A DNA stretch of 64,000 nucleotides, from NCBI RefSeq assembly GCF_002285415.1, contig NZ_NSBU01000007.1:1140583-1204582 (forward strand). Direction: 5' to 3'. A program made the translations under genes and the position numbers. This DNA is from Actibacterium pelagium. GTDB taxonomy: Bacteria; Pseudomonadota; Alphaproteobacteria; Rhodobacterales; Rhodobacteraceae. Under the pieces are notes generated by a model. It did no database searches, was not told where the DNA came from, and saw only the letters and a list, made by a program, of their open reading frames with translations. Position 1 is the stretch's first letter, and each line of letters begins with the position of its first letter. Positions 1-64,000 of this stretch are shown here, piece by piece.

Positions 1-306
1 CGCGTCCCGGTTGCCCTGTACGCCGGTTGGCTGACAGCGGCGAGTTTCGTCTCATTGGCGCTGGTTGGGACCGGCTTCGGGGTTGGTGACAGCCCCTTGG
101 TTTGGGCTGTCATCGCCTTGGCTGGGGCAACGGCCACCGGAACGCTAAGCTTCAAATACCTCACCAAAGAGCCCGCCTATGCGGTTGCTCTTTGCTGGGG
201 CTTTATCGGGATTGTTGTGGCCAACAGCACAGACAATTTTCCCGTCGCCCTACTTGCCGCAGCAGCGACGGCTGTCGTCGGCAAAGTCGGGCTCAAGTTC
301 ATCTGA
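1..306 (+). CDS. C-terminal part of an integral membrane protein, possibly TspO/tryptophan-rich sensory protein related
   Basis: The reading frame is open from the first base and ends at a TGA, giving the last 101 residues of a protein that begins outside the window. It is very hydrophobic, with about four membrane segments (near residues 6-26, 34-52, 60-78 and 82-99) and short loops. The segment LYAGWLTAAS resembles a conserved stretch of plant-like and roseobacterial proteins annotated as tryptophan-rich sensory (TspO/MBR-related) proteins. That family link is from memory of the motif and is uncertain; membrane location is well supported. It converges on der, with a hairpin between them. 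Confidence 0.5.
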   Translation, partial: RVPVALYAGWLTAASFVSLALVGTGFGVGDSPLVWAVIALAGATATGTLSFKYLTKEPAYAVALCWGFIGIVVANSTDNFPVALLAAAATAVVGKVGLKFI

Positions 307-320
307 TCACGGGCGGACAA

Positions 321-346
321 GCTGAAACGAACGCATCCGTTTCAGC
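321..346. terminator. Intergenic hairpin between convergent genes
   Basis: A perfect 9-bp inverted repeat (GCTGAAACG / CGTTTCAGC) with an 8-base loop lies between the convergent ends of the membrane protein and der. The plus strand runs into a T-rich stretch (GGGTTTTTTG at about 359) only after a gap, so it is a plausible but not textbook terminator serving either strand. Confidence 0.5.
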
Positions 347-351
347 CGACG

Positions 352-1812
352 TTAGAAGGGTTTTTTGCCCAAGTGTTTCCGAAGCCTCGACGGGGTCGAC
401 TTGGTCTTGTTCTTATACGGGTTCTTGTCGCTTTGCCCACGCAGGGTCAGCCGGATCGGCGTACCGGGCATGTCAAAGTCTTCGCGTAACCCATTGATAA
501 GATAGCGACGATAGCTGTCAGGCATCTTGTCCGGATGCGAACACATCACCACGAACCCCGGCGGGCGTGTCTTGGCCTGCGTCATGTAACGCAGCTTGAT
601 CCGGCGCCCACCCGGGGCGGGGGGCGGATGCGCCTCGACCATGTCATTCAGCCAGCGGTTCAGCGCGGCAGTCGGGACACGGCGGTTCCAAATCTCGTTG
701 GCCTTCAAGATCGCCTCGTGCAGGCGGTTCAGGCCGCGGCCCGTCTTGGCAGACACGGTGATCAGCGGGGCACCGCGAAGTTGGGGCAGCAGACGGCCAA
801 AGGCCTCTTTCAGCTCTTTCAGCTTTTCCTGCTTGTCGCCTTCAAGGTCCCACTTGTTTACGGCCACAACAACGGCACGGCCTTCGCGTTCCGCCAAATC
901 GGCGATGCGCAAGTCCTGCTGCTCGAACGGGATATCCACGTCCAGAAGCACCACGACGACCTCGGCGAATTTCACCGCGCGCAAACCGTCAGAGACCGAA
1001 AGCTTCTCTAGCTTCTCCTGCACCTTGGCGCGTTTGCGCATCCCGGCAGTGTCCCAGATGCGCATGGGCGTATCGTTCCAGGTGAACTGGGTCGAAATCG
1101 CGTCGCGGGTGATCCCGGCTTCTGGGCCGGTCAGCATCTTGTCTTCGCCCAAGATCTGGTTGATTAGGGTCGACTTGCCCGCATTGGGGCGGCCCACGAT
1201 GGCCACCTGAAGCGGCTTTGCGACAGTGATCTGGCGACCGCCGTCAACTTCTTCTTCGGCATCCGCATCCACGTCGATGTCGGTTTCCGGTGCGATCTTC
1301 GCTTCGCGTTCTTTGAACTCGTCTGCGATCGGCGCCAGCATCTCCAGCAACTCGCCCATGCCCTCGCCATGTTCGGCGGACAGGCGCAGCGGATCACCAA
1401 GGCCAAGCGAGTATGCCTCTAGCACACCAGAATCGGCGGCGGCTCCTTCGCCCTTGTTCGCAGCAAGGATCACATGGGCCGAACGTTTACGCAGGATATC
1501 GGCGAAAACTTCATCCGCGGGCAGAACGCCAGCGCGGGCGTCGATCATGAACAGGCAGACGTCAGCCATGTCGACAGCGCGTTCGGTCAGACGACGCATA
1601 CGGCCCTGAAGGCTGTCGTCGGTTGCCTCTTCCAGACCGGCAGTATCGATGACGGTAAAGCGCAGGTCGCCCAGACGCCCTTCCCCTTCGCGCAGGTCAC
1701 GCGTCACCCCGGGCTGGTCATCGACCAACGCCAGTTTTCGGCCAACCAGACGGTTGAACAGGGTGGATTTGCCCACATTGGGCCGCCCGACAAGGGCGAG
1801 GGTAAAGCTCAT
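352..1812 (-). CDS. der: Ribosome biogenesis GTPase Der (EngA)
   Basis: Der is an essential double GTPase that binds the 50S subunit during its assembly. The 486-residue product has two tandem G domains, each with its own P-loop: GRPNVGKS at residues 9-16 and GRPNAGKS near 205. Each is followed by a DTAG motif, and the second has NKWD near 320. The end carries the KH-like domain of the family. The frame stays open 25 codons further upstream, but the ATG at 1812 places [16 protein letters not shown] at the normal N-terminus and has GGAG about 7 bases before it. It is the third gene of a yfgM-bamB-der unit, the same order as in Escherichia coli, and follows bamB by 37 bases. Confidence 0.97.
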
Positions 1813-1849
1813 GTCATGCTCCGCGAGAGCGTCAGCGCAGAATCGCGCG

Positions 1850-3172
1850 TCAGCGGAAAGCGTGCAATTGCCCCTTTGCCGAGACAATGTAAAGGGTTTG
1901 TCCAGCTACAACCGGATTGGACGCTGCACCGCTTGGGATGTCGATTTCCCCCAAAAGGGAACCATCAACAGGGTCAAAGCTGCGCAGAACCCCGTCGCCA
2001 GAGCCGACAATCACGCGGCCACCAGCCACGATCGGGCCGTAATGCGGATAGACCGCCTTGCGCCGTTTGACCTTTTCCTTGGTGAACAGCGGAAGGTTGA
2101 CGCCCCAGATCTTGTCGCCGGTTTCCGCGTCCAGACGAATAAGTTCGGCCTGATCGGTCACCATGAAGACAGAGTCGCCTGCAGGCCACAGCGGGCTGTA
2201 GGCCCCCTCTTCCACCGTCCAGATACGCTGACCGCTGGACGCGGACACAGCGACGGTCTGGCCAGATTGGTTGGCCGCATAAATCACGTTCCCATCAATA
2301 ACCGGGTCACCGGTCAGATCGTCGATCGCGCCATAGACCTTCCCGCGACGCTGACCTGCTACAGAACTGGCCCAGACCCGCACACCGCTTTTGCGCAGGG
2401 TCGCCACCAGTTCAGAGGTGCCCATCGGGAAAATCGCCAGACGATCTGAGATCGCCGGAGAGGCCGCCCCAACCAGGCCAGCCGCAGAAGGCGCACCAGA
2501 GACTTGCCACAACACGCGGCCATCTTCGGCCCGAACAGCCCATGCGCGGTTGTCACGTCCAACGACATAAACAATGCCGTCCTGAACGGTCGGCGCACCA
2601 GAAACAGAGGCCAGAGTGTCCTGCACCCAGATCACCTCACCCGTAGCGGCATCAACTGCGTTCAACTCGCCAAAACCGGTGGTCGCATAGATAACGCCCG
2701 CATCGAAGGCCAATCCGCCACCGGACGCATCCTGATTCTTCTCGGACGCAGGGGTCAGGTCGGTTTCCCAAAGCGCGCCACCATCGGTGGTAAACGCGCG
2801 CAGTCCACTGCGGGCATCAAGCGTAAACACGCGCCCCCCAGCCACAACAGGATCTGCGGTCAGGCTGTGTTTCTTGCCGTTCCCGGCGCCAATATTGGCG
2901 GACCAGATACGGGTCAAACCGCCAGACAGCGCGGGATGCGCAATCGTATGAGACGCGCTGCCGTTTTTCTGCGGCCACTCAGCATTTGCCTGTGCCGCAG
3001 CCAACGAAATCGGACGAGAAGTTTCGGTGACAACGGCCTCGGCGTCTATGCTGCCGGCCAAAGCGGCTTCGCGCACATCAATGCGTTCGCCGACCAGTGG
3101 CACTTCACGCTGGCCACAGGCTGTCAAAACCAAGGCGGTCGCCAGAAGACCAATACTCTGTTTCACTATCAC
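1850..3172 (-). CDS. bamB: Outer membrane assembly lipoprotein BamB (PQQ-like beta-propeller)
   Basis: BamB is the propeller lipoprotein of the BAM complex that inserts beta-barrel proteins into the outer membrane. The N-terminus is a lipoprotein signal: a basic start, a hydrophobic run and LTAC with the acylated Cys near residue 19. The rest is a series of PQQ-like repeats (for example [13 protein letters not shown] and [19 protein letters not shown]). GTG at 3172 is chosen as start because GGAGG lies 10 bases upstream. The first in-frame TTG at 3181 sits one base from that site, too close to be used. It lies between yfgM and der in one operon. Only the family is certain; BAM membership rests on the lipoprotein signal and the gene order. 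Confidence 0.9.
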
Positions 3173-3210
3173 TTGACCCAAACCTCCGTTTCGGATGTGT
3201 CTTGTGCCAG

Positions 3211-3849
3211 CTAGTTCGCCGGAACACCTCCGAGAGCGACAATCAACTGTGCCGCGCGTTGACGCAAGCCCTGTGTGACCTCTTCCAGTGTCAGAATCTC
3301 ATTCAACTGCGAAATTGCGCCGTCGGTGTCGCCTTCTTCCAGCGTCAGCAACGCCAGTTGTTCCAGCGCTACTGCGCGATACGGTGCACCTGCAACGGCC
3401 AGGGGCGTCAGAGCCTCACGACGGGTCGCGACATCCAACGTTTCCGCGCCAATCAGAACCCGCTTGATCGCCGCCAGATCACGGAACGCCAGCGGCAAGG
3501 TCGTGTTGTCAGCAATGGCTTGCAGACGAGTCATCGCGCCCTCAGGGTTTTCCGAGGCCAGTTCCTCTGCAGAAGCCAGGAAGGCAACAACTGCGGCTGC
3601 TTCACCTTCGACCGGGACGGCGTCCAGTGCTGCCGCATCGCCTGCTTCGGCGGCGGACAGGATCGCGTCGCCCAAAGCCTGCGCTTCGGCCGCTTTTTTC
3701 GCCTTGTTCCATTCGTTCCAGGCCGCGCCACCGACGATCAGCACCACAGCGGTGATTCCAATCCAGCCATAGCGGCGGAACATCTGGAAAAGTCGCTCGC
3801 GGCGGACCTCTTCTGTGACTTCTTCGATAAAGCTGTCGGGGTTGCTCAT
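3211..3849 (-). CDS. yfgM: YfgM-like membrane-anchored tetratricopeptide protein
   Basis: The 212-residue product has a charged cytoplasmic N-terminus, a single membrane segment near residues 29-48 (WIGITAVVLIVGG) and an alanine-rich helical periplasmic part, the layout of the YfgM/TPR_21 family. In E. coli YfgM associates with SecYEG and periplasmic chaperones. A longer in-frame start exists at 3879, but ATG at 3849 gives MSNPDSF and has GAGG six bases upstream, so it is preferred. It heads the yfgM-bamB-der operon; bamB begins about 38 bases after its stop. The chaperone role is inferred from the family and this conserved order. Confidence 0.85.
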   Translation of the reverse strand: MSNPDSFIEEVTEEVRRERLFQMFRRYGWIGITAVVLIVGGAAWNEWNKAKKAAEAQALGDAILSAAEAGDAAALDAVPVEGEAAAVVAFLASAEELASENPEGAMTRLQAIADNTTLPLAFRDLAAIKRVLIGAETLDVATRREALTPLAVAGAPYRAVALEQLALLTLEEGDTDGAISQLNEILTLEEVTQGLRQRAAQLIVALGGVPAN

Positions 3850-4040
3850 ATCTGCCTCGTTCTTGGGTTGGCCCGTCATACTCTACGATTGCGCAGATTG
3901 CCAAGCCCCACCGGCGCTTTACGTTCAGGGAAGAACCACTATAAGTAAACCAAACTGTTCAGCGCTAACGTAACATGAGCGTGTTGTGAGCTTTCGTTCA
4001 AAACATATATAGTCCCAATAAATCAGCCCGAGTCATTGCC

Positions 4041-5270
4041 ATGCGCCTAATGCCCTTTTTGACCGCCATTGTGGTCGCAGCCGTTCTCGTCCTGCTTGTA
4101 TTGCAAAGAGACAAAGTTATGGAATTCGCCGGACGGTCGTCCGACGACACCGCAGTGGCGGTGGAAACATCGGAAACGACCGCTGCCGAGGCACCTGATA
4201 CGCGGGTTTCGGTCGTGGCGCGCAAATCTGTTGCGCAGCCTGTCGACAACGCGGTTCTGGTGCGCGGACGCACCGAAGCAGCTCGTCAGGTTGATGTCCG
4301 TGCAGAGACCGCCGGGGCGGTGATCTCGGAGCCCCTGCGTCGTGGCGCGATGGTGACCGCCGGACAAATGTTGTGCCAAATTGATCCCGGAACGCGTGAA
4401 GTTGCCTTGGCAGAAGCCGAAGCGCGTCTGGCAGAGGCCGCTGCGCGTCTGCCCGCCGCCGAAGCCACACTGGCAGAAGCGCAGGCGCGTCTGGACGAAG
4501 CCCTGATCAATGACCGCGTGGCCTCTCAACTGAAAAAGGACGGGTTCGCGTCTGAAACCCGCGTCGCCTCGACCGCGGCCAGCGTGTCCAGCGCGCGCGC
4601 AGGCATTCTTGCCGCCAATTCCGGGCTGGAAGGCGCCGAAAGTGGCATTCGCGCGGCCGAAGCCGCCGTGGCTGCCGCAAAGAAGGAAATCGAGCGTCTG
4701 ACCATCAAAGCCCCCTTTGCCGGGCTCTTGGAATCAGATAGCGCCGAGATCGGATCGTTCCTGACCACCGGTGGTACTTGCGCCACGGTCATTCAGTTGG
4801 ACCCGGTCAAGATCGTCGGCTTTCTGGCTGAAACCGATGTGGACCGCGTTACAACCGACAGTCTGGTTGGCGCCCGTCTGGCGTCCGGTCGCGAAGTTGT
4901 CGGCAAGGTCTCTTTTGTCAGCCGCGCCGCTGACAGCAGCACCCGAACCTTCCGGGTCGAAGCGACCATCCCGAACCCTGATCTGGCAATCCGTGACGGC
5001 CAGACCGCCGACATGATCATCTCTACCGGCGGTGTTGATGCTCATTTGGTACCGCAATCCGCCCTGACGCTGAACGACAACGGTGTCATCGGCGTCCGGA
5101 TCGTAACGGAAGGCGCGGCAGCCTTTGCCGCGATCGAGGTTCTGCGCGACACGCCCGAAGGGGTCTGGGTCGGCGGCCTGCCTGAACAGGTTGAGGTGAT
5201 CGTCGTAGGACAGGAATTCGTCACCGACGGCGTCCCCGTGAAAGTCAGTTATCAGGAGTACGGTCAATGA
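4041..5270 (+). CDS. RND efflux system periplasmic adaptor (membrane fusion protein)
   Basis: The 409-residue protein has an N-terminal signal/anchor helix (residues 4-20), an acidic linker, then the lipoyl/barrel-sandwich half (ETAGAVISEPLRRGAMVTAGQ), a long alpha hairpin rich in Ala-Glu-Arg heptads (about residues 115-215), the second lipoyl half (TIKAPFAGLLES) and a beta-barrel domain. This is the HlyD/AcrA adaptor layout, linking an inner membrane RND pump to an outer membrane channel. Its stop overlaps the pump gene by four bases (ATGA), so the two are translationally coupled. No TolC-like channel and no regulator lie beside it. The substrate cannot be told from sequence. Confidence 0.93.
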   Translation: MRLMPFLTAIVVAAVLVLLVLQRDKVMEFAGRSSDDTAVAVETSETTAAEAPDTRVSVVARKSVAQPVDNAVLVRGRTEAARQVDVRAETAGAVISEPLRRGAMVTAGQMLCQIDPGTREVALAEAEARLAEAAARLPAAEATLAEAQARLDEALINDRVASQLKKDGFASETRVASTAASVSSARAGILAANSGLEGAESGIRAAEAAVAAAKKEIERLTIKAPFAGLLESDSAEIGSFLTTGGTCATVIQLDPVKIVGFLAETDVDRVTTDSLVGARLASGREVVGKVSFVSRAADSSTRTFRVEATIPNPDLAIRDGQTADMIISTGGVDAHLVPQSALTLNDNGVIGVRIVTEGAAAFAAIEVLRDTPEGVWVGGLPEQVEVIVVGQEFVTDGVPVKVSYQEYGQ

Positions 5271-8200
5271 CCGGCATAATCGACTGGGCCTCTGGCCGCG
5301 CCCGCATGGTCGTGGCCTTTATCGTGCTATCGCTTCTGGCCGGCGCGATGGCCTACAGCAACCTGCCCAAAGAAGGTGAGCCGGACATCGAGATTCCGGC
5401 TCTGTTCATTTCTGTCCCCTTCCCCGGCATCTCTGCCGCAGACGCCGAGAAGCTGCTGATCAAACCAATGGAGACAGAGCTTTCAGACCTTGATGGCCTG
5501 AAGGAAATGAGCGCGACGGCGCAGGAGAACTATGCCGGTCTGGCGCTAGAGTTCGAATTTGGCTGGGACAAGACGAAGATCCTTGCCGATGTCCGCGACG
5601 CGATGAACACAGCCGAGGCAGAGTTCCCTTCGGGGGCAGAGAAATACTCGGTCAACGAGATCAACTTTTCCGAATTCCCGATCATCATCGTGAACCTGTC
5701 CGGTCCGGTTCCAGAACGGACTTTGCTGCGTGTTGCCAAGGACTTGCAAGACAAACTTGAAAGCCTTGAGCCCGTGTTAGAGGCCGGTCTTGCCGGACAT
5801 CGCGACGAGATGCTGGAAGTCATCATCGACCCCCTGCGGTTAGAGGCTTACAACGTCACCGCCGCAGAGCTAATCAATGTGGTCGTAAACAACAACCAAC
5901 TGATCGCGGCGGGTGAGGTAGAGACGGAACAGGGCGCCTATAGCGTGAAGATCCCGTCGTCCTTCGACGATGCGCGGGACGTCTATAACCTGCCGGTCAA
6001 AACCAACGGTGACCGCGTTATTACCCTTGGCGATCTTGCCGAGATCAACCTGACTTTTGAAGACCGAGAGGGCACCGCCCGGTTCAACGGCGACACCACA
6101 GTCGCGTTGCAAGTCGTCAAACGTAAAGGGTTCAACATCATCGACACCTCTGCCCTTGTGAAGCAAGAGGTCGAGAAGGTCCGCGCCACGTGGCCGCCTG
6201 AACTGCAGGCCGCCGTTAAGGTTGGCACCTCGATGGACCAGTCGCGCACGGTGGCCTCTATGGTCAGCCAGCTTGAAGGCTCTGTCCTGACGGCGATTGC
6301 ACTGGTGATGATCGTGGTACTGGCCTTTCTTGGCGCCCGGTCTGCGCTGTTGGTGGGCTTTGCGATCCCGACGTCCTTCCTGTTGTGTTTCGTTCTGCTT
6401 GGCCTGATCGGCGTGGCGATTTCGAACATTGTCATGTTCGGTCTGATCCTGGCCGTAGGTATGCTGGTCGATGGGGCAATCGTTGTCGTTGAATACGCCG
6501 ACCGCCGCATCAAGGAAGGTTCTGGCCCCATGCACGCCTTTACCGACGCGGCCAAGCGGATGTTCTGGCCCATCGTCAGTTCGACCGCCACAACGCTGTG
6601 TGCCTTTCTGCCGATGCTTTTCTGGCCGGGTGTACCGGGTGAGTTCATGGGCATGCTACCGGTCACCCTGATCTTCGTTCTGTCGGCCTCGCTGGTTGTC
6701 GCGCTGATTTACCTGCCGGTAATGGGCGGTGTCGCGGGCCGGTATTCCCGCGTGCTTGAAAATGCCGCGGACATTCTTAAACCGCTTCCTTGGCTCGTGC
6801 GGGCCTTGCTTGTCCCTGTTTCAATGGCAGTCCTTTTCACCGCCGTGATGCAGTTGTTGAACCCCGCCTACCTGACGGGCAAAGACATGGGGACCCCAAG
6901 CGTCGTTATTGGCGCAGTGCTGTTCCTTGTCGGTGCCTCGGCCACTTCGATCACCATGACCGCGGCCCAGATTCAACGTCGCCCGAAGTCCATCAAAGCA
7001 GGCTATCGCCGCTCGGTCTTTGGTCACGTCATCCACTTTGTCGCTGGCAATCCAATCATGCCGATCATCACTATCGGCGCTATTCTGTTCTTCGTCGTCA
7101 GCGTTTTTGGCTACTTCGGCAAGAACAACAACGGGGTCGAATTCTTCGTGGATTCCGAGCCAGAGCAGGCCATCGTCTATGTCCGCGCACGGGGCAACCT
7201 GTCGCTGAACGAGAAAGACAACATTCTGAAAGCGGCCGAGAAGATCGTTATTGCCCATCCGGGTGTCGACTCGACCTTTGCTTTTGCGGGCTCTGGCGGG
7301 TTGAACCAGAACACCGGTGGGGCGCAGCCCCCACTGGATACGGTCGGACAGGTTCAGTTCGAGCTGGTTCCATGGGAAGAACGTTCGGACAGACCCGATC
7401 TGGACGGCAATGTCGTGCTGAACGAGTTAGAGGCGGAATTACGTACCCTGCCCGGCATTCAGGTCGAGATCCTGTCGCAAGACCGGGGTCCGGCTTCTGC
7501 CAAGCCTGTTCATCTGCGACTGAAGGGGGATGACCTTGCGGTGCTGGAAGAAGGCATTCATCTGGCACGCTCGCAGTTCGACGCGACCCCTGCCCTTCGG
7601 GATATCGAAGACACGCTGCCCCTGCCCGGCATCGACTGGCAGATCGACGTGGACGTGGAAAAAGCTGGTCGCTACGGCGCGAACGTCGCCACCGTTGGCG
7701 GCATGGTGCAACTGGTCACCCGCGGCCTGTTGCTGGACACAATGCGCGTCGACAGTTCGGATGAAGAGATCGAAATCCGGGTGCGCCTGCCCGAAGAAGA
7801 CCGTGTATTGTCGACGCTGGACAGCCTGAAGGTGCGCACCGAAGACGGGCTGGTGCCGCTGTCAAACTTCATCTCGCGCACACCTGTGAAAAAGCTGGGG
7901 CGGATCACACGCGTCGATCAACAACGCTATTTTGATGTGAAGGCTGGTGTAGAAAGTGGCTGGTTCAAGCTGATGTCCGAAGACAGCAAGACACCTGTCG
8001 CCTATGCCTCGGCACAAGACGACAATGGCGTCCTGACCTTCTTGCCAGGCACAACTGAGACGGCTGATCTGCAACAAATGGTGGATGAGGGCGACCTGAA
8101 CCCGGTTCCCGTTACTCCGGCAGATCGGATCGAGTTACTGACCTCATGGCTGAATACCAATCCGCTGCCCGATGGGCTGACGTGGGAATGGACTGGCGAT

Positions 8201-8938
8201 CAGGAAGACGAGGCCGAAAGCCAGGCCTTCCTGTCCCAAGCCTTTGCTGGCGCTTTGGGCCTGATGTTCATCATCCTCTTGGCGCAGTTCAACAGCTTCT
8301 ATAACGCTACGCTGGTTTTGTTGGCGGTGGTTCTGTCCACCACGGGCGTTCTGATCGGTATGCTGGTCATGGATCAGAGCTTCTCGATCATCATGACCGG
8401 AACAGGGATCGTGGCGCTGGCGGGAATCGTGGTGAACAACAACATTGTTCTGATCGACACCTATCAGGAATACAGCCAGTACATGCCCAAGATCGAGGCC
8501 ATCACCCGCACGGCCGAGGCGCGTATCCGCCCGGTTCTGCTGACCACGGTGACCACGATGGCGGGCCTGTCGTCGATGATGTTTGGCCTAAGCTTTGACT
8601 TCTTCAACGGCGGCTATTCCATCGACAGCCCCACCGCGCTGTGGTGGAAGCAGCTGGCGACGGCCGTGGTCTTTGGCCTTGGTATCGCGACGATGCTGAC
8701 GCTGGTCTTCACCCCGTCGCTGCTGGCCCTGCGCATCTGGTTCTGGACCGGCGCGTACAAGTCCTTTTACGCTCTGCGCGCCCTGTCCTTGGGCCGCGAA
8801 AGCCGAGAAGCACGTGATGTGGCCCTGCGCCGCGAGGCCCGCAAGACAGCGGCGACAGACATTCTGTGGGACTTTGATCCGACGGTCAGCACCCCCAGTG
8901 ACCAGACCCACAGTCCTTCTGTGAAAGCCGCTGAATAG
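5267..8938 (+). CDS. RND efflux pump, unusually long AcrB-like permease
   Basis: The 1223-residue product is an inner membrane proton-driven RND transporter. It shows the expected N-terminal TM1, the large periplasmic domain starting LPKEGEPDIEIP, a TM2-TM6 block with conserved GMLVDGAIVVVEY, a second periplasmic domain, and TM8-TM12 with GIVALAGIVVNNNIVLIDTY. It is about 180 residues longer than AcrB. The extra length includes a hydrophobic insert between TM6 and TM7 (about residues 500-600) that looks like two additional membrane segments, an insert in the second periplasmic domain (about 905-960), and a charged C-terminal tail. It is coupled to the adaptor by a 4-base overlap. Substrate unknown. 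Confidence 0.93.
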   Translation: MTGIIDWASGRARMVVAFIVLSLLAGAMAYSNLPKEGEPDIEIPALFISVPFPGISAADAEKLLIKPMETELSDLDGLKEMSATAQENYAGLALEFEFGWDKTKILADVRDAMNTAEAEFPSGAEKYSVNEINFSEFPIIIVNLSGPVPERTLLRVAKDLQDKLESLEPVLEAGLAGHRDEMLEVIIDPLRLEAYNVTAAELINVVVNNNQLIAAGEVETEQGAYSVKIPSSFDDARDVYNLPVKTNGDRVITLGDLAEINLTFEDREGTARFNGDTTVALQVVKRKGFNIIDTSALVKQEVEKVRATWPPELQAAVKVGTSMDQSRTVASMVSQLEGSVLTAIALVMIVVLAFLGARSALLVGFAIPTSFLLCFVLLGLIGVAISNIVMFGLILAVGMLVDGAIVVVEYADRRIKEGSGPMHAFTDAAKRMFWPIVSSTATTLCAFLPMLFWPGVPGEFMGMLPVTLIFVLSASLVVALIYLPVMGGVAGRYSRVLENAADILKPLPWLVRALLVPVSMAVLFTAVMQLLNPAYLTGKDMGTPSVVIGAVLFLVGASATSITMTAAQIQRRPKSIKAGYRRSVFGHVIHFVAGNPIMPIITIGAILFFVVSVFGYFGKNNNGVEFFVDSEPEQAIVYVRARGNLSLNEKDNILKAAEKIVIAHPGVDSTFAFAGSGGLNQNTGGAQPPLDTVGQVQFELVPWEERSDRPDLDGNVVLNELEAELRTLPGIQVEILSQDRGPASAKPVHLRLKGDDLAVLEEGIHLARSQFDATPALRDIEDTLPLPGIDWQIDVDVEKAGRYGANVATVGGMVQLVTRGLLLDTMRVDSSDEEIEIRVRLPEEDRVLSTLDSLKVRTEDGLVPLSNFISRTPVKKLGRITRVDQQRYFDVKAGVESGWFKLMSEDSKTPVAYASAQDDNGVLTFLPGTTETADLQQMVDEGDLNPVPVTPADRIELLTSWLNTNPLPDGLTWEWTGDQEDEAESQAFLSQAFAGALGLMFIILLAQFNSFYNATLVLLAVVLSTTGVLIGMLVMDQSFSIIMTGTGIVALAGIVVNNNIVLIDTYQEYSQYMPKIEAITRTAEARIRPVLLTTVTTMAGLSSMMFGLSFDFFNGGYSIDSPTALWWKQLATAVVFGLGIATMLTLVFTPSLLALRIWFWTGAYKSFYALRALSLGRESREARDVALRREARKTAATDILWDFDPTVSTPSDQTHSPSVKAAE

Positions 8939-8947
8939 CGGCTTTCA
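8922..8947. terminator. Perfect 11-bp hairpin at the end of the RND operon
   Basis: TGAAAGCCGCT and AGCGGCTTTCA pair perfectly around a GAAT loop. The hairpin spans the pump stop codon and reaches to within two bases of the end of the convergent gene at 8949, so it can serve both strands. There is no long T tract on either side. Confidence 0.7.
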
Positions 8948-8948
8948 T

Positions 8949-9728
8949 TCAGGGCAGGAAAACGTCGCGGACATAGACCGGAATGGCAAGGATTGAGACA
9001 AGCTCCTCGCTGCCGTCGAAGGCTGCGGCCAGTTCCGGCGCAGTGACGGTATAAGTCACAGTACCGTTCAGCGGTTTACCCAAGGCCTTGCTCATCAACA
9101 GCTCGACCAATTGGTCATAGCGATAGATGCGATGGAACTCTGGATCCTCGGTTGAATGCGGCATCGCCGTCTGGTCTTCGCTTAGGCTCGGTGTTCCGGC
9201 AGTGTAGGACAGGTCGAACCCTATCTCTCCGCCTGTTTCAGGCGCGACAGAGAAGGACACGCTTACACTCACATCGCCTTCAGTATTCACCATGTCGCTT
9301 CCGGATTTGGAAAGCGTTGCAGCAGTTCCTTTCCCATAGGGGGCGGCAAGCGGGGGCGAGCCGTAATCCTTGGCGACGAACATACGCGCACCCTCGACGC
9401 CCTTTTTCACCCCATAGGCCAGCACGGCCGAGGACAGTTCATTAGACGGGCTTAAGGGCTTGCCTTCGGCGTCGCGCATCAGGTGGCGATCCATGAAGAC
9501 AACAAGCAAGTTCGTTCCGGCAATCGGCCCTTTTGGCAAAGTGATCGCTTTCCATCCCTCTGGCATCATCGCCTGCACGGCCGCGTCATTGGCTTTGAAC
9601 GCCAATATGACCCTGCTTTCCACACTAGAGCCGACTTTGGTTTCCGCAGTCACAAGGGCGGGCGACGTCACTGCTGTGACAAAAAGCGCTGCCGCCATAA
9701 ACAGTCGAGTAGACTTTCTTCTAAGCAT
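8949..9728 (-). CDS. Exported protein of unknown function (possible acetoacetate decarboxylase-like fold)
   Basis: The 259-residue product begins with a clear Sec signal peptide (basic MLRRKSTR, a hydrophobic core, then ALVTAETK near residue 29). The mature part holds phrases such as MMPEGW and GTNLLVVFMDR, which resemble the N-terminal half of acetoacetate decarboxylase-like or DUF2071-like proteins; no catalytic Lys context could be confirmed. A strong site GGGAGGAAA sits before the ATG. It is convergent with the RND operon and co-oriented with the downstream-lying ABC exporter gene, which is 181 bases upstream of it. Function is not assigned; the fold suggestion is weak. Confidence 0.75.
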   Translation of the reverse strand: MLRRKSTRLFMAAALFVTAVTSPALVTAETKVGSSVESRVILAFKANDAAVQAMMPEGWKAITLPKGPIAGTNLLVVFMDRHLMRDAEGKPLSPSNELSSAVLAYGVKKGVEGARMFVAKDYGSPPLAAPYGKGTAATLSKSGSDMVNTEGDVSVSVSFSVAPETGGEIGFDLSYTAGTPSLSEDQTAMPHSTEDPEFHRIYRYDQLVELLMSKALGKPLNGTVTYTVTAPELAAAFDGSEELVSILAIPVYVRDVFLP

Positions 9729-9909
9729 GATTTCCTCCCATATTGCTACGCCGGAGGGTGTCGTCCCTCGGGCGCCACGATAGAGAGGATAAACCGGACC
9801 AGTGGCCGCGACATTGATTCAGGTCAGCAAGCTTTTTCGGCCCCAAACGGCCCACAATATTCGGGGTTTTGGCGGCAGAACGTCCTGTTAAATCCTTTAG
9901 ACCTTCACC

Positions 9910-11757
9910 CTATGCAGGTTGTTTTGTGGCCTTCTGGTGCATCTCATGCTCGGACAGTTGACGGTTCCACATCGCGGCGTAGCGGCCCTCTTTCTCCAGC
10001 AAGGCGTCATGCGTCCCGCGTTCGGCGATCACGCCGTTTTCCAGCACTATGATCTCATCCGCATCCACGATGGTCGACAGTCGGTGGGCGATCATCAGGA
10101 CGGTACGCCCCTGCCCCATGTCGTTCAGCTCTTTCTGGATCGAGGCCTCTGTCTCGCTGTCCAGCGCCGAGGTTGCCTCGTCCAGCAGCAGGATCGGCGG
10201 GTTCTTCAGCAGGGTGCGGGCAATGCCGACACGCTGTTTCTCACCGCCAGACAGTTTCAGCCCGCGCTCCCCCACTTGGGTGTCATAGGCATCGGGCAAG
10301 GCCATGATGAAATCGTGGATTTTGGCGGCCTTGGCGGCGGCCTCGATCTCGGACCGGGTCGCATCGGGGCGGCCATAGGCGATGTTGTAGTAGATGGTGT
10401 CGTTGAACAGCACCGTGTCCTGCGGAACCACGCCGATTTGCGCATGCAGGCTTTCCTGCGTCACGTCGCGCACATCCTGACCGTCGATCGACAAACTGCC
10501 CCCGTTCACGTCGTAAAAGCGGAACAATAACCGTCCGATGGTTGATTTGCCAGAGCCCGACGGGCCGACGATCGCCAATGACCCACCCGCAGGAACGGTG
10601 ATATCCACACCTTTCAGGATGGGACGTTCGGTGTCATAGCCGAAGACGACATCCTTCAGAACGACCTCTCCTTTGCTGCAAACCAGATCGCGGGCGCCGG
10701 GCTTGTCGGCGACCTCGGCAGGCTGTTCCAACAGGTCGAACATCTCGGACATATCCACCAGCGACTGGCGTATCTCGCGATAGACGGTACCAAGAAAGTT
10801 CAACGGCATGGTGATCTGGATCATGTAGGCGTTCACCATGACAAAGTCGCCCACGGTCAACTGTCCGCTTTGCACACCCATCGCCGCCAGAACCATAACT
10901 CCGACCAATCCGGCAGTGATCAGCAGCGACTGGCCAAAGTTCAGGAAGGCCAAAGAGTATGAGGTCTTCAGCGCTGCCTTTTCATACCCCTCCATAGCGG
11001 TGTCATAACGGCCGGCCTCTCTCTTTTCAGCGCCGAAATACTTCACGGTTTCAAAGTTCAGCAGGCTGTCGATGGCCTTTTGGTTGGCGTCCGTGTCTTG
11101 ATCGTTCATCTGTTTGCGGATCTTCACGCGCCATTCGGTGACCTTGAAGGTGAACCAGACATAAAGCGTGATGGTCACCATCACGATGCCCAGATAACGC
11201 GCATCAAACAGAACGAAGAAGATGATGGCGATGAACAGAAGCTCTAGGATCAACGGCCCGATGCTGAACAGCATGAAGCGTAGCAGGAACTCTACCCCCT
11301 TCACGCCGCGCTCGATGATCCGGCTGAGGCCCCCGGTTTTGCGCGTGATGTGATAGCGCATCGACAGGCGGTGAATATGGGTGAAAGTTTCCAGCGCCAG
11401 ACGGCGCAGCGCCCTTTGCCCGACACGGGCAAAAACCACGTCGCGCAGTTGCTGGAACCCGACGCTCATCAGCCGGGCCATGCCGTAGGCGACCGTCAGA
11501 CCGATGGCACCGATCGCCAGCATCCACGTCGGGTCTGCCGCACCTTCGCCCGTCAGCGCATCAACCGCGGCCTTGTAGAACATCGGAGTAACGACAGAGA
11601 CAACCTTGGACAGCAAAAGCATCCCAAGCGCGATCACCACGCGGTATTTCACCCACGCCTGACCCTCGGGCCAAAGATAGGGCAAGACCCGCCTGATCAC
11701 ACGCCAGCCACTGCCCTTGGGCATGGGTTTGCTAAGGTCCAGAGTTGTCGGTCGCAT
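9910..11757 (-). CDS. Atm1-type ABC exporter (fused membrane and ATPase domains)
   Basis: The 615-residue half-transporter has a six-helix ABC exporter membrane domain (about residues 40-330) and a C-terminal ATPase with Walker A GPSGSGKST at 398-406, signature LSGGEKQR at 502-509 and Walker B with DEATSALD near 526-533. The stretch NFETVKYFGAEKRE at 234-247 is characteristic of the Atm1/ABCB7/HMT1 group. Members export glutathione-linked sulfur compounds or glutathione-metal complexes in mitochondria and alphaproteobacteria. It probably works as a homodimer in the inner membrane. AAAGG precedes the start. The exact substrate is inference from the family. Confidence 0.93.
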   Translation of the reverse strand: MRPTTLDLSKPMPKGSGWRVIRRVLPYLWPEGQAWVKYRVVIALGMLLLSKVVSVVTPMFYKAAVDALTGEGAADPTWMLAIGAIGLTVAYGMARLMSVGFQQLRDVVFARVGQRALRRLALETFTHIHRLSMRYHITRKTGGLSRIIERGVKGVEFLLRFMLFSIGPLILELLFIAIIFFVLFDARYLGIVMVTITLYVWFTFKVTEWRVKIRKQMNDQDTDANQKAIDSLLNFETVKYFGAEKREAGRYDTAMEGYEKAALKTSYSLAFLNFGQSLLITAGLVGVMVLAAMGVQSGQLTVGDFVMVNAYMIQITMPLNFLGTVYREIRQSLVDMSEMFDLLEQPAEVADKPGARDLVCSKGEVVLKDVVFGYDTERPILKGVDITVPAGGSLAIVGPSGSGKSTIGRLLFRFYDVNGGSLSIDGQDVRDVTQESLHAQIGVVPQDTVLFNDTIYYNIAYGRPDATRSEIEAAAKAAKIHDFIMALPDAYDTQVGERGLKLSGGEKQRVGIARTLLKNPPILLLDEATSALDSETEASIQKELNDMGQGRTVLMIAHRLSTIVDADEIIVLENGVIAERGTHDALLEKEGRYAAMWNRQLSEHEMHQKATKQPA

Positions 11758-11813
11758 GGGGTGCCTTTCCTACTGCTCTCCTACCTAGGGTCGAAGACCA
11801 AGGATAGCCACCC

Positions 11814-13670
11814 CTAGTTCTTGGGAGGAACGTCGAAAATCTGCCCCGGATAGATCAGGTCAGGGTTGCGGATCTTGTCCCGGTTTGCCTGAAACACCTC
11901 AATGTATTTCAAACCATCCCCATAGTTCTTCTCTGCGATCGCCCACAGCGTGTTGCCGGGCTGTACCGTCACTGTGATCGGGCCAGAGGGCGCAACTGGC
12001 TTGGGGCTCTCGGCGACGACTGGCTCTGTCACAACAGGTTCAGAGGTGGCTGGCTCTGTAGTCGCGACTTCAACCGTTTGGCTGGTCCCTTCCGCCGGCT
12101 CAGCAGCCTGTTCGTCAGCACCTTCGACCTGCGCTGTTTTCTCAACCTCTGCGGCGGCGGTAGTTTCCCCGGCGGGCTGCGGTTCCTCTGCTTCCGGACT
12201 TTCTTCAAGCAACGCTGTTACCACTTTACGGTCAACCCGCTGGAACGGTGTCTCGAACCGAGACGCCACTTTTCCATCTTCGGCGACCATGTCCGCCCGC
12301 AAAGTATACAGACCGGGCACGATATCGGCGAAGGTTCCAGCCCATTTGCCAGCCTCATCGGCGCGTACGCCACCGATATTCTCATTGTCCAGATACAGCC
12401 GCACATAGCTTCCGGCGGCGGCACGCCCGCCAAGCTCTACATCGCCGGTCTCGGAATAGCTGATGACTTCGACAATCACCTTATTCTGCAAAGCCGGGTC
12501 TGTATCAGCCCCGGATTGCACGACCTCGACCCCCTCATCCGTGGCCACTACGATCGTCGGGGTACTTGGCGCTGGTTCGGCGTCCTCAACCGTTTCGGGT
12601 TCCGCAACCGTTTCGGATTCCTCGGCAGCTTCGGGTGCCTCGGCGGTTTCGGTAGTTTCCTCGGTGCTTTCTTCTGTCTGAGCAGGTTGCTCTTCGACCA
12701 CTGCCACTTCAGGCTCAGGCTCAGCAACCTGGTTGGGCTGCACGAAAACGATGTCATTCGAGCCAACTTCAGTCCCGTCGCTCAAAGCGGCTGACAGAGT
12801 CAACGCCCGCGCGGCCTTACTTGGCGGCAGATCGAAGAATGCTACGAACTTGCCGGCTGCATCCGCTGTGACCTCGGCCAAAGTGTTTCCGGACAATTGA
12901 ACTGAAACCGTAGCGCCCGGCTCTGCCTGACCGGCAACAAGGGAATTCCCATCGGGCGCGATCCGCACAACGTCGAACGCAGGTTCGATTGGCTGCGGCG
13001 CTGGCGCCGGGGGTGGCGTCGGTTCAGGCACAGGCTCTGGTTCTGGTGCGGCCTCAACAACGGGTTGCCCGGCATCGGCGGGTTCGGCGCTTTCTGCGGT
13101 CTCTGCGCTTTCCGCAGTTTCAGCGCTTTCCGCAACCTCGACGCCCTCAGACGGCTCAGTGCTTTCGGCATCCCCAGCCGTTTCCGCAGTTTCCGCGGTT
13201 TCCTCTTCAACAACAGGCGCAGTGCTCTCAGCGGACTCGGCTGCATCCACTGACGTGGTGTCTTCTGTTTCCTCGGCCTCGGGCGTCGCCTCAACCGGCT
13301 CGACGTCTGCAACCTCTTCCGGGCCCGCTTCTTCCGCAGGCTCTACGGACTCAACAACTATAGGAGTCTCTTGATCGGCGCCAGCTTCAGACGCGCTCTC
13401 CACCTCAGCAGTTTCTTCTTCAACCTTCTCTTCAGCGGCGGGCGCAGGTTCGGCTTCGACAACCGTTTCCTCTGCAGGCTCGGGCGATGCCTCAGCAACT
13501 GGTTCAGCTACGGATTCGGCCTCAGTCGCGGTCGCTTCCGCCTCTGGCGTTACCGCAGTAACGTCGACTTCTGGCGCTGGCGCAGGCCGCAATACCAGAA
13601 ATAGCCCCGCCAGGATCGCCAGTATGCCCGCAATCTTGCCAGCCGGCCCAAGTTTATTCCAAAACTGCAT
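11814..13670 (-). CDS. Membrane-anchored acidic protein with Ig-like segments and C-terminal LysM domain
   Basis: The 618-residue product has one membrane helix (about residues 9-26), a very long Ala/Glu/Ser/Thr/Pro/Val stretch with short repeats such as AESAETAESAE (about 30-215), a beta-rich Ig-like segment (VAGQAEPGATVSVQLSG), another low-complexity stretch, a second Ig-like segment (GGRAAAGSYVRLYLDNE), and a C-terminal LysM domain (PGNTLWAIAEKNYGDG ... IYPGQIFDVP) that should bind peptidoglycan. A longer in-frame start exists at 13703, but ATG at 13670 has GAAGAGAAG just upstream. The design suggests a tether from inner membrane through an extended linker to the cell wall. Similar LysM proteins occur widely in Rhodobacterales; no role is established here. 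Confidence 0.88.
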   Translation of the reverse strand: MQFWNKLGPAGKIAGILAILAGLFLVLRPAPAPEVDVTAVTPEAEATATEAESVAEPVAEASPEPAEETVVEAEPAPAAEEKVEEETAEVESASEAGADQETPIVVESVEPAEEAGPEEVADVEPVEATPEAEETEDTTSVDAAESAESTAPVVEEETAETAETAGDAESTEPSEGVEVAESAETAESAETAESAEPADAGQPVVEAAPEPEPVPEPTPPPAPAPQPIEPAFDVVRIAPDGNSLVAGQAEPGATVSVQLSGNTLAEVTADAAGKFVAFFDLPPSKAARALTLSAALSDGTEVGSNDIVFVQPNQVAEPEPEVAVVEEQPAQTEESTEETTETAEAPEAAEESETVAEPETVEDAEPAPSTPTIVVATDEGVEVVQSGADTDPALQNKVIVEVISYSETGDVELGGRAAAGSYVRLYLDNENIGGVRADEAGKWAGTFADIVPGLYTLRADMVAEDGKVASRFETPFQRVDRKVVTALLEESPEAEEPQPAGETTAAAEVEKTAQVEGADEQAAEPAEGTSQTVEVATTEPATSEPVVTEPVVAESPKPVAPSGPITVTVQPGNTLWAIAEKNYGDGLKYIEVFQANRDKIRNPDLIYPGQIFDVPPKN

Positions 13671-13767
13671 CTTCTCTTCCCCTCGCGCGTCTTCCCTTAT
13701 CACCGCGCTTGAGCGACCATAACAACGGGGGTATCAGGGGTCCAGAAAACAGGCAGGCGAGGCTCAA

Positions 13768-14325
13768 ATGGTAAACAATCCATATTCAATCTGTGTCTTT
13801 TGCGGCTCACGCGACGGGGGCAAACCAGCTTACGCCGAAGCCGCCGAACAATTTGGCAGTGCAATCGCGCATAAAGGCTGGCGTTTGGTCTATGGCGCAG
13901 GCGATGTGGGCCTGATGGGGCGCATCGCCCGAGCGGCCCAAGGATCTAGCGCGCAGACATTCGGGGTGATCCCGATCCACCTTTTCGAACGCGAAGTCGG
14001 CAAGCGCGACCTGTCCACATTCGTCATCACAGAAAACATGCATGAACGTAAAAAGGTCATGTATATGAACTCTGATGCAATCGTGGTCATGCCCGGCGGC
14101 GCAGGCACATTGGACGAGTTCTTCGAAATCCTGACCTGGCGCCAGCTTGCGTTGCACAACAAACCTATTGTGTTGCTGAACATCGAGGGGTTCTGGGATC
14201 CCCTGCTGTCTCTGATCAACCATGTCATCGCTGAAGGCTTCGCCGAACAAGACATCCGTGACTTTATTCAAGTTGCAGACGATGTCCCGGCGCTTGTTGA
14301 CCTTCTGTCCAAGGCCAGCACCTAA
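13768..14325 (+). CDS. LOG family protein (possible cytokinin riboside 5'-monophosphate phosphoribohydrolase)
   Basis: The 185-residue protein has the Rossmann-like fold start (SICVFCGSRDG) and the family signature PGGAGTLDE near residues 108-116, with an upstream GAGDVGLMG nucleotide-binding turn. LOG (TIGR00730) enzymes split nucleoside 5'-monophosphates into base and ribose 5-phosphate; in plants and some bacteria this activates cytokinins. Many bacterial members are probably general nucleotide hydrolases. GAGG lies five bases before the ATG. It is divergent from the LysM gene and stands alone. Confidence 0.93.
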   Translation: MVNNPYSICVFCGSRDGGKPAYAEAAEQFGSAIAHKGWRLVYGAGDVGLMGRIARAAQGSSAQTFGVIPIHLFEREVGKRDLSTFVITENMHERKKVMYMNSDAIVVMPGGAGTLDEFFEILTWRQLALHNKPIVLLNIEGFWDPLLSLINHVIAEGFAEQDIRDFIQVADDVPALVDLLSKAST

Positions 14326-14364
14326 GCGCCCCCTAAGCCACAGGCACCAAACCACCGAAAGAAA

Positions 14365-14386
14365 TGGCCGCCCCGAAGGGCGGCCA
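14365..14386 (-). terminator. Rho-independent terminator of sodB
   Basis: A perfect 9-bp stem (TGGCCGCCC / GGGCGGCCA) with a four-base loop, followed on the minus strand by TTTCTTTC, lies 25 bases past the sodB stop. Confidence 0.88.
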
Positions 14387-14411
14387 CAATTTGATAGCGA
14401 TGCGCTGACGC

Positions 14412-15020
14412 TTATGCGTTCGACAGACGCTCTGCTACGTTTTCCCAGTTCACCAGGTTGTCCAGGAAGTTGGTCAAGTAGGCCGGACGCTTGTTGCGGA
14501 AGTCGATGTAGTACGAGTGCTCCCACACGTCGCAACCCAGAAGCGCGGTCTGGTCAAAGCACAGCGGGTTCACGCCGTTCTCGGTCTTGGTGACCTTCAG
14601 GCCGCCGCCGGTGTCTTTCACCAGCCAGCACCAGCCAGAACCGAACTGGCCTGCGCCCGCGGCAGAGAATTCTTCTTTGAACTTGTCGACCGAGCCAAAG
14701 CTTTCGGTGATCGCGGCAACCAGCTCACCCGGCATGTCTTTGCCGCCCGGGCCCATCATTTCCCAGAACTGCATGTGGTTCCAGTGCTGCGAAGCGTTGT
14801 TGAAGATGCCGTTCTGCGCAACTGCGCCAGCGGCATAGGTGCCCTTGACGATGTCTTCCAGCGACTTGCCTTCCCACTCGGTGCCGGCGATCAGCTTGTT
14901 GCCATTGTCGACATAGGCCTTGTGGTGCAGGTCGTGGTGATACTCCAGCGTTTCCTTGGACATGCCAAGATCAGCCAGCGCGTCATGAGCGTACGGAAGA
15001 TCGGGAAGTTCAAAAGCCAT
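14412..15020 (-). CDS. sodB: Superoxide dismutase, iron type
   Basis: The 202-residue enzyme converts superoxide to oxygen and peroxide in the cytoplasm. It shows the Fe/Mn-SOD features: MAFELPDLPYAHDAL start, first metal His in LEYHHDLHH (about residue 28), second in SQHWNHMQFW, and the Asp and His ligands in DVWEHSYYIDFRN. The Gln in ASQHWNH and the overall match to the E. coli SodB pattern point to iron rather than manganese, although cambialistic use cannot be excluded. A longer in-frame start at 15095 is rejected because ATG at 15020 gives the standard N-terminus. A good terminator follows. Confidence 0.97.
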   Translation of the reverse strand: MAFELPDLPYAHDALADLGMSKETLEYHHDLHHKAYVDNGNKLIAGTEWEGKSLEDIVKGTYAAGAVAQNGIFNNASQHWNHMQFWEMMGPGGKDMPGELVAAITESFGSVDKFKEEFSAAGAGQFGSGWCWLVKDTGGGLKVTKTENGVNPLCFDQTALLGCDVWEHSYYIDFRNKRPAYLTNFLDNLVNWENVAERLSNA

Positions 15021-15253
15021 TGGGGCCCCCTGTTCGAAAATCAGTGATGGCAAATACCTGAGCCGCAGACCCCAAAAGGTCAAGACCCAGCACAACTTTT
15101 CATCTCTTTGGCGACTGTTTCTGTAAGCATTGGCCTTTCCAGCCCTTATTTCTCACGCAATTCTTACCTCGCAAGCTGGGATGCGGTGCTTTGACCCTTT
15201 TCGCACACCCCTAACCGGGTTAGATCATCCGGGATGTTACGGAAGGACTTGGC

Positions 15254-16471
15254 ATGGTTTTTTGGCTGACTGCCATCGGAGGTGTGCTCCTTGTTGCTGC
15301 GGGAATGGTCGTGGCTCTTTTGCGCAAACAGGACGACGCAACCGTCGCTCCTATGGATTCCGACCTTCAGGTCTATCGCGACCAGCTGAAAGAGGTCGAG
15401 CGCGACATCGCACGTGGTGTTCTGTCCGAAGAAGACGGTGCGCGCGTTCGGGTCGAGGTGTCGCGTCGCATTCTGGATGCCGACAAAGCCATCCAGTCGG
15501 CCACGGCGGCACCCGGTGCCCCCAAGGGTCTGACTTACGGTGCATTGGCATTTACGTTGGCGGTTCTGGTCGGTGGAAGTCTGTGGATCTACACAAAGAT
15601 CGGCCAGCCCAACTACCCGGATCTTCCGCTTCATAAACGCATCGAGACGGCTGAAGAAGTGCGCAAGACGCGGCCGGATCAAGCCGCGGCAGAGGCACGC
15701 ATCCCTCCTCAGCCAGAAATCACCAATGAAATCTCGCCGATGGTCGCCCAATTGCGCGAAGTCGTGAAAGAGCGCCCCGACGACCTTCAGGGGTTCACTC
15801 TTCTGGCCGGGGCCGAGGCATCGCTTGGCAACTTCGCCGCCGCCTACAAAGCGCAGGAACAGGTCATCCGTCTGAAAGGGGCCGGGGCGACCGCCCAAGA
15901 TCACACAATGATGGCCGAAACCATGATCCTTGCCGCTGCCGGATATGTCTCTCCGCAGGCAGAGGATGCGCTGAACCGCGCATTGCAGATTGACCCCAAA
16001 CAGCCGACGGCTCGGTTCTATGCCGGCTTGATGTTCCAGCAGGTCGGGCGTCCCGATCTGGCCTTCCGCCTGTGGCGCGATCTTCTGGCCGAAGGCCCCG
16101 AGGACGCCCCGTGGATTGCCCCCATCCGGGCAGATATCGAGCAGCTGGCAGCATGGGCCGGTGTCGAATACACGCCCCCTGCCCCCACAACACGCGGACC
16201 AAGCGCCTCTGACATGGCCGCAGCAGCGGAAATGTCGCCAGAGGATCGCCGCGAGATGATCCAAGGCATGGTCGACGGCCTCGCCGAACGCTTGGGGACC
16301 GAAGGCGGCACGCCAGCCGAATGGGCGCAGTTGATCAACGCTCTGGGCCAGTTGGGTCAGACACAGCGGGCCGCCGCGATCTGGGCCGAGGCCCAAGAGG
16401 TCTTTGCTGCCACCCCTGAAGCAGTGGAAACCATCCGCCGCGCTGCACAACGGGTTGGCGTCGCCGAATGA
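15254..16471 (+). CDS. ccmI: c-type cytochrome biogenesis protein CcmI
   Basis: CcmI is the inner membrane subunit that chaperones apocytochrome c to the haem ligation complex. The 405-residue protein has an N-terminal helix (residues 2-22), a cytoplasmic loop with a conserved pattern ([15 protein letters not shown]), a second helix near 92-112 and a long periplasmic TPR part with Ala-rich helices. GGAAGGA precedes the ATG. It is the first of three co-directional genes; ruvX overlaps its end by four bases (ATGA). Other ccm genes are not in the window. Confidence 0.93.
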
Positions 16472-16941
16472 GCATCCACGAAGAGATTGAAGAGTTTGCC
16501 GGGGCTTTGGCGCCGATGCAGGCGCTCATGGGGCTGGACCTTGGCACCAAAACCATTGGCGTGGCTGTCAGCGACACGTTCTTGTCTGTGGCGACCCCTT
16601 TGGAAACGGTTAAGCGCAAGAAATTCTCGACTGACGCAGCCCGTTTGCTTGAGATCATCAAGGAACGCAGTGTCGCTGGCATCGTGCTGGGCCTGCCCCG
16701 CAATATGGACGGGACCGAAGGCCCACGCTGTCAGTCTACCAGAGCTTTCGCCCGCAACCTGTCGCAACTGACCGACTTGCCGATTGGTTTCTGGGACGAA
16801 CGGCTTTCGACCGTTGCCGCAGAACGCGCCTTGCTAGAGGCCGATACCTCGCGCGCGAAACGTGCCGAGGTTATTGACCATGTCGCCGCGGGCTACATCC
16901 TTCAGGGGGTGTTGGACCGGCTGAAGTTCCTGAAAGGCTGA
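16468..16941 (+). CDS. ruvX: Putative pre-16S rRNA nuclease / Holliday junction resolvase-like YqgF
   Basis: The 157-residue product is a YqgF-type RNase H-fold nuclease, shown in E. coli to finish the 16S rRNA 5' end. It has [11 protein letters not shown]-type motif ([16 protein letters not shown], about residues 20-35), GLPRNMDG, and the acidic DERLST near 110, giving the expected active-site Asp/Glu set. It overlaps ccmI by four bases and is followed one base later by a DUF1289 gene, so the three are probably co-transcribed. Confidence 0.95.
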
Positions 16942-16942
16942 T

Positions 16943-17176
16943 ATGAGCGACGACATCTGGAAACGCGACGAAATCCAAAGCCCCTGCGTGCAGATCTGCG
17001 TGATCCACCCAGAGGCCCGAATCTGCACCGGCTGCTTTCGTAGCATCGAAGAGATCACCAAGTGGTCAAAGCTGACCAACGAAACCCGCGCATCCATCAT
17101 GGACGAACTGCCCTCTCGCGAACCGCTGTTGAAAAAGCGGCGCGGTGGGCGTCAAGCTCGACTAGATCGCCGCTAG
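16943..17176 (+). CDS. DUF1289 family small cysteine protein
   Basis: The 77-residue product carries the four-Cys pattern of the DUF1289 family: SPCVQICVIHPEARICTGCFR, i.e. C-x3-C then C-x2-C, followed by an EI.W helix (SIEEITKWSKL). Such a set probably binds zinc or an iron-sulfur cluster, but no function is known. The start is one base after the ruvX stop. A basic C-terminal tail (KKRRGGRQARLDRR) could contact nucleic acid; that is inference. Confidence 0.9.
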   Translation: MSDDIWKRDEIQSPCVQICVIHPEARICTGCFRSIEEITKWSKLTNETRASIMDELPSREPLLKKRRGGRQARLDRR

Positions 17177-17180
17177 GCTT

Positions 17181-18002
17181 TTAGAAAAACGTCTGTCGCA
17201 GCATGTTCAGCGCAACCAGCGTGATGAACAGGGCAAACACCCGCTTCAGCGGTTTGGGGTTCATGGAATGCGCCAATTCTGCGCCCAAAGGTGCGGTTAG
17301 CAAGGTCATCGCAATGATAATCCCGAAAGCCGGCAGGTTGATCGCCCCAATGGTCAAAGGCGGTCGGACCTCTGCGGGAATTGGTACCAGCAGGAACGCA
17401 ATGGCCGAGGGCAAGGCGATCAGCAATCCGAAACCGGCGGCCGTTGCCACGGCCCGATGAATCGGTCGCCCAAACAGACTGAGTGTTGGGACCGCGAACG
17501 ACCCTCCGCCGACACCCATCAGGACCGACATGTAGCCGATGAAGGTCGACCAGAAGGCGCGCAACGCGCCACCCGGCATGGACTCACCCAGACGCCATTC
17601 GGATTTTCCGAACGCCATGTAGAGGCCGATCAGGATACCGAAAAACCCGAAAATGCCTTGCAGGACAGTCGACTTCAGCTGCGCTGCGGTCAACACACCC
17701 AGAACCGCTCCGATCACGACACCGGGAGCCCATTTCTTCAGGATGTCCCAATCCACGGCACCCTTCTTATTATGACTCATCACCGACCGGATTGAAGTCA
17801 CGACAATTGTCGCCAAGGAGGTTGCCAGACAAATCTGCATGACATGGTCGCCGCCGTAGCCAAGCACCGTAAACGTGTAGAAGAACGCGGGGACCAGCAC
17901 GATCCCACCGCCCACTCCTAACAGGCCAGCCACAACGCCAGCCAAAGCGCCGATGGCCAAAAGCAGGGCAAGCAGGGGTAGGTATTGTACTATCTCGGTC
18001 AT
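17181..18002 (-). CDS. TauE/SafE family anion exporter
   Basis: The 273-residue membrane protein has about eight helices and the family's two glycine motifs (AGVVAGLLGVGGGIVLVP near residue 16 and GVGGGSFAVPTLSLFG in the second half), typical of TauE/SafE transporters for sulfite, sulfoacetate and other organosulfur anions. The frame stays open to 18194 inside dusA; ATG at 18002 is chosen since it starts with MTEIVQYLPL just before the first helix. It follows dusA on the same strand, with a hairpin-forming gap (TTTCGGCG / CGCCGAAA at 18018-18048). Its stop lies 4 bases from the convergent DUF1289 gene. Confidence 0.9.
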   Translation of the reverse strand: MTEIVQYLPLLALLLAIGALAGVVAGLLGVGGGIVLVPAFFYTFTVLGYGGDHVMQICLATSLATIVVTSIRSVMSHNKKGAVDWDILKKWAPGVVIGAVLGVLTAAQLKSTVLQGIFGFFGILIGLYMAFGKSEWRLGESMPGGALRAFWSTFIGYMSVLMGVGGGSFAVPTLSLFGRPIHRAVATAAGFGLLIALPSAIAFLLVPIPAEVRPPLTIGAINLPAFGIIIAMTLLTAPLGAELAHSMNPKPLKRVFALFITLVALNMLRQTFF

Positions 18003-18060
18003 CAGAGCCTCGTGAACTTTCGGCGCAGATAAACATCCTTCGCCGAAAAGCACCAGAGGC

Positions 18061-19077
18061 TTAGGCCGCCTGCGCTGTCTCGACCGCCTCAAGCGCGGCC
18101 AGCACGACATCCGTGCCCGCGCCGGGCTTATGCGCCTGTTCCGACAGGGTCCGTCGCCACTGACGCGCACCGGGTCGGCCCGAGAAGAGCCCAAGCATGT
18201 GCCGGGAAATATTGCCCAGCTTCCCGCCCTCGGTTAGGTGCCGCTCAATATAGGGCAGCATGGCGCGGACAGTGTCTTCCGCCGTTGTGGCGCCCTCGGC
18301 CCCGTAAATCACGCGATCCGCTGAAAGCAGAATGTCGGAAGGCGTGTGGTACGCCGAACGCCCGATCATCACGCCATCCAGCCCCTGATCCAGAAAGGAC
18401 CTGGCCTGTTCCAGACTTTCGATCCCACCGTTGATCGAAATATGCAGATGCGGGAAGGCCTGTTTCATACGCAGCACCAGATCATAATCCAGCGGCGGGA
18501 TATCGCGGTTCTCTTTCGGGCTTAGGCCCTGCAACCACGCCTTACGCGCATGAATGGTGATCCGTTTGACGCCCGCCGCGCTGACCTTTTCGATGAAATC
18601 AGGCAGCACGACCTCGGGGTCCTGATCGTCCACACCAATCCGGCATTTCACGGTGACCTCGACGCTAGACGCTTCGGCCATGGCTGCCACACAGTCGGCA
18701 ACCAGTTCCGGCTGCTTCATCAGAACCGCACCGAAAGTCCCCGACTGCACCCGATCTGAGGGGCAGCCGACGTTCAGGTTGACCTCGTCGTAACCAGCAT
18801 CGTTGCAATGCCGTGTCGCCTCTGCCAACTCTTTGGGGTCAGACCCACCAAGCTGAACCGCCACGGGATGTTCTTCTGCATTGAATTCGAGCAGGTGCAG
18901 CGCCCCACCCCGAACCAATGCAGGCGCGGTCACCATTTCGGTGTAAAGCAACGTCTCGCGCGACATCAGCCGGTGCAGATACCTGCAATGGCGATCCGTC
19001 CAATCCATCATCGGCGCCACGCTAAGCCGCGCGGCCCGGTTCAGATCAGGTCCTGTGATATTTGCCGATTGCGTCAC
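18061..19077 (-). CDS. dusA: tRNA-dihydrouridine(20/20a) synthase DusA
   Basis: The 338-residue FMN enzyme reduces U20/U20a in the D-loop of tRNA. The N-terminal pattern LSVAPMMDWTDRHCR, the NLNVGCPSDRVQSG active-site loop with the catalytic Cys, and MIGRSAYHTP near the phosphate-binding end are those of DusA rather than DusB or DusC. The length agrees with the family. It lies upstream of the TauE gene on the same strand and is divergent from the pirin gene, 217 bases away; nothing else was recognised in that gap. Confidence 0.95.
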   Translation of the reverse strand: MTQSANITGPDLNRAARLSVAPMMDWTDRHCRYLHRLMSRETLLYTEMVTAPALVRGGALHLLEFNAEEHPVAVQLGGSDPKELAEATRHCNDAGYDEVNLNVGCPSDRVQSGTFGAVLMKQPELVADCVAAMAEASSVEVTVKCRIGVDDQDPEVVLPDFIEKVSAAGVKRITIHARKAWLQGLSPKENRDIPPLDYDLVLRMKQAFPHLHISINGGIESLEQARSFLDQGLDGVMIGRSAYHTPSDILLSADRVIYGAEGATTAEDTVRAMLPYIERHLTEGGKLGNISRHMLGLFSGRPGARQWRRTLSEQAHKPGAGTDVVLAALEAVETAQAA

Positions 19078-19294
19078 GATAGGTCTGCACCGTCTTACTT
19101 AAGTGGATACCTGACAGGAAATAGGTCCTGCCCGGCGTTGCGGACAGGCCTTTAGCATTGTTTTTGACCAATAGGCCAGACCAGCGGGACACCAGCTGTG
19201 CCAATGCGCACCATTGCCCTGTGCATTCTGGTCTACATTGGCGCGCTGACTTCTCTACATTAGGCCTACCCGCCAAGGTGAAAGGACTGCACGG

Positions 19295-20257
19295 ATGAGC
19301 TGGAACCCAACTCAGAACCCCGAATACCCCACTGCCAGTGCAGATGCGCTAGAGACCCTGATCATCCCGCGCGCCCGCGATATCGGCGGGTTCGAGGTAC
19401 GTCGCGCCCTGCCCAGCCCCAAGCGGCAGATGGTTGGCCCCTTCATCTTTTTCGATCAGGTGGGTCCGGCAGAGTTCATCACCGAAGGCGGAATCGACGT
19501 GCGCCCCCACCCGCATATCGGGTTGGGCACAGTGACCTACCTGTATCAAGGAGAGTTCGAGCACCGCGACAGCCTTGGCACGCGGCAGATGATCTATCCC
19601 GGAGAGGTCAACTGGATGGTCGCCGGACGCGGTGTGACCCATTCTGAACGGACCAGCGAGGAAACCCGCCACACCAGACATAAACTCTTTGGTGTCCAGA
19701 CATGGATCGCCCTGCCAGAAGACTGCGAGGACATGGCCCCTGACTTCGAGCATCACAAGAATGCCGCCCTGCCAGAGATCAAAGATGGGGGCGCACATGC
19801 CAAGCTGATCCTCGGCTCTGCCTATGGCGAGACCAGCCCAGTTACCATGCAGTCCGAGACCTTCTATGCCGACGTGATCCTGCAACCCGGTGCCTCTTTC
19901 CCCTTGCCCGATAATCACGAGGATCGCGGCATCTATGTGATGGAAGGCACGATCGACGTCGCCGGGGACGTGTTCGAGGCTGGGCGCATGATGGTGTTCC
20001 GTCCGGGCGATTCCATCAGCGCACGCGCAGGTGACCGCGGTGCCCGACTTATGGTGCTTGGCGGTGCCACGATGAACGAAGGCCGGTACATCTGGTGGAA
20101 CTTCGTCTCATCCGATCGCGACAAGATCGAAGCCGCCAAAGAGGCGTGGAAAGCCGAAGACTGGGAAAACGGCCAATTCCGCCTGCCCCCGGATGACGCA
20201 GGCGATCACATTCCGATCACACCAGAGATGGAGCGGCTTTTCCCGAAAAAGAAATAG
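19295..20257 (+). CDS. Pirin family protein (bicupin)
   Basis: The 320-residue product has the two cupin halves of bacterial pirins. The first holds the metal-binding pattern RPHPHIGLGTVTYL with later H-S-E-R (THSERTSEETR), matching the His/His/His/Glu iron site. The C-terminal part has GRYIWWNFVSS and the ending ITPEMERLFP common to proteobacterial pirins. Some pirins are quercetin 2,3-dioxygenases, others bind enzymes; the substrate here is unknown. AAGGA precedes the ATG. It converges on ychF with only six bases between the stops. Confidence 0.92.
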   Translation: MSWNPTQNPEYPTASADALETLIIPRARDIGGFEVRRALPSPKRQMVGPFIFFDQVGPAEFITEGGIDVRPHPHIGLGTVTYLYQGEFEHRDSLGTRQMIYPGEVNWMVAGRGVTHSERTSEETRHTRHKLFGVQTWIALPEDCEDMAPDFEHHKNAALPEIKDGGAHAKLILGSAYGETSPVTMQSETFYADVILQPGASFPLPDNHEDRGIYVMEGTIDVAGDVFEAGRMMVFRPGDSISARAGDRGARLMVLGGATMNEGRYIWWNFVSSDRDKIEAAKEAWKAEDWENGQFRLPPDDAGDHIPITPEMERLFPKKK

Positions 20258-20263
20258 GCTCGA

Positions 20264-21361
20264 TCAGGCGTTGAACAGGAAGTGCAGGACGTCACCGTCC
20301 TTCACCACATAGCTCTTGCCCTCGGCGCGCATCTTGCCGGCTTCTTTTGCACCCTGTTCACCGTCGTTGGCGACATAGTCGTCATAGGCGATGGTTTCAG
20401 CGCGGATGAAGCCGCGTTCAAAATCGCCGTGGATGACGCCAGCGGCCTGAGGGGCCAGCGCGCCGATCGGGATGGTCCAGGCACGGGCCTCTTTCGGGCC
20501 GACGGTGAAATAGGTTTGCAGACCCAAAAGCTCGTGACCTGCCCGGATCAGTCGATCAAGACCAGCTTCTTCCAGCCCCAACTCGCCAAGGAACATCTCG
20601 GCTTCTTCGGGCTCTAGCTGGCTGATTTCTTCTTCGATCTTGGCAGAGATTACGACGGCTGCTGCGCCCTGCTCTGCCGCCATCTTGGCGACCGCGTCGG
20701 AATGCGCATTGCCGGTGGCGGCTTCATCCTCGTCCACGTTGCAGACATACAGGATCGGCTTGGTGGTCAGCAGTTGCAGCATGTCCCACGCTTTTTTGTC
20801 TTCGTCGTCAACCTCGACGGCGCGGGCAGGTTTACCGTCTTCCAAAGCGGCCAAGGCGGTCTTCAAAAGACGTTCCTGCTGAACCGCTTCCTTGTCGCCA
20901 CCGCGCACCTTGCGAACGATGTTCTGCAGGCGCTTCTCGATCGACTCCATGTCGGCGATCATCAGTTCGGTTTCGATGGTCTCGGCGTCTTCGACCGGGT
21001 TCACGCGACCATCAACATGGGTCACGTCATCATCTTCGAAACAGCGCAGGACGTGGGCGATCGCGTCGCATTCGCGAATGTTGGCAAGGAACTGGTTGCC
21101 AAGGCCTTCGCCCTTCGACGCGCCTTTCACCAGACCGGCAATATCCACGAAGGTCATGCGCGAGGGGATGATCTGCTTCGACTGCGCAATCCCGGCCAGC
21201 GTGTCCAGACGCGGATCAGGAACGGCGACGTCGCCGACATTCGGCTCGATCGTACAGAACGGGAAATTCGCCGCCTGTGCGGCTGCGGTTTTGGTCAGCG
21301 CGTTGAACAAGGTCGATTTACCGACATTCGGAAGACCGACGATACCTGTTTTAAAACCCAT
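20264..21361 (-). CDS. ychF: Redox-regulated ATPase YchF
   Basis: The 365-residue product is an Obg-like P-loop protein that binds ATP in preference to GTP and associates with ribosomes. It shows the P-loop [14 protein letters not shown] (residues 8-21), DIAGLVKGAS, an internal coiled coil, and the C-terminal TGS domain ending VKDGDVLHFLFN. Length is standard. AGGAG lies ahead of the ATG. In E. coli YchF is tied to leaderless translation and the peroxide response; these roles are known for the family, not shown here. Confidence 0.97.
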   Translation of the reverse strand: MGFKTGIVGLPNVGKSTLFNALTKTAAAQAANFPFCTIEPNVGDVAVPDPRLDTLAGIAQSKQIIPSRMTFVDIAGLVKGASKGEGLGNQFLANIRECDAIAHVLRCFEDDDVTHVDGRVNPVEDAETIETELMIADMESIEKRLQNIVRKVRGGDKEAVQQERLLKTALAALEDGKPARAVEVDDEDKKAWDMLQLLTTKPILYVCNVDEDEAATGNAHSDAVAKMAAEQGAAAVVISAKIEEEISQLEPEEAEMFLGELGLEEAGLDRLIRAGHELLGLQTYFTVGPKEARAWTIPIGALAPQAAGVIHGDFERGFIRAETIAYDDYVANDGEQGAKEAGKMRAEGKSYVVKDGDVLHFLFNA

Positions 21362-21485
21362 TTTGCGCTCCTATCTGGCTTGCGATGCTCTTAGTCGCAG
21401 TGGCCGGGATGCACAAGACAATGCATGCCGCGACGGCGCGCAAATGTGCTAGGCTTGGGCCAGTTTTCAACCAAATGAGTTTCCC

Positions 21486-21896
21486 ATGCCCGTTCCCTAT
21501 ATTCACTTTGACACCGATTGCCGCGAGGCGATGACGTTTTACCAAGCCGTTTTTGGCGGCGAGCTGGAAATCATGGGCTACGACCAGATGCCCGACGCCC
21601 CGACCGAAATGGCGCAGTCGTCGAACGTCATGCACGCCACCCTGACCACCGATAAAGGGCCGCTTTTTGCCTCTGACGCTTTTCCCGGCACGTCTAACGC
21701 ACCGCAGGCTTCTGTATCGATCTCGTGGGATGTCGCCGACGCAGCCGAGGGCAAGGCCCTGTTCGAAAAGCTGATGTCCGAGGGTGGCGAAATCGTAATG
21801 CCCTTTGAAGCGACGTTCTTCGCCTCTGGCTTTGGCATGGGCAAGGACCGGTTCGGCACCCATTGGATGATCATGACCGGCGCAGAGGCCGAATAA
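21486..21896 (+). CDS. VOC family protein, PhnB/glyoxalase-like
   Basis: The 136-residue protein has paired beta-alpha-beta-beta-beta modules of the vicinal oxygen chelate fold and the PhnB-like opening (MPVPYIHFDTDCREAMTFYQAVFGGEL) and ending (FGMGKDRFGTHWMIM). Such proteins bind a metal and act as isomerases, dioxygenases or simple binding proteins; the substrate is not predictable. The ribosome site is weak. It stands between ychF (divergent) and trpA, which starts 68 bases later. Confidence 0.88.
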   Translation: MPVPYIHFDTDCREAMTFYQAVFGGELEIMGYDQMPDAPTEMAQSSNVMHATLTTDKGPLFASDAFPGTSNAPQASVSISWDVADAAEGKALFEKLMSEGGEIVMPFEATFFASGFGMGKDRFGTHWMIMTGAEAE

Positions 21897-21964
21897 GCAC
21901 AGACCCCCTTGCTCTTACGGGCTGTCTCTGGCACTTCCTTTCCTGATCGCAAAGGATGACCAAG

Positions 21965-22756
21965 ATGACCCGTATCGACGCCAAATTCGCCGCTCTGAAA
22001 GCTGAAGGTAAGAAAGCCTTCGTGGCCTATGTGATGGCGGGTGATCCCGATTACGACACCTCGCTGGAGGTTGTGAAAGGTCTGCCGGGTGCGGGTGTAG
22101 ACGTAATCGAACTGGGTCTGCCCTTCACCGACCCGATGGCCGACGGGCCGACCATTCAGCTGGCCGGTCAGCGTGCGCTGGAAGCGGGCCAGACGCTGGA
22201 CAAGACGCTGGCGATGGCCAAGGCCTTCCGCGAGAACGACGACACCACCCCGATTGTGATGATGGGCTATTACAACCCGATCTACAGCCGTGGCGTCCCC
22301 AAGTTCCTTGAGCAAGCGAAAGAAGCGGGCATCGACGGGCTTATCGTTGTCGACCTGCCCCCCGAGGAAGACCCCGAACTGTGCATCCCCGCGCAAGCGG
22401 CAGGTCTGAACTTCATCCGCCTTGCGACACCGACAACCGATGACAAACGTCTGCCGAAGGTTCTGCAGAACACATCGGGCTTTGTGTATTATGTCTCGAT
22501 CACCGGTATCACCGGCGCGGCCTCGGCTGAGGCGACGAACGTTGGCCCGGAAGTTGCGCGGATCAAGGCCTCTACCGACCTGCCGGTTATCGTTGGCTTC
22601 GGCATCAAAACCCCCGAGAACGCGCGCGACATCGCATCCGTCGCCGACGGCGCGGTTGTGGGCTCTGCCATCGTCAAGCTTATCGAAGAAGGTAAGCCGG
22701 TCGACGAGATCCTCGCCTACGTTAAATCTCTGGCCGATGGGGCGCATAGCGCCTGA
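21965..22756 (+). CDS. trpA: Tryptophan synthase alpha chain
   Basis: TrpA cleaves indole-3-glycerol phosphate to indole and glyceraldehyde 3-phosphate and passes indole to TrpB. The 263-residue TIM barrel has the catalytic Glu and Asp in [15 protein letters not shown] and the substrate loop [11 protein letters not shown]. Two ATGs compete: 21956 directly abuts AAAGG, while 21965 has AAAGGA eight bases upstream and is chosen. trpA is about 6.3 kb away from trpB, on the other strand, so the two subunits are not co-transcribed. Confidence 0.96.
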
Positions 22757-22813
22757 AGCAATTGCACTACGCCCCTCTGATTGGTAGCAAGACCTGACCA
22801 ATACGAGGGCCAC

Positions 22814-23977
22814 ATGCCAGTAATTACCTGTATCGAAGACCTGCACCGTATCTATAAGCGCCGTGTGCCAAAGATGTTCTATGACTATTGCGAAAGCGGT
22901 AGCTGGACAGAACAGACCTTCCGGGAAAACACTTCTGACTTTGACCAGATCCGACTGCGCCAGCGCGTCGCGGTCAATATGGAAAACCGTAGTACCGCCA
23001 GCCAGATGGCAGGACAGGATGTGTCCATGCCAGTTGCCTTGGCACCGGTGGGCTCCACAGGCATGCAGCACGCTGATGGAGAGATCAAAGCCGCCCGCGC
23101 GGCCGAGGCCTTTGGCGTGCCCTACACCTTGTCGACCATGTCTGTCTGCTCAATCGAGACCGTTGCCGCGGCGACCTCGAAGCCCTTCTGGTTTCAGCTT
23201 TATGTGATGCGGGACGAAGAATTTGCCGCAGCCCTTATCCAGCGAGCCAAGGACGCAAACTGTTCAGCTTTGGTCCTAACGCTGGATTTGCAGATTATTG
23301 GCCAACGCCACAAAGACCTAAAGAACGGGCTGACCACCCCGCCGAAACTAACCCTGCCCACCTTGATCGACATGGCGACGCATTGGCGGTGGGGGCTGGA
23401 AATGTTGCAGACGAAGAACCGGCAGTTCGGCAACATCGTCGGTCACGTGAAAGGTGTTGATGACATCAGCAACTTCACAAAATGGACGCGCAACCAGTAC
23501 GACCCGCGACTGGATTGGGACCGGATCCGCAAGATCCGCGCCCAGTGGGACGGCCCGCTGATCCTGAAAGGCATCCTTGACGTCGAAGATGCGAAGAAAG
23601 CAGTCGAGGTCGGGGCAGATGGCATCGTCGTGTCGAACCACGGCGGGCGGCAACTGGATGGGGCTCTGTCCACGATCCGCTCTTTGACACCGATCCTTGA
23701 TGCGGTCGGCGACAAGACAGAGGTTTATCTGGACAGCGGCATTCGCAAGGGTCAGGACGTCCTGAAAGCCTTGGCCATGGGGGCCAAAGGCACCTTTATC
23801 GGACGAGCCTACATCTATGGCCTAGGTGCCATGGGACAAACCGGGGTGACCACGGCACTTGAGGTGATCCAAAAAGAGCTGGACCTCAGCATGGCATTCT
23901 GCGGACGCCGGCAGGTGACCAACCTTGATCGGGATATTCTGCAAATCCCCAAAGGGTTTGAAGGGGATTGGCAGTAA
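22814..23977 (+). CDS. FMN-dependent alpha-hydroxy acid oxidase/dehydrogenase (L-lactate dehydrogenase or glycolate oxidase type)
   Basis: The 387-residue enzyme belongs to the FMN alpha-hydroxy acid oxidase family, which oxidises L-lactate, glycolate or related acids. It has the N-terminal FYDYCESGSWTEQT, FMN-binding ALAPVGSTGM, LILKGILDVEDA, and the catalytic SNHGGRQLDG. Inference from neighbours: lrgA starts on the last base of its stop (TAATG) and lrgB follows, so the enzyme is tied to an LrgAB-type carrier, whose plant homologue PLGG1 moves glycolate and glycerate. ATG at 22814 is preferred over the one at 22781 because GAGG precedes it and the product begins MPVITCIEDL. Lactate versus glycolate cannot be decided by reading. 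Confidence 0.93.
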   Translation: MPVITCIEDLHRIYKRRVPKMFYDYCESGSWTEQTFRENTSDFDQIRLRQRVAVNMENRSTASQMAGQDVSMPVALAPVGSTGMQHADGEIKAARAAEAFGVPYTLSTMSVCSIETVAAATSKPFWFQLYVMRDEEFAAALIQRAKDANCSALVLTLDLQIIGQRHKDLKNGLTTPPKLTLPTLIDMATHWRWGLEMLQTKNRQFGNIVGHVKGVDDISNFTKWTRNQYDPRLDWDRIRKIRAQWDGPLILKGILDVEDAKKAVEVGADGIVVSNHGGRQLDGALSTIRSLTPILDAVGDKTEVYLDSGIRKGQDVLKALAMGAKGTFIGRAYIYGLGAMGQTGVTTALEVIQKELDLSMAFCGRRQVTNLDRDILQIPKGFEGDWQ

Positions 23978-24333
23978 TGCTTGGTGCGCTGACCCTGATC
24001 TTTACCTGCCAGCTGATTGGTGAGACCACGACACGCGCACTAGACTTGCCCCTGCCCGGCCCAGTCGCGGGAATGGTCCTGCTGTTCATCTACCTGGCAG
24101 TCAGGGGCGGCATCTCGGCCGATATGTCCCGCGTGGCAGATGGGCTGCTATCGCACCTTGCCCTTCTGTTTGTTCCCGCGGGCGTCGGGGTCATGCTGCA
24201 CTTCCGGCTGCTAGGCGAAGAATGGCTGCCGATCGCGGTCGCTTTGATAGCAAGCACGGCCCTGACCATCGCCGTAACGGCCTGGGTCATGCACCTGCTC
24301 ACCCGCAAGTCAGGAGATCAGCCTGATGGATGA
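23977..24333 (+). CDS. lrgA: LrgA/CidA family membrane protein
   Basis: The 118-residue protein has four membrane helices and the family phrases LPLPGPVAGMVLL and LLFVPAGVGVM. LrgA/CidA proteins were first described as holin-like; later work links LrgAB to pyruvate uptake, and the plant fusion PLGG1 exports glycolate/glycerate. The ATG at 23977 shares its first base with the stop of the upstream oxidase gene, and AAGGGG lies about 10 bases upstream; an in-frame TTG at 23968 is less likely. It overlaps lrgB by eight bases. Confidence 0.92.
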   Translation: MLGALTLIFTCQLIGETTTRALDLPLPGPVAGMVLLFIYLAVRGGISADMSRVADGLLSHLALLFVPAGVGVMLHFRLLGEEWLPIAVALIASTALTIAVTAWVMHLLTRKSGDQPDG

Positions 24334-25042
24334 GCTTCAAGAGGTCTGGGTTTATCTGAACACCACCCCACTGCTGCACCTGACGCTGACACTACTGGCG
24401 TTTCAGGGGGCAAATTGGCTGTTTCGCAAATGCGGGCGTACGCCTTTGCTGAACCCGGTGATGGTATCGGTCGTGGTTCTTGTCGCCTTCCTGCTGATCA
24501 CTGGCACCAGCTACGGTGCCTATTTTGAAGGTGCGCAGTTCGTCCACTTCCTGCTTGGCCCGGCGACCGTTTGTCTGGCCATTCCGCTGTACCGTCAGTT
24601 CGAAAAGGTGCGCAAATCCGCGCTGGCCATTATGGCAAGCCTGTTTGTGGGCAGTCTGACGGCCATTGCCTCTGCCATCGGGATCGCAATGGCTCTTGGC
24701 GCCTCTCAGGCGACTTTGTCTTCCCTTGCGCCAAAATCCGTGACGGCCCCGGTCGCCATGGGCGTGACCGAACAGCTTGGCGGGCTGCCATCGTTGACGG
24801 CGGTTCTGGTGATCCTGACCGGCATTCTGGGGGCCATGATCGGGCCTGTCCTGCTGACAAAACTGGGCATTCGCAACGAAGCCGCCCGCGGATTTGCCAT
24901 CGGTACGGCCAGCCACGGGATCGGAACCGCACGCGCCCTGCAGCTTGGCGAGGTTTCTGGCGCTTTTGCCGGACTGGCCATGGGGCTGAACGCGCTGGCG
25001 ACGGCAATTTTGCTACCGCTGCTCTGGGGTCTGATTTTCTAG
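24326..25042 (+). CDS. lrgB: LrgB family membrane protein
   Basis: The 238-residue protein has six or more helices, the motif [17 protein letters not shown] and the C-terminal [13 protein letters not shown], both hallmarks of LrgB/PLGG1. AGGAG lies nine bases before the ATG. It is the last gene of the oxidase-lrgA-lrgB unit; a small hairpin (AGGGG AAA CCCCT) directly follows its stop and may end transcription. The pair probably forms one carrier in the inner membrane; the substrate is inferred from the enzyme beside it. Confidence 0.94.
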
Positions 25043-25072
25043 GGGAAACCCCTTCCCTTCCTGCCAATTCCC

Positions 25073-25119
25073 GTGTATGTGCGCGGCTTCAACCGGGCAT
25101 ACACCCTTGGAGGATGCCC
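25073..25119 (+). promoter_or_regulatory. rplY leader with two mutually exclusive stems
   Basis: GTGTATG (25073-25079) pairs with CATACAC (25098-25104), with an inner CGG/CCG pair. GGGCAT (25095-25100) can instead pair with ATGCCC (25114-25119). The two stems share CAT and cannot form together. The element ends about 20 bases before the rplY start. This is read from the bases; any regulatory role is inference. Confidence 0.4.
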
Positions 25120-25139
25120 ACTTATTTAGGAGAATAGCT

Positions 25140-25787
25140 ATGGCTGGTCAGATTCCTGACTTCAACGCCACGGTACGGACGGGGACAGGCAAGGGGGCCG
25201 CTCGTCAAGCACGCCGTGAAGAACTTGTCCCTGGTATCGTGTATGGCGGCGGCGCAGACCCGCTTCCGATCAACGTGAAATACAACGAGCTGTTTAAAGC
25301 TCTGAAAGACGGTCGCTTCCTTTCGACCCTGTGGAACCTGAAGGTCGAAGGCCAGGACGACGTGCGCGTCATCTGCCGCGGCGTTCAGCGTGACGTGGTA
25401 AAGGACCTGCCGACCCACGTTGATTTCATGCGCCTGAACCGTACCTCGCGCATCAACCTGTTCATTCCGGTTGAGTTCATCAACGAAGACGCAGCACCCG
25501 GCATCAAGAAGGGCGGCGTACTGAACACGGTTCGTCCGGAAGTCGAACTGAAAGTTACCGCAGGCGACATCCCCGAGAAGCTGGTTGCAGACCTGACCGG
25601 TCTGAATGTTGGCGACAACATCAACATCTCGGACATCGAACTGCCCGCAGGCTCGCGCCCGATGATCACCGACCGTGACTTCGTCATCGCGAACATCGCA
25701 GCGCCGTCTGGCCTGCGTTCGTCCGAGAACGAAGAAGGTGGCGAAGCCGAAGGCGAAGAAGCCGCAGCGGAAGAGACCGCAGAATAA
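25140..25787 (+). CDS. rplY: 50S ribosomal protein L25/general stress protein Ctc
   Basis: The 215-residue protein has the 5S rRNA-binding L25 domain (residues 5-95: [25 protein letters not shown]) and the C-terminal TL5/Ctc domain, as in the long bacterial form. The end is an acidic Glu/Ala tail ([15 protein letters not shown]), common in alphaproteobacteria. ATG at 25140 follows AGGAGAAT; the frame continues upstream to 25077 without a ribosome site. It is a single-gene unit with its own leader and a perfect terminator. Confidence 0.97.
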
Positions 25788-25813
25788 TCTGCTCTCTTTT
25801 ACCGCAAGAAAAG

Positions 25814-25833
25814 ATGGGGCCTTCGGGCCCCAT
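25814..25833. terminator. Bidirectional terminator between rplY and the FkbM gene
   Basis: ATGGGGCC and GGCCCCAT form a perfect 8-bp stem around a TTCG tetraloop. Minus-strand transcripts continue into CTTTTCTT; plus-strand ones into TATACTTT. It lies between two convergent genes and can serve both. Confidence 0.88.
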
Positions 25834-26513
25834 TATACTTTCTGGAAACAGACAATCTGCCCACGGCTGGCCTTGGGACAATACCCAAACCCCTGCCCCG
25901 ACAAGCGATCAAAGATTTGGCGCAGCGCATCTGGATCGTACTTGTTCGGATGAAGTTCCAGGATAATCAGGCGCAGAGTATCGGGCAGAGGCGCGTGGAA
26001 GAACTCTGTTTCAGCGCCCTCTACATCCGCCAACAACACAGTCGCCAACGTTTCGGCCAGCAGGCTTCCCAGCCCATAGGCCGTCACCGTGATTTCCCGC
26101 GCCTTAGGGTTTTCCGCCGCATCCAGCGACGCGGCCCAGAAAGCGGGTGTCAGAAAAAACTGACAGGTTCCGCCGGGCACCGGACTGTCCAGAACCGCAC
26201 CATTCAAAACGGTCACACCCTGCATCTGGTTTGCCTCCAGATTGGCTTTGATCACCGGGATCAACTCGGGGTTGGGCTCAACCGTCGTCACGGCCTCTGG
26301 CCCGACGATCCGCGCAGCCTGCACAGCCAAATAGCCAAGCCCCGTGCCTAGTTCTAGAACCCGGTCCTCAGCAACCAAATGGGCCTTCAGCGCGGCAGCC
26401 TCTTGCCCTTCGTACCGGCCCTCTGACAGGGCGGCCTCAATCTTGGGCGTCAGAAGAGCCTTGGGAATCTCTAGCGCAACGCCTTGCAGCTTAAAACTTA
26501 ATCCTCGTGACAC
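25833..26513 (-). CDS. FkbM family methyltransferase
   Basis: The product has the class I SAM-binding start VLELGTGLGYLAVQAAR, followed by VEPNPEL, and the FkbM-type ending LLADVEGAETEFFHA and LIILELHPNKYD. FkbM enzymes O-methylate sugars, polyketides or lipids; the target here is unknown. The frame remains open to a TTG at 26591, but no ribosome site is seen there and that region holds a likely pth promoter. GTG at 26513 (VSRGLSFKLQGV, 226 residues) is taken as start with modest confidence. It is divergent from pth. Confidence 0.82.
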   Translation of the reverse strand: MSRGLSFKLQGVALEIPKALLTPKIEAALSEGRYEGQEAAALKAHLVAEDRVLELGTGLGYLAVQAARIVGPEAVTTVEPNPELIPVIKANLEANQMQGVTVLNGAVLDSPVPGGTCQFFLTPAFWAASLDAAENPKAREITVTAYGLGSLLAETLATVLLADVEGAETEFFHAPLPDTLRLIILELHPNKYDPDALRQIFDRLSGQGFGYCPKASRGQIVCFQKV

Positions 26514-26608
26514 GGTGGAAATGCGCCCAGTAGTTCTATCTGATTTACCTATAATCCCCGTTCGCGCTAAGAACAGCAACGAGGCAATCAAAGTTTGAGG
26601 ACTATTCG

Positions 26609-27286
26609 TTGAAACTGTTCATCGGATTGGGAAATCCGGGCGCCAAATACGCCCGTAACCGACACAATATCGGCTTCATGGCGCTTGACCGCATTGCCGA
26701 GGACCACGGCTTTTCCCCTTGGCGCAGCAAATTTCAGGGGCTATTCAGCGAGGGCCGTCTGGGCAGCGAAAAGGTGATCCTGCTCAAGCCGGAAACCTTT
26801 ATGAACCGCTCGGGCCAATCGGCGGGTGAAGCGATGCGGTTCTTTAAGCTGGAACCCGAGGATCTGATCGTCTTCCATGACGAGCTTGATCTCGCCCCCG
26901 GCAAGTGCCGCTACAAACAGGGTGGCGGTCACGCGGGCCATAACGGGTTGCGGTCGATCCATGGGCACGTGGGCGAAGCCTATGGTCGCGTGCGCCTTGG
27001 CATCGGGCATCCGGGGCACAAGGACAAAGTTGCGTCTTATGTGCTGAACGACTTTCCAAAGGCCGATCAGGACTGGCTGGACGATCTGATCCGCGGCATC
27101 AGCGATGGCGCCGCAGAACTGGCGCAAGGTGACACCGGCCGCTTCATGAACGCGGTTGCGTTGCGCGTGGCCCCGCCCCGCAGTTCGACCAGCAAACCGG
27201 CCAAGACCACCAAACCGAAAGAGCCGAAACCAGAGTCCGAAGATACGCGCAGCCCGATGCAGAAACTGATGGATAAGTTCAAATGA
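26609..27286 (+). CDS. pth: Peptidyl-tRNA hydrolase
   Basis: Pth recycles peptidyl-tRNA released from stalled ribosomes. The 225-residue enzyme has the full active-site set: FIGLGNPGAKYARNRHNIGF with the catalytic His near residue 19, MNRSG, FHDELDLAPG with the Asp, and GGGHAGHNGLRSI. The start codon is TTG, with GAGG eight bases upstream; no ATG fits this N-terminus. A TATAAT at 26550-26555 may be its -10 box. The C-terminus has an extra Lys/Pro-rich tail (about 35 residues) beyond the E. coli enzyme. Its stop overlaps the next gene by four bases (ATGA). Confidence 0.96.
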   Translation: MKLFIGLGNPGAKYARNRHNIGFMALDRIAEDHGFSPWRSKFQGLFSEGRLGSEKVILLKPETFMNRSGQSAGEAMRFFKLEPEDLIVFHDELDLAPGKCRYKQGGGHAGHNGLRSIHGHVGEAYGRVRLGIGHPGHKDKVASYVLNDFPKADQDWLDDLIRGISDGAAELAQGDTGRFMNAVALRVAPPRSSTSKPAKTTKPKEPKPESEDTRSPMQKLMDKFK

Positions 27287-27657
27287 GCTTCAAGAAAGAA
27301 CCCGCCGTAAACGTTCTGGGCAGTGAATTGATGCCCTGTTCGACAAGTCCGATGACAGGATTCTTCCGCGACGGGTCCTGCAACACCTGCGCCGAAGATC
27401 AGGGCAGCCACACGGTCTGCGTCGTTCTGACCGAAGAGTTTCTGGCAATGTCGAAGTATCTGGGCAACGACCTGTCCACCCCACGGCCAGAGTTCAGGTT
27501 TCCCGGGTTGAAGGCTGGGGATCGCTGGTGCCTATGTGCCAGTCGCTTCCTTCAAGCCCACCAAGAAGGCTGCGCGCCGCGCGTCGATCTGGAATCGACC
27601 CATCAACGTGCCTTGGACGTAGTTCCTTTGGAAATCTTGGAAGCCTACAAGCTGTAG
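27283..27657 (+). CDS. DUF2237 family protein
   Basis: The 124-residue protein matches the DUF2237 pattern: NVLGSELMPCSTSPMTGFFRDGSCNT near the start, a TVCVVLTEEFL strand, then GDRWCLCASRFLQA and a short C-terminal helix ending LEILEAYKL. Several conserved Cys residues (C-x-D-G-x-C type and WCLCA) could bind a metal. The role is unknown. It overlaps pth by four bases, so the two are coupled, and converges on the LuxR-type gene with a single base between. Confidence 0.93.
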   Translation: MSFKKEPAVNVLGSELMPCSTSPMTGFFRDGSCNTCAEDQGSHTVCVVLTEEFLAMSKYLGNDLSTPRPEFRFPGLKAGDRWCLCASRFLQAHQEGCAPRVDLESTHQRALDVVPLEILEAYKL

Positions 27658-27658
27658 C

Positions 27659-28162
27659 CTAGTTGCCCTGCTTCGAAAGCAGCGTTTCATCGAACAGGTC
27701 GTCGATGAACAGGCTTAGCAGCTGTGCACGCCCGCTAACCCCTGCTTTCTTGTAAATCGCATTGGTCTGCGCCTTGACCGTCCCTTCCGAGGTCTTCCGC
27801 ATCTCGGCAATCTCGGCGGTGCTGAGCCCCTTGATGGAAAACAACGCGACGTCTTTCTCGGCCTTCGTCAGGCCCCATTCGGTGAACCTGTCGGTCAACA
27901 ACTCCATGAACGCGCCCGAGGCGACACGCAGTTGTTCTTCGACACGGGCGTTGTCGCGCATCATGTGTCGCAGCAGGATTGTGCCCATGACCAAGCCCAG
28001 AAGAAGCCCCAGGGCCGCCCCTATTTCAAGAAGTTCAAGGAATTGCCACGCAACCGGGGCAATGGGCAGTGCCAAGACAGAGATCAGCATATTCGCGATC
28101 AGGAAGCCGGCGCACAGCCCCTGCAGCGCAAGGATCGCAATTATTCCTGCGCTTTTACCCAC
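27659..28162 (-). CDS. Membrane-anchored LuxR-type helix-turn-helix regulator
   Basis: The 167-residue protein has two N-terminal membrane helices (about residues 5-32 and 42-66) and a C-terminal GerE/LuxR helix-turn-helix (WGLTKAEKDVALFSIKGLSTAEIAEMRKTSEGTVKAQTNAIYKKAGV, shown here by its ends: GLSTAEIA and GTVKAQTNAIYKKAGV). There is no receiver or ligand-binding domain, so the signal may be read through the membrane part. The start is GTG, with AAGGACAAGG upstream. It follows an exported acidic repeat protein 65 bases away on the same strand; a linked function is inferred. Confidence 0.9.
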   Translation of the reverse strand: MGKSAGIIAILALQGLCAGFLIANMLISVLALPIAPVAWQFLELLEIGAALGLLLGLVMGTILLRHMMRDNARVEEQLRVASGAFMELLTDRFTEWGLTKAEKDVALFSIKGLSTAEIAEMRKTSEGTVKAQTNAIYKKAGVSGRAQLLSLFIDDLFDETLLSKQGN

Positions 28163-28227
28163 GCTGCCACCTTGTCCTTAAATCAGCCGCATTGAGGCGA
28201 CCAGTTCCCCGATCTGCCGCTGTCCAC

Positions 28228-28731
28228 TTAGTCGTCGGGCTCGTCGGGTTCATCCGGCTCATCGGGCTCATCGGGTTCATCAGGCTCATCAGGTTCGTCG
28301 GACTCATCCGGCTCGTCAGGTTCGTCGGGCTCGTCATCATAGCTGTCGTCGTACTCGTCATCATCATAGCCACTGCCGTAGTCCTCGCCCGAGTCTTCCC
28401 CGTCTTCGCTACCGGAACCAGAGTTCTGATTGCCGCTGCCGCCACTTGGCGGCGAAATCAGAACTATACTGTTGCCGTCATCATCCGAAGAAACAACGCG
28501 CCAGATGTCGCGCAGCACATGTCCGGTTCTCGGGTTGAAAACCGTTTCGCGCTCTAGCTTACCGTTGTTGGAGACAACTCGGACCCTGCCCAAAAGCGTC
28601 CGGGAAAGCCGCTCAATCTCAAAGCCCTGCTTATTAAGCTGCTGGACGATCAGAGACTGCGGCGACTGCTCTTGCGCCAGCAAGGTCGCAGGAGTGCAGG
28701 TTAGGAACAGGGCTGTTAATACATTGCGCAT
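28228..28731 (-). CDS. Exported PepSY-like protein with an acidic DEP-repeat tail
   Basis: The 167-residue product has a signal peptide (MRNVLTALFLTCTPATLLAQ), a PepSY-like segment (VQQLNKQGFEIERLSRT ... LERETVFNPRTGHVLRDIW) and then a strongly acidic tail: a Gly/Ser/Asp linker and eleven Asp-Glu-Pro triplets (one reads Asp-Glu-Ser). Such a tail could bind calcium or other cations. ATG at 28731 has GGAGA eight bases upstream; an open frame extends to 28782 without a site. It is followed by the membrane LuxR-type regulator on the same strand. Function is unknown. Confidence 0.82.
   Translation of the reverse strand: MRNVLTALFLTCTPATLLAQEQSPQSLIVQQLNKQGFEIERLSRTLLGRVRVVSNNGKLERETVFNPRTGHVLRDIWRVVSSDDDGNSIVLISPPSGGSGNQNSGSGSEDGEDSGEDYGSGYDDDEYDDSYDDEPDEPDEPDESDEPDEPDEPDEPDEPDEPDEPDD
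28234..28332 (-). repeat. 9-bp tandem coding repeat (Asp-Glu-Pro, 11 copies)
   Basis: Eleven consecutive 9-base units of the type TCRTCNGGY on the plus strand encode Asp-Glu-Pro on the minus strand. Wobble bases differ between copies, so the peptide pattern is selected rather than freshly duplicated, but the copy number may vary between strains. Confidence 0.9.
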
Positions 28732-29040
28732 TGGTTCAGGTCTCCGACCAGCCCAAGATACCCGGGCCAGCCAATGATGCAAATCGGCCTTCGATCAGCC
28801 TTAGACAACCGACAATCATGATCAACATTCGCAGCGAAGAATGTCGATCAGTTCCTGTCATGTATCCAAGCGGGTGTGGGTTTGGCATCAGCGCCTTACG
28901 ATATCGCAACACACTTGTTGGCTCCCCCACAGCGCCACGAGCATCACTTTGCCAAAGGTTTTGGGTTTCGCCAATAAACCAAAGGAAAAGGCGCCTAAAC
29001 TGCGGTTTAGACGCCTTTGAATTAGATTATCAACGCTGGC
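28732..29040. other. Intergenic region before trpB end
   Basis: These 309 bases hold no credible gene. The right end carries the trpB terminator (28987-29018). The left part should contain the promoter of the acidic repeat protein; no clear -35/-10 pair was recognised. Confidence 0.6.
28987..29018 (-). terminator. Rho-independent terminator of the trpB run
   Basis: AAAGGCGCCTAAAC and GTTTAGACGCCTTT form a 14-bp stem with one mismatch and a TGCG loop, followed on the minus strand by TTTTCC. It lies 23 bases past the trpB stop and ends the aroA-to-trpB gene run. Confidence 0.9.
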
Positions 29041-30270
29041 TTACTCGAAATCGCCCATATCGAAACCAAGCGCGCGGGCGACGGTGAAGATGTCCTTGTC
29101 GCCACGACCACACAAGTTCATGCAGATCAGGTGATCTTTCGGCAGTGTCGGCGCGATCTTGGCGACATGCGCCAGGGCGTGGCTGGGTTCCAGCGCGGGG
29201 ATGATCCCCTCGGTCTGACACAGCAGCTGGAAGGCATCCAGCGCTTCACGGTCCGTGATCGAAACATATTCGGCGCGGCCGATATCGTGCAGCCAGGAAT
29301 GTTCTGGCCCGATGCCCGGATAATCAAGACCAGCAGAGATCGAATGGCCCTCAAGAATCTGCCCGTCGTCATCCTGAAGCAGGTAGGTGCGGTTGCCGTG
29401 CAGAACGCCCGGACGACCGCCGGTCAGCGAAGCGCAGTGCTCCATCTTCTCGTTCACGCCTTTGCCGCCCGCTTCGACGCCGATGATCCGAACATCCTTG
29501 TCATCGAGGAACGGGAAGAACAGGCCCATCGCATTCGAGCCACCGCCAATCGCTGCGATCAGCGTGTCGGGCAAACGGCCTTCGGCCGCCAGCATCTGCT
29601 GTTTGGCTTCTTTACCGATGATGGCTTGGAAATCGCGAACCATGGCCGGGTACGGGTGCGGACCAGCCACGGTGCCGATGCAGTAGAACGTGTCGCGCAC
29701 GTTGGTCACCCAATCGCGCAGCGCGTCGTTCATTGCGTCTTTCAGCGTGCCACGTCCCGAGGTGACCGGAATGACTTCGGCACCCAAAAGGCGCATACGG
29801 AAGACGTTGGGGGCCTGACGCTCTACGTCATGGGCACCCATGTAGACGACACACTTCAGACCAAACTTCGCACAGACGGTCGCTGTGGCCACGCCATGCT
29901 GCCCTGCCCCGGTTTCCGCGATGATCCGGGTCTTACCCATGCGGCGCGCCAGCAGGATCTGACCCAGCACGTTGTTGATCTTGTGGGCGCCGGTGTGGTT
30001 CAGTTCGTCCCGCTTCAGGTAGATCTTGGCGCCGCCCAGATGCTCGGTCAGACCGGGGGCATAGTACAGCGGGCTGGGGCGGCCGACATAGTGCTCCCAC
30101 AGGTCGTCCATCTCAGCCCAGAAGCTGTCGTCGGTCTTGGCCTTTTCGTATTCTTCTTCAAGGCTCAGGATCAGAGGCATCAGGGTTTCACTGACAAAGC
30201 GGCCACCGAAATCGCCGAACCGGCCGTTTTCATCTGGGCCAGTCATAAAGCTGTTGAATAGGTCGTTCAT
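29041..30270 (-). CDS. trpB: Tryptophan synthase beta chain
   Basis: TrpB joins indole and serine with pyridoxal phosphate. The 409-residue product has the PLP lysine in [10 protein letters not shown], the catalytic [14 protein letters not shown], the phosphate-binding GGGSNAMG and GRGDKDIF near the end. AGAAGGAT precedes the ATG. It is the last gene of a run trpF - small protein - trpB; the small gene ends 12 bases before it. TrpA is encoded far away at 21965, so subunit balance must be set by two promoters. Confidence 0.98.
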
Positions 30271-30282
30271 CTTTTTATCCTT

Positions 30283-30516
30283 CTAGAACCCAAATTCGCT
30301 CTTAAGCATCTCAAAGAGTTCCTGAGCCGATTCTTCGCTGAATTGTAGTGTTTGGCTTAGCTTCTCAGGATTGTCCCGTTCCGCCGACCCGTAGGTGTTT
30401 AACTGAAGGATGCGCCGCCCGCCATTCTCTTCAACCATGTATCTACACACCAACTGGGTCGGGTGCAGGGCCTTGATCGAACGATCGTCCTTTTCAAGCT
30501 TAGTTACTAGAGCCAA
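30283..30516 (-). CDS. Small conserved protein between trpF and trpB
   Basis: The 77-residue product has no recognised domain. It reads as a beta-rich N-terminal half (VCRYMVEENGGRRILQLNTYGSAERDNP) and a C-terminal helix (FSEESAQELFEMLKSEF). Short proteins of this look are sometimes annotated as methionyl-tRNA formyltransferase, but it is far too short for that enzyme and lacks its motifs. It starts with TTG one base after the trpF stop, with a perfect AAGGAGG five to six bases upstream, which supports translation despite the weak start codon. Position between two trp genes suggests co-expression only. Confidence 0.8.
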   Translation of the reverse strand: MALVTKLEKDDRSIKALHPTQLVCRYMVEENGGRRILQLNTYGSAERDNPEKLSQTLQFSEESAQELFEMLKSEFGF

Positions 30517-30517
30517 T

Positions 30518-31165
30518 TCAGCCTCCTTGCGCAGCCTCGATGAAGGCCGCGATCATATCGCTATCTTTTTGCCCCGGTGCGCTTTCCACACCCGAGGAGA
30601 CATCTACTTGTTGTGCGCCCGTCCGGCGGGCGGCTTCGCCGACGTTGTCCGGGGTCAGACCACCGGCCAGCATCCACGGTTTTGTCCAGTATTTGCGTCC
30701 TGCCAGAAGTGTCCAGTCAAAGGACAGGCCATTGCCCCCCGGCAGGTCCGCGTTCTTTGGCGGTTTCGCGTCGATCAGCAACTGGTCAGCCACCGGCATA
30801 TAGGCGTCAATCTGTGCCAGATCCTCGGCGTCGGCAATACCGACGGCCTTCATCACTGGCAGTCCGTAACGCTCTTTCACCTCGGCAACGCGCGCCGGGG
30901 TTTCCTTGCCGTGAAGCTGCAGCATATCGACGGGCACCTTTGCGGTGATTTCGTCCAGCAGTGCGTTATCGGCATTCACAACCAAGGCCACCTTGGCCAC
31001 GCCTACGGGAACCTCTGCCGCTAATTCTGCAGCCAGTTCGATCGAAACATTCCGAGGCGACTTCGGGAAGAATACAAATCCAACATAGGCTGCGCCTGCA
31101 TCCACTGCGGCGGCCACATGGTCGGGCGTCGACAGCCCACAAATCTTTACCCGAATATTGTTCAT
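30518..31165 (-). CDS. trpF: Phosphoribosylanthranilate isomerase
   Basis: TrpF converts N-(5-phosphoribosyl)anthranilate to CdRP in tryptophan synthesis. The 215-residue TIM barrel has the catalytic Cys in [30 protein letters not shown], the catalytic Asp region [27 protein letters not shown] and [18 protein letters not shown] at 31165 gives the standard N-terminus; the longer frame to 31201 would overlap lapA. It follows lapA by 10 bases and precedes the small protein gene. Confidence 0.96.
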
Positions 31166-31175
31166 GCAGGCTGAT

Positions 31176-31535
31176 TTAGCCCGCCTTGGGGCTATCCTCA
31201 AGCAAAGCCAGCACTTCGTCCTGATCTTCCTGCTTGGATTTCTTCAAACGGCGCAATTCACGTTCCATCTTGCCCGCGTCACGCTTGGCACGGCTGGCTT
31301 CGGCGCGGTGCCGATGTTCGCGCATCCATTCCCACACGAAACCGACCAGCAGGCCGGCGATCAGACCGCCAATCACCACAACGAAAAGCGGCAGTTCGAT
31401 CTGCCACGCGATCCCTGAGAACACCGCCATCTGCTTTGGCAGCAACGTCAGAGTGACCATCTGGCGATTTGCCAGAGCAAGGGTCAGCAGGCACAGCGCA
31501 AGCACTGCGAGGAAAAAATACTTGAGATAGCGCAT
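31176..31535 (-). CDS. lapA: LapA domain (DUF1049) membrane protein
   Basis: The 119-residue protein has two N-terminal helices (about residues 5-23 and 40-65), with the conserved [15 protein letters not shown] and [15 protein letters not shown], followed by a charged coiled-coil tail. This matches the LapA/YciS group, which in E. coli helps regulate lipopolysaccharide synthesis with LapB. No LapB gene is nearby. It lies between ihfB (13 bases upstream) and trpF, in the long minus-strand run; the same rpsA-ihfB-lapA order occurs in many proteobacteria. Confidence 0.88.
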
Positions 31536-31548
31536 TGGGTGCGTCCCG

Positions 31549-31830
31549 TTAGTTGCCGTTCAGGCGATCCCGAAGGAGTTTACCTGTCTTGAAGAAAGGC
31601 ACGCTTTTGGCTTCGACTTCAACCGATTCACCGGTCCGGGGGTTGCGACCCGTGCGCGCATCGCGCTGTTTGACCGAAAAAGCGCCAAAGCCGCGCAATT
31701 CCACGCGGTCGCCGTTCGACATGGCGTCGATAATCTCTTCAAAGATCGTATTCACGATACGCTCGACATCGCGCTGATACAGATGGGGATTTTCGTCTGC
31801 GATTTTCTGGATCAATTCCGACCGGATCAT
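31549..31830 (-). CDS. ihfB: Integration host factor beta subunit
   Basis: The 93-residue DNA-bending protein has the HU/IHF fold: [15 protein letters not shown] start, the arm region [29 protein letters not shown] and [14 protein letters not shown]. The position beside rpsA is typical of IhfB. The frame stays open to 32097, but ATG at 31830 gives the normal start with GGGAGG about 10 bases upstream. A terminator sits between rpsA and this gene, so ihfB probably has its own promoter in the roughly 240-base gap. Confidence 0.97.
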
Positions 31831-32067
31831 TGGTCCGTCACCCTCCCGTAATATGCCGCGCCTTTGTGGTGCGATGCTTGAAATTATGCCGTTCAATATA
31901 GGCTGATTTCTTCGGCGCTCAAAGAGAAAGCCTTTGAAAACCCGTGAAATATTCGACTGTTCCGGGTTTCCCAACCCGCCAAAGTCACCTTGCTGACGCC
32001 ACAAAGCCCGATTGCCGCGACTGCGAAAGCCAAGCTGTGACTTTACGACTTTACGATTCGCGAAAGA

Positions 32068-32093
32068 AAAGCCCCGCCGGTTGGCGGGGCTTT
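32068..32093 (-). terminator. Rho-independent terminator of rpsA
   Basis: AAAGCCCCGCC and GGCGGGGCTTT form a perfect 11-bp stem with a four-base loop, followed on the minus strand by TCTTTC. It lies 22 bases after the rpsA stop. Confidence 0.92.
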
Positions 32094-32115
32094 CCAATAG
32101 ATTTCAGCGGGTCGC

Positions 32116-33795
32116 TTATTCGTCGCCTTTGAGCGCGGCACCCAGGATATCGCCAAGCGATGCACCCGAGTCCGAAGAGCCGTACTGTTCGACCGCTTCT
32201 TTCTCTTCCGCGATTTCGCGTGCCTTGATCGACAGGCCCAGACGGCGGGTCTTGGAGTCGATGTTGGTGACGCGAACGTCGACTTTGTCGCCAACGCCAA
32301 AGCGCTCGGGGCGCTGGTCTGCGCGGTCGCGCGACAGGTCCGAACGACGGATGAAGGACTTCATGCCTTCGTATTCGACTTCGATACCGCCGTCTTCGAT
32401 CGCAGTGACCTCAACGGTGATGATCGAGCCGCGCTTCACGCCGCCAGTTGCTTCAGCGAACTTGTCGCCGCCCAGAGCTTTGACCGACAGGCTGATGCGC
32501 TCTTTGTCGGTGTCCACTTCGGTGACAACGGCCTTGACCATGTCGCCTTTGCGGTAGTTCTGGATCGCGTCTTCGCCACGCTCTTCCCACGACAGGTCGG
32601 ACAGGTGAACCATGCCGTCGATGTCGTTGTCCAGGCCGATGAACAGACCGAATTCGGTGATGTTCTTGACCTCGCCCTCGACCTCGGTGCCCTCGGGGTT
32701 GTTCTCGGCGAACACTTCCCACGGGTTGCGCATGGTCTGCTTGAGACCCAGGGAGACGCGACGCTTGGTGCTGTCGATTTCCAGAACCATGACTTCGACT
32801 TCCTGAGAGGTCGAAACGATTTTGCCCGGGTGGACGTTTTTCTTGGTCCAGGACATTTCGGAAACGTGAACCAGACCTTCGACGCCCGGCTCCAGCTCAA
32901 CAAATGCACCGTAGTCGGTGATGTTGGTGACGCGGCCCATGTGGGTCGATTCCAGCGGGTACTTGGCTTCAACAGCATCCCACGGATCGGCCTGCAGCTG
33001 TTTCATGCCAAGGCTGATGCGGTGGGTTTCTTTGTTGATCTTGACGACCTGAACCTTGACGGTTTCGCCGATCGACAGGATTTCCGACGGGTGGTTTACA
33101 CGGCGCCATGCCATGTCGGTGACGTGCAGCAGGCCGTCAACGCCGCCCAGGTCAACGAACGCACCGTATTCGGTGATGTTCTTGACAACGCCTTCAACTG
33201 CCATGCCTTCGGACAGGTTGCCGATGACTTCAGCACGCTGTTCGGCACGCGACTCTTCCAGGATTGCGCGACGCGAAACAACGATGTTGCCACGACGACG
33301 GTCCATTTTCAGGATCTGGAACGGCTGCTTCAGACCCATCAGCGGGCCAGCGTCACGTACGGGGCGTACGTCAACCTGCGAGCCGGGCAGGAACGCAACT
33401 GCGCCACCCAGGTCGACAGTGAAGCCGCCTTTGACGCGACCGAAGATGGCGCCTTCGACGCGCTCTTCGTCTGCGTATGCTTTTTCCAGACGGTCCCAAG
33501 CTTCTTCACGGCGGGCTTTTTCACGGCTGATAACCGCTTCGCCACGGGCGTTTTCAACGCGGTCGAGGTAAACCTCTACTTCGTCGCCAACAGCCACTTC
33601 CGGTGCTTCACCAGGGTTTGCGAATTCTTTGAGGTCAACGCGGCCTTCCATTTTGTAGCCTACGTCGATGATGGCTTGGCCAGCTTCGACTGCGATGACT
33701 TTACCTTTGACAACCGAACCTTCGTCCGGAGTGTCGATTTCGAAGCTTTCTGCTAGGAGGGCTTCGAATTCCTCCATCGATGTGTTTTGAGCCAT
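32116..33795 (-). CDS. rpsA: 30S ribosomal protein S1
   Basis: S1 binds mRNA leaders and helps initiation on structured transcripts. The 559-residue product has six S1 RNA-binding domains: two degenerate ones at the start (EGSVVKGKVIAVEAGQAIIDVGYK and the ARREEAWDRLEKAYADEERVEG region) and four regular repeats, each with a GAFVDLGG- or GAFVEL-type strand and a HVTDM/HVSEM/HLSDL turn. AGGAAACTGAG precedes the ATG. It follows an aldo/keto reductase gene instead of cmk, which is its usual direct neighbour. A hairpin lies in its 242-base leader region. Confidence 0.98.
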   Translation of the reverse strand: MAQNTSMEEFEALLAESFEIDTPDEGSVVKGKVIAVEAGQAIIDVGYKMEGRVDLKEFANPGEAPEVAVGDEVEVYLDRVENARGEAVISREKARREEAWDRLEKAYADEERVEGAIFGRVKGGFTVDLGGAVAFLPGSQVDVRPVRDAGPLMGLKQPFQILKMDRRRGNIVVSRRAILEESRAEQRAEVIGNLSEGMAVEGVVKNITEYGAFVDLGGVDGLLHVTDMAWRRVNHPSEILSIGETVKVQVVKINKETHRISLGMKQLQADPWDAVEAKYPLESTHMGRVTNITDYGAFVELEPGVEGLVHVSEMSWTKKNVHPGKIVSTSQEVEVMVLEIDSTKRRVSLGLKQTMRNPWEVFAENNPEGTEVEGEVKNITEFGLFIGLDNDIDGMVHLSDLSWEERGEDAIQNYRKGDMVKAVVTEVDTDKERISLSVKALGGDKFAEATGGVKRGSIITVEVTAIEDGGIEVEYEGMKSFIRRSDLSRDRADQRPERFGVGDKVDVRVTNIDSKTRRLGLSIKAREIAEEKEAVEQYGSSDSGASLGDILGAALKGDE

Positions 33796-33919
33796 GTGGT
33801 CTCAGTTTCCTTTACTAACATTTTTGCGGGCCGAGCGGTTGTCTCCGCCGGTCTTGGTTTCATTGCGTCCGGGGCCGGTTTTCCAAGGGCAGCAGTCGCG
33901 GTGAAAAACACAAACAAGA

Positions 33920-33945
33920 AGGGCCAGAGGTCATCCTCGGGCCCT
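33920..33945 (-). terminator. Hairpin between the aldo/keto reductase gene and rpsA
   Basis: AGGGCCAGAGG and CCTCGGGCCCT form an 11-bp stem with one mismatch and a TCAT loop; the minus strand continues into TTCTTGTTTG. It lies 92 bases past the reductase stop and 125 bases before rpsA, so it can end the cmk-reductase transcript or act in the rpsA leader. Confidence 0.65.
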
Positions 33946-34037
33946 GCTCACCGCGCCTGCGACTCTTAACGGTCGTCAGACAGGCGCGCGTATATGTTGT
34001 TTCGGTCAAGTTTGCAAGGGTATCTCGCGGATCGACG

Positions 34038-35042
34038 TCACCCGTAACGTTCCGGTCCGATCCATTGAACCTCATCATAGCGGTCGCCGTGAGCCCAGCC
34101 AATTGGCAGTGCCGCCTCAATCGCGGTTAAGTCAGAGGCGCTTAGTTGAAGCTCCGCCCCCCGCAGGCATTCCTGGAAGTGTTTCAGCGAGCGGCTGCCG
34201 GGGATCGGCAGGATATGGTCGCCTTTGGCCAGCAACCAGCCGGTTGCCAGTGCTGCAGCGGGCTCTCCCATCTCTTTTGCGAGCTTGCGCAATCTGTCGG
34301 TGGCCTTGATGTTGGCGTCGAAATTCGGCTGAACAAAGCGCGGATTATTAGACATGAAAGCCAGCTGTGACGCCGTTTCGAAGCTAACCGGCGCATCGGT
34401 CAGCAAAGAACGCCCGACCGGCGAAAAGGCGACGAGTGTCACGCCAAGTTCAGCGCAGGTTTGCACCAGCCCCAGCTCTGGCGAACGCGTTTGCAGGGAA
34501 TATTCCGATTGAACGGCGGCGACCGGGTGAACGGCATGGGCCCTGCGCAGACTAGAGGGCGCGATCTCGGAAAAGCCGAAACGGGCGATTTTCCCGGACT
34601 TCACGAAGCCCGCGAGAGTCTCGGTAACCTCTTCAATTTCAAATCGCTTGTCGCGGCGGTGCACGTAGAAAAGATCGATCTGCTCGATCCCCATCCGTGC
34701 AAGGCTTTTGTCGATTTCTTCCGCAAGATGGGCCGGGTCGTTGGACAGCATACGGTTGCCGTCACTATCGCGCGTGATTGCGGCTTTGGTCGCGATTTTA
34801 AACTCCGCACGAGCATTTGGGTTCTTCGCCAAATAGGACCCGATCCATTGCTCTGACCGACCTAAACCATAGACATTGGCGGTGTCGATGTGATCGACGC
34901 CCTGCTCGCGCAGCATATCCAGCATTTCATGTGCGGCGTCTTCGGTGGTTTTGCCGTAAAAATCAGAGAACGACATGGCGCCATAGCCAATGCCGGTTAC
35001 CTCGGGACCATCTGCGCCCAACTTACGTTTCTGCATCGTCAT
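34038..35042 (-). CDS. Aldo/keto reductase
   Basis: The 334-residue (alpha/beta)8 enzyme has the AKR pattern: [12 protein letters not shown], the [12 protein letters not shown] stretch with catalytic Asp and Tyr, the Lys in KIATKAAI, the His in FYVHRRD, and the NADPH-binding [12 protein letters not shown] end. It resembles the AKR13 (YakC-like) group, which reduce aldehydes. Its start overlaps the cmk stop by four bases (ATGA), so it is translationally coupled to cmk, and it is inserted between cmk and rpsA, which are usually adjacent. Substrate unknown. Confidence 0.93.
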
Positions 35043-35656
35043 CCCTTTATTCTTACCTGGATCGCTGCAATCGCTGCGGAAATTGCGGCTTCGATATTCA
35101 TCGAAGTGGTGTCAATGAGAACCGCGTCGTCCGCGGGTTTCAGCGGAGCTGTGGCGCGTTCGCTGTCACGGGCATCACGTTCTTGCAGATCCGCAAGGAC
35201 TTGCGCCAGCGTGATGTCATGGCCTTTTTCGGTAAGCTCTAGAAAACGGCGCTCTGCCCGGACCTCATCGCTGGCCGTGACATACAGCTTTGCATTGGCA
35301 TTCGGACAAATCACGGTTCCGATGTCGCGACCGTCAAGAACAGCCCCGCCAGCACGACGGGCAAACGCCCGCTGAAAATCCACCAAAGCGGCCCGCACCT
35401 GCGGATCAGCGGCAACTTTGCTGGCGGCCTGGGCGACATCTGGGGTGCGCAGGTCATCACGGTCGATATCTGCCGCCGCCAGAGACTGCGCCGCTTCCAA
35501 CGCAGCTGCGCCGTTCAAAGTTTTACGTCCTACCGCGCGATACAGCAGTCCTGTGTCGAGATGAGCGAAACCGAAATGGGCGGCAACCGCTTTGGATATG
35601 GTCCCCTTGCCCGCTGCGGCGGGCCCATCAATGGCAACTGTAAAAGCTTCATGCAT
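35039..35656 (-). CDS. cmk: Cytidylate kinase
   Basis: Cmk phosphorylates CMP and dCMP. The 205-residue product has the P-loop [16 protein letters not shown] (about residues 8-23), [26 protein letters not shown] and [15 protein letters not shown]-like lid ([16 protein letters not shown]), all standard. ATG at 35656 gives [12 protein letters not shown]; the frame upstream to 35722 lies inside the preceding gene. It overlaps the upstream membrane protein gene by eight bases and the downstream reductase by four. Confidence 0.97.
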
Positions 35657-36185
35657 CTTTTCTTTGTTTCCGACGAAGTAAGGCGCGAACACAAATTGCC
35701 ACGAGCAAAAGTCCCATGGCAATTGTCGTCAAAGTGGATTTCGCGACGGTGACGCCGCTGGCTTTTGCAACAATCTCTGTGGTGAGGTCAGTGGGGTCAA
35801 GGCGCAACATCTGTGCAACAAGCGCGTTTTCCCAGAGGTCGGTGATGGTCACCGCCCCACACAAAAGCACGGAAATCAGGCGGAGCGGTTTTGGCACCCC
35901 ACCAAGCTGGTGCCATAGCGCAAAACCAAGCATCAGCCCTAGAAGCGGTGGGTAGATCAGATCAAACTTGTGCTGCGTCGACAGGTAGAACGCGCGACCC
36001 TCTGGTGACAGAGCAACTAGAAACGCTTGGGCATCGTCGTAACTGTACCCACCGGGCCGCATGTCGAACGGCGTCTGTCCGCCGGCAGCTTCCGCAATCA
36101 AGGGAAGCGACCAAAAGACCATCACCAGATAAACGCCAAGCGTGACCGCAACCAGAATCCAGAAGCTGCGGCGACTAAAGATCAT
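35649..36185 (-). CDS. Four-helix membrane protein of unknown function
   Basis: The 178-residue product has four predicted membrane helices: residues 8-30, one near 85-105 ([14 protein letters not shown]), one near 115-130 and one near 152-170. A soluble loop between helices 1 and 2 contains [23 protein letters not shown]. No family was recognised. It overlaps aroA by four bases upstream and cmk by eight downstream, so it belongs to the aroA-cmk unit. It may be a roseobacterial addition, since aroA and cmk are often direct neighbours. Confidence 0.85.
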
Positions 36186-37534
36186 GCCGAGGTACGCACC
36201 AGCTGCGCGCCCAGTTTCTCCATCAACGGCTCGAACACTGGGAAAGAGGTCGCAATCGGGCCCGCGTCATCGACGCTGACCGGTTCTTTCGAGGCCATGC
36301 CCGCGCACATGAAGGACATGGCGATACGGTGGTCCAGACGAGCCTCGGCCGTGGCGCCACCCGGCAGACCGCCGGGGCCCATGCCGTGCACGATCAGCGT
36401 GTCTTCGTCTTCCTCGATGGTAGCGCCGTTGGCTTCCAGCCCGCGCGCCATGGCGTCGATGCGGTCGCTTTCCTTGACGCGCAGTTCCTTGACGCCCTTC
36501 ATCACGGTCTTGCCCTCGGCATAGCAGGCAACGACTGACAGGATCGGGTATTCGTCGATCATGGACGGGGCGCGTTCTGGCGGAACCTCGATCCCCTTCA
36601 TGTTGGGCGAGAACTTGGCGCGCAGATCGGCAACAGGTTCGCCGCCCTCTTCACGTTCGTTTTCATAGGTCAGGTCAGCGCCCATCTCGCGCAGCGTGGT
36701 GAACAGGCCAGCGCGGGTCGGGTTCAGGCCGATATTCGGGATCAGTACGTCAGAGCCTTCGACGATCAGCGCCGCGCAGACCGGGAAAGCCGCACTGGAC
36801 GGGTCGCGAGGGACCGTGATGGTCTGCGGCTTCAGCTCTGGCTGGCCTTTCAGGGTGATCACACGGCCTTCGTCGGTGTTCTCGACCGTGATGTCGGCAC
36901 CAAAGCCGGCCAGCATACGTTCGGTATGGTCGCGGGTGGCTTCCTTCTCGATCACAACGGTGTCGCCGGCCACGTTCAGGCCAGCCAGAAGGACCGCCGA
37001 TTTCACCTGTGCAGACGGCATGGGCACGGTATAGCGCACGGCCACAGGATCGGCAGCGCCGACGATGGTCATCGGCAAACGGCCACCTTTGCGCCCATAG
37101 GATTGCGCACCGAACAGCGCGACAGGATCGGTGATCCGGCCCATCGGGCGAGACCGCAGCGAGGCATCGCCGGTAAAGGTCGCAGTGATATCAGAGGTCG
37201 CCATGCAGCCCATGATCAGGCGCACACCGGTACCAGAGTTACCGCAATCGATGACATTTTCGGGCTCGGCGAACCCGCCGACGCCCACGCCATTGACCGT
37301 CCACTCGCCTTCGCCGTGGTGGGTCACTTCGGCGCCAAAGGCACGCATCGCCTTGGCAGTATCCAGAACGTCGTCGCCTTCTAGCAGGCCAGAGATCTTG
37401 GTCTCACCCACGGTCAGCGCGCCAAGGATCAGCGACCGGTGGCTGATCGACTTGTCGCCCGGCACAAGGGCTGTGCCCTTCAGCGGCCCGCATTTGCGAG
37501 AGGTCATCGGGATCGGGTCACCGTGGCTGGACAT
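36182..37534 (-). CDS. aroA: 3-phosphoshikimate 1-carboxyvinyltransferase (EPSP synthase)
   Basis: AroA joins shikimate 3-phosphate and phosphoenolpyruvate in chorismate synthesis. The 450-residue enzyme has the substrate motifs [15 protein letters not shown] near the start, [15 protein letters not shown], the [13 protein letters not shown] stretch, and the late [11 protein letters not shown] and [10 protein letters not shown]. The GNSGTGVRL loop with Ala in place of the more usual Gly-Thr-Ala run suggests a class II-like enzyme, but glyphosate response cannot be told. AAGGA precedes the ATG. It heads the aroA - membrane protein - cmk - reductase unit and feeds the same pathway as trpF/trpB downstream. 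Confidence 0.97.
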
Positions 37535-37603
37535 GGGCGTTCCTTCACTTCGTGTTAGCGCCCGAAGGATTAGCCAATCCCGCCCGGAGCGTCCACAGTG
37601 AAA

Positions 37604-38677
37604 TCAGCCCTCGCGTTCACCCAGCCAAATCTCGGGGTTGTCGACGGCGATCTGGCGGAAGACCTCTTCGCCCAATGCATTGCGTAGACGAAAGCAAACG
37701 GCGCGCTCCGACAGCTTCTCTTGCCGGGTCATATAGAAGTCGGATCCGAACAATACCCGGGATCGCAGGCGTTCCCCCTCTTCATCGTCACTAAGCAGGA
37801 ACAGGCGCAGGAAGGGGATGTAATCGTCGAAGTGGAACAGGGTATAGGAAATGTCCGTCCACAGGTTCGGATGGTTGCCCGAACCGATCATCTTGCGGAT
37901 CTGGACCTGCCAGTTGTCTTTGCCCGCAGGTGCCTTTCCATCGGCATAGGCTTTCCAGTCACCCTGCCCGCCGAAATGCGCCAAGCAAATCCGCAGATCT
38001 GGAAACTTGCGCATCACGGGGACATAGGCGCGCGGTTCGGTATAGCGGTTGGCAGAATGGTCAGAGACCCATTTGCCCTGCACCCCGCCGCGCGAGCAAT
38101 GGGTCATCACGGGGCGGTTTAGCTTTTCGACGACCGGGTAGACTTTATTCATCAGCACATGGTGGTCCGGCGCAAAGCCCATGCGGGGATAGATCTTCAA
38201 TCCGCGGAAATGCAGGTCTTCCAGTGCGCGCACCCCTTCTTCGGCGCTACCGGGGGCCATTGGGTTGACCGTTGCAAAGGGGATCACCGTGCCAAGGTGG
38301 TCGGGGTGCATCGCCAGCCTGTTCAATTCGTCATGCTGTTCGCGCTGGCTGACCGGGACCGGCCCATAGTCGATGTTGCGCATATCCATCGGCAACACCA
38401 CGAACCGCGTGTTCGAGGGATAGTGCTTTTTCACCTGCTCAAGCACGGCTTGCTGCGAGGTTCGCGCGGCCTCTTTCTGGAACTGGTAAAGCCGGTCGAC
38501 CTTATCCGCGATCGGGTGCTGACCCAGCAACCGCGCTAGCCCGGCTAACCCTTTGATCAGGAACGGGGCACGTTTGAACAACCGCAGGAAAACATACGGG
38601 TAATCCCGCGGGACATGCTCGCTGGTGAAGGTATGGATGTGGCAGTTGGTAATGCGAATTTCTGGCAATCTGGACAT
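37604..38677 (-). CDS. Amidohydrolase family protein (amidohydrolase 2 / ACMSD-like)
   Basis: The 357-residue protein has the metal-dependent TIM-barrel signs of the amidohydrolase 2 group: NCHIHTF near residue 11 (H-x-H), VMTHCSRGG, ICLAHFGGQG and a late LFGSDFYMTR with the metal Asp. Members decarboxylate or hydrolyse aromatic and cyclic acids (for example ACMSD, OMPDC). An insert around residues 20-90 is helical and rich in basic residues. The substrate is unknown. It is transcribed with or near trmB, 57 bases downstream of that gene's end, and lies just upstream of aroA. Confidence 0.88.
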   Translation of the reverse strand: MSRLPEIRITNCHIHTFTSEHVPRDYPYVFLRLFKRAPFLIKGLAGLARLLGQHPIADKVDRLYQFQKEAARTSQQAVLEQVKKHYPSNTRFVVLPMDMRNIDYGPVPVSQREQHDELNRLAMHPDHLGTVIPFATVNPMAPGSAEEGVRALEDLHFRGLKIYPRMGFAPDHHVLMNKVYPVVEKLNRPVMTHCSRGGVQGKWVSDHSANRYTEPRAYVPVMRKFPDLRICLAHFGGQGDWKAYADGKAPAGKDNWQVQIRKMIGSGNHPNLWTDISYTLFHFDDYIPFLRLFLLSDDEEGERLRSRVLFGSDFYMTRQEKLSERAVCFRLRNALGEEVFRQIAVDNPEIWLGEREG

Positions 38678-38734
38678 GAAATACTCCGTCGGAAATCACC
38701 AACAGAGTACACGTTCAGCGCGAGTCGCGCATCC

Positions 38735-39451
38735 CTACTTGCGCCGGAATGTCAGATAATGCGGGGTCCGGCCTTCGCGCAGGGCTTTCTGCTCGTAACG
38801 CGTGGAAATCCAATCATCCCAAGGGTTTCGCCAATCCTCTGGGCCTTCTGCCAGCCATTCGAACCCGTGGCGCGGCACCTGTTCTAGTGTCTGGCGGACA
38901 TAGTCGGGAATGTCAGTCGCCACGCGAAAGATCGAGCCGGGCTTCAGCACGCGCGCCAGCGGTTCCAGATGTTCGGGCGTCACAAAACGGCGACGGTGGT
39001 GGCGCTTTTTCGGCCACGGGTCGGGATACAGCAGGAACGCCTTCGAGATCGAGGCATCGGGAAGCACGTCGAACATGTCGCGGACGTCGCCGGGGTGGAT
39101 GGCGACGTTTTCGACATTCGCTTCGCGCAGTTTGCCCAGCAACATGGCGACACCGTTAATGAAAGGCTCGCACCCGATGATGCCCACATCGGGGTTCTGC
39201 ACGGCTTGATGAACCATATGCTCACCACCGCCAAAACCGGTTTCCAGCCAGATCTCGCGGTCGCCAAAAAGCGCCTTCAGGTCCAATGGCTTACGGTCCG
39301 GGTTTTCCTCCCAGGTGACGCCTTCGGGCGTGTACTCTTTCAGGTCGGTTTCCAGATATTCCTTCTGGCTGTCGCGCAGGGTCTTACCCTTAAAACGGCC
39401 ATAGAAGTTGCGCCACGGGGCGCCCGAGGGGTGTTTATCATCAGCGGTCAT
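38735..39451 (-). CDS. trmB: tRNA (guanine-N7-)-methyltransferase
   Basis: TrmB makes m7G46 in tRNA. The 238-residue enzyme has the SAM-binding motif LETGFGGGEHMVHQA, GCEPFINGV, the family signature LYPDPWPKKRHHRRRFV and FRVATDIPDYV. Length is standard. It lies downstream of the metK region but with a small plus-strand gene between, and upstream of the amidohydrolase gene. Confidence 0.96.
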   Translation of the reverse strand: MTADDKHPSGAPWRNFYGRFKGKTLRDSQKEYLETDLKEYTPEGVTWEENPDRKPLDLKALFGDREIWLETGFGGGEHMVHQAVQNPDVGIIGCEPFINGVAMLLGKLREANVENVAIHPGDVRDMFDVLPDASISKAFLLYPDPWPKKRHHRRRFVTPEHLEPLARVLKPGSIFRVATDIPDYVRQTLEQVPRHGFEWLAEGPEDWRNPWDDWISTRYEQKALREGRTPHYLTFRRK

Positions 39452-39669
39452 GGGCGCGATTTAGCCGGGAATTAGCCGATACACAATCCGTACAGACCGC
39501 GTACAGAACCTGTACATACGCTTGTACGGCCCGCAAACCCCGGCCCAAAGCCGGTGATTTTCGATTTTTTGCGCGGATTTGGCGTTCAATTGCGTTAACC
39601 TGAGCATCGGCAATGACGAGCCACCCGCCAGCCCGATGGGCAGGTCAGAACTCTGCGAAGGAAGACAAG

Positions 39670-39837
39670 ATGGGAGAGATCGTTGGAATTGTCGCAGGCC
39701 AAAGCGGCGGTGGCGGAGGTGGCAGCAGCGCGCCCCCGCCTGCGGACTGGGGCGGGTTTGGCGCCTCGGACCCGATGAGCCTGCTGATGGTTGGGGCCGT
39801 GGCGGCGGTTGGGATTTATATTTTCTTCCTACGCTAA
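39670..39837 (+). CDS. Glycine-rich single-helix small membrane protein
   Basis: The 55-residue product has a Gly/Ser/Pro-rich N-terminal half (GQSGGGGGGSSAPPPADWGG) and one C-terminal membrane helix (MSLLMVGAVAAVGIYIFF) ending LR. ATG at 39670 has GGAAG about seven bases upstream, better than the ATG at 39613. No family was recognised. It is the only plus-strand gene between trmB and metK and is followed by a large inverted repeat. Low information content means it could be a chance frame, but the ribosome site and helix argue for a real gene. Confidence 0.6.
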   Translation: MGEIVGIVAGQSGGGGGGSSAPPPADWGGFGASDPMSLLMVGAVAAVGIYIFFLR

Positions 39838-39845
39838 GCGCGGAC

Positions 39846-39922
39846 CCGTAGGATGGGTGCTCTGCACCCATCGTCCCCCAATTGCACCGGCAGATGATGG
39901 GTGCAGAGCACCCACCCTACGG
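39846..39922. repeat. 77-bp inverted repeat with nested palindromes
   Basis: Two 27-base arms (39846-39872 and 39896-39922) match at 26 of 27 positions as reverse complements, with a 23-base spacer. Each arm also contains its own palindrome, GGGTGC TCT GCACCC. The structure could form a cruciform or a strong RNA hairpin. A degenerate relative lies at 45428-45494. Confidence 0.9.
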
Positions 39923-39941
39923 ATCAGGCACCCCAAAACGA

Positions 39942-39968
39942 AAACGCCCGGCGCTTGGCCGGGCGTTT
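39942..39968 (-). terminator. Rho-independent terminator of metK
   Basis: AAACGCCCGGC and GCCGGGCGTTT form a perfect 11-bp stem with a five-base loop, followed on the minus strand by TTCGTTTTGGGG. It lies just past the metK stop. Confidence 0.92.
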
Positions 39969-39974
39969 CTTTTA

Positions 39975-41141
39975 TCAGATGGCTTTCTTCAGCGTGTCGA
40001 CCAGATCTGTCGCTTCCCAGCTAAAGCCACCGTCCGCGTCGGGTGCGCGGCCGAAGTGGCCGTAGGCGGCGGTGCGTTCAAAGATGGGTTTGTTCAGTTG
40101 CAGATGCTCGCGGATGCCGCGCGGTGTCAGGTCCATGACCTGTGCGACGGCTTTCTCAATTTCAGCTTCAGGCACTTTGCCGGTGCCATAGGTGTCGACA
40201 TAGATCGACAGCGGCTTGGCCACGCCGATGGCGTAGGACAGCTGCAGGCAGCAGCGGTCGGCCAGACCGGCCGCCACGATGTTCTTCGCCAGATAGCGCG
40301 AGGCATAGGCCGCCGAACGGTCAACCTTGGTCGGGTCTTTGCCCGAGAAGGCACCGCCACCGTGGGGCGCGGCCCCACCATAGGTATCGACGATGATCTT
40401 GCGACCGGTCAGGCCTGCGTCACCATCAGGGCCGCCAATGACGAACTTGCCGGTGGGGTTCACGTGCCAAACGGTGTTGCCGGTGATCCAGCCCTCTGGC
40501 AGTTCTTCGCGGATATAGGGTTCGACGATCTCACGCACGTCACCCGAGGACAGCTCTGGGTCCAGATGCTGGGTCGACAAAACGATCGAGGTCACCTCGA
40601 CCGGTTTGCCATTTTCATAGCGGACCGACAGCTGCGATTTGGCGTCCGGGCCCAGCTTGGGCTCGACGCCCGATTTACGGACCTCGGCCAGACGGCGCAG
40701 GATCGCGTGGGAATAAAGGATCGGGGCGGGCATCAACGCGTCGGTTTCATTCACCGCATAGCCAAACATGATACCCTGGTCACCGGCGCCTTCATCTTTG
40801 TTGGCAGCCGCATCAACGCCCTGCGCGATGTCGGCGGATTGGGCGTGCAGGTAGTTATCTACATTCATGTTGGCCCAGTGAAAGCCTTTTTGCTCGTACC
40901 CAATGTCCTTCACGCATGCGCGCGCGATATCCTCGACGCGCTCGATGACAGAACCGGGGCCGCGGACTTCGCCGCCGATAACAACACGGTCGGTGGTGGC
41001 AAAGGTCTCACACGCGACGCGGGCATAGGGGTCTTCGGACAGGAAAGCGTCCAGAACGGCGTCGGAAATGCGGTCGCAGACCTTATCCGGGTGGCCCTCT
41101 GACACGGATTCAGAGGTAAAAATATAGTTCTGACGGGACAT
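39975..41141 (-). CDS. metK: S-adenosylmethionine synthetase
   Basis: MetK makes SAM from methionine and ATP. The 388-residue enzyme has [21 protein letters not shown] at the start (trimmed here: [12 protein letters not shown]), [28 protein letters not shown] and [11 protein letters not shown]. The start ATG directly follows a SAM/SAH riboswitch whose 3' part includes the ribosome site, so translation is probably shut down when SAM or SAH is abundant. A strong terminator follows. Gene order lnt - metK - trmB is common in Rhodobacterales. Confidence 0.98.
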
Positions 41142-41147
41142 GAAAAG

Positions 41148-41194
41148 TGCTCCATTAGGGTTATCCCCGCCACGTCAGGAAGCCGTTGTGGCGG
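41148..41194 (-). promoter_or_regulatory. SAM/SAH riboswitch upstream of metK
   Basis: Read on the minus strand, the segment is CCGCC followed by ACAACGGCTTCCTGACGT and GGCGG, then a short linker and TGGAGCA six bases before the metK ATG. The core ACAACGGCUUCCUGRCGU with flanking complementary arms and the trailing UGGAGCA matches the published SAM/SAH riboswitch consensus, which folds as a pseudoknot using the ribosome site. The class is known mainly upstream of metK in Rhodobacterales. Match was made by eye, not by covariance model. Confidence 0.92.
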
Positions 41195-41231
41195 TTTGTT
41201 CAAGCGGGCTTACGCGCGTGTTAGCACGCGG

Positions 41232-42749
41232 TCAATGGGGATATAGGCGCGCACGGTAAAGAAGCACGCCATAAAGGGCAAAAAGCAGCAAAATACCGGG
41301 TAAATTGCCGGTTTTCGCATAGATCGTTTCCGGAAGCGCCCCCGGCAACGTGGCGTCAAAGTATCCGCGGGTCTTCAGATCAAGCCGTTCACGAACATTG
41401 CCATGCGCATCAATCATGGCCGAGATACCCGTGTTGGCGGCGCGAACGGCGGGCAGGCCTTGCTCGATTGCGCGCAGGCGGGTCTGTGCCAGATGCTGGC
41501 GCGGCATGACGCTGTCCCCGAACCACGCGTCATTGGTCAGGTTGGCGATCCATGAGGGACGCCCGTTGTTGGAGCCTGCGTCCTGCGGGAAGATCGCCTC
41601 GTAGCAGATCAGGGGACGGGCGACGCCAAGGGGACCAAGGTCAAGCACCTGTCCGCGCGGACCGTGGCTGTAGCCGTTGCCGGCCTCGGCGGCGAAATTG
41701 CCGATGCCAAGAAGGTCATCCAGAACTGCGCCATAGGGGGTGTATTCGCCAAAGGGCACAAGGCGGGCCTTGTCGTAGGTGGCGGTGACCTGCCCCCCTG
41801 CCCCGATCACGGCAAGGCTGTTGTAAAGGCGCTCTCCCTTGCGGCGCTGCACGCCGAACATCACGGGGGTATCGTTGGACGCCGCCGCCATCATCTTCAT
41901 CGCCGGGGCCTTGTCGCCAAGACCATAGGCGACGGCGGTTTCCGGCCAGATGATAAGGTCTGGACTGGGGCCCTCGACGGGTGCCTCGGTCAGGGTTAGT
42001 TGGAGGTCAAAGAAATCACGGACATAGTCCGGGTCCCATTTGAGGTGCTGCGCGGCGTTTGGTTGGACGACGCGGAAGGTCAGGTCAGTGTCAGGTGCCG
42101 GTTGGGTTTCACGCAACAGGCCGAACCCCGCCAAGGCAAGTGCTGGTACCAGAGCCAGCCCCGACACGACAAGGTGGCGGTGCAGCGTCAGAAGCGCGGC
42201 AGGGATCAGACAGGTGACAAGGGCAAGCCCATAGGGCCCAACCAGCGCCGCCCCCTGCGCCACCGGCGTATCCAGCCAAATCGCGCCAAGCGGTGCCCAC
42301 GGAAAACCCGTAAACACATAGGCGCGACCAAGGTCCGTCAGGGGCAGCGCAATCGCCAGCGCCCACAGGCGCGCAGTGCGGTCTTGGCCTGCAACAAAGC
42401 CCAAGGCCGCAGCGGCGGCCCAGAACAGCGCGATCCCTGCGGACATGGCGAATAGCGCGAATGGCGCCATCCAGCCATGCCGGGCGGCATCGACGAAGAA
42501 GGGCATGACGATCCAGTGGTGCGTCGCCGCGATATAGCCAAGCCCAGCCCACCAGCCCAAGCCTATGGCCCGGCGCAGGTTCGGGGCCGAGGCGATAAGG
42601 TGAAACATCCCCGCCAGCGCCAGCACCGTTACCGGCCACAGGCCAAACGGTGCCTGACCGAAAGAGACCAAGGCCCCACAGACCAATGCCAGCGCCGGAG
42701 CGCTAGTCAGGGTCCGCCTAAGGCGCGATGCTTCAGCTGTCTGCGGCAC
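41232..42749 (-). CDS. lnt: Apolipoprotein N-acyltransferase
   Basis: Lnt adds the third acyl chain to lipoproteins in the inner membrane. The product has about six N-terminal helices and a C-terminal nitrilase domain with the catalytic triad Glu in IIWPETAVAYG, Lys in TYDKARLVPFGEY and Cys in LICYEAIFPQ. The frame opens at a GTG at 42836, deep inside corC; GTG at 42749 (VPQTAEASRLRRTL, 505 residues) overlaps corC by only 17 bases and fits the family N-terminus better. No strong ribosome site was seen for either. It supplies mature lipoproteins such as BamB. Confidence 0.94.
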   Translation of the reverse strand: MPQTAEASRLRRTLTSAPALALVCGALVSFGQAPFGLWPVTVLALAGMFHLIASAPNLRRAIGLGWWAGLGYIAATHHWIVMPFFVDAARHGWMAPFALFAMSAGIALFWAAAAALGFVAGQDRTARLWALAIALPLTDLGRAYVFTGFPWAPLGAIWLDTPVAQGAALVGPYGLALVTCLIPAALLTLHRHLVVSGLALVPALALAGFGLLRETQPAPDTDLTFRVVQPNAAQHLKWDPDYVRDFFDLQLTLTEAPVEGPSPDLIIWPETAVAYGLGDKAPAMKMMAAASNDTPVMFGVQRRKGERLYNSLAVIGAGGQVTATYDKARLVPFGEYTPYGAVLDDLLGIGNFAAEAGNGYSHGPRGQVLDLGPLGVARPLICYEAIFPQDAGSNNGRPSWIANLTNDAWFGDSVMPRQHLAQTRLRAIEQGLPAVRAANTGISAMIDAHGNVRERLDLKTRGYFDATLPGALPETIYAKTGNLPGILLLFALYGVLLYRARLYPH

Positions 42750-43641
42750 CTGACTTTGGGTCCATCTCTTTGGGAAAGCGCACGCGCATCCGCTTGATCC
42801 GGCGCGGGTCGGCGTCGAGGATTTCGAATTGGGCACCTGCGGGGTGAGGAATGATCTCTCCGCGCACGGGGACGCGACCGACCATCACGAAAACCAGACC
42901 GCCAAGTGTGTCGATGTCTTCGTCTTCATCCTCGGCCAGTTTGATGCCGGTTTCGGCCTCGAACTCGTCCAGTGGGGTCTTGGCCTGCACAAGGTAGGAT
43001 CCCGATTTCTCACGGATCCACGTCAGGGCTTCGTCCACATCATGTTCGTCTTCGATCTCGCCGATGACCTGCTCGATCAGGTCCTCGATTGTCACCAGAC
43101 CATCAACCCCACCGTATTCGTCGATCACCAGCGCCATGTGCATCCGCTCTTTCTGCATCTTCTGCAGAAGGACACCAATCGGCATCGACGGCGGCACATA
43201 AAGCAACGGACGCAACATGACGGTCACGTCGAACTTAGAGCCCTTGCCATTGAAGCCGTGCTTCAGCGCAAAGTCTTTCAGGTGGATCATGCCAAGCGGC
43301 GTATCCAGTGTTCCGTCGAAGACGGGCAAACGGCTCATCCCGCTTTCACGGAATACATTGACCAGCTCTTCCTTGCCGATCTCGCCGGGGACCGAGACGA
43401 TCTCGACCTTTGGAATGGCGACATCTTCGACCCGCATGCGGTGCAGGTTGCCCATGCCCAAGGGCTGCGGCTGGCCGGCCACCGGTTCGGGTGCCGCCTC
43501 TTCAGGATCGGTTTGGGGGGTGCCTGAAAACTTGTGACGCAGGCGTTTTAACAACCCGGTTGCGTTCTGCTCAGATTCTGACTGCGCGCTTTGCGCCGCG
43601 ATAGAAGACCCGTCGGCCTCGGAATTCATCTCTTTCACCAT
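42733..43641 (-). CDS. corC: CorC/HlyC-type CBS domain protein
   Basis: The 302-residue cytoplasmic protein has two CBS domains (MRVEDVAIPKVEIVSVPGE and LLYVPPSMPIGVLLQKMQKERMH with DEYGGVDGLVTIEDL) and a C-terminal CorC_HlyC transporter-associated domain (GRVPVRGEIIPHP). Proteins of this type are linked to magnesium and cobalt efflux; CBS domains bind adenine nucleotides. The N-terminal 60 residues are polar and variable. It sits between ybeY and lnt, the conserved order in proteobacteria. A second ATG at 43626 is possible. Confidence 0.94.
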   Translation of the reverse strand: MVKEMNSEADGSSIAAQSAQSESEQNATGLLKRLRHKFSGTPQTDPEEAAPEPVAGQPQPLGMGNLHRMRVEDVAIPKVEIVSVPGEIGKEELVNVFRESGMSRLPVFDGTLDTPLGMIHLKDFALKHGFNGKGSKFDVTVMLRPLLYVPPSMPIGVLLQKMQKERMHMALVIDEYGGVDGLVTIEDLIEQVIGEIEDEHDVDEALTWIREKSGSYLVQAKTPLDEFEAETGIKLAEDEDEDIDTLGGLVFVMVGRVPVRGEIIPHPAGAQFEILDADPRRIKRMRVRFPKEMDPKSGAADS

Positions 43642-43667
43642 GTTGCGGGGATCAAACTGTCCCCAGA

Positions 43668-44177
43668 CTATTCATATGGGTTGCCAATCCCCAAGGATGC
43701 AAGGATTTCAACCTCTAAACCTTCCATTAGTGATGCATCTTTTGGTCGAATGTGGTCGAAACCCAACAAATGGAGGGTTCCATGGACCAAAAGATGGGTC
43801 ACATGCTCTTCCATCGGCTTGCCCTGCTCTGCTGCTTCGCGCGCGCAGGTCTCATAGGCGATCGCGATATCGCCCAACTCTGCATCCATCGGATTGTCGG
43901 CGCTTGGCAGCTCTGGCATCGCGCCGTCCTCTTCCGCTGCGCGTTCGTCCGAGGGCCAGCTAAGGACGTTGGTCGGCTGTGGCTTACCCCGGAAATCGGC
44001 GTTCAGCTCAGCGATGCGCGCGTCATCACAGCCCAGCAGACTGATCTCGAAATCATCCGCGGGCAGGTTCAGATGGGTCAGCGTAGCCGCGCACGCAGTA
44101 TCGGCCCGCGCTTGCAGGTCAGCCCAACGGTCGTCTTCAAGGACGCAATCAACCAGGTTGTTCATCGGCCTTGTCAT
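43668..44177 (-). CDS. ybeY: Endoribonuclease YbeY (rRNA maturation)
   Basis: YbeY is a zinc endoribonuclease needed for 16S rRNA 3' processing and 70S quality control. The 169-residue protein has the zinc motif HGTLHLLGFDH (H-x3-H-x5-H) near residues 131-141 and the upstream NADFRGKPQPTNVLSWP. It overlaps the end of phoH by 29 bases, unless the second ATG at 44165 is used, in which case by 17. Neighbours phoH and corC match the usual order. Confidence 0.96.
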   Translation of the reverse strand: MTRPMNNLVDCVLEDDRWADLQARADTACAATLTHLNLPADDFEISLLGCDDARIAELNADFRGKPQPTNVLSWPSDERAAEEDGAMPELPSADNPMDAELGDIAIAYETCAREAAEQGKPMEEHVTHLLVHGTLHLLGFDHIRPKDASLMEGLEVEILASLGIGNPYE

Positions 44178-45168
44178 ACGCGTGAATGATCTTGGCTACC
44201 AGATGGTGCCGCACGACATCTTTGGCTGTGAAATAGTTGAACGAGATATCGGGGATGCCCGCCAAAATGCGTTCAGCATCCCGCAGGCCCGATTGCACGC
44301 CGCGCGGAAGGTCGACCTGCGACCTGTCACCGGTGATCACCATACGAGAGCCCTCGCCCAGACGGGTCAGGAACATCTTCATCTGCATGGTCGTGGCATT
44401 CTGGGCCTCATCCAGCACGACAAATGCGTTGGACAGAGTGCGTCCCCGCATAAAGGCCAGCGGCGCAATTTCGATCTTCTTTTCTTCGATCAGTTTGGTC
44501 ACCTGCTTGCCGGGCAGGAAATCCCCCAGCGCGTCGTAAAGCGGCTGCATGTAGGGGTCGACCTTGTCTTTCATGTCACCCGGCAGAAAACCCAGACGCT
44601 CGCCCGCCTCGACCGCGGGACGAGACAACAGGATCTTATCGACCTTGCCCTCAATGAACATGTTCACGGCCACGGCGACGGCCAAGTAGGTCTTGCCAGT
44701 GCCCGCCGGACCAATGCCAAAGCCCATCTCATGCTCGAATAGGGACTTCACATAGGCCTGCTGCGCCTCTGTCCGGGGTTCGATCAGTTTCTTGCGGGTC
44801 TTGATCTCGATCTTGCCGCCTTTGAACAGCTCCATCTGATCGCCGTCACGGACACCAGTGTCTTCACCGGAATCGCCCATGCGGATCTCGCCATTGATGG
44901 CGCCCGCGTCGATGGATCGACCCGCTTCCAGCTTTTCGTAAAGGTTCTGAAGTACTCTTACCGCCTGATCCCGCGCGTCCGTTTCGCCGACGATCGCCAG
45001 CTGATTTCCACGGCGCAGGATGTTTACCCCTAGTTTTTGCTCGATCTGGGCGAGGTTGCGATCGAACTCGCCACAAAGGTCGATCAGAAGACGATTGTCG
45101 GGGAACTCCAACAAGATTTCATGTGCGTCTTGCATGGTTGGCGGGGGTGTCAGTTCACTGAGGCCCAA
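44149..45168 (-). CDS. PhoH-like ATPase
   Basis: The product is a PhoH family protein with an N-terminal KH-like part (LLIDLCGEFDRNLAQIEQKLGV) and a P-loop ATPase: Walker A GPAGTGKTYLAVAVA, then VEAGERLGFLPGDMKDKV, and Walker B FVVLDEAQNAT. PhoH is thought to act with YbeY in RNA metabolism. A TTG at 45168 is chosen as start: GGAG lies five bases upstream and the product begins MGLSELTPPPTMQDAHE, 339 residues. The ATG at 45249 lacks a good site. The usual upstream neighbour, miaB, is 6 kb away here. Confidence 0.93.
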   Translation of the reverse strand: MGLSELTPPPTMQDAHEILLEFPDNRLLIDLCGEFDRNLAQIEQKLGVNILRRGNQLAIVGETDARDQAVRVLQNLYEKLEAGRSIDAGAINGEIRMGDSGEDTGVRDGDQMELFKGGKIEIKTRKKLIEPRTEAQQAYVKSLFEHEMGFGIGPAGTGKTYLAVAVAVNMFIEGKVDKILLSRPAVEAGERLGFLPGDMKDKVDPYMQPLYDALGDFLPGKQVTKLIEEKKIEIAPLAFMRGRTLSNAFVVLDEAQNATTMQMKMFLTRLGEGSRMVITGDRSQVDLPRGVQSGLRDAERILAGIPDISFNYFTAKDVVRHHLVAKIIHAYDKADEQPG

Positions 45169-45349
45169 AGCGACTCCATTTGCTCGTATCTGTACAGATA
45201 TGGTGGACCCCTTGAGAGATTCCCGCAAGGGATAGATGTGAGATTTCACGAAAGTGGTACAAAACCTGCCTAGCCCGTGGGCGGTTTTTGGTCGGGAGTG
45301 GTGGGTTTAGGGCCTCCCCAAGGACCCAAATGGCGGTCTAATTGAGATG

Positions 45350-45388
45350 TATGACTGGCATATGACCTGCATATGACTTGCATATGAG
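45350..45388. repeat. 11-bp tandem repeat with phased CATATG palindromes
   Basis: Three and a half copies of TATGACYKGCA stand head to tail (45350, 45361, 45372, and a partial at 45383), so CATATG recurs exactly every 11 bases, about one DNA turn. It lies about 180 bases upstream of the phoH start. Confidence 0.9.
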
Positions 45389-45427
45389 TAAAATCGCTTT
45401 TCGGAGCCGCCCCGCTTATCCTTCTAA

Positions 45428-45494
45428 GTGGGGTGGGTGTTCACCCCCATCTTGGTTTGGTCCAAGGTTTCGATGGGCGTCTCACCAACCCTAC
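45428..45494. repeat. Degenerate inverted repeat related to the 39846 element
   Basis: Arms near 45428-45451 and 45471-45494 (GGGTGGGTGTTCACCCCCATC and the imperfect complement GATGGGCGTCTCACCAACCCTAC) flank a spacer of about 20 bases. The layout and the GTRGGGTGGGTG...CCCATC wording resemble the cleaner element at 39846-39922, with several mismatches. Confidence 0.55.
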
Positions 45495-45647
45495 ATCTGC
45501 AAAAGGTAGACAACGTCATCGCTCTACACAGTTTCTAAACCGGACGCTTCTCAAAACTGTTCGAATAGGAACCATAAACGCGTCGGTACGATGTACGCAC
45601 ATCAATAAGTCGCGTGTATCTTCGCTTTCAAAGCTTGAAAATTCATG

Positions 45648-46196
45648 TCATAAAATTTCTGAAAAGGGAGCCATCAAATTTAGGCCGGTGCAGTCGGTAC
45701 CTTCAGCGCACATATTGACGACAGCCGAAATTTGAAGGTCTGAAAGGAGCCGCGAATAGAAAGCCAACCGTTCTTCATCATGCGCTTTGCCCATTTCATA
45801 ATTGATTGCTTGATTCGCAACCTCTGACCACGAAAAAACAAGTGAGAATAATTCGTGATCATACATTCTAAGTGCTCGCGAGACAAAAAAGACTGACGAG
45901 CTATGATTCATTTCCCGGTAGATACCCTTCAAGAATTCCCGGTCACCCATATCTTTCAAATCCAGAACTAACAATGCGTATGGGTGGCAATCTTCGGTTG
46001 TCTCGATATCTTCCCCAGCGAGAAACTTTGTGTAAGCTTCGCACGGAATAACTCCATCAAAGATGGCGCGCTGATTGATGATGCTTGCATTGGCTGCCCC
46101 CCCGAAAAACGCACTCCAGAGTATGCCACCAGCCAAAACCGAAACAGTCCCAAAACTCAATGCAAACACCACTTCACCTAACTGCTTAAAATCCAT
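45648..46196 (-). CDS. Unrecognised single-helix membrane protein
   Basis: The 182-residue product starts MDFKQLGEVVFAL, has one membrane helix (about residues 8-35, with GGILWSAFFGG) and a mostly helical soluble part with two Cys in DCHPYALL and MCAEGTDCTG. No family was recognised. The gene is more A+T rich than its neighbours and its codon use is less GC-biased. The frame continues upstream to 46385, but that part reads through a repeat-like region and is rejected. It sits in the accessory segment between phoH and miaB. Confidence 0.65.
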   Translation of the reverse strand: MDFKQLGEVVFALSFGTVSVLAGGILWSAFFGGAANASIINQRAIFDGVIPCEAYTKFLAGEDIETTEDCHPYALLVLDLKDMGDREFLKGIYREMNHSSSVFFVSRALRMYDHELFSLVFSWSEVANQAINYEMGKAHDEERLAFYSRLLSDLQISAVVNMCAEGTDCTGLNLMAPFSEIL

Positions 46197-46590
46197 TTCT
46201 ATGATTACATAGCAGCTACTTTTCAACCAAACATCTTCGACGTGTTGTTTCTTCCCTTCCCCCAATGACACAGGGCGCGCCGGACCGCAGGTGGCGTGAA
46301 GCGCCTGCCCATACGGGCGGTCAGGCGCGGCCTGGGCCGCAAGCGTCTGGGGCGGAATTTGGCGAAAGTTTAGAGTGCTCACCATTTCAGCAGGTGAGGA
46401 GGTCGTTAAACATGCAATTTAGCGGCGCGCCTGTCGCGGGTTTTCGGCTTGGGTTTCAGCGCGGAAATAGAAGTTTCTTGCCTGAAACAAATTCACAAAT
46501 GATAATCTGTTTATTCATCTTTTAGGGCGAACCACTTCCGCCTGAACACGAAGGTGCAAAAAGCCCACAGGGCATATCTGGGAGGAAACT
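46197..46590. other. Gene-free region before the DsrE gene
   Basis: These 394 bases contain no credible gene. At 46301-46328 GCGCCTG and CAGGCGC enclose an inner CCC ATA CGGG hairpin, part of a GC-rich stretch (about 46268-46350) that looks like a dispersed intergenic repeat. The right end is A+T rich and carries the ribosome site GGGAGGAAA of the DsrE gene. Confidence 0.55.
46301..46328. repeat. GC-rich intergenic hairpin
   Basis: A 7-bp stem GCGCCTG / CAGGCGC with an inner CCC/GGG pairing stands in the gene-free region. Nearby GGCGCGGCCTGGGCC is also self-complementary. No downstream T tract, so a terminator is unlikely. Confidence 0.5.
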
Positions 46591-47052
46591 ATGAAATTAA
46601 CTCGTATTGCAGCGGTGGTACTGGCCGCGTTCTGGACAATGATCGGTCTACCCGCGTCGGCCCATGATGACGCGCCGGAGCATGACGTGCACAGGATTGT
46701 CATGCAGGTCAGCGACAATGAAAAGGGCACGTTCAACAAGGTCCTTAACAACGCGACGAACATGTCGAAATACTTTCTGGAGCGTGGCGAAGACTATGAG
46801 ATCGAGATCGTCGCCTATAACGCAGGCCTTCACATGCTGCGCCCGGACACGTCCCCGGTTCTGGATCGCATCCAATCGTTCACTGACAGTGTTCCGAACG
46901 TGACCATTTCTGCCTGTGGCAATACCATCAATATGATGAGCAAGAAGTCTGGGAAAGAGGTCAGCATCGTTGAAAATGCTCGGGTCGTCCCCGGCGGTGT
47001 CATCCGACTGATGGAGCTGAGCGACCAAGGTTACTTCATGATCCGTCCGTAA
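46591..47052 (+). CDS. Exported DsrE family protein
   Basis: The 153-residue product has a signal peptide (MKLTRIAAVVLAAFWTMIGLPASA, cleavage near residue 24) and a DsrE/TusD-like alpha/beta domain (VMQVSDNEKGTFNKVLNNATN, IEIVAYNAGLHMLR). A Cys in ISACGNTINMM is at the position of the family's sulfur-carrying Cys. Cytoplasmic DsrE proteins relay sulfane sulfur; periplasmic ones are little studied. GGGAGGAAA precedes the ATG. It is a single gene with no sulfur-oxidation genes beside it, though a TauE exporter lies elsewhere in the window. Confidence 0.88.
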   Translation: MKLTRIAAVVLAAFWTMIGLPASAHDDAPEHDVHRIVMQVSDNEKGTFNKVLNNATNMSKYFLERGEDYEIEIVAYNAGLHMLRPDTSPVLDRIQSFTDSVPNVTISACGNTINMMSKKSGKEVSIVENARVVPGGVIRLMELSDQGYFMIRP

Positions 47053-47223
47053 GGCGCCAAGAAGTTGGGGCTTAACGCGCAGCTTCTTTGGTTTTCAAAA
47101 GAACGGGGTGGGTGTTCGCAGCCACCCTTTAGGCCCAAGCGGCAGGGCGACATGGCCGCATTCAATCGAAATTCGACAGGTGCGTGCTGGCCGGATGCAA
47201 GTCACCGGATCAGCCCTGATTGT

Positions 47224-48162
47224 TCATTGGCTCCGCAATTTCCAAAGCGCCAGGAACGTGACGACGCCGATAACAACCAGCACGCCCGAGATGACCAGAA
47301 AGGCCGACTGGCTTGTGGCCATAGGGATCCCCGCAACATTCATTCCCAGAAGACCGGTCACAAAGCTTAGCGGCAGGAAGACCCCGGCAACGATCGAAAG
47401 CAGGACCATGGTGCTGTTCAATCGTTCGGCGACACGCACGGCGATAAAGTCCTGCAGGATGGCGGCGCGGTGGTGCATGGTATCAAGCTGTTCGACCAAT
47501 CGGGTGATCCGGTCGACGATCTCTTTCAAGCGGCGCTCTTGCACTTCGGTCTGCCAGACGAATGTCTCGGCGATCAGGACATCAAGCGCATCTCGTTGTG
47601 GCGCGATGAAGCGCCTAAGGCGAACGATTGTTCGTCTCATGTCCGCGATGGTCTCGCGGAGTTCATGCACCCGGTCTTGGGCTTGTTCCTCTTCAAGATC
47701 ATCCAGTTCCGTGTCCAGCGCATCAACGACGCTTTCCATGCCTTCGGTCAGCTTGTCGGCAAGCGCGACCACGAAATCCCCGGGGGTACCGGGGCCAACG
47801 CCACCTTCGATCCACTCTGCCATTTGGCCAACCGCGGCAAGTTCGCGGAACTGGCAGGTGACGACCTTTTCGTGATCCAGCCACAGCCGGACCGAGACCA
47901 TATCTTCGGGTTCGGCCCCGTGCTGTGAGTTGACGCCTCTCAGGTTGATAAGGGCGCCTTCGCCATGGGGGGTGCATCTGGGGCGCGTTTCCTCGGCCAA
48001 CAAAGCGGTTACAACAAGATCATCAAGACCAATCTCGGTGCGCAACCGCGAACCCGCCTTGGGGTCAGCGACACCCATTCGGTGCCAGGTGGCATCGGGT
48101 GCTTGGTCCTGCTGTTGTGAAGCCGAATTAAGCCGCAAGGTTTGAGAGGGGGAATTCGTCAT
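47224..48162 (-). CDS. zntB: CorA/ZntB-type metal ion transporter
   Basis: The 312-residue protein has a large cytoplasmic domain, a long helix with coiled-coil character (ELDDLEEEQAQDRVHELRET region) and two C-terminal membrane helices joined by the GMNVAGIP loop, the GMN signature of the CorA family. The lack of the usual CorA second-loop acidic pattern and the overall sequence fit ZntB, a zinc transporter driven by the proton gradient. It is divergent from terC; the 97 bases between hold both promoters. Zinc as substrate is inferred. Confidence 0.9.
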   Translation of the reverse strand: MTNSPSQTLRLNSASQQQDQAPDATWHRMGVADPKAGSRLRTEIGLDDLVVTALLAEETRPRCTPHGEGALINLRGVNSQHGAEPEDMVSVRLWLDHEKVVTCQFRELAAVGQMAEWIEGGVGPGTPGDFVVALADKLTEGMESVVDALDTELDDLEEEQAQDRVHELRETIADMRRTIVRLRRFIAPQRDALDVLIAETFVWQTEVQERRLKEIVDRITRLVEQLDTMHHRAAILQDFIAVRVAERLNSTMVLLSIVAGVFLPLSFVTGLLGMNVAGIPMATSQSAFLVISGVLVVIGVVTFLALWKLRSQ

Positions 48163-48259
48163 GTTTGGTATCCAGAACCCTGTAAGTCGCCTGCTATTTT
48201 CTGACGCTTTCTAACAGCTTAGCTGATAGATTTCGTTTTAACAAAGTCTGGAGATTTAC

Positions 48260-49042
48260 ATGATTCTCGAATTACTCGTTTCCCCCGAAGCATGGGCGGC
48301 CTTTTTGGCCTTGGTCACCTTGGAGATCGTTCTGGGTATCGACAACCTGATCTTCATATCCATCATCACCAACAAGCTGCCAGAGCACCAGCAACCTATG
48401 GCGCGGCGTGTCGGGATCGGCTTAGCATTGGGAATGCGGCTGGTTCTGCTGGCGGCGATTTCTTGGATCGTGGGTCTGGTAGAGCCGGTTTTCGATCTGG
48501 GATGGCAAGGGCCTTTGGGCGCCCACGGAGAGCCCTCGTTCGAAACAGCGTTTTCGTGGCGCGACCTGATCCTTATCAGCGGCGGGCTTTTCCTTGTTTG
48601 GAAAGCGACGACCGAGATTCAGCACAAGGTTCAGCCTGAACCGGCGCAGACCGTGTTTGCTTCGAAACCTGTTCAAGTGGGGTTAACGGCCGTCATCATT
48701 CAGATTGTTGCGCTGGACCTTGTGTTCTCTATCGACAGCATTCTGACCGCTGTGGGCATGACCTCGCACCTGCCGATCATGGTTGCCGCGGTTGTCATCG
48801 CCGTTGCCGTGATGTTCGCGGCTGCCGAGCCGGTATCGCGCTTTGTACAGGCAAACCCGACCGTCATCATGCTGGCTTTGGCGTTCCTGCTGATGATCGG
48901 GATGGTCCTGATTGCGGACGGGTTTGGACGGCATGTGCCCAAGGGGTACATCTATGCCGCGATGGCCTTTGCCGCCTTTGTCGAGGCGTTGAACATGATG
49001 GCGCGGCGTCGCGGAAGGCGGACGGCCAAAAGCGAGGCGTAA
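48260..49042 (+). CDS. TerC family integral membrane protein
   Basis: The 260-residue protein has seven or so helices and the TerC hallmarks: [15 protein letters not shown] in the first half and the repeat-like [17 protein letters not shown] in the second, each with an acidic residue inside the membrane. TerC proteins are linked to tellurite resistance and, more recently, to manganese export for metalation of exported proteins. CTGGAGA precedes the ATG. It is divergent from the ZntB gene, so two metal transporters share one promoter region. No yybP-ykoY manganese riboswitch pattern was seen upstream. Confidence 0.95.
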
Positions 49043-49068
49043 ATCGGCATCAACCAATTGCCCTGCCC

Positions 49069-49944
49069 TTAGAACAAGGTTCCGACCCATTCGACGAATG
49101 GGGACACCAGCCGATGACGTGGCCCTTTGGGCATCACGGCAAGGTATCGGGCATAGAGTTTTTTGGGCAGCGGCACTTCGACCAGTCGGCCAGAGGCAAG
49201 GTCGTCCCGGGTGAACTGTTCACTGAAAAGGGTCGCGCCCATTCCCTGTCGTACCGCCTCTAGCAGCAAGTTGGGGCTGCCGATGGGGGTGAAATTCAGC
49301 CGCTCCACGTCCAACCCGCAATCGCGCATCATCATCAGTTTGCTTGTCATGCCTTCGTGTTCGAGCCACGGCAGGGATTGAGGGTTGGACGACGCCTCTT
49401 TCAGCAACTGGGGTGCCACAATGCCCACCACACGCATTGCGGCCACCGGCTCTACGTCCAGACTGGGCCAAGTAAGATCTGCGTTATAGGGAATAGCGCG
49501 GATCGCAAGATCAAACCCCTCCGCCGCCACATCCACATATTCGCGTGTTGGGTGGATCGAGATTTCTGCCCCGGGGTGGGCGTCCCAGAACTCTGACAAA
49601 CGCGGCATGATGATCCGGTCCACAAGGAACGGTGTGGCTGTCACGCGTATCCCGCGCCGGCTTTCACGGTCACGGACGGTTTCGATCCCTTCCGAGATCG
49701 CCTCGAAGCCCTGCGCAAGAGATCGGGCCAGCTCTATCCCCACCGGTGTCAATCGTACCGACCTGCCATCACGGACGGCAAGGTTCACGCCTAACGTTTT
49801 CTCCAAGCCGCGCACTTGCTGCGCGACCGCCGCGTGGGTGACGTTAAGCAGTCGGGCCGCGCCCGCGAAGTCGCCGCTGCGCGCGGTGGCATCAAAGGCC
49901 CGCAGCGCCGAAAGTGATGGCAGGGTTCTCCAATCAAGCAACAT
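49069..49944 (-). CDS. LysR family transcriptional regulator (GcvA-like)
   Basis: The 291-residue protein has an N-terminal winged helix (LPSLSALRAFDATARSGDFAGAARLLNVTHAAVAQQVRGLEKTLG, given here by its start and end), followed by a type 2 periplasmic-binding-like effector domain. The first lines (LRAFDAT, VTHAAVAQQVRGLE) place it near GcvA/AmpR. The effector is unknown. It is divergent from the GNAT gene by 97 bases, the usual arrangement for a LysR regulator and its target. Confidence 0.93.
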   Translation of the reverse strand: MLLDWRTLPSLSALRAFDATARSGDFAGAARLLNVTHAAVAQQVRGLEKTLGVNLAVRDGRSVRLTPVGIELARSLAQGFEAISEGIETVRDRESRRGIRVTATPFLVDRIIMPRLSEFWDAHPGAEISIHPTREYVDVAAEGFDLAIRAIPYNADLTWPSLDVEPVAAMRVVGIVAPQLLKEASSNPQSLPWLEHEGMTSKLMMMRDCGLDVERLNFTPIGSPNLLLEAVRQGMGATLFSEQFTRDDLASGRLVEVPLPKKLYARYLAVMPKGPRHRLVSPFVEWVGTLF

Positions 49945-50041
49945 GATAGTTGAACTTTCATATTAGCGATTATTCCTGATTAGCCTGAATCGCACCCATT
50001 CGCTAGAAATTTAGGAAATAGACAGGTTTTAGGAGATGGTT

Positions 50042-50626
50042 ATGCTAGGTGGTGAGATCGCATCCTATTTCGAACATAAGGTTGAGCATCACGATATGAC
50101 ATCGAGCAGCGTAGAGCTGACCGCATATCAAACGCGCGAAGATGTGCCCTTTGACGTCGCGCGGTCCCTTCTGAACGCTCACCTGACCTGGGCCTACGAT
50201 GAATTCCGCGCCTTGGGGGCGCCGAAGTTCGACCTGATGGAGCACGCGAGGCGTTTCTTTCTACACTTCGATAGCGTGCTTCCGCCAAACGGAGCCTATT
50301 TCCTTGCCCACGACGCCAACAAGCAGGCCGTAGGAACGGGGTCGTTGCGTCGCATCTCAGATGATACAGCGGAAATGAAACACCTCTATGTCAGGCCAGA
50401 GGCGCGAGGCGCAGGTGTGGGTCAATCGCTGATCAACGCCCGTATTTCAGCCGCGCGTGCCTTGGGTATCAAAACGCTTGTCGCGGATACATTTTGTGGA
50501 AACGACCCGATGATCCGGCTGTATCGCAGCGCTGGCTTCAAGGATTCCGCGCCGTACGACAGCGCCGTTGCGACGATTACGCCAGAGCTGATCCCGCATC
50601 TGCATTATTTCCGGATGGAGCTTTAG
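50042..50626 (+). CDS. GNAT family N-acetyltransferase
   Basis: The product of 194 residues has the acetyl-CoA-binding motif A in KHLYVRPEARGAGVGQSLI (R-x2-G-x-G) and the ending FCGNDPMIRLYRSAGFKD, standard for GNAT enzymes. The substrate is unknown. ATG at 50042 has AGGAG six bases upstream; the ATG at 50036 lies against that site. A start at 50096 (MTSSSVELTA) is also possible. It is divergent from a LysR regulator that may control it. Confidence 0.88.
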   Translation: MLGGEIASYFEHKVEHHDMTSSSVELTAYQTREDVPFDVARSLLNAHLTWAYDEFRALGAPKFDLMEHARRFFLHFDSVLPPNGAYFLAHDANKQAVGTGSLRRISDDTAEMKHLYVRPEARGAGVGQSLINARISAARALGIKTLVADTFCGNDPMIRLYRSAGFKDSAPYDSAVATITPELIPHLHYFRMEL

Positions 50627-50779
50627 CGGAAACGGAAAACGATGCCATCGCGCCATCAAGTTCCGCACGATCTCTCCTTCGAACGCAGCCAGCAAGATTT
50701 GAAAATTTTCTAAACCATTTGGTGCAAGCCGCAGAACGTGATTAACATCTGGCACATTAACGTTTTTGGAGAATTTGAA

Positions 50780-51175
50780 ATGATTTCGAAACTAAGTGCT
50801 TTTTGCCTTGCCTCAGCCCTGACCGTCACAGCCCTGCCTGCTTCGGCACAAGAAGCTTCCTCGGACGCAAACCCAACGATCAGCATCGCCCTGTCGTGGG
50901 TGTTCGGGAAAGGCGCAGCATTCGGCGTGAAGGCCTTTTCGACCGACCGCGAAGGAGATGCGGCCCTGACGCTTGGCATCGACTATCTGTTCAACGATCA
51001 AAGCTGGCGCCCGAACATCGGCGCAGCCTATATCGACAACAACGCCTTCATCGACCTGAATCTAGGCTTCGGCAATGGCGGCACCGACTTTGGCGTGGGT
51101 ATTGGCCCGATTGACAGCAGTCAGGACAGCGCCCCGCTTCTGCCCCCGATTATCGAAAATAGTCCCGAAGATTAA
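50780..51175 (+). CDS. Exported beta-rich protein of unknown function
   Basis: The 131-residue product has a signal peptide (MISKLSAFCLASALTVTALPASAQE, cut near residue 23). The mature part is a series of short amphipathic strands (SIALSWVFGKGAAFGVKAF, ALTLGIDYLF, FIDLNLGFGNGGTDFGVGIG), the pattern of a small outer membrane barrel or a secreted beta protein, and ends in an acidic tail. No family was recognised. ATG at 50780 gives the signal peptide; a longer frame to 50738 does not. A hairpin follows the stop. Confidence 0.75.
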   Translation: MISKLSAFCLASALTVTALPASAQEASSDANPTISIALSWVFGKGAAFGVKAFSTDREGDAALTLGIDYLFNDQSWRPNIGAAYIDNNAFIDLNLGFGNGGTDFGVGIGPIDSSQDSAPLLPPIIENSPED

Positions 51176-51201
51176 TAAGCGCTTTCGTAAAGCAAATAAT
51201 T

Positions 51202-51226
51202 ACGCCCGCCCGAAAAGGGCGGGCGT
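51202..51226. terminator. Hairpin between the exported protein gene and miaB
   Basis: ACGCCCGCCC and GGGCGGGCGT form a perfect 10-bp stem with a GAAAA loop between two convergent genes. The minus strand continues AATTATTTG; the T tracts are weak on both sides. Confidence 0.75.
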
Positions 51227-51270
51227 GTCCTGTCCGGGCCGCTTGCGACCGGGCTGAACGTTACATCTAC

Positions 51271-52590
51271 TTAGAGTAGCACCCCGCCCAAGGAATGCGT
51301 CGCGCTTTCGACGATGCGGACCTTGGCAACCTCTCCGATCAGATGTTCGGGGGCTTCGGCATAAACCGCGTGCAGGTGGTCAGATTTGCCGACAAGCTGG
51401 CCGGGCAGTTTGCCCTTCTTCTCGAACAAGACGCCAACCTCTTTGCCCACCATCGACTGCTGAATTTCCTTCTGCTGTTTGTTCAGCAGGGCTTGCAGAC
51501 GCTGCAGGCGGTCATCGGCCTCGGCCGCATCGACTTGGGGGCGTTCGGCCGCCGGGGTGCCCGGGCGGGTCGAGTATTTGAACGAATAGCACTGGCCATA
51601 GCGGACTTGTTCGACCAGCGACAGCGTGTCTTGGAAGTCTTGTTCCGTCTCTTCGGGGAAGCCCACGATGAAGTCGCCCGAAATCAGGATATCGGGGCGC
51701 GCTTCGCGAATGCGTTCGATCACGCGCAGATAGCTTTCGGCGGTGTGACTGCGGTTCATGCGTTTCAGGATGCGGTCGCTGCCGGATTGGACCGGCAGGT
51801 GCAGGTAGGGCATCAGCTTACTGCATTCACCGTGGGCAGCGATAAGGTCATCGTCCATATCGTTGGGGTGGCTGGTGGTGAAGCGGATGCGTTCCAGCCC
51901 GTCGATGTCGTTCAGCGCCCAGATCAGTTTGGCAAGCGACCAGTCACCGCCCTTGCCTGCCCCGTGGTACGCGTTGACGTTCTGGCCCAGCAAGGTGATC
52001 TCGCGCACGCCGCGTTCGACCAGATCGCGGGCTTCTGTCAGGACGCGGTCAACAGGGCGCGATACCTCGGCCCCGCGGGTATAGGGCACCACGCAGAAGG
52101 CGCAGAACTTGTCACAGCCTTCTTGGACGGTCAGGAAGGCGGTCGGGCCGCGTTTCGCTTTGGGGCGCGATTTCAGCTTCTCGAATTTGTCTTCCTCGGG
52201 GAAGTCAGTGTCGAGCGCCTTCTCGCCTTCACGCGTCTTCGCCTCCATCTCTGGCAGGCGGTGATAGCTTTGCGGGCCCACGACCAGATCAACCATCGGC
52301 TGGCGGCGCATGATTTCTTCGCCTTCGGCTTGGGCCACACAGCCCGCGACACCGATTTTCAGATCTGGGTTTTCGGCCTTCAGCCCTTTGAAGCGGCCCA
52401 GTTCGGAATAGACCTTCTCGGCCGCTTTTTCCCGGATGTGGCAGGTGTTCAGCAGGATCATGTCCGCGTCCTCGGGGGACTGCGTCTCGACATAGCCCTT
52501 GCCACCAAGGGCTTCGGCCATGCGTTCGCTGTCATAGACATTCATCTGACAGCCGTAGGTTTTGATAAACAGTTTCTTGGGATCGGACAT
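51271..52590 (-). CDS. miaB: tRNA-2-methylthio-N6-dimethylallyladenosine synthase MiaB
   Basis: MiaB is a radical SAM enzyme with two [4Fe-4S] clusters that adds the methylthio group at A37 of tRNA. The 439-residue product has the N-terminal MTTase domain ([27 protein letters not shown]), the radical SAM motif [17 protein letters not shown] (C-x3-C-x2-C) and a C-terminal TRAM domain. In most alphaproteobacteria it directly precedes phoH; here a 6-kb segment separates them on the same strand. Confidence 0.97.
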
Positions 52591-52715
52591 TGGGGGTCAT
52601 CCTCGCGCGTTCGAAGCGCAGGCTTTATACGATCCGCGCGCGTCCCGCAACGCTTGCATTCACGCCCGAATTGCCAGAGGTTGCGCCCCAATACGCGTAA
52701 CGATCACATGAGCCG

Positions 52716-53582
52716 ATGCTGCACCGATCCCTGACTGCATTTCTGAAAAGCCCTGCCCTGTGGGCCAAGGGGCCACTAGCCCTGATCTTCGACGAAGACG
52801 GGGTCGAGGTCGAAAGCACGTTGCGCCATCACCTGAAGCTGGGGTTTGCGACGGTGGCTTTATTCACCGAAGAGCCCGACCTAGTGCCCGAGGACCTGAA
52901 AGATCAGGTTGAAACAGTAGACTTCGAAGCCCCTCGCAGGGCCCGCGTGACCGAGGCCGTGAACCGCGTGATCGACGCGGCCCCGGGGCGGTGGATGTTC
53001 TACTGCTATAACGCCGAATACCTGTATTTCCCGTATTGTGAGACCCGTAAGGTGGGCGAGTTGCTGACCTTCCACACCGAAGAACGCCGCGACGCGATGC
53101 TGACCTATGTCATCGACCTCTATGCGGGCGATCTGGACCAGTTTCCTAACGCGGTATCGCGGGAACAGGCCCTGCTAGACAGCTCTGGATATTACGCTCT
53201 TCGCCGCGAGGACCCCGTGAACGGCTATGCGCACAAAGACAGGCAGATGGACTTTTTCGGCGGGCTGCGCTGGCGGTTCGAAGAGCACGTCCCTTGGACG
53301 CGTCGTCGGATTGACCGGATTTCACTGTTCAAAGCCAAGGCGGGTCTGGAGCTTCTAACCGACCACACCTTCACGGATGAAGAGTACAACACCTATTCCT
53401 GTGAATGGCATCATAACCTGACAGCGGCGGTCTGTTCTTTCCGGGCCGCCAAAGCGCTGAAATCGAACCCTGGGTCCCGAGAAGAGATTACCGACTTCCG
53501 CTGGCGGAAGTCGGTTCCTTTTGATTGGCACTCGCAACAATTGCTAGAGCTTGGCCTGATCGAGCCCGGCCAGTGGTTCTGA
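52716..53582 (+). CDS. Unrecognised protein, possibly glycosyltransferase-like
   Basis: The 288-residue product is soluble and starts MLHRSLTAFLKS. It has an early alternating part (ALIFDEDGVEVESTLRHHLKLGFATVALFTEEPD) resembling the first Rossmann strand region of family 2 glycosyltransferase-like proteins, then YCYNAEYLYFPYCETRKVGELL and a charged, aromatic-rich C-terminal half (FEEHVPWTRRRIDRISLFKAK, SCEWHHNLTAAVCSF). Similar proteins occur in Rhodobacterales without a known function. It is divergent from miaB and convergent with znuA, three bases from its stop. Confidence 0.75.
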   Translation: MLHRSLTAFLKSPALWAKGPLALIFDEDGVEVESTLRHHLKLGFATVALFTEEPDLVPEDLKDQVETVDFEAPRRARVTEAVNRVIDAAPGRWMFYCYNAEYLYFPYCETRKVGELLTFHTEERRDAMLTYVIDLYAGDLDQFPNAVSREQALLDSSGYYALRREDPVNGYAHKDRQMDFFGGLRWRFEEHVPWTRRRIDRISLFKAKAGLELLTDHTFTDEEYNTYSCEWHHNLTAAVCSFRAAKALKSNPGSREEITDFRWRKSVPFDWHSQQLLELGLIEPGQWF

Positions 53583-53585
53583 CGC

Positions 53586-54602
53586 TCAGCGCAGGCAATC
53601 CGCAATGGAGGTCGCAAGATCGTCCATCAACTGGCTGTAATGCTGCGAACCCAAGTCGAATTTCGCACCCATCGGATCCAAAACACCCAGCTTCACCTGA
53701 TCACCCGCAACGGCTTTGATCAGACCATCGTCGAATTGCGGCTCTGAGAATGCGCAGACGACACCCTTTTCCTTCAACTCGTCGCGCAGCTCGGCCAGAC
53801 GGGCCGCACTTGGCGCGGTTGCATCGCTTAGTCGGATGGCGCCGCTGGCTGTCAGGCCAAAACGCGCCTCGAAATACTGATAGGCATCGTGAAACACGAT
53901 AAAGGTTTTTTCCCGATGCGGGGCCAGCTTGGCGTTGATCGCTTTGATCTGCTCGTCCAAAGACTCGATCGCGCGGGTTGCGTTCGCCTGATAGGTGACG
54001 GCGTTTTCGGGGTCGGCCTCGGCCAGGTGACCAGCGATTGCCTGCAGCCAAAGCTTACCATTCACCGGGTCCAGCCAGACATGGGCGTCCTGCGCACCAT
54101 CACCGTGGTCGTCGTGAGTGTCTTCCGCGTGCTCGTCCTTTTCGTGGCCTTCATGATCATCTTCATCATGGTCATCGTGGCCGCCTTCATCATGGTCATC
54201 GTGGCCGCCTTCATCATGGTCATCGTGACCATCTTCATCGTGACCATGTACAAACACCGCGACGTCACGCGTTGGCAGCAATAGGGTCGGTGGTTCTTCC
54301 ATCAGCGCCAACGCCTTTGCTTTCGGCGCAATGCCTTCGATCACATCGTGCAACCACGGGGTCAGATCGTCCCCTGCCCAGAAAACGATATCTGACCGCT
54401 GCAACGCACGTGCTTGAGAGGGGCGCAACGCGTACCCATGTGGCGAGGCACCGGGTTCGACCAAAAGATCCGGGGTGCCCACACCCTCCATCACTTGGGA
54501 CACAAGCGAATGGATCGGGGCGACATCAACGGCAACGCGCGGCACATCGGCCATTGCAGTGCCGGCCAGAAGCGAGAAAATTGCGGATGAAAGAATTCGC
54601 AT
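53586..54602 (-). CDS. znuA: Zinc ABC transporter substrate-binding protein ZnuA
   Basis: ZnuA captures zinc in the periplasm for ZnuBC. The 338-residue product has a signal peptide (MRILSSAIFSLLAGTAMA), the family phrases VDVAPIHSLVSQVM, PGASPHGYALRPSQ and FIVFHDAYQYFEARFG with metal His residues, and a long Asp/His-rich loop (about residues 115-170) with three direct repeats. ATG at 54602 is used; a TTG two codons earlier has no better site. It is divergent from zur-znuC-znuB across a perfect palindrome, so repression by Zur is likely. Confidence 0.96.
   Translation of the reverse strand: MRILSSAIFSLLAGTAMADVPRVAVDVAPIHSLVSQVMEGVGTPDLLVEPGASPHGYALRPSQARALQRSDIVFWAGDDLTPWLHDVIEGIAPKAKALALMEEPPTLLLPTRDVAVFVHGHDEDGHDDHDEGGHDDHDEGGHDDHDEDDHEGHEKDEHAEDTHDDHGDGAQDAHVWLDPVNGKLWLQAIAGHLAEADPENAVTYQANATRAIESLDEQIKAINAKLAPHREKTFIVFHDAYQYFEARFGLTASGAIRLSDATAPSAARLAELRDELKEKGVVCAFSEPQFDDGLIKAVAGDQVKLGVLDPMGAKFDLGSQHYSQLMDDLATSIADCLR
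54161..54232 (-). repeat. 24-bp tandem repeat in the znuA His/Asp loop
   Basis: Three consecutive 24-base units beginning CTTCATCATGGTCATCGTGG encode Gly-His-Asp-Asp-His-Asp-Glu-Gly type peptides on the minus strand. The first two copies are identical, so the array is recent or gene-converted and may vary in copy number. Confidence 0.9.
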
Positions 54603-54614
54603 TGACAAGTCCGT

Positions 54615-54628
54615 TATGTTATAACATA
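54615..54628. promoter_or_regulatory. Probable Zur operator between znuA and zur
   Basis: TATGTTATAACATA is a perfect 14-bp palindrome in the 77-base gap between the divergent znuA and zur genes. It matches the TGTTATAACA-type core of Zur boxes in proteobacteria. One site could control both directions. Confidence 0.8.
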
Positions 54629-54679
54629 TGCGCTGGACTTAGCGCCGCCTCCGGCAAGTTGCAAGTGGGTAAATGACGT

Positions 54680-55159
54680 ATGAGCGCCATTGGTTTTGAA
54701 GAGCATGATCACCACCATTGTATCGCGGACGCGATGCAAAACGCGGAAGCTTTGTGCGCCACGAACAGCCTGAAATTCACCCCAACCCGCCGCCGCGTTC
54801 TGGAAATCCTCCTGGATCGGCATCAGGCCATGGGGGCCTATGATATCCTTGAAGTTCTGGCAGTCGAGGGGATGGGCTCGCAGCCGCCGGTCGCTTATCG
54901 CGCGCTGGACTTTCTGGTCTCGAACGGGCTGGCCCATAAGATCGAGCGTCTGAACGCCTATGTCGCCTGCTCGCATCAGGGCGAAGATCACACGCCTGGC
55001 TTTATGATCTGCACCGAATGCAAAACCGTGGCAGAGGTGCCCGCGGCCTCGGTCCGGTCCATTTTGGGCGAAGCCGCCAGCCAGACGGGCTTCCGTGTTG
55101 ACCGCGCCATGATCGAGGCCGAAGGCGTTTGCGCAAACTGTCAGGAACACCCTGCATGA
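54680..55159 (+). CDS. zur: Fur family zinc regulator Zur
   Basis: The 159-residue protein has the Fur winged helix (LKFTPTRRRVLEILLDRHQAMGAYDILEVL, shown by KFTPTRRRVLEILL and AYDILEVL; PPVAYRALDFLVSNGLAHKI) and two Cys pairs, CTECKTVAEV and CANCQEH, forming the structural zinc site. Sitting between znuA and znuCB, it is Zur rather than Fur. It is likely autoregulated through the palindrome upstream. Its end overlaps znuC by four bases (ATGA). Confidence 0.94.
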   Translation: MSAIGFEEHDHHHCIADAMQNAEALCATNSLKFTPTRRRVLEILLDRHQAMGAYDILEVLAVEGMGSQPPVAYRALDFLVSNGLAHKIERLNAYVACSHQGEDHTPGFMICTECKTVAEVPAASVRSILGEAASQTGFRVDRAMIEAEGVCANCQEHPA

Positions 55160-55914
55160 GCTTGATTTCCCTAAAGAATGTCGAAGTCAGACATGGTGAA
55201 CTGACAGCCCTGCACAGCGTCAATTTTTCGATCGACAAGGGAGAGATTGTAACCGTTGTCGGCCCAAATGGCTCTGGTAAGTCGACGCTGATCCGCACCA
55301 TTGTTGGGGCGCTGAAGCCATCCAAGGGACAGATGGAACACGCGGAAGGGCTGCGGATTGGATATGTTCCACAGAAGCTTTTCATCGACCCGACCCTGCC
55401 GATTTCGGTCAAACGGTTCATGTCCCTGCCCCGATCCTTCCCCCATGCAGATGTCGAAGAAGCCCTGCGCCACACTGGCGCCAGCGGGCTTGCCGACCGC
55501 CCGATGAGCGCCCTGTCCGGCGGACAGTTCCAGCGTGTCTTGCTGGCCCGCGCCATTCTGGAGAAACCCGATCTGCTGATCCTTGACGAGGCGACGCAGG
55601 GGCTGGATCAACCCGGTGCTGCATCCTTCTATCGTCTGATCGAAACCCTGCGCACCGAGTTGGGATGCGCTGTTCTGATGGTCAGCCACGACCTGCATGT
55701 GGTCATGAGCGCCTCGGACCGGGTGATTTGCATGAACGGTCATATCTGCTGCGAGGGCGCACCAGAGGTGGTCGCCAGCGCCCCAGAATATCGCGCGCTG
55801 TTCGGCAGCGGCACGGATGGCGCGCTGGCGCTTTATCGTCACACACACACGCACAGTCACGATGGTGACTGCGACCACGATCACGACCATGAGGACCACG
55901 CACATGCTGGATGA
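55156..55914 (+). CDS. znuC: Zinc ABC transporter ATP-binding protein ZnuC
   Basis: The 252-residue ATPase has Walker A GPNGSGKSTLIRTI (about residues 36-49), Q-loop YVPQKLF, signature LSGGQFQRVLLARA and Walker B LLILDEATQGLDQP. The C-terminus carries an extra His/Asp tail (HTHTHSHDGDCDHDHDHEDH), which may bind zinc and is unusual for the family's ATPase. The ATG at 55156 overlaps the zur stop; an in-frame start at 55129 is inside zur. It overlaps znuB by 11 bases. Confidence 0.96.
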   Translation: MSLISLKNVEVRHGELTALHSVNFSIDKGEIVTVVGPNGSGKSTLIRTIVGALKPSKGQMEHAEGLRIGYVPQKLFIDPTLPISVKRFMSLPRSFPHADVEEALRHTGASGLADRPMSALSGGQFQRVLLARAILEKPDLLILDEATQGLDQPGAASFYRLIETLRTELGCAVLMVSHDLHVVMSASDRVICMNGHICCEGAPEVVASAPEYRALFGSGTDGALALYRHTHTHSHDGDCDHDHDHEDHAHAG

Positions 55915-56701
55915 CTTTCTGGTTCGTGCCGCACTGGCCGGGATTGGCATCGCCTTGGCCGCCGCGCCTTTGGGCTGTTTCGTGGTCTGGCGCCGAATGG
56001 CCTATTTCGGCGATGCCACGGCCCACGCCGCCGTTTTAGGGGTCGCGATGTCGCTGGCCCTGTCGATCTCTGTCTTCGCGGGCGCCATGCTGGTGGCGCT
56101 GATCATGGCGGTCACCGTCAACACGTTGCACGGCCGCGGCCACGCGATGGACACGCTTTTGGGTGTGTTGGCGCACTCGGCACTGGCCTTTGGCCTTGTG
56201 GCCGTATCCTTCATCGACGGGGTGCGGGTGGACCTAATGGCCTATCTGTTTGGCGACATTCTAGCCGTCAGCAAGACCGACCTAGCCATCATCTGGGGCG
56301 CAGCCCTGACGGTGTTGGCCCTGCTTGGCTGGCGTTGGTCTGCCCTTCTGCTGACAACGCTAAACCCCGAGTTGGCCCGCGCCTCTGGCGTGAATTCAAA
56401 GCGGGAAGAACTGATCCTGACGCTGGCGCTGGCTTTGGTCGTCGCCGTTGCCATCAAGCTGGTTGGCGCCCTGCTGATCGGAGCGATGCTGCTGATCCCC
56501 GCCGCCGCCGCGCGCCCCTTTGCGCGAACGCCGGAGGCGATGGCGTTCATTGCTGCCGCAGTTGGATCTGTGGCAGTTCTAGGTGGGCTCTCCACATCAT
56601 TCGCGCTTGACACACCTTCGGGACCAACGATTGTCTGCCTTGCCGCTGTGCTCTTCGCCGCCTCTACCCCTGTAGCCAGACTTCTGCTAGGTCACCGGTA
56701 G
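55904..56701 (+). CDS. znuB: Zinc ABC transporter permease ZnuB
   Basis: The 265-residue permease has about eight helices, with the ABC-3 family pattern GCFVVWRRMAYFGDATAHAAVLGVA near the start and SGVNSKREELILTLALALVVAVAIKLVGALLIGAMLLIPAAAA (read here by ends) in the second half. With ZnuA and ZnuC it forms the high-affinity zinc importer. ATG at 55904 gives MLDDFLVRAALAGI; the longer frame from 55817 reads through the His-tail codons of znuC. It ends the zur-znuC-znuB operon. Confidence 0.95.
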   Translation: MLDDFLVRAALAGIGIALAAAPLGCFVVWRRMAYFGDATAHAAVLGVAMSLALSISVFAGAMLVALIMAVTVNTLHGRGHAMDTLLGVLAHSALAFGLVAVSFIDGVRVDLMAYLFGDILAVSKTDLAIIWGAALTVLALLGWRWSALLLTTLNPELARASGVNSKREELILTLALALVVAVAIKLVGALLIGAMLLIPAAAARPFARTPEAMAFIAAAVGSVAVLGGLSTSFALDTPSGPTIVCLAAVLFAASTPVARLLLGHR

Positions 56702-56863
56702 AAAGCGAGGCACCGAACTGGCGCGGCTCTTCAAATGCCAAAAGCGCATAAATACTTCATGCAGGCCAATTTCAAAACACCGCCCATTTTTTGCTTGGCC
56801 CTAGCGGCGGTTTACCCCTTATAAGCGAAGAGTTAAAGCTCTTAGAGCAGCAATGGATAAGCT

Positions 56864-57982
56864 ATGAAAAAAGCTCTGATTACAGGCATCACGGGTCAGG
56901 ACGGGTCTTATCTGGCAGAGTTCCTTCTTGAAAAAGGTTATGAGGTGCACGGGATTAAGCGCCGCGCCTCGTCGTTCAACACGCAGCGGATCGACCATAT
57001 TTATGAAGACCCACATGTCGATAACGCGCGGTTTAAACTGCATTATGGCGATCTAACGGATTCTTCTAACCTAACCCGCATTCTGTCCGAGGTTCAGCCG
57101 GACGAACTGTATAATCTGGGGGCTCAATCCCATGTGGCTGTTAGTTTTGAAAGCCCGGAATATACTGCAGATGTTGATGCCCTCGGCACCTTGCGCTTAC
57201 TCGAAGCGATCCGCTTTTTAGGGTTAGAGAAGAAGACACGCTTTTATCAAGCTTCGACCTCGGAACTTTATGGACTTGTGCAGGAAACTCCTCAAACAGA
57301 GACCACGCCATTCCACCCGCGCAGCCCCTATGCTGTAGCCAAGATGTTCGCCTATTGGACGGCCGTGAACTATCGCGAGGCCTATGGCATCTTTGCTTGC
57401 AACGGCATCTTGTTCAATCACGAGTCGCCTCGCCGAGGCGAAACTTTCGTGACCCGTAAAATTACACGTGGCCTCGCCAATATCGCACAAGGTCTTGAGC
57501 CCTGCCTATACATGGGCAATATCGACGCTCTTCGCGATTGGGGCCACGCTAAAGACTATGTTCGCATGCAGTGGTTGATGTTGCAGCAAGACGCGCCCGA
57601 GGATTTTGTAATCGCGACGGGTAAGCAGTTTTCCGTGCGCCAATTCATAAAATGGAGCGCCGCAGAGTTGGGTTTGACGTTGCGCTTTGAGGGTAACGGT
57701 CTTGACGAAATTGGCATTGTCGATGCAATCAAGGGCGAAAATGCCCCCGCTCTGTCGGTTGGCGATACCATTCTACGGATCGACCCACGCTATTTCCGCC
57801 CGGCGGAAGTTGAAACGCTGCTTGGCGATCCCTCCAAGGCCAAGCAAAAGCTGGGCTGGGAACCTAAAATTACTGTGCAGGACATGTGCGCTGAGATGGT
57901 GGCTGAGGACCTGAGGAACGCGCAGCGTGACCGGCTTTTACGTGAGCATGGGCTGGAACTGCCCGTGTCGACCGAGGGTTAG
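56864..57982 (+). CDS. gmd: GDP-mannose 4,6-dehydratase
   Basis: Gmd makes GDP-4-keto-6-deoxy-mannose, the first step to GDP-L-fucose. The 372-residue short-chain dehydrogenase has the NADP motif [16 protein letters not shown], the GMD signature [16 protein letters not shown], the active-site TSELYG and YAVAK (Y-x3-K), and [16 protein letters not shown]. It starts a polysaccharide locus 162 bases after the zinc operon and is followed three bases later by the GDP-fucose synthase gene. Confidence 0.97.
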
Positions 57983-57985
57983 GCT

Positions 57986-58942
57986 ATGCGCAAGATCTTT
58001 CTAGCCGGGCATAGGGGCATGGTGGGAAGCGCACTTCTACGCCGATTGCAAGAAATGAATGAACAGGTTTTGACCCGGACGCATGCAGAGTTAGACTTGA
58101 CTGAACAAGCCGCTGTACGCGATTTCATGCAAGCTGAGCGTCCCGACGTGGTCATCCTCGCCGCCGCCAAGGTGGGCGGCATTCACGCCAACAACGCATA
58201 CCCTGCCGATTTTATTTACGAGAACCTAATGATTGAGGCCAATGTGATCCATCAGGCCTTCGCCGCCGGTGTGCAAAAGCTTTTGCAACTTGGCTCTTCC
58301 TGCATCTATCCGCGTGAGGCTGAGCAACCAGTGCGTGAAGACGCGCTGCTGACCGGCCAACTGGAACCGACGAACGAGCCATATGCCATCGCAAAGATCT
58401 CGGGAATCAAACTGTGTGAAAGCTATAACCGGCAACATGGGGTGGATTATCGTTGCGTGATGCCAACCAACCTCTATGGACCGGGCGACAATTTTCACCC
58501 GGAAAATAGCCACGTGATCCCTGCCCTGATCCGCCGCTTCCACGAGGCGGTCTTGGCTGGCGATGAAGAGGTGACGATATGGGGCACTGGAACCCCGCGC
58601 CGTGAGTTCCTGCATGTAGATGATTTGGCCGCAGCCTCGTTGTTTGTGCTGGATCTGCCAAAGGAAGTGTACCAGGCAAACACGCTGCCCATGCTCAGCC
58701 AAATTAATGTAGGCGCAGGTGCCGACATCTCGATCAAAGAGCTGGCAAAGAAGATTGCGGCAATCATTGGGTTCGAAGGCCGGATCACGACCAACCCAAC
58801 CAAGCCCGACGGGACGCCGCGCAAGTTAATGGATGTCTCTCGTCTGACAGAAATGGGCTGGCAAGCGCAGATAGGTCTGGATCAGGGTCTTGCCGCAACG
58901 TACCAATGGTTTCAGGACAACGCTGAAACTTTCCGCCGATAG
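57986..58942 (+). CDS. fcl: GDP-L-fucose synthase
   Basis: The 318-residue epimerase/reductase completes GDP-L-fucose from the Gmd product. It shows the NADPH motif [26 protein letters not shown], the catalytic SSCIYP and [16 protein letters not shown] (Y-x3-K), and [19 protein letters not shown]. Spacing of three bases to gmd and eight to manC supports one operon. The pair indicates a fucose-containing surface glycan. Confidence 0.97.
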
Positions 58943-58950
58943 GGGGGGCG

Positions 58951-60396
58951 ATGACCAATACCATTCACCCTGTTCTTCTTTGCGGCGGGTCCGGCACCCG
59001 GCTTTGGCCTCTGTCACGTAAATCCTACCCCAAACAGTTTGCGAAATTGACGGGCGACGAAAGCCTTTATCAGGCCTCCGCCCTGCGCCTGTCGGGCGAA
59101 GGGTTCGGTGCACCAACCGTTGTGACGGCCTCAGACTTTCGGTTCATTGTGATTGAGCAGTTGGCGGCGCTGGAAATCCCTCTGGCAGACATTCTGATTG
59201 AACCCGCGCCAAAAAACACGGCCCCTGCTGTGTGCGCCGCCGCCCTTGCGCTGGAGGCACGGAACCCTGGCGCCCTGATGTTGGTCGCGCCTTCGGATCA
59301 CGTGATCCCAGATGGACCGCGGTTTCATTCAGCGATTCATGCGGCAGCACCAGCCGCCATGAGTGGGCAGCTTGTCACCTTCGGCATTCGCCCAGATCGC
59401 CCAGAAACCGGCTATGGCTGGTTAGAGCTCTCTACCCCAACGGCCGATTTCGACCCGGCCCCGCAACCACTGAAAAACTTTGTTGAAAAGCCCGATCAAG
59501 AGAAGGCTCAGGCGCTTCTGGACGGTGGAATGCACCTGTGGAACGCAGGCATCTTCCTGTTTTCGACAACAACCATCTTGGAAGCTTTTGCAGCCCACGC
59601 GCCGGAGGTTCTGGAGATCACCCGAAAGGCATTTGAGGCATCAGAAGCGGACCTATCCTTCACACGCTTAGAACCAAAAGCCTGGTCGGAATTGCCAGAT
59701 ATCTCGATTGACTACGCGGTGATGGAACGCGCATCGAACTTAACAGTCGTGCCCTATGCAGGGTCATGGTCCGACTTGGGCGATTGGCACTCGGTTTGGC
59801 GCGAAGCCGGGGCCGACGAGACAGGCACTGTTACCGCTGGCCCCTCGACTGCGATTGACTGCGAAAACACGCTGTTACAAGCCACAAGTGAGGCGCAGCA
59901 ATTGGTGGGCATTGGGGTCAAAGACTTGATCGCAGTGGCTATGCCTGACGCGGTTTTGGTCGCCCATAAGGACCGCGCGCAAGACGTTAAGAACGCCGTT
60001 GCCGCGCTGAAAAACAAGAAAGTTCCACAGGCCGACACCCTGCCCCGCGACTATCGCCCATGGGGTTGGTACGAAAGCCTTGTGATCGGTCCAAGGTTTC
60101 AGGTTAAACGGATCGTGGTCTATCCTGGGGCATCGCTGAGCCTACAGAGTCACAACCACCGCGCAGAACATTGGGTTGTTGTCGAAGGAACCGCCAAGGT
60201 CACGATCGACGAGCGTGTCGAATTGGTGAGTGAGAACCAGTCTGTCTATATCCCCTTGGGAGCCGTCCATCGGATGGAGAACCCCGGGAAAGTGACCCTG
60301 ACTCTAATTGAGGTGCAAACTGGCAGCTATCTGGGCGAAGACGACATAATCCGATACGAGGATATTTATGCCCGGGGGCAAGGGGCCAAGGGATGA
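58951..60396 (+). CDS. manC: Bifunctional mannose-1-phosphate guanylyltransferase/mannose-6-phosphate isomerase
   Basis: The 481-residue enzyme supplies GDP-mannose. The N-terminal nucleotidyltransferase has LLCGGSGTRLWPLSRKSYPKQF near residues 8-29 (written here as GGSGTRLWP and YPKQF), PAPKNTAPA, APSDHVI and FVEKPD. The C-terminal 120 residues form a type II phosphomannose isomerase cupin (RPWGWYESL, RFQVKRIVVYPGASLSLQ, HNHRAEHWVVVEG, HRMENPG). A GGGGGG run lies before the ATG. It overlaps manB by four bases. Confidence 0.97.
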   Translation: MTNTIHPVLLCGGSGTRLWPLSRKSYPKQFAKLTGDESLYQASALRLSGEGFGAPTVVTASDFRFIVIEQLAALEIPLADILIEPAPKNTAPAVCAAALALEARNPGALMLVAPSDHVIPDGPRFHSAIHAAAPAAMSGQLVTFGIRPDRPETGYGWLELSTPTADFDPAPQPLKNFVEKPDQEKAQALLDGGMHLWNAGIFLFSTTTILEAFAAHAPEVLEITRKAFEASEADLSFTRLEPKAWSELPDISIDYAVMERASNLTVVPYAGSWSDLGDWHSVWREAGADETGTVTAGPSTAIDCENTLLQATSEAQQLVGIGVKDLIAVAMPDAVLVAHKDRAQDVKNAVAALKNKKVPQADTLPRDYRPWGWYESLVIGPRFQVKRIVVYPGASLSLQSHNHRAEHWVVVEGTAKVTIDERVELVSENQSVYIPLGAVHRMENPGKVTLTLIEVQTGSYLGEDDIIRYEDIYARGQGAKG

Positions 60397-61760
60397 GCGA
60401 ACTCACCTGTTTCAAGGCCTACGATATTCGGGGCCGACTTGGGGTCGATCTGGATGAAGTCATCGCCTACCGCATAGGGCGCGCCTTTGCTGAAGCACTG
60501 AATGCCAAAACGGTGGTTCTGGGGCGCGACGTGCGGGCCTCTTCCATGGCACTGGCAAACAGTGTCGCCGACGGGCTTCGGGATCAAGGTTGTGATGTGC
60601 TCGACCTTGGCCTGTCCGGTACCGAAGAAATGTATCACGCCACCGCGCATCTAACTGCTGACGGTGGAGTTTGTGTCACAGCCTCTCACAACCCGATGGA
60701 CTACAACGGCATGAAGATGGTGGGCGGGGGCTCTGCCCCTTTGGGTGCAGAGACGGGGCTGGCACAGGTTAAAGCATTGGCCGAAGCTGCTAAGTTTACA
60801 GATGCCGAGGTACGTGGATCTCTGACCGATGCGTCCATCGCAGCACGTGCAGCTTATGTCGACACGATTTGCGGCTTTGCAGACCTTTCTGCCCTGAAAC
60901 CACTGAAAATCTTGGTCAACGCAGGACACGGCACCGCTGGCCCAACCTTTGACGCCATTGCGGACCGTCTTAGCGCGCTTGGCGCTCCTTTGAGTTTCGA
61001 GCGCCTGTACCACGATCCAGACGGCACCTTCCCCCAAGGCATCCCGAACCCGCTGTTGCCAGAGAACCGCCCGGCCACGGCGGATGCCGTGCGTGCCTCT
61101 GGGGCGGATTTCGGTGTTGCCTGGGACGGGGATTTTGATCGATGCTTCTTCTTCGATCACACGGGTGCATTCATTGATGGCGAATATGTTGTTGGCCTTC
61201 TGGCCGAGGCGTTTTTGGCCAAAGACCCCGGCGCCACGGTCATCCACGACCCGCGGATCATCTGGAACACGCAAGACCTTGTGGCGCGGGCGGGCGGGCG
61301 GGCGGTGCAAACGCGTACCGGGCACGCTTTCATCAAACAAGCCATGCGTGACGAGAACGCCGTCTATGGCGGCGAGATGTCGGCGCACCATTATTTCCGC
61401 GACTTTGTCTATTGCGACAGCGGAATGATCCCATGGCTTCTCATCGCTGAACTGGTCAGCCGAAACGGCCCACTTGCCGGGCTGGTTGCCGACCGCAAAG
61501 CGGCCTTCCCATCGTCCGGTGAGATCAACTTCAAGCTGGACAATCCCAAAGCCGCCATTGCGAGGGTATTGGCTGTATTTGAACCCAAGGCCCAGGCCAT
61601 CGATCGGATGGACGGGTTTGGCTTTGACCTTGGCGACTGGCGTTTCAACCTGCGTAGCTCAAATACCGAACCGGTTGTCCGACTGAATGTCGAAGCCCGG
61701 AACAACGCCGATTTGGTCTCAATGGGGGTTGAGAGCGTGACCAAAATCCTGTTGCGATAG
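60393..61760 (+). CDS. manB: Phosphomannomutase
   Basis: ManB converts mannose 6-phosphate to mannose 1-phosphate for ManC. The 455-residue alpha-D-phosphohexomutase has the phosphoserine loop CVTASHNPMDYNGMK (about residues 90-104), the magnesium loop AWDGDFDRCFF (near 248) and the sugar-binding GGEMSAHHYF and RSSNTEP. It may also act on glucose phosphates, as AlgC does. It overlaps manC by four bases and finishes the nucleotide-sugar part of the locus. Confidence 0.96.
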   Translation: MSELTCFKAYDIRGRLGVDLDEVIAYRIGRAFAEALNAKTVVLGRDVRASSMALANSVADGLRDQGCDVLDLGLSGTEEMYHATAHLTADGGVCVTASHNPMDYNGMKMVGGGSAPLGAETGLAQVKALAEAAKFTDAEVRGSLTDASIAARAAYVDTICGFADLSALKPLKILVNAGHGTAGPTFDAIADRLSALGAPLSFERLYHDPDGTFPQGIPNPLLPENRPATADAVRASGADFGVAWDGDFDRCFFFDHTGAFIDGEYVVGLLAEAFLAKDPGATVIHDPRIIWNTQDLVARAGGRAVQTRTGHAFIKQAMRDENAVYGGEMSAHHYFRDFVYCDSGMIPWLLIAELVSRNGPLAGLVADRKAAFPSSGEINFKLDNPKAAIARVLAVFEPKAQAIDRMDGFGFDLGDWRFNLRSSNTEPVVRLNVEARNNADLVSMGVESVTKILLR

Positions 61761-61798
61761 GCATACATCCAAACACCGAAACCAAAACCGGAGCATTC

Positions 61799-62905
61799 TT
61801 GCAGCCCAAACCTCTCTTCGTACGATTTGTAACACGCAAATGGTCCCCGGCTGTCGGCGGTATGGAGACTTATTGTCTGCGGTTGACCGAACAGCTGCAA
61901 AAGCATTGCGAGTTGGACATCATCGCTCTGCCCGGTGAGGTCAACGGCGAGAGCCCTTCTGGTGGGAAACTATTTTTTTTCGGGTTGAGAACAGCGGTCC
62001 GCTTAGCTTTGGTACGTCGCAAGGCCGACGTAACCCATATCGCGGATATGGCCTCGTGGCCTCTTGGCGCAATTGCCGTATGGTCTGGAAAAACAAGGCG
62101 TGTAGTGCTTTCGGCGCATGGTTCAGACGTCAGGTATGCCCTGCGTAACGGCTGGCGTTGCCGCCTGTACCGTAAATATCTAGGTTTTTGCCGGCGTCTA
62201 CTGCGCGATGCTACTTTTATCGCCAATTCCAAGGCTACAGCGGATGCTCTAGACCAGCTAGGGTTCCAGCAGGTTTGTATCATACCCCTTGCTGCCCAAT
62301 CGGTAGAGCAAGCCGCTCCTCCAAACCCAAAGCGCTACATACTATTTGCAGGTAGGATTCTACCTCAGAAAGGACTTTCTTGGTTCATTGAATACGTTTT
62401 GCCCCAACTTCCGCACGACATCAGCCTGCGCGTAGCAGGTACGGTTTGGGACAAGAAAGAGGCCGCCTGCCTAGAAGTCGACCGAGTAAAACATATGGGG
62501 GCCCTTGATTTCGAGGCGTTGCAGATCGCCTATCGCGATGCGCTTTGCGTGATCCTGCCGAACTTGATTGCAGACGAGGGTTACGTTGAGGGGTTCGGGC
62601 TTGCTGCACCTGAAGCGTCTGCCGCTGGCGCTGTCGTACTGGCTGCAGATAGCGGAGGTTTGAAAGACGCGGTTATTCATGGTGAGACAGGCTTCTTGCT
62701 GCCTGGTGAAGACGAACAAGCTTGGGCTGATAAGATCCAAGCTATCGCGGAATGGGATACCGCAAAACGAGATACATTCATCGAACAGTCTCAGCAGACC
62801 TGCCGTATATATTTTTCCTGGGAGCGGGTCGCGCAAGCGACCTTGGCTCTATATTCGAAGAGCGGTCATCGCTCGCAGCGATTAACAGCCCAAACAGAGA
62901 ATTGA
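61799..62905 (+). CDS. Family 4 glycosyltransferase
   Basis: The 368-residue GT-B enzyme begins with FVTRKWSPAVGGMETYC (the glycine loop near residue 16) and has HGSDVRYALR, FAGRILPQKGLSWFI and the donor-site EGFGLAAPEASAAG with the E-x7-E pair near residues 262-270. It probably adds a sugar, perhaps mannose or fucose given the upstream genes, to a growing surface glycan. The start is TTG, with GGAG six bases upstream. It follows manB by 38 bases and belongs to the same run. Confidence 0.92.
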   Translation: MQPKPLFVRFVTRKWSPAVGGMETYCLRLTEQLQKHCELDIIALPGEVNGESPSGGKLFFFGLRTAVRLALVRRKADVTHIADMASWPLGAIAVWSGKTRRVVLSAHGSDVRYALRNGWRCRLYRKYLGFCRRLLRDATFIANSKATADALDQLGFQQVCIIPLAAQSVEQAAPPNPKRYILFAGRILPQKGLSWFIEYVLPQLPHDISLRVAGTVWDKKEAACLEVDRVKHMGALDFEALQIAYRDALCVILPNLIADEGYVEGFGLAAPEASAAGAVVLAADSGGLKDAVIHGETGFLLPGEDEQAWADKIQAIAEWDTAKRDTFIEQSQQTCRIYFSWERVAQATLALYSKSGHRSQRLTAQTEN

Positions 62906-62969
62906 CAATTAACTTGCCTCTTCACAATTACTCTCGTTCGATGCTGGATGAAATTGGTGACAAACAAGA

Positions 62970-64000
62970 ATGGATGATCCCTTGAAAGTGTTGCACATAG
63001 TCGGGGGCAATCTGAACGGCGGCGCGGCTCGTGGAGCGCTAGTCTTGTCGAATTCGTTAAGGGAATTGGGTGTCGATAGCCATCTGGTGTGTTCTGACCC
63101 AAATCTTAATTGCACGGATGAGACTTCCAGCATTTCCACCACACCGATTGAGCGCCTAGAAATGCACATCCGGTCCAAAATCGAGTCCTTGCCTAAATAT
63201 GCCTTTCCACATCGAGAAGGTGGCCTGTTCAGTCCCGGCTACGTAGGGAAGGATTGGACAAAGACAGAACAATACAAGCAGGCCGACATTGTCCACTTGC
63301 ACTGGGTAAATCGCGGAATGCTGTCGATCGAAGGGTTCAACAAAATTACGAAGCCCTGTGTATGGACGCTTCGCGACATGTGGCCCTTTACAGGTGGCTG
63401 TCATTACTCGATGGAGTGCAGACGGTATGAAACATTATGCGGGGCTTGTCCAAAACTCGGTAGTAACAAAAGTCATGACTTTTCCACAAAAATTCAACGC
63501 CGCAAGATGGATTGGAACCTGGAACAAACCACATTTGTCGGGATTAGCGACTGGATTTCGTCCTGCGCAGCAAAGAGCTCTGTTCTAAAGGAACAAGACA
63601 TTCGAACGATTTACAATTCGATTGACACCAGTGCCTTCTTTGGAGCGCCAAAAAAAGAAGCCCGCAAAAAACTTGGCCTGCCTTTGGAGCGACCAATCTT
63701 ACTACACGGCGCTTTGTCGTTATCGGATGCCTACAAAGGAAGCGCTTTGTTGGAATCTGCGAAGAAAAAACTTTCGGTTCATGGGCTTTACACTTGCTCG
63801 TTTGGAGCGATCGGCGACCGTATAGAAATTAAATCCGACAGAAACTTTGGCCTGCTTCAAGCAGATGAGACACTTAGATTGCTCTATTCTGCGGCAGATG
63901 TTTTGGCATTTCCATCTGTTCAAGAGGCGTTCGGTAAAGTCTTGGCCGAGGCGATGGCATGTGGAACCCCAGCCGTGGTCTTTGGCGACACGGGCCCTGG
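62970..64000 (+). CDS. Glycosyltransferase, 3' end outside the window
   Basis: The frame from ATG 62970 (MDDPLKVLHIVGGNLNGGAA) stays open to the last base, giving at least 343 residues. It is a GT-B protein: N-terminal NGGAARGALVLSNSLRELG, then DIVHLHWVNRGML, the segment WTLRDMWPFTGGCHY with nearby Cys-rich CRRYETLCGACPKLG typical of WcaC-like transferases, YNSIDTSAFF, and the donor motif SVQEAFGKVLAEAMACGTPAVV. An alternative start is TTG at 62982. Codons are more A+T rich than in gmd-manB, suggesting a separate origin. Acceptor and donor unknown. Confidence 0.9.
   Translation, partial: MDDPLKVLHIVGGNLNGGAARGALVLSNSLRELGVDSHLVCSDPNLNCTDETSSISTTPIERLEMHIRSKIESLPKYAFPHREGGLFSPGYVGKDWTKTEQYKQADIVHLHWVNRGMLSIEGFNKITKPCVWTLRDMWPFTGGCHYSMECRRYETLCGACPKLGSNKSHDFSTKIQRRKMDWNLEQTTFVGISDWISSCAAKSSVLKEQDIRTIYNSIDTSAFFGAPKKEARKKLGLPLERPILLHGALSLSDAYKGSALLESAKKKLSVHGLYTCSFGAIGDRIEIKSDRNFGLLQADETLRLLYSAADVLAFPSVQEAFGKVLAEAMACGTPAVVFGDTGP

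Follow-up and report, generated by a model that had tools for sequence, protein, structure and literature searches.

An lrgAB bicistron probably captured behind a predicted L-lactate dehydrogenase gene in Actibacterium pelagium, and its possible part in lactate and pyruvate exchange

The segment of the Actibacterium pelagium genome described here lies within the window, the 64,000-nucleotide stretch of DNA that was analysed, and contains a gene for an FMN-dependent hydroxy-acid dehydrogenase followed directly by lrgA and lrgB. Inspection of the open reading frames and of the sequence itself shows all three genes to be intact, transcribed rightwards and overlapping one another. The main features are as follows.

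21956–22756, forward strand: trpA, tryptophan synthase alpha chain (Pfam Trp_syntA 321 bits; TIGR00262 270 bits, cut-off 102)
22814–23977, forward strand: lldD, FMN-dependent L-lactate (2-hydroxy acid) dehydrogenase, membrane type by alignment (Pfam FMN_dh 446.8 bits)
23975–23979, forward strand: TAATG stop/start overlap of lldD and lrgA with one shared base (from the sequence)
23977–24333, forward strand: lrgA, small membrane partner of the predicted carrier (Pfam LrgA 100 bits, cut-off 28)
24326–25042, forward strand: lrgB, main membrane subunit of the predicted carrier (Pfam LrgB 277.9 bits, cut-off 25; alignment)
25140–25787, forward strand: rplY (bL25), downstream gene of an older block (Pfam and NCBIfam on 25077–25787; synteny; leaders)
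25813–25834, forward strand: terminator-like hairpin behind rplY, the strongest in a scan of 20200–26700

The lldD gene runs from an ATG at 22814 to a TAA ending at 23977, and the lrgB ATG at 24326 lies inside the end of lrgA to give an eight-base overlap; the predicted starts of all three genes match those of their homologues in alignments, and that of rplY is placed at MAGQIPDF, as in its relatives. The gene downstream of rplY is pth (Pfam, NCBIfam). The coordinates, reading frames, co-orientation and two overlaps given in the preliminary description of the locus are thus borne out by both the sequence and the Pfam matches. Because the lldD/lrgA overlap leaves no intergenic space for a promoter, translation of lrgA, and probably its expression, is tied to lldD. 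A scan of 20200–26700 found no sigma-70-type promoter, and weaker terminator-like sites lie inside lldD and lrgB, with the total for this interval (10 against 7.4 expected) near chance. A single trpA–lldD–lrgA–lrgB–rplY transcript is plausible from this layout.

A hairpin lies upstream of rplY (25095–25119, forward strand), with the stem GGGCAT/ATGCCC in the window and a near-invariant loop (letters CA.CCTTGGAGG; loop ACACCCTTGGAGG). The core CTTGGAG is present in 20 of 22 leader rows (relatives and the window, one row being a repeat) and absent from L108 and L283. In the 18 of 22 leaders used for covariation, leaving out those two, L105, and L281 as a duplicate of L098, the six-pair stem is paired in 91.7% of cells and shows compensatory changes at five of the six pairs, the stem having been defined from the same sequences that were scored; sliding it by 1–3 columns reduces pairing to 35–50%. 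There is no Rfam match at the gathering score, and a permissive Rfam search yielded nothing beyond a microRNA match at chance level (E 4.6). An L25 leader has been described in Enterobacteria (PMC7247131), and the hairpin upstream of rplY is a candidate ribosomal-protein leader with no Rfam family. Elsewhere in the window there is a SAM/SAH riboswitch aptamer (Rfam RF01727, 64.7 bits) at 41148–41197 on the reverse strand.

The lldD product matches the NCBIfam L-lactate dehydrogenase model NF008398/PRK11197 at 429.4 bits (cut-off 376) and scores 371.5 bits with the strict LldD model NF033901, below its cut-off of 550. We take the catalytic pattern of FMN-dependent 2-hydroxy-acid dehydrogenases to be that of glycolate oxidase Tyr24, Tyr129, Asp157, Lys230, His254 and Arg257, and alignment identifies Y23, Y130, D158, K252, H276 and R279 in LldD. 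These residues are identical in all 30 sequences compared (our LldD and 29 relatives, the best-scoring of the family search), except at position 23, which is Tyr in 26 and Phe in four. In enzymes of the LldD/mandelate dehydrogenase membrane type, which are membrane-bound and quinone-linked, a long membrane-binding loop replaces the short soluble loop. LldD has the long form by alignment: residues ~172–230 align to (S)-mandelate dehydrogenase (6bfg) with a single two-residue gap, whereas long gaps are required against glycolate oxidase (5zbm). On the strength of family, residues and loop, LldD is presumably a membrane-bound, quinone-linked enzyme, and its activity is likely that of an L-lactate dehydrogenase.

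The preliminary description had put forward glycolate as an attractive substrate, and this is where it fares less well. Our LldD and all 29 orthologues have a methionine (Met109) at the position of a Trp in the plant and human glycolate oxidases (GOX/HAO1). According to Table 2 of PMC7020209, that Trp is one of three residues marking a preference for glycolate over lactate (our mapping covered this one of the three positions), and lactate enzymes carry Leu or Val there. Glycolate is unlikely as the main substrate of LldD. The genome also has adjacent glcD–glcE–glcF genes on contig C4, without lrgAB, and its sole LrgB is the copy in the window. Of their products, GlcF exceeds its NCBIfam cut-off (461 bits, cut-off 333), whereas GlcE (259, cut-off 284) and GlcD (530, cut-off 897) are identified by best match and fall short of theirs. 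A glcDEF deletion mutant of Paracoccus denitrificans is reported to be unable to grow on glycolate (PMC11323563). Two Hydrogenophaga loci with lrgAB behind glcF, described below, suggest that some bacterial LrgAB pairs may carry glycolate and so lend something to a glycolate import-and-oxidation unit, but given Met109 and the separate glcDEF set we regard such a unit as distinctly unlikely here.

A second FMN-dependent hydroxy-acid dehydrogenase is encoded on contig C4 (G000:C4:873514-874641; L003, L036); it is 33% identical to the window LldD and scores 294, under the L-lactate dehydrogenase cut-off of 376. A search across the genome for an LctP/LldP-type permease (PF02652) found none, so that lactate would have to enter by some other carrier. 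The genome does encode one SSF symporter of the VC_2705 family, which might serve small acids in place of LrgAB.

LrgA and LrgB are encoded by adjacent genes, and both score above the Pfam gathering thresholds of the LrgA/LrgB (CidA/CidB) families; LrgB scores 233.7 bits with the CidB/LrgB equivalog TIGR00659, below the cut-off of 249.7. They are two separate open reading frames, in contrast to the LrgA–LrgB fusion of the PLGG1 type. Published relatives move small acids (PMC5626966, PMC8805020, PMC12632267, PMC7642389), and the preliminary description was on sound ground in regarding LrgAB as a carrier. Bacillus subtilis PftAB (YsbAB) is reported to be a facilitated pyruvate transporter and is described as pyruvate-specific (PMC5626966), and Staphylococcus aureus lrgAB is reported to be required for microaerobic use of pyruvate (PMC8805020). 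Overexpression of S. aureus lrgAB is reported to restore growth on both pyruvate and lactate to a mutant in four transporter loci (PMC12632267); growth of an lrgA mutant on lactate is described as normal (PMC8805020), and pyruvate uptake as hardly competed by excess lactate (PMC12632267). Escherichia coli YohJK is reported to lower intracellular 3-hydroxypropionate (PMC7642389). From such published work, small-acid carrier is the best role for LrgAB.

LrgAB is often still annotated as a lysis modulator, and the NCBIfam names matched here are of this kind. A holin/antiholin-like pair controlling lysis and unrelated to metabolism would agree with the report that S. aureus CidA and LrgA are functional holins (PMC8805020), but it sits poorly with the pyruvate-transport phenotypes described in B. 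subtilis, S. aureus and Streptococcus mutans (PMC5626966, PMC8805020), and none of the nine proteins scanned with Pfam in this region is a lysis protein; we consider this role highly improbable at this locus.

Several characterised systems resemble the window in part. CidC is a membrane-associated flavoenzyme that converts pyruvate to acetate and to our knowledge is not homologous to LldD. The S. aureus cidABC operon, like the window, combines an Lrg-type pair with a quinone-feeding enzyme of the pyruvate node, although its enzyme gene is last and the enzyme in the window would make pyruvate from lactate; CidA and CidB are reported to share that operon with CidC as a pyruvate:menaquinone oxidoreductase (PMC8805020). 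PftAB and S. aureus LrgAB have the same two protein families and two-gene arrangement, but are described as being under LytST/LytSR control (PMC5626966), whereas the window pair overlaps lldD. The Pseudomonas aeruginosa lldPDE operon likewise combines an L-lactate dehydrogenase gene with one for a carrier (PMC11389411); there the carrier is the LldP permease, whose Pfam family is absent from our genome. The plant plastid PLGG1 also uses LrgA/LrgB relatives as an acid carrier, but it is probably an lrgA–lrgB gene fusion (PMC5626966), carries glycolate and glycerate, and acts in the chloroplast.

Among 198 genomes of the family sample, LldD (E ≤ 1e-100) is present in 179 and LrgB above cut-off in 50, and the two do not co-occur: LldD is found in 47 of the 50 genomes with LrgB and in 132 of the 148 without it (Fisher p=0.41, our own genome counted). 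Because most LldD-bearing genomes of the family lack LrgB, LldD does not need LrgAB. The flanks of other lrgB genes give the same picture, with neither LldD nor its paralogue encoded at any of 223 distinct loci, in flanks of ~1.5 to 6 kb that are shorter at contig ends and in many cases 1.5 kb per side. The 223 loci remained from 250 lrgB entries when repeats were removed by LrgB sequence, and the sources were 51 family loci, the best 80 of 567 GTDB loci, 69 class-sample entries (three of them repeats), and 54 order and nearest-relative entries with many repeats; the survey left out fragments in G413 and G484, four sub-cut-off matches and about 50 places without loci. The preliminary description had itself named lack of conservation in relatives as refuting its proposal, and at this depth of sampling its specific claim fails on that count: a conserved lldD–lrgAB partnership was rejected after the family, order, class, nearest-relative and GTDB samples, and the neighbourhood survey finds lldD in its own block without lrgAB in relatives. 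With the enzyme gene common without the carrier and the pairing absent from all other genomes examined, all of them from outside the genus, it looks like a one-off, lineage-particular operon as far as sampled. The titles and abstract openings searched contained no description of the pairing, which does not establish its absence from print.

Hydroxy-acid enzymes in general are not enriched beside lrgAB, a possibility that we rejected on finding them at four of 423 adjacent genes against 14 of 1171 genes further away (p=0.79), one of the four (L181) being a distant case. The recurrent lrgAB neighbours recognised by eye are LysR and MarR regulators, dCTP deaminase, an ATPase, cobalamin adenosyltransferase and acetyltransferases, and judging by these assignments they do not point to hydroxy acids.

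The lldD locus itself appears to be older than the pairing. Among the best-scoring 30 lldD loci (our own included, with short flanks), trpA is upstream in 15, a convergent MFS gene is present in 14 and rplY in 11; at 20 loci with wider flanks, trpA is upstream on the same strand in 15 and rplY downstream in 11, and lrgAB is at none of the 20, some of whose contigs end early. In the window trpA is likewise the upstream neighbour of lldD. Other genes are also inserted between trpA, lldD and rplY in the relatives. We do not claim a carrier swap in which LrgAB replaced the MFS protein: the MFS gene lies within ~360 bp of rplY and is transcribed divergently from it in six of the eight wider loci that hold both, and in five relatives (L098, L100, L108, L114 and L118) rplY follows lldD at 59–278 bp, an MFS gene and lrgAB both being absent. 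The best MFS match in our own genome is only 28% identical.

Since these relatives keep the lldD block without lrgAB, the simplest account is that lldD was already in place when lrgAB came in behind it. LldD in the window ends ...DWQ and those of L098 and L100 end ...WQA, and this nearly identical end point places the junction at the lldD stop. Capture of lrgAB behind lldD in an older block is very probable on this comparison: a bicistron of patchy distribution in the family now fills the lldD–rplY gap of trpA–lldD–[MFS or nothing]–rplY–pth and overlaps lldD. The composition of lrgA (G+C 0.619) and lrgB (0.601) gives no sharp signal against that of the neighbours (0.57–0.60), and a foreign origin on this ground was rejected. 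In a midpoint-rooted tree of 195 LrgB sequences our copy groups with L060 (76% identical) and L142 with support of 0.88. None of its 20 nearest relatives with called neighbours (66–76% identical) adjoins lldD; ten lie behind an opposite-strand gene, eight are 56–654 bp behind a same-strand gene, and two have no called upstream gene.

At one further locus, in Rhodobium orientis (L153:2904-6708), rplY, pth, ychF, lrgA and lrgB lie in this order on one strand. As in the window, lrgAB is beside these same housekeeping genes, but lldD is missing, which speaks against a functional tie between the two.

Close spacing of lrgAB to an upstream gene is not rare. Where an upstream neighbour was called at other lrgB loci, with a caller that uses a crude codon score and gets some starts wrong, it is on the same strand in 115 of 186, with a gap of <60 bp in 44 and <10 bp in 14, and many of the tightly coupled neighbours are unrelated genes. 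About 0.26 adjacencies of lrgB and an FMN_dh gene are expected by chance over the 223 loci (P of at least one, 0.23), a rough estimate that assumes two FMN_dh genes and 3400 genes per genome. These figures, the single occurrence of the pairing and the other insertions seen among trpA, lldD and rplY speak for a chance arrival of lrgAB next to lldD, with expression through read-through and a job unrelated to LldD such as overflow of pyruvate or another acid. The lack of promoter space for lrgA argues against such passive hitch-hiking, as does the match of the LldD substrate and product to reported LrgAB cargoes. We consider it nearly as likely as a functional unit.

For the functional unit, which we put forward tentatively and at somewhat less than even chances, the joint role is inferred from the parts. 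LrgAB would be a facilitative carrier of small monocarboxylates, as judged from its characterised relatives; the cell would take up L-lactate, LldD would convert it by oxidation into pyruvate at the membrane, and this pyruvate would be exchanged or released, making LldD and LrgAB an L-lactate-uptake and pyruvate-exchange unit. Of the original proposal, the overlap, the co-orientation and a small-acid carrier role for LrgAB thus stand, conservation of the pairing is not supported, and glycolate as its substrate is disfavoured.

The carrier idea gains an independent lead from two loci in Hydrogenophaga. One (L191:3056-6717) has the order glcE–glcF–lrgA–lrgB, where glcF stops at 5424 and lrgA begins at 5621; the other (L195:836-3110) has glcF–lrgA–lrgB with an ATGA overlap of glcF and lrgA, and a contig end upstream of glcF marks its start. 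The GlcE of the former (486 bits, cut-off 284) and the GlcF of both (688 and 655 bits, cut-off 333) exceed the NCBIfam cut-offs, and glcF–lrgAB is here a candidate operon for glycolate oxidase and its carrier, for which a literature search returned no paper. As in the window, lrgAB lies directly behind an enzyme that oxidises a 2-hydroxy acid, but this enzyme is glycolate oxidase, unrelated to the window LldD, and the carrier role there is putative. On a Roseomonas marmotae plasmid (L356:3631-5741), an annotated 2-hydroxyacid dehydrogenase gene lies 31 bp behind lrgB on the same strand; this plasmid is one of nine examined among the 30 listed of 144 plasmid records that match LrgB.

By eye, a GarR-like reductase gene is just upstream of lrgA in a Chloroflexi locus (L196), and a GarR-like gene on the strand opposite to lrgAB lies ~540–750 bp away in L170, L173, L204, L213, L216, L226, L250, L331 and L332, several of these nine with a MarR-like gene in between.

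The leads to LrgAB as a 2-hydroxy-acid carrier are few and were picked after the fact, and the idea is worth testing. Its broadest form, which we think unlikely, is that LrgAB is a lactate/pyruvate exchanger coupled to LldD and more generally a 2-hydroxy-/2-oxo-acid facilitator that has repeatedly been wired to unrelated hydroxy-acid enzymes, namely LldD here, glycolate oxidase in Hydrogenophaga and the 2-hydroxyacid dehydrogenase in Roseomonas. L-lactate would enter, quinone would receive its electrons at the membrane, and the same carrier would let pyruvate out; were this so, the pair would be a lactate-fuelled electron donor that could work without supplying the cell with carbon. The stake of this locus alone is modest: relatives get by on LldD without LrgAB. 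Operons that tie LrgAB to the oxidation of lactate or glycolate would be clean, testable cases for its role as a carrier, and the Hydrogenophaga glcF–lrgAB genes are arguably the better test of glycolate transport by a bacterial LrgAB.
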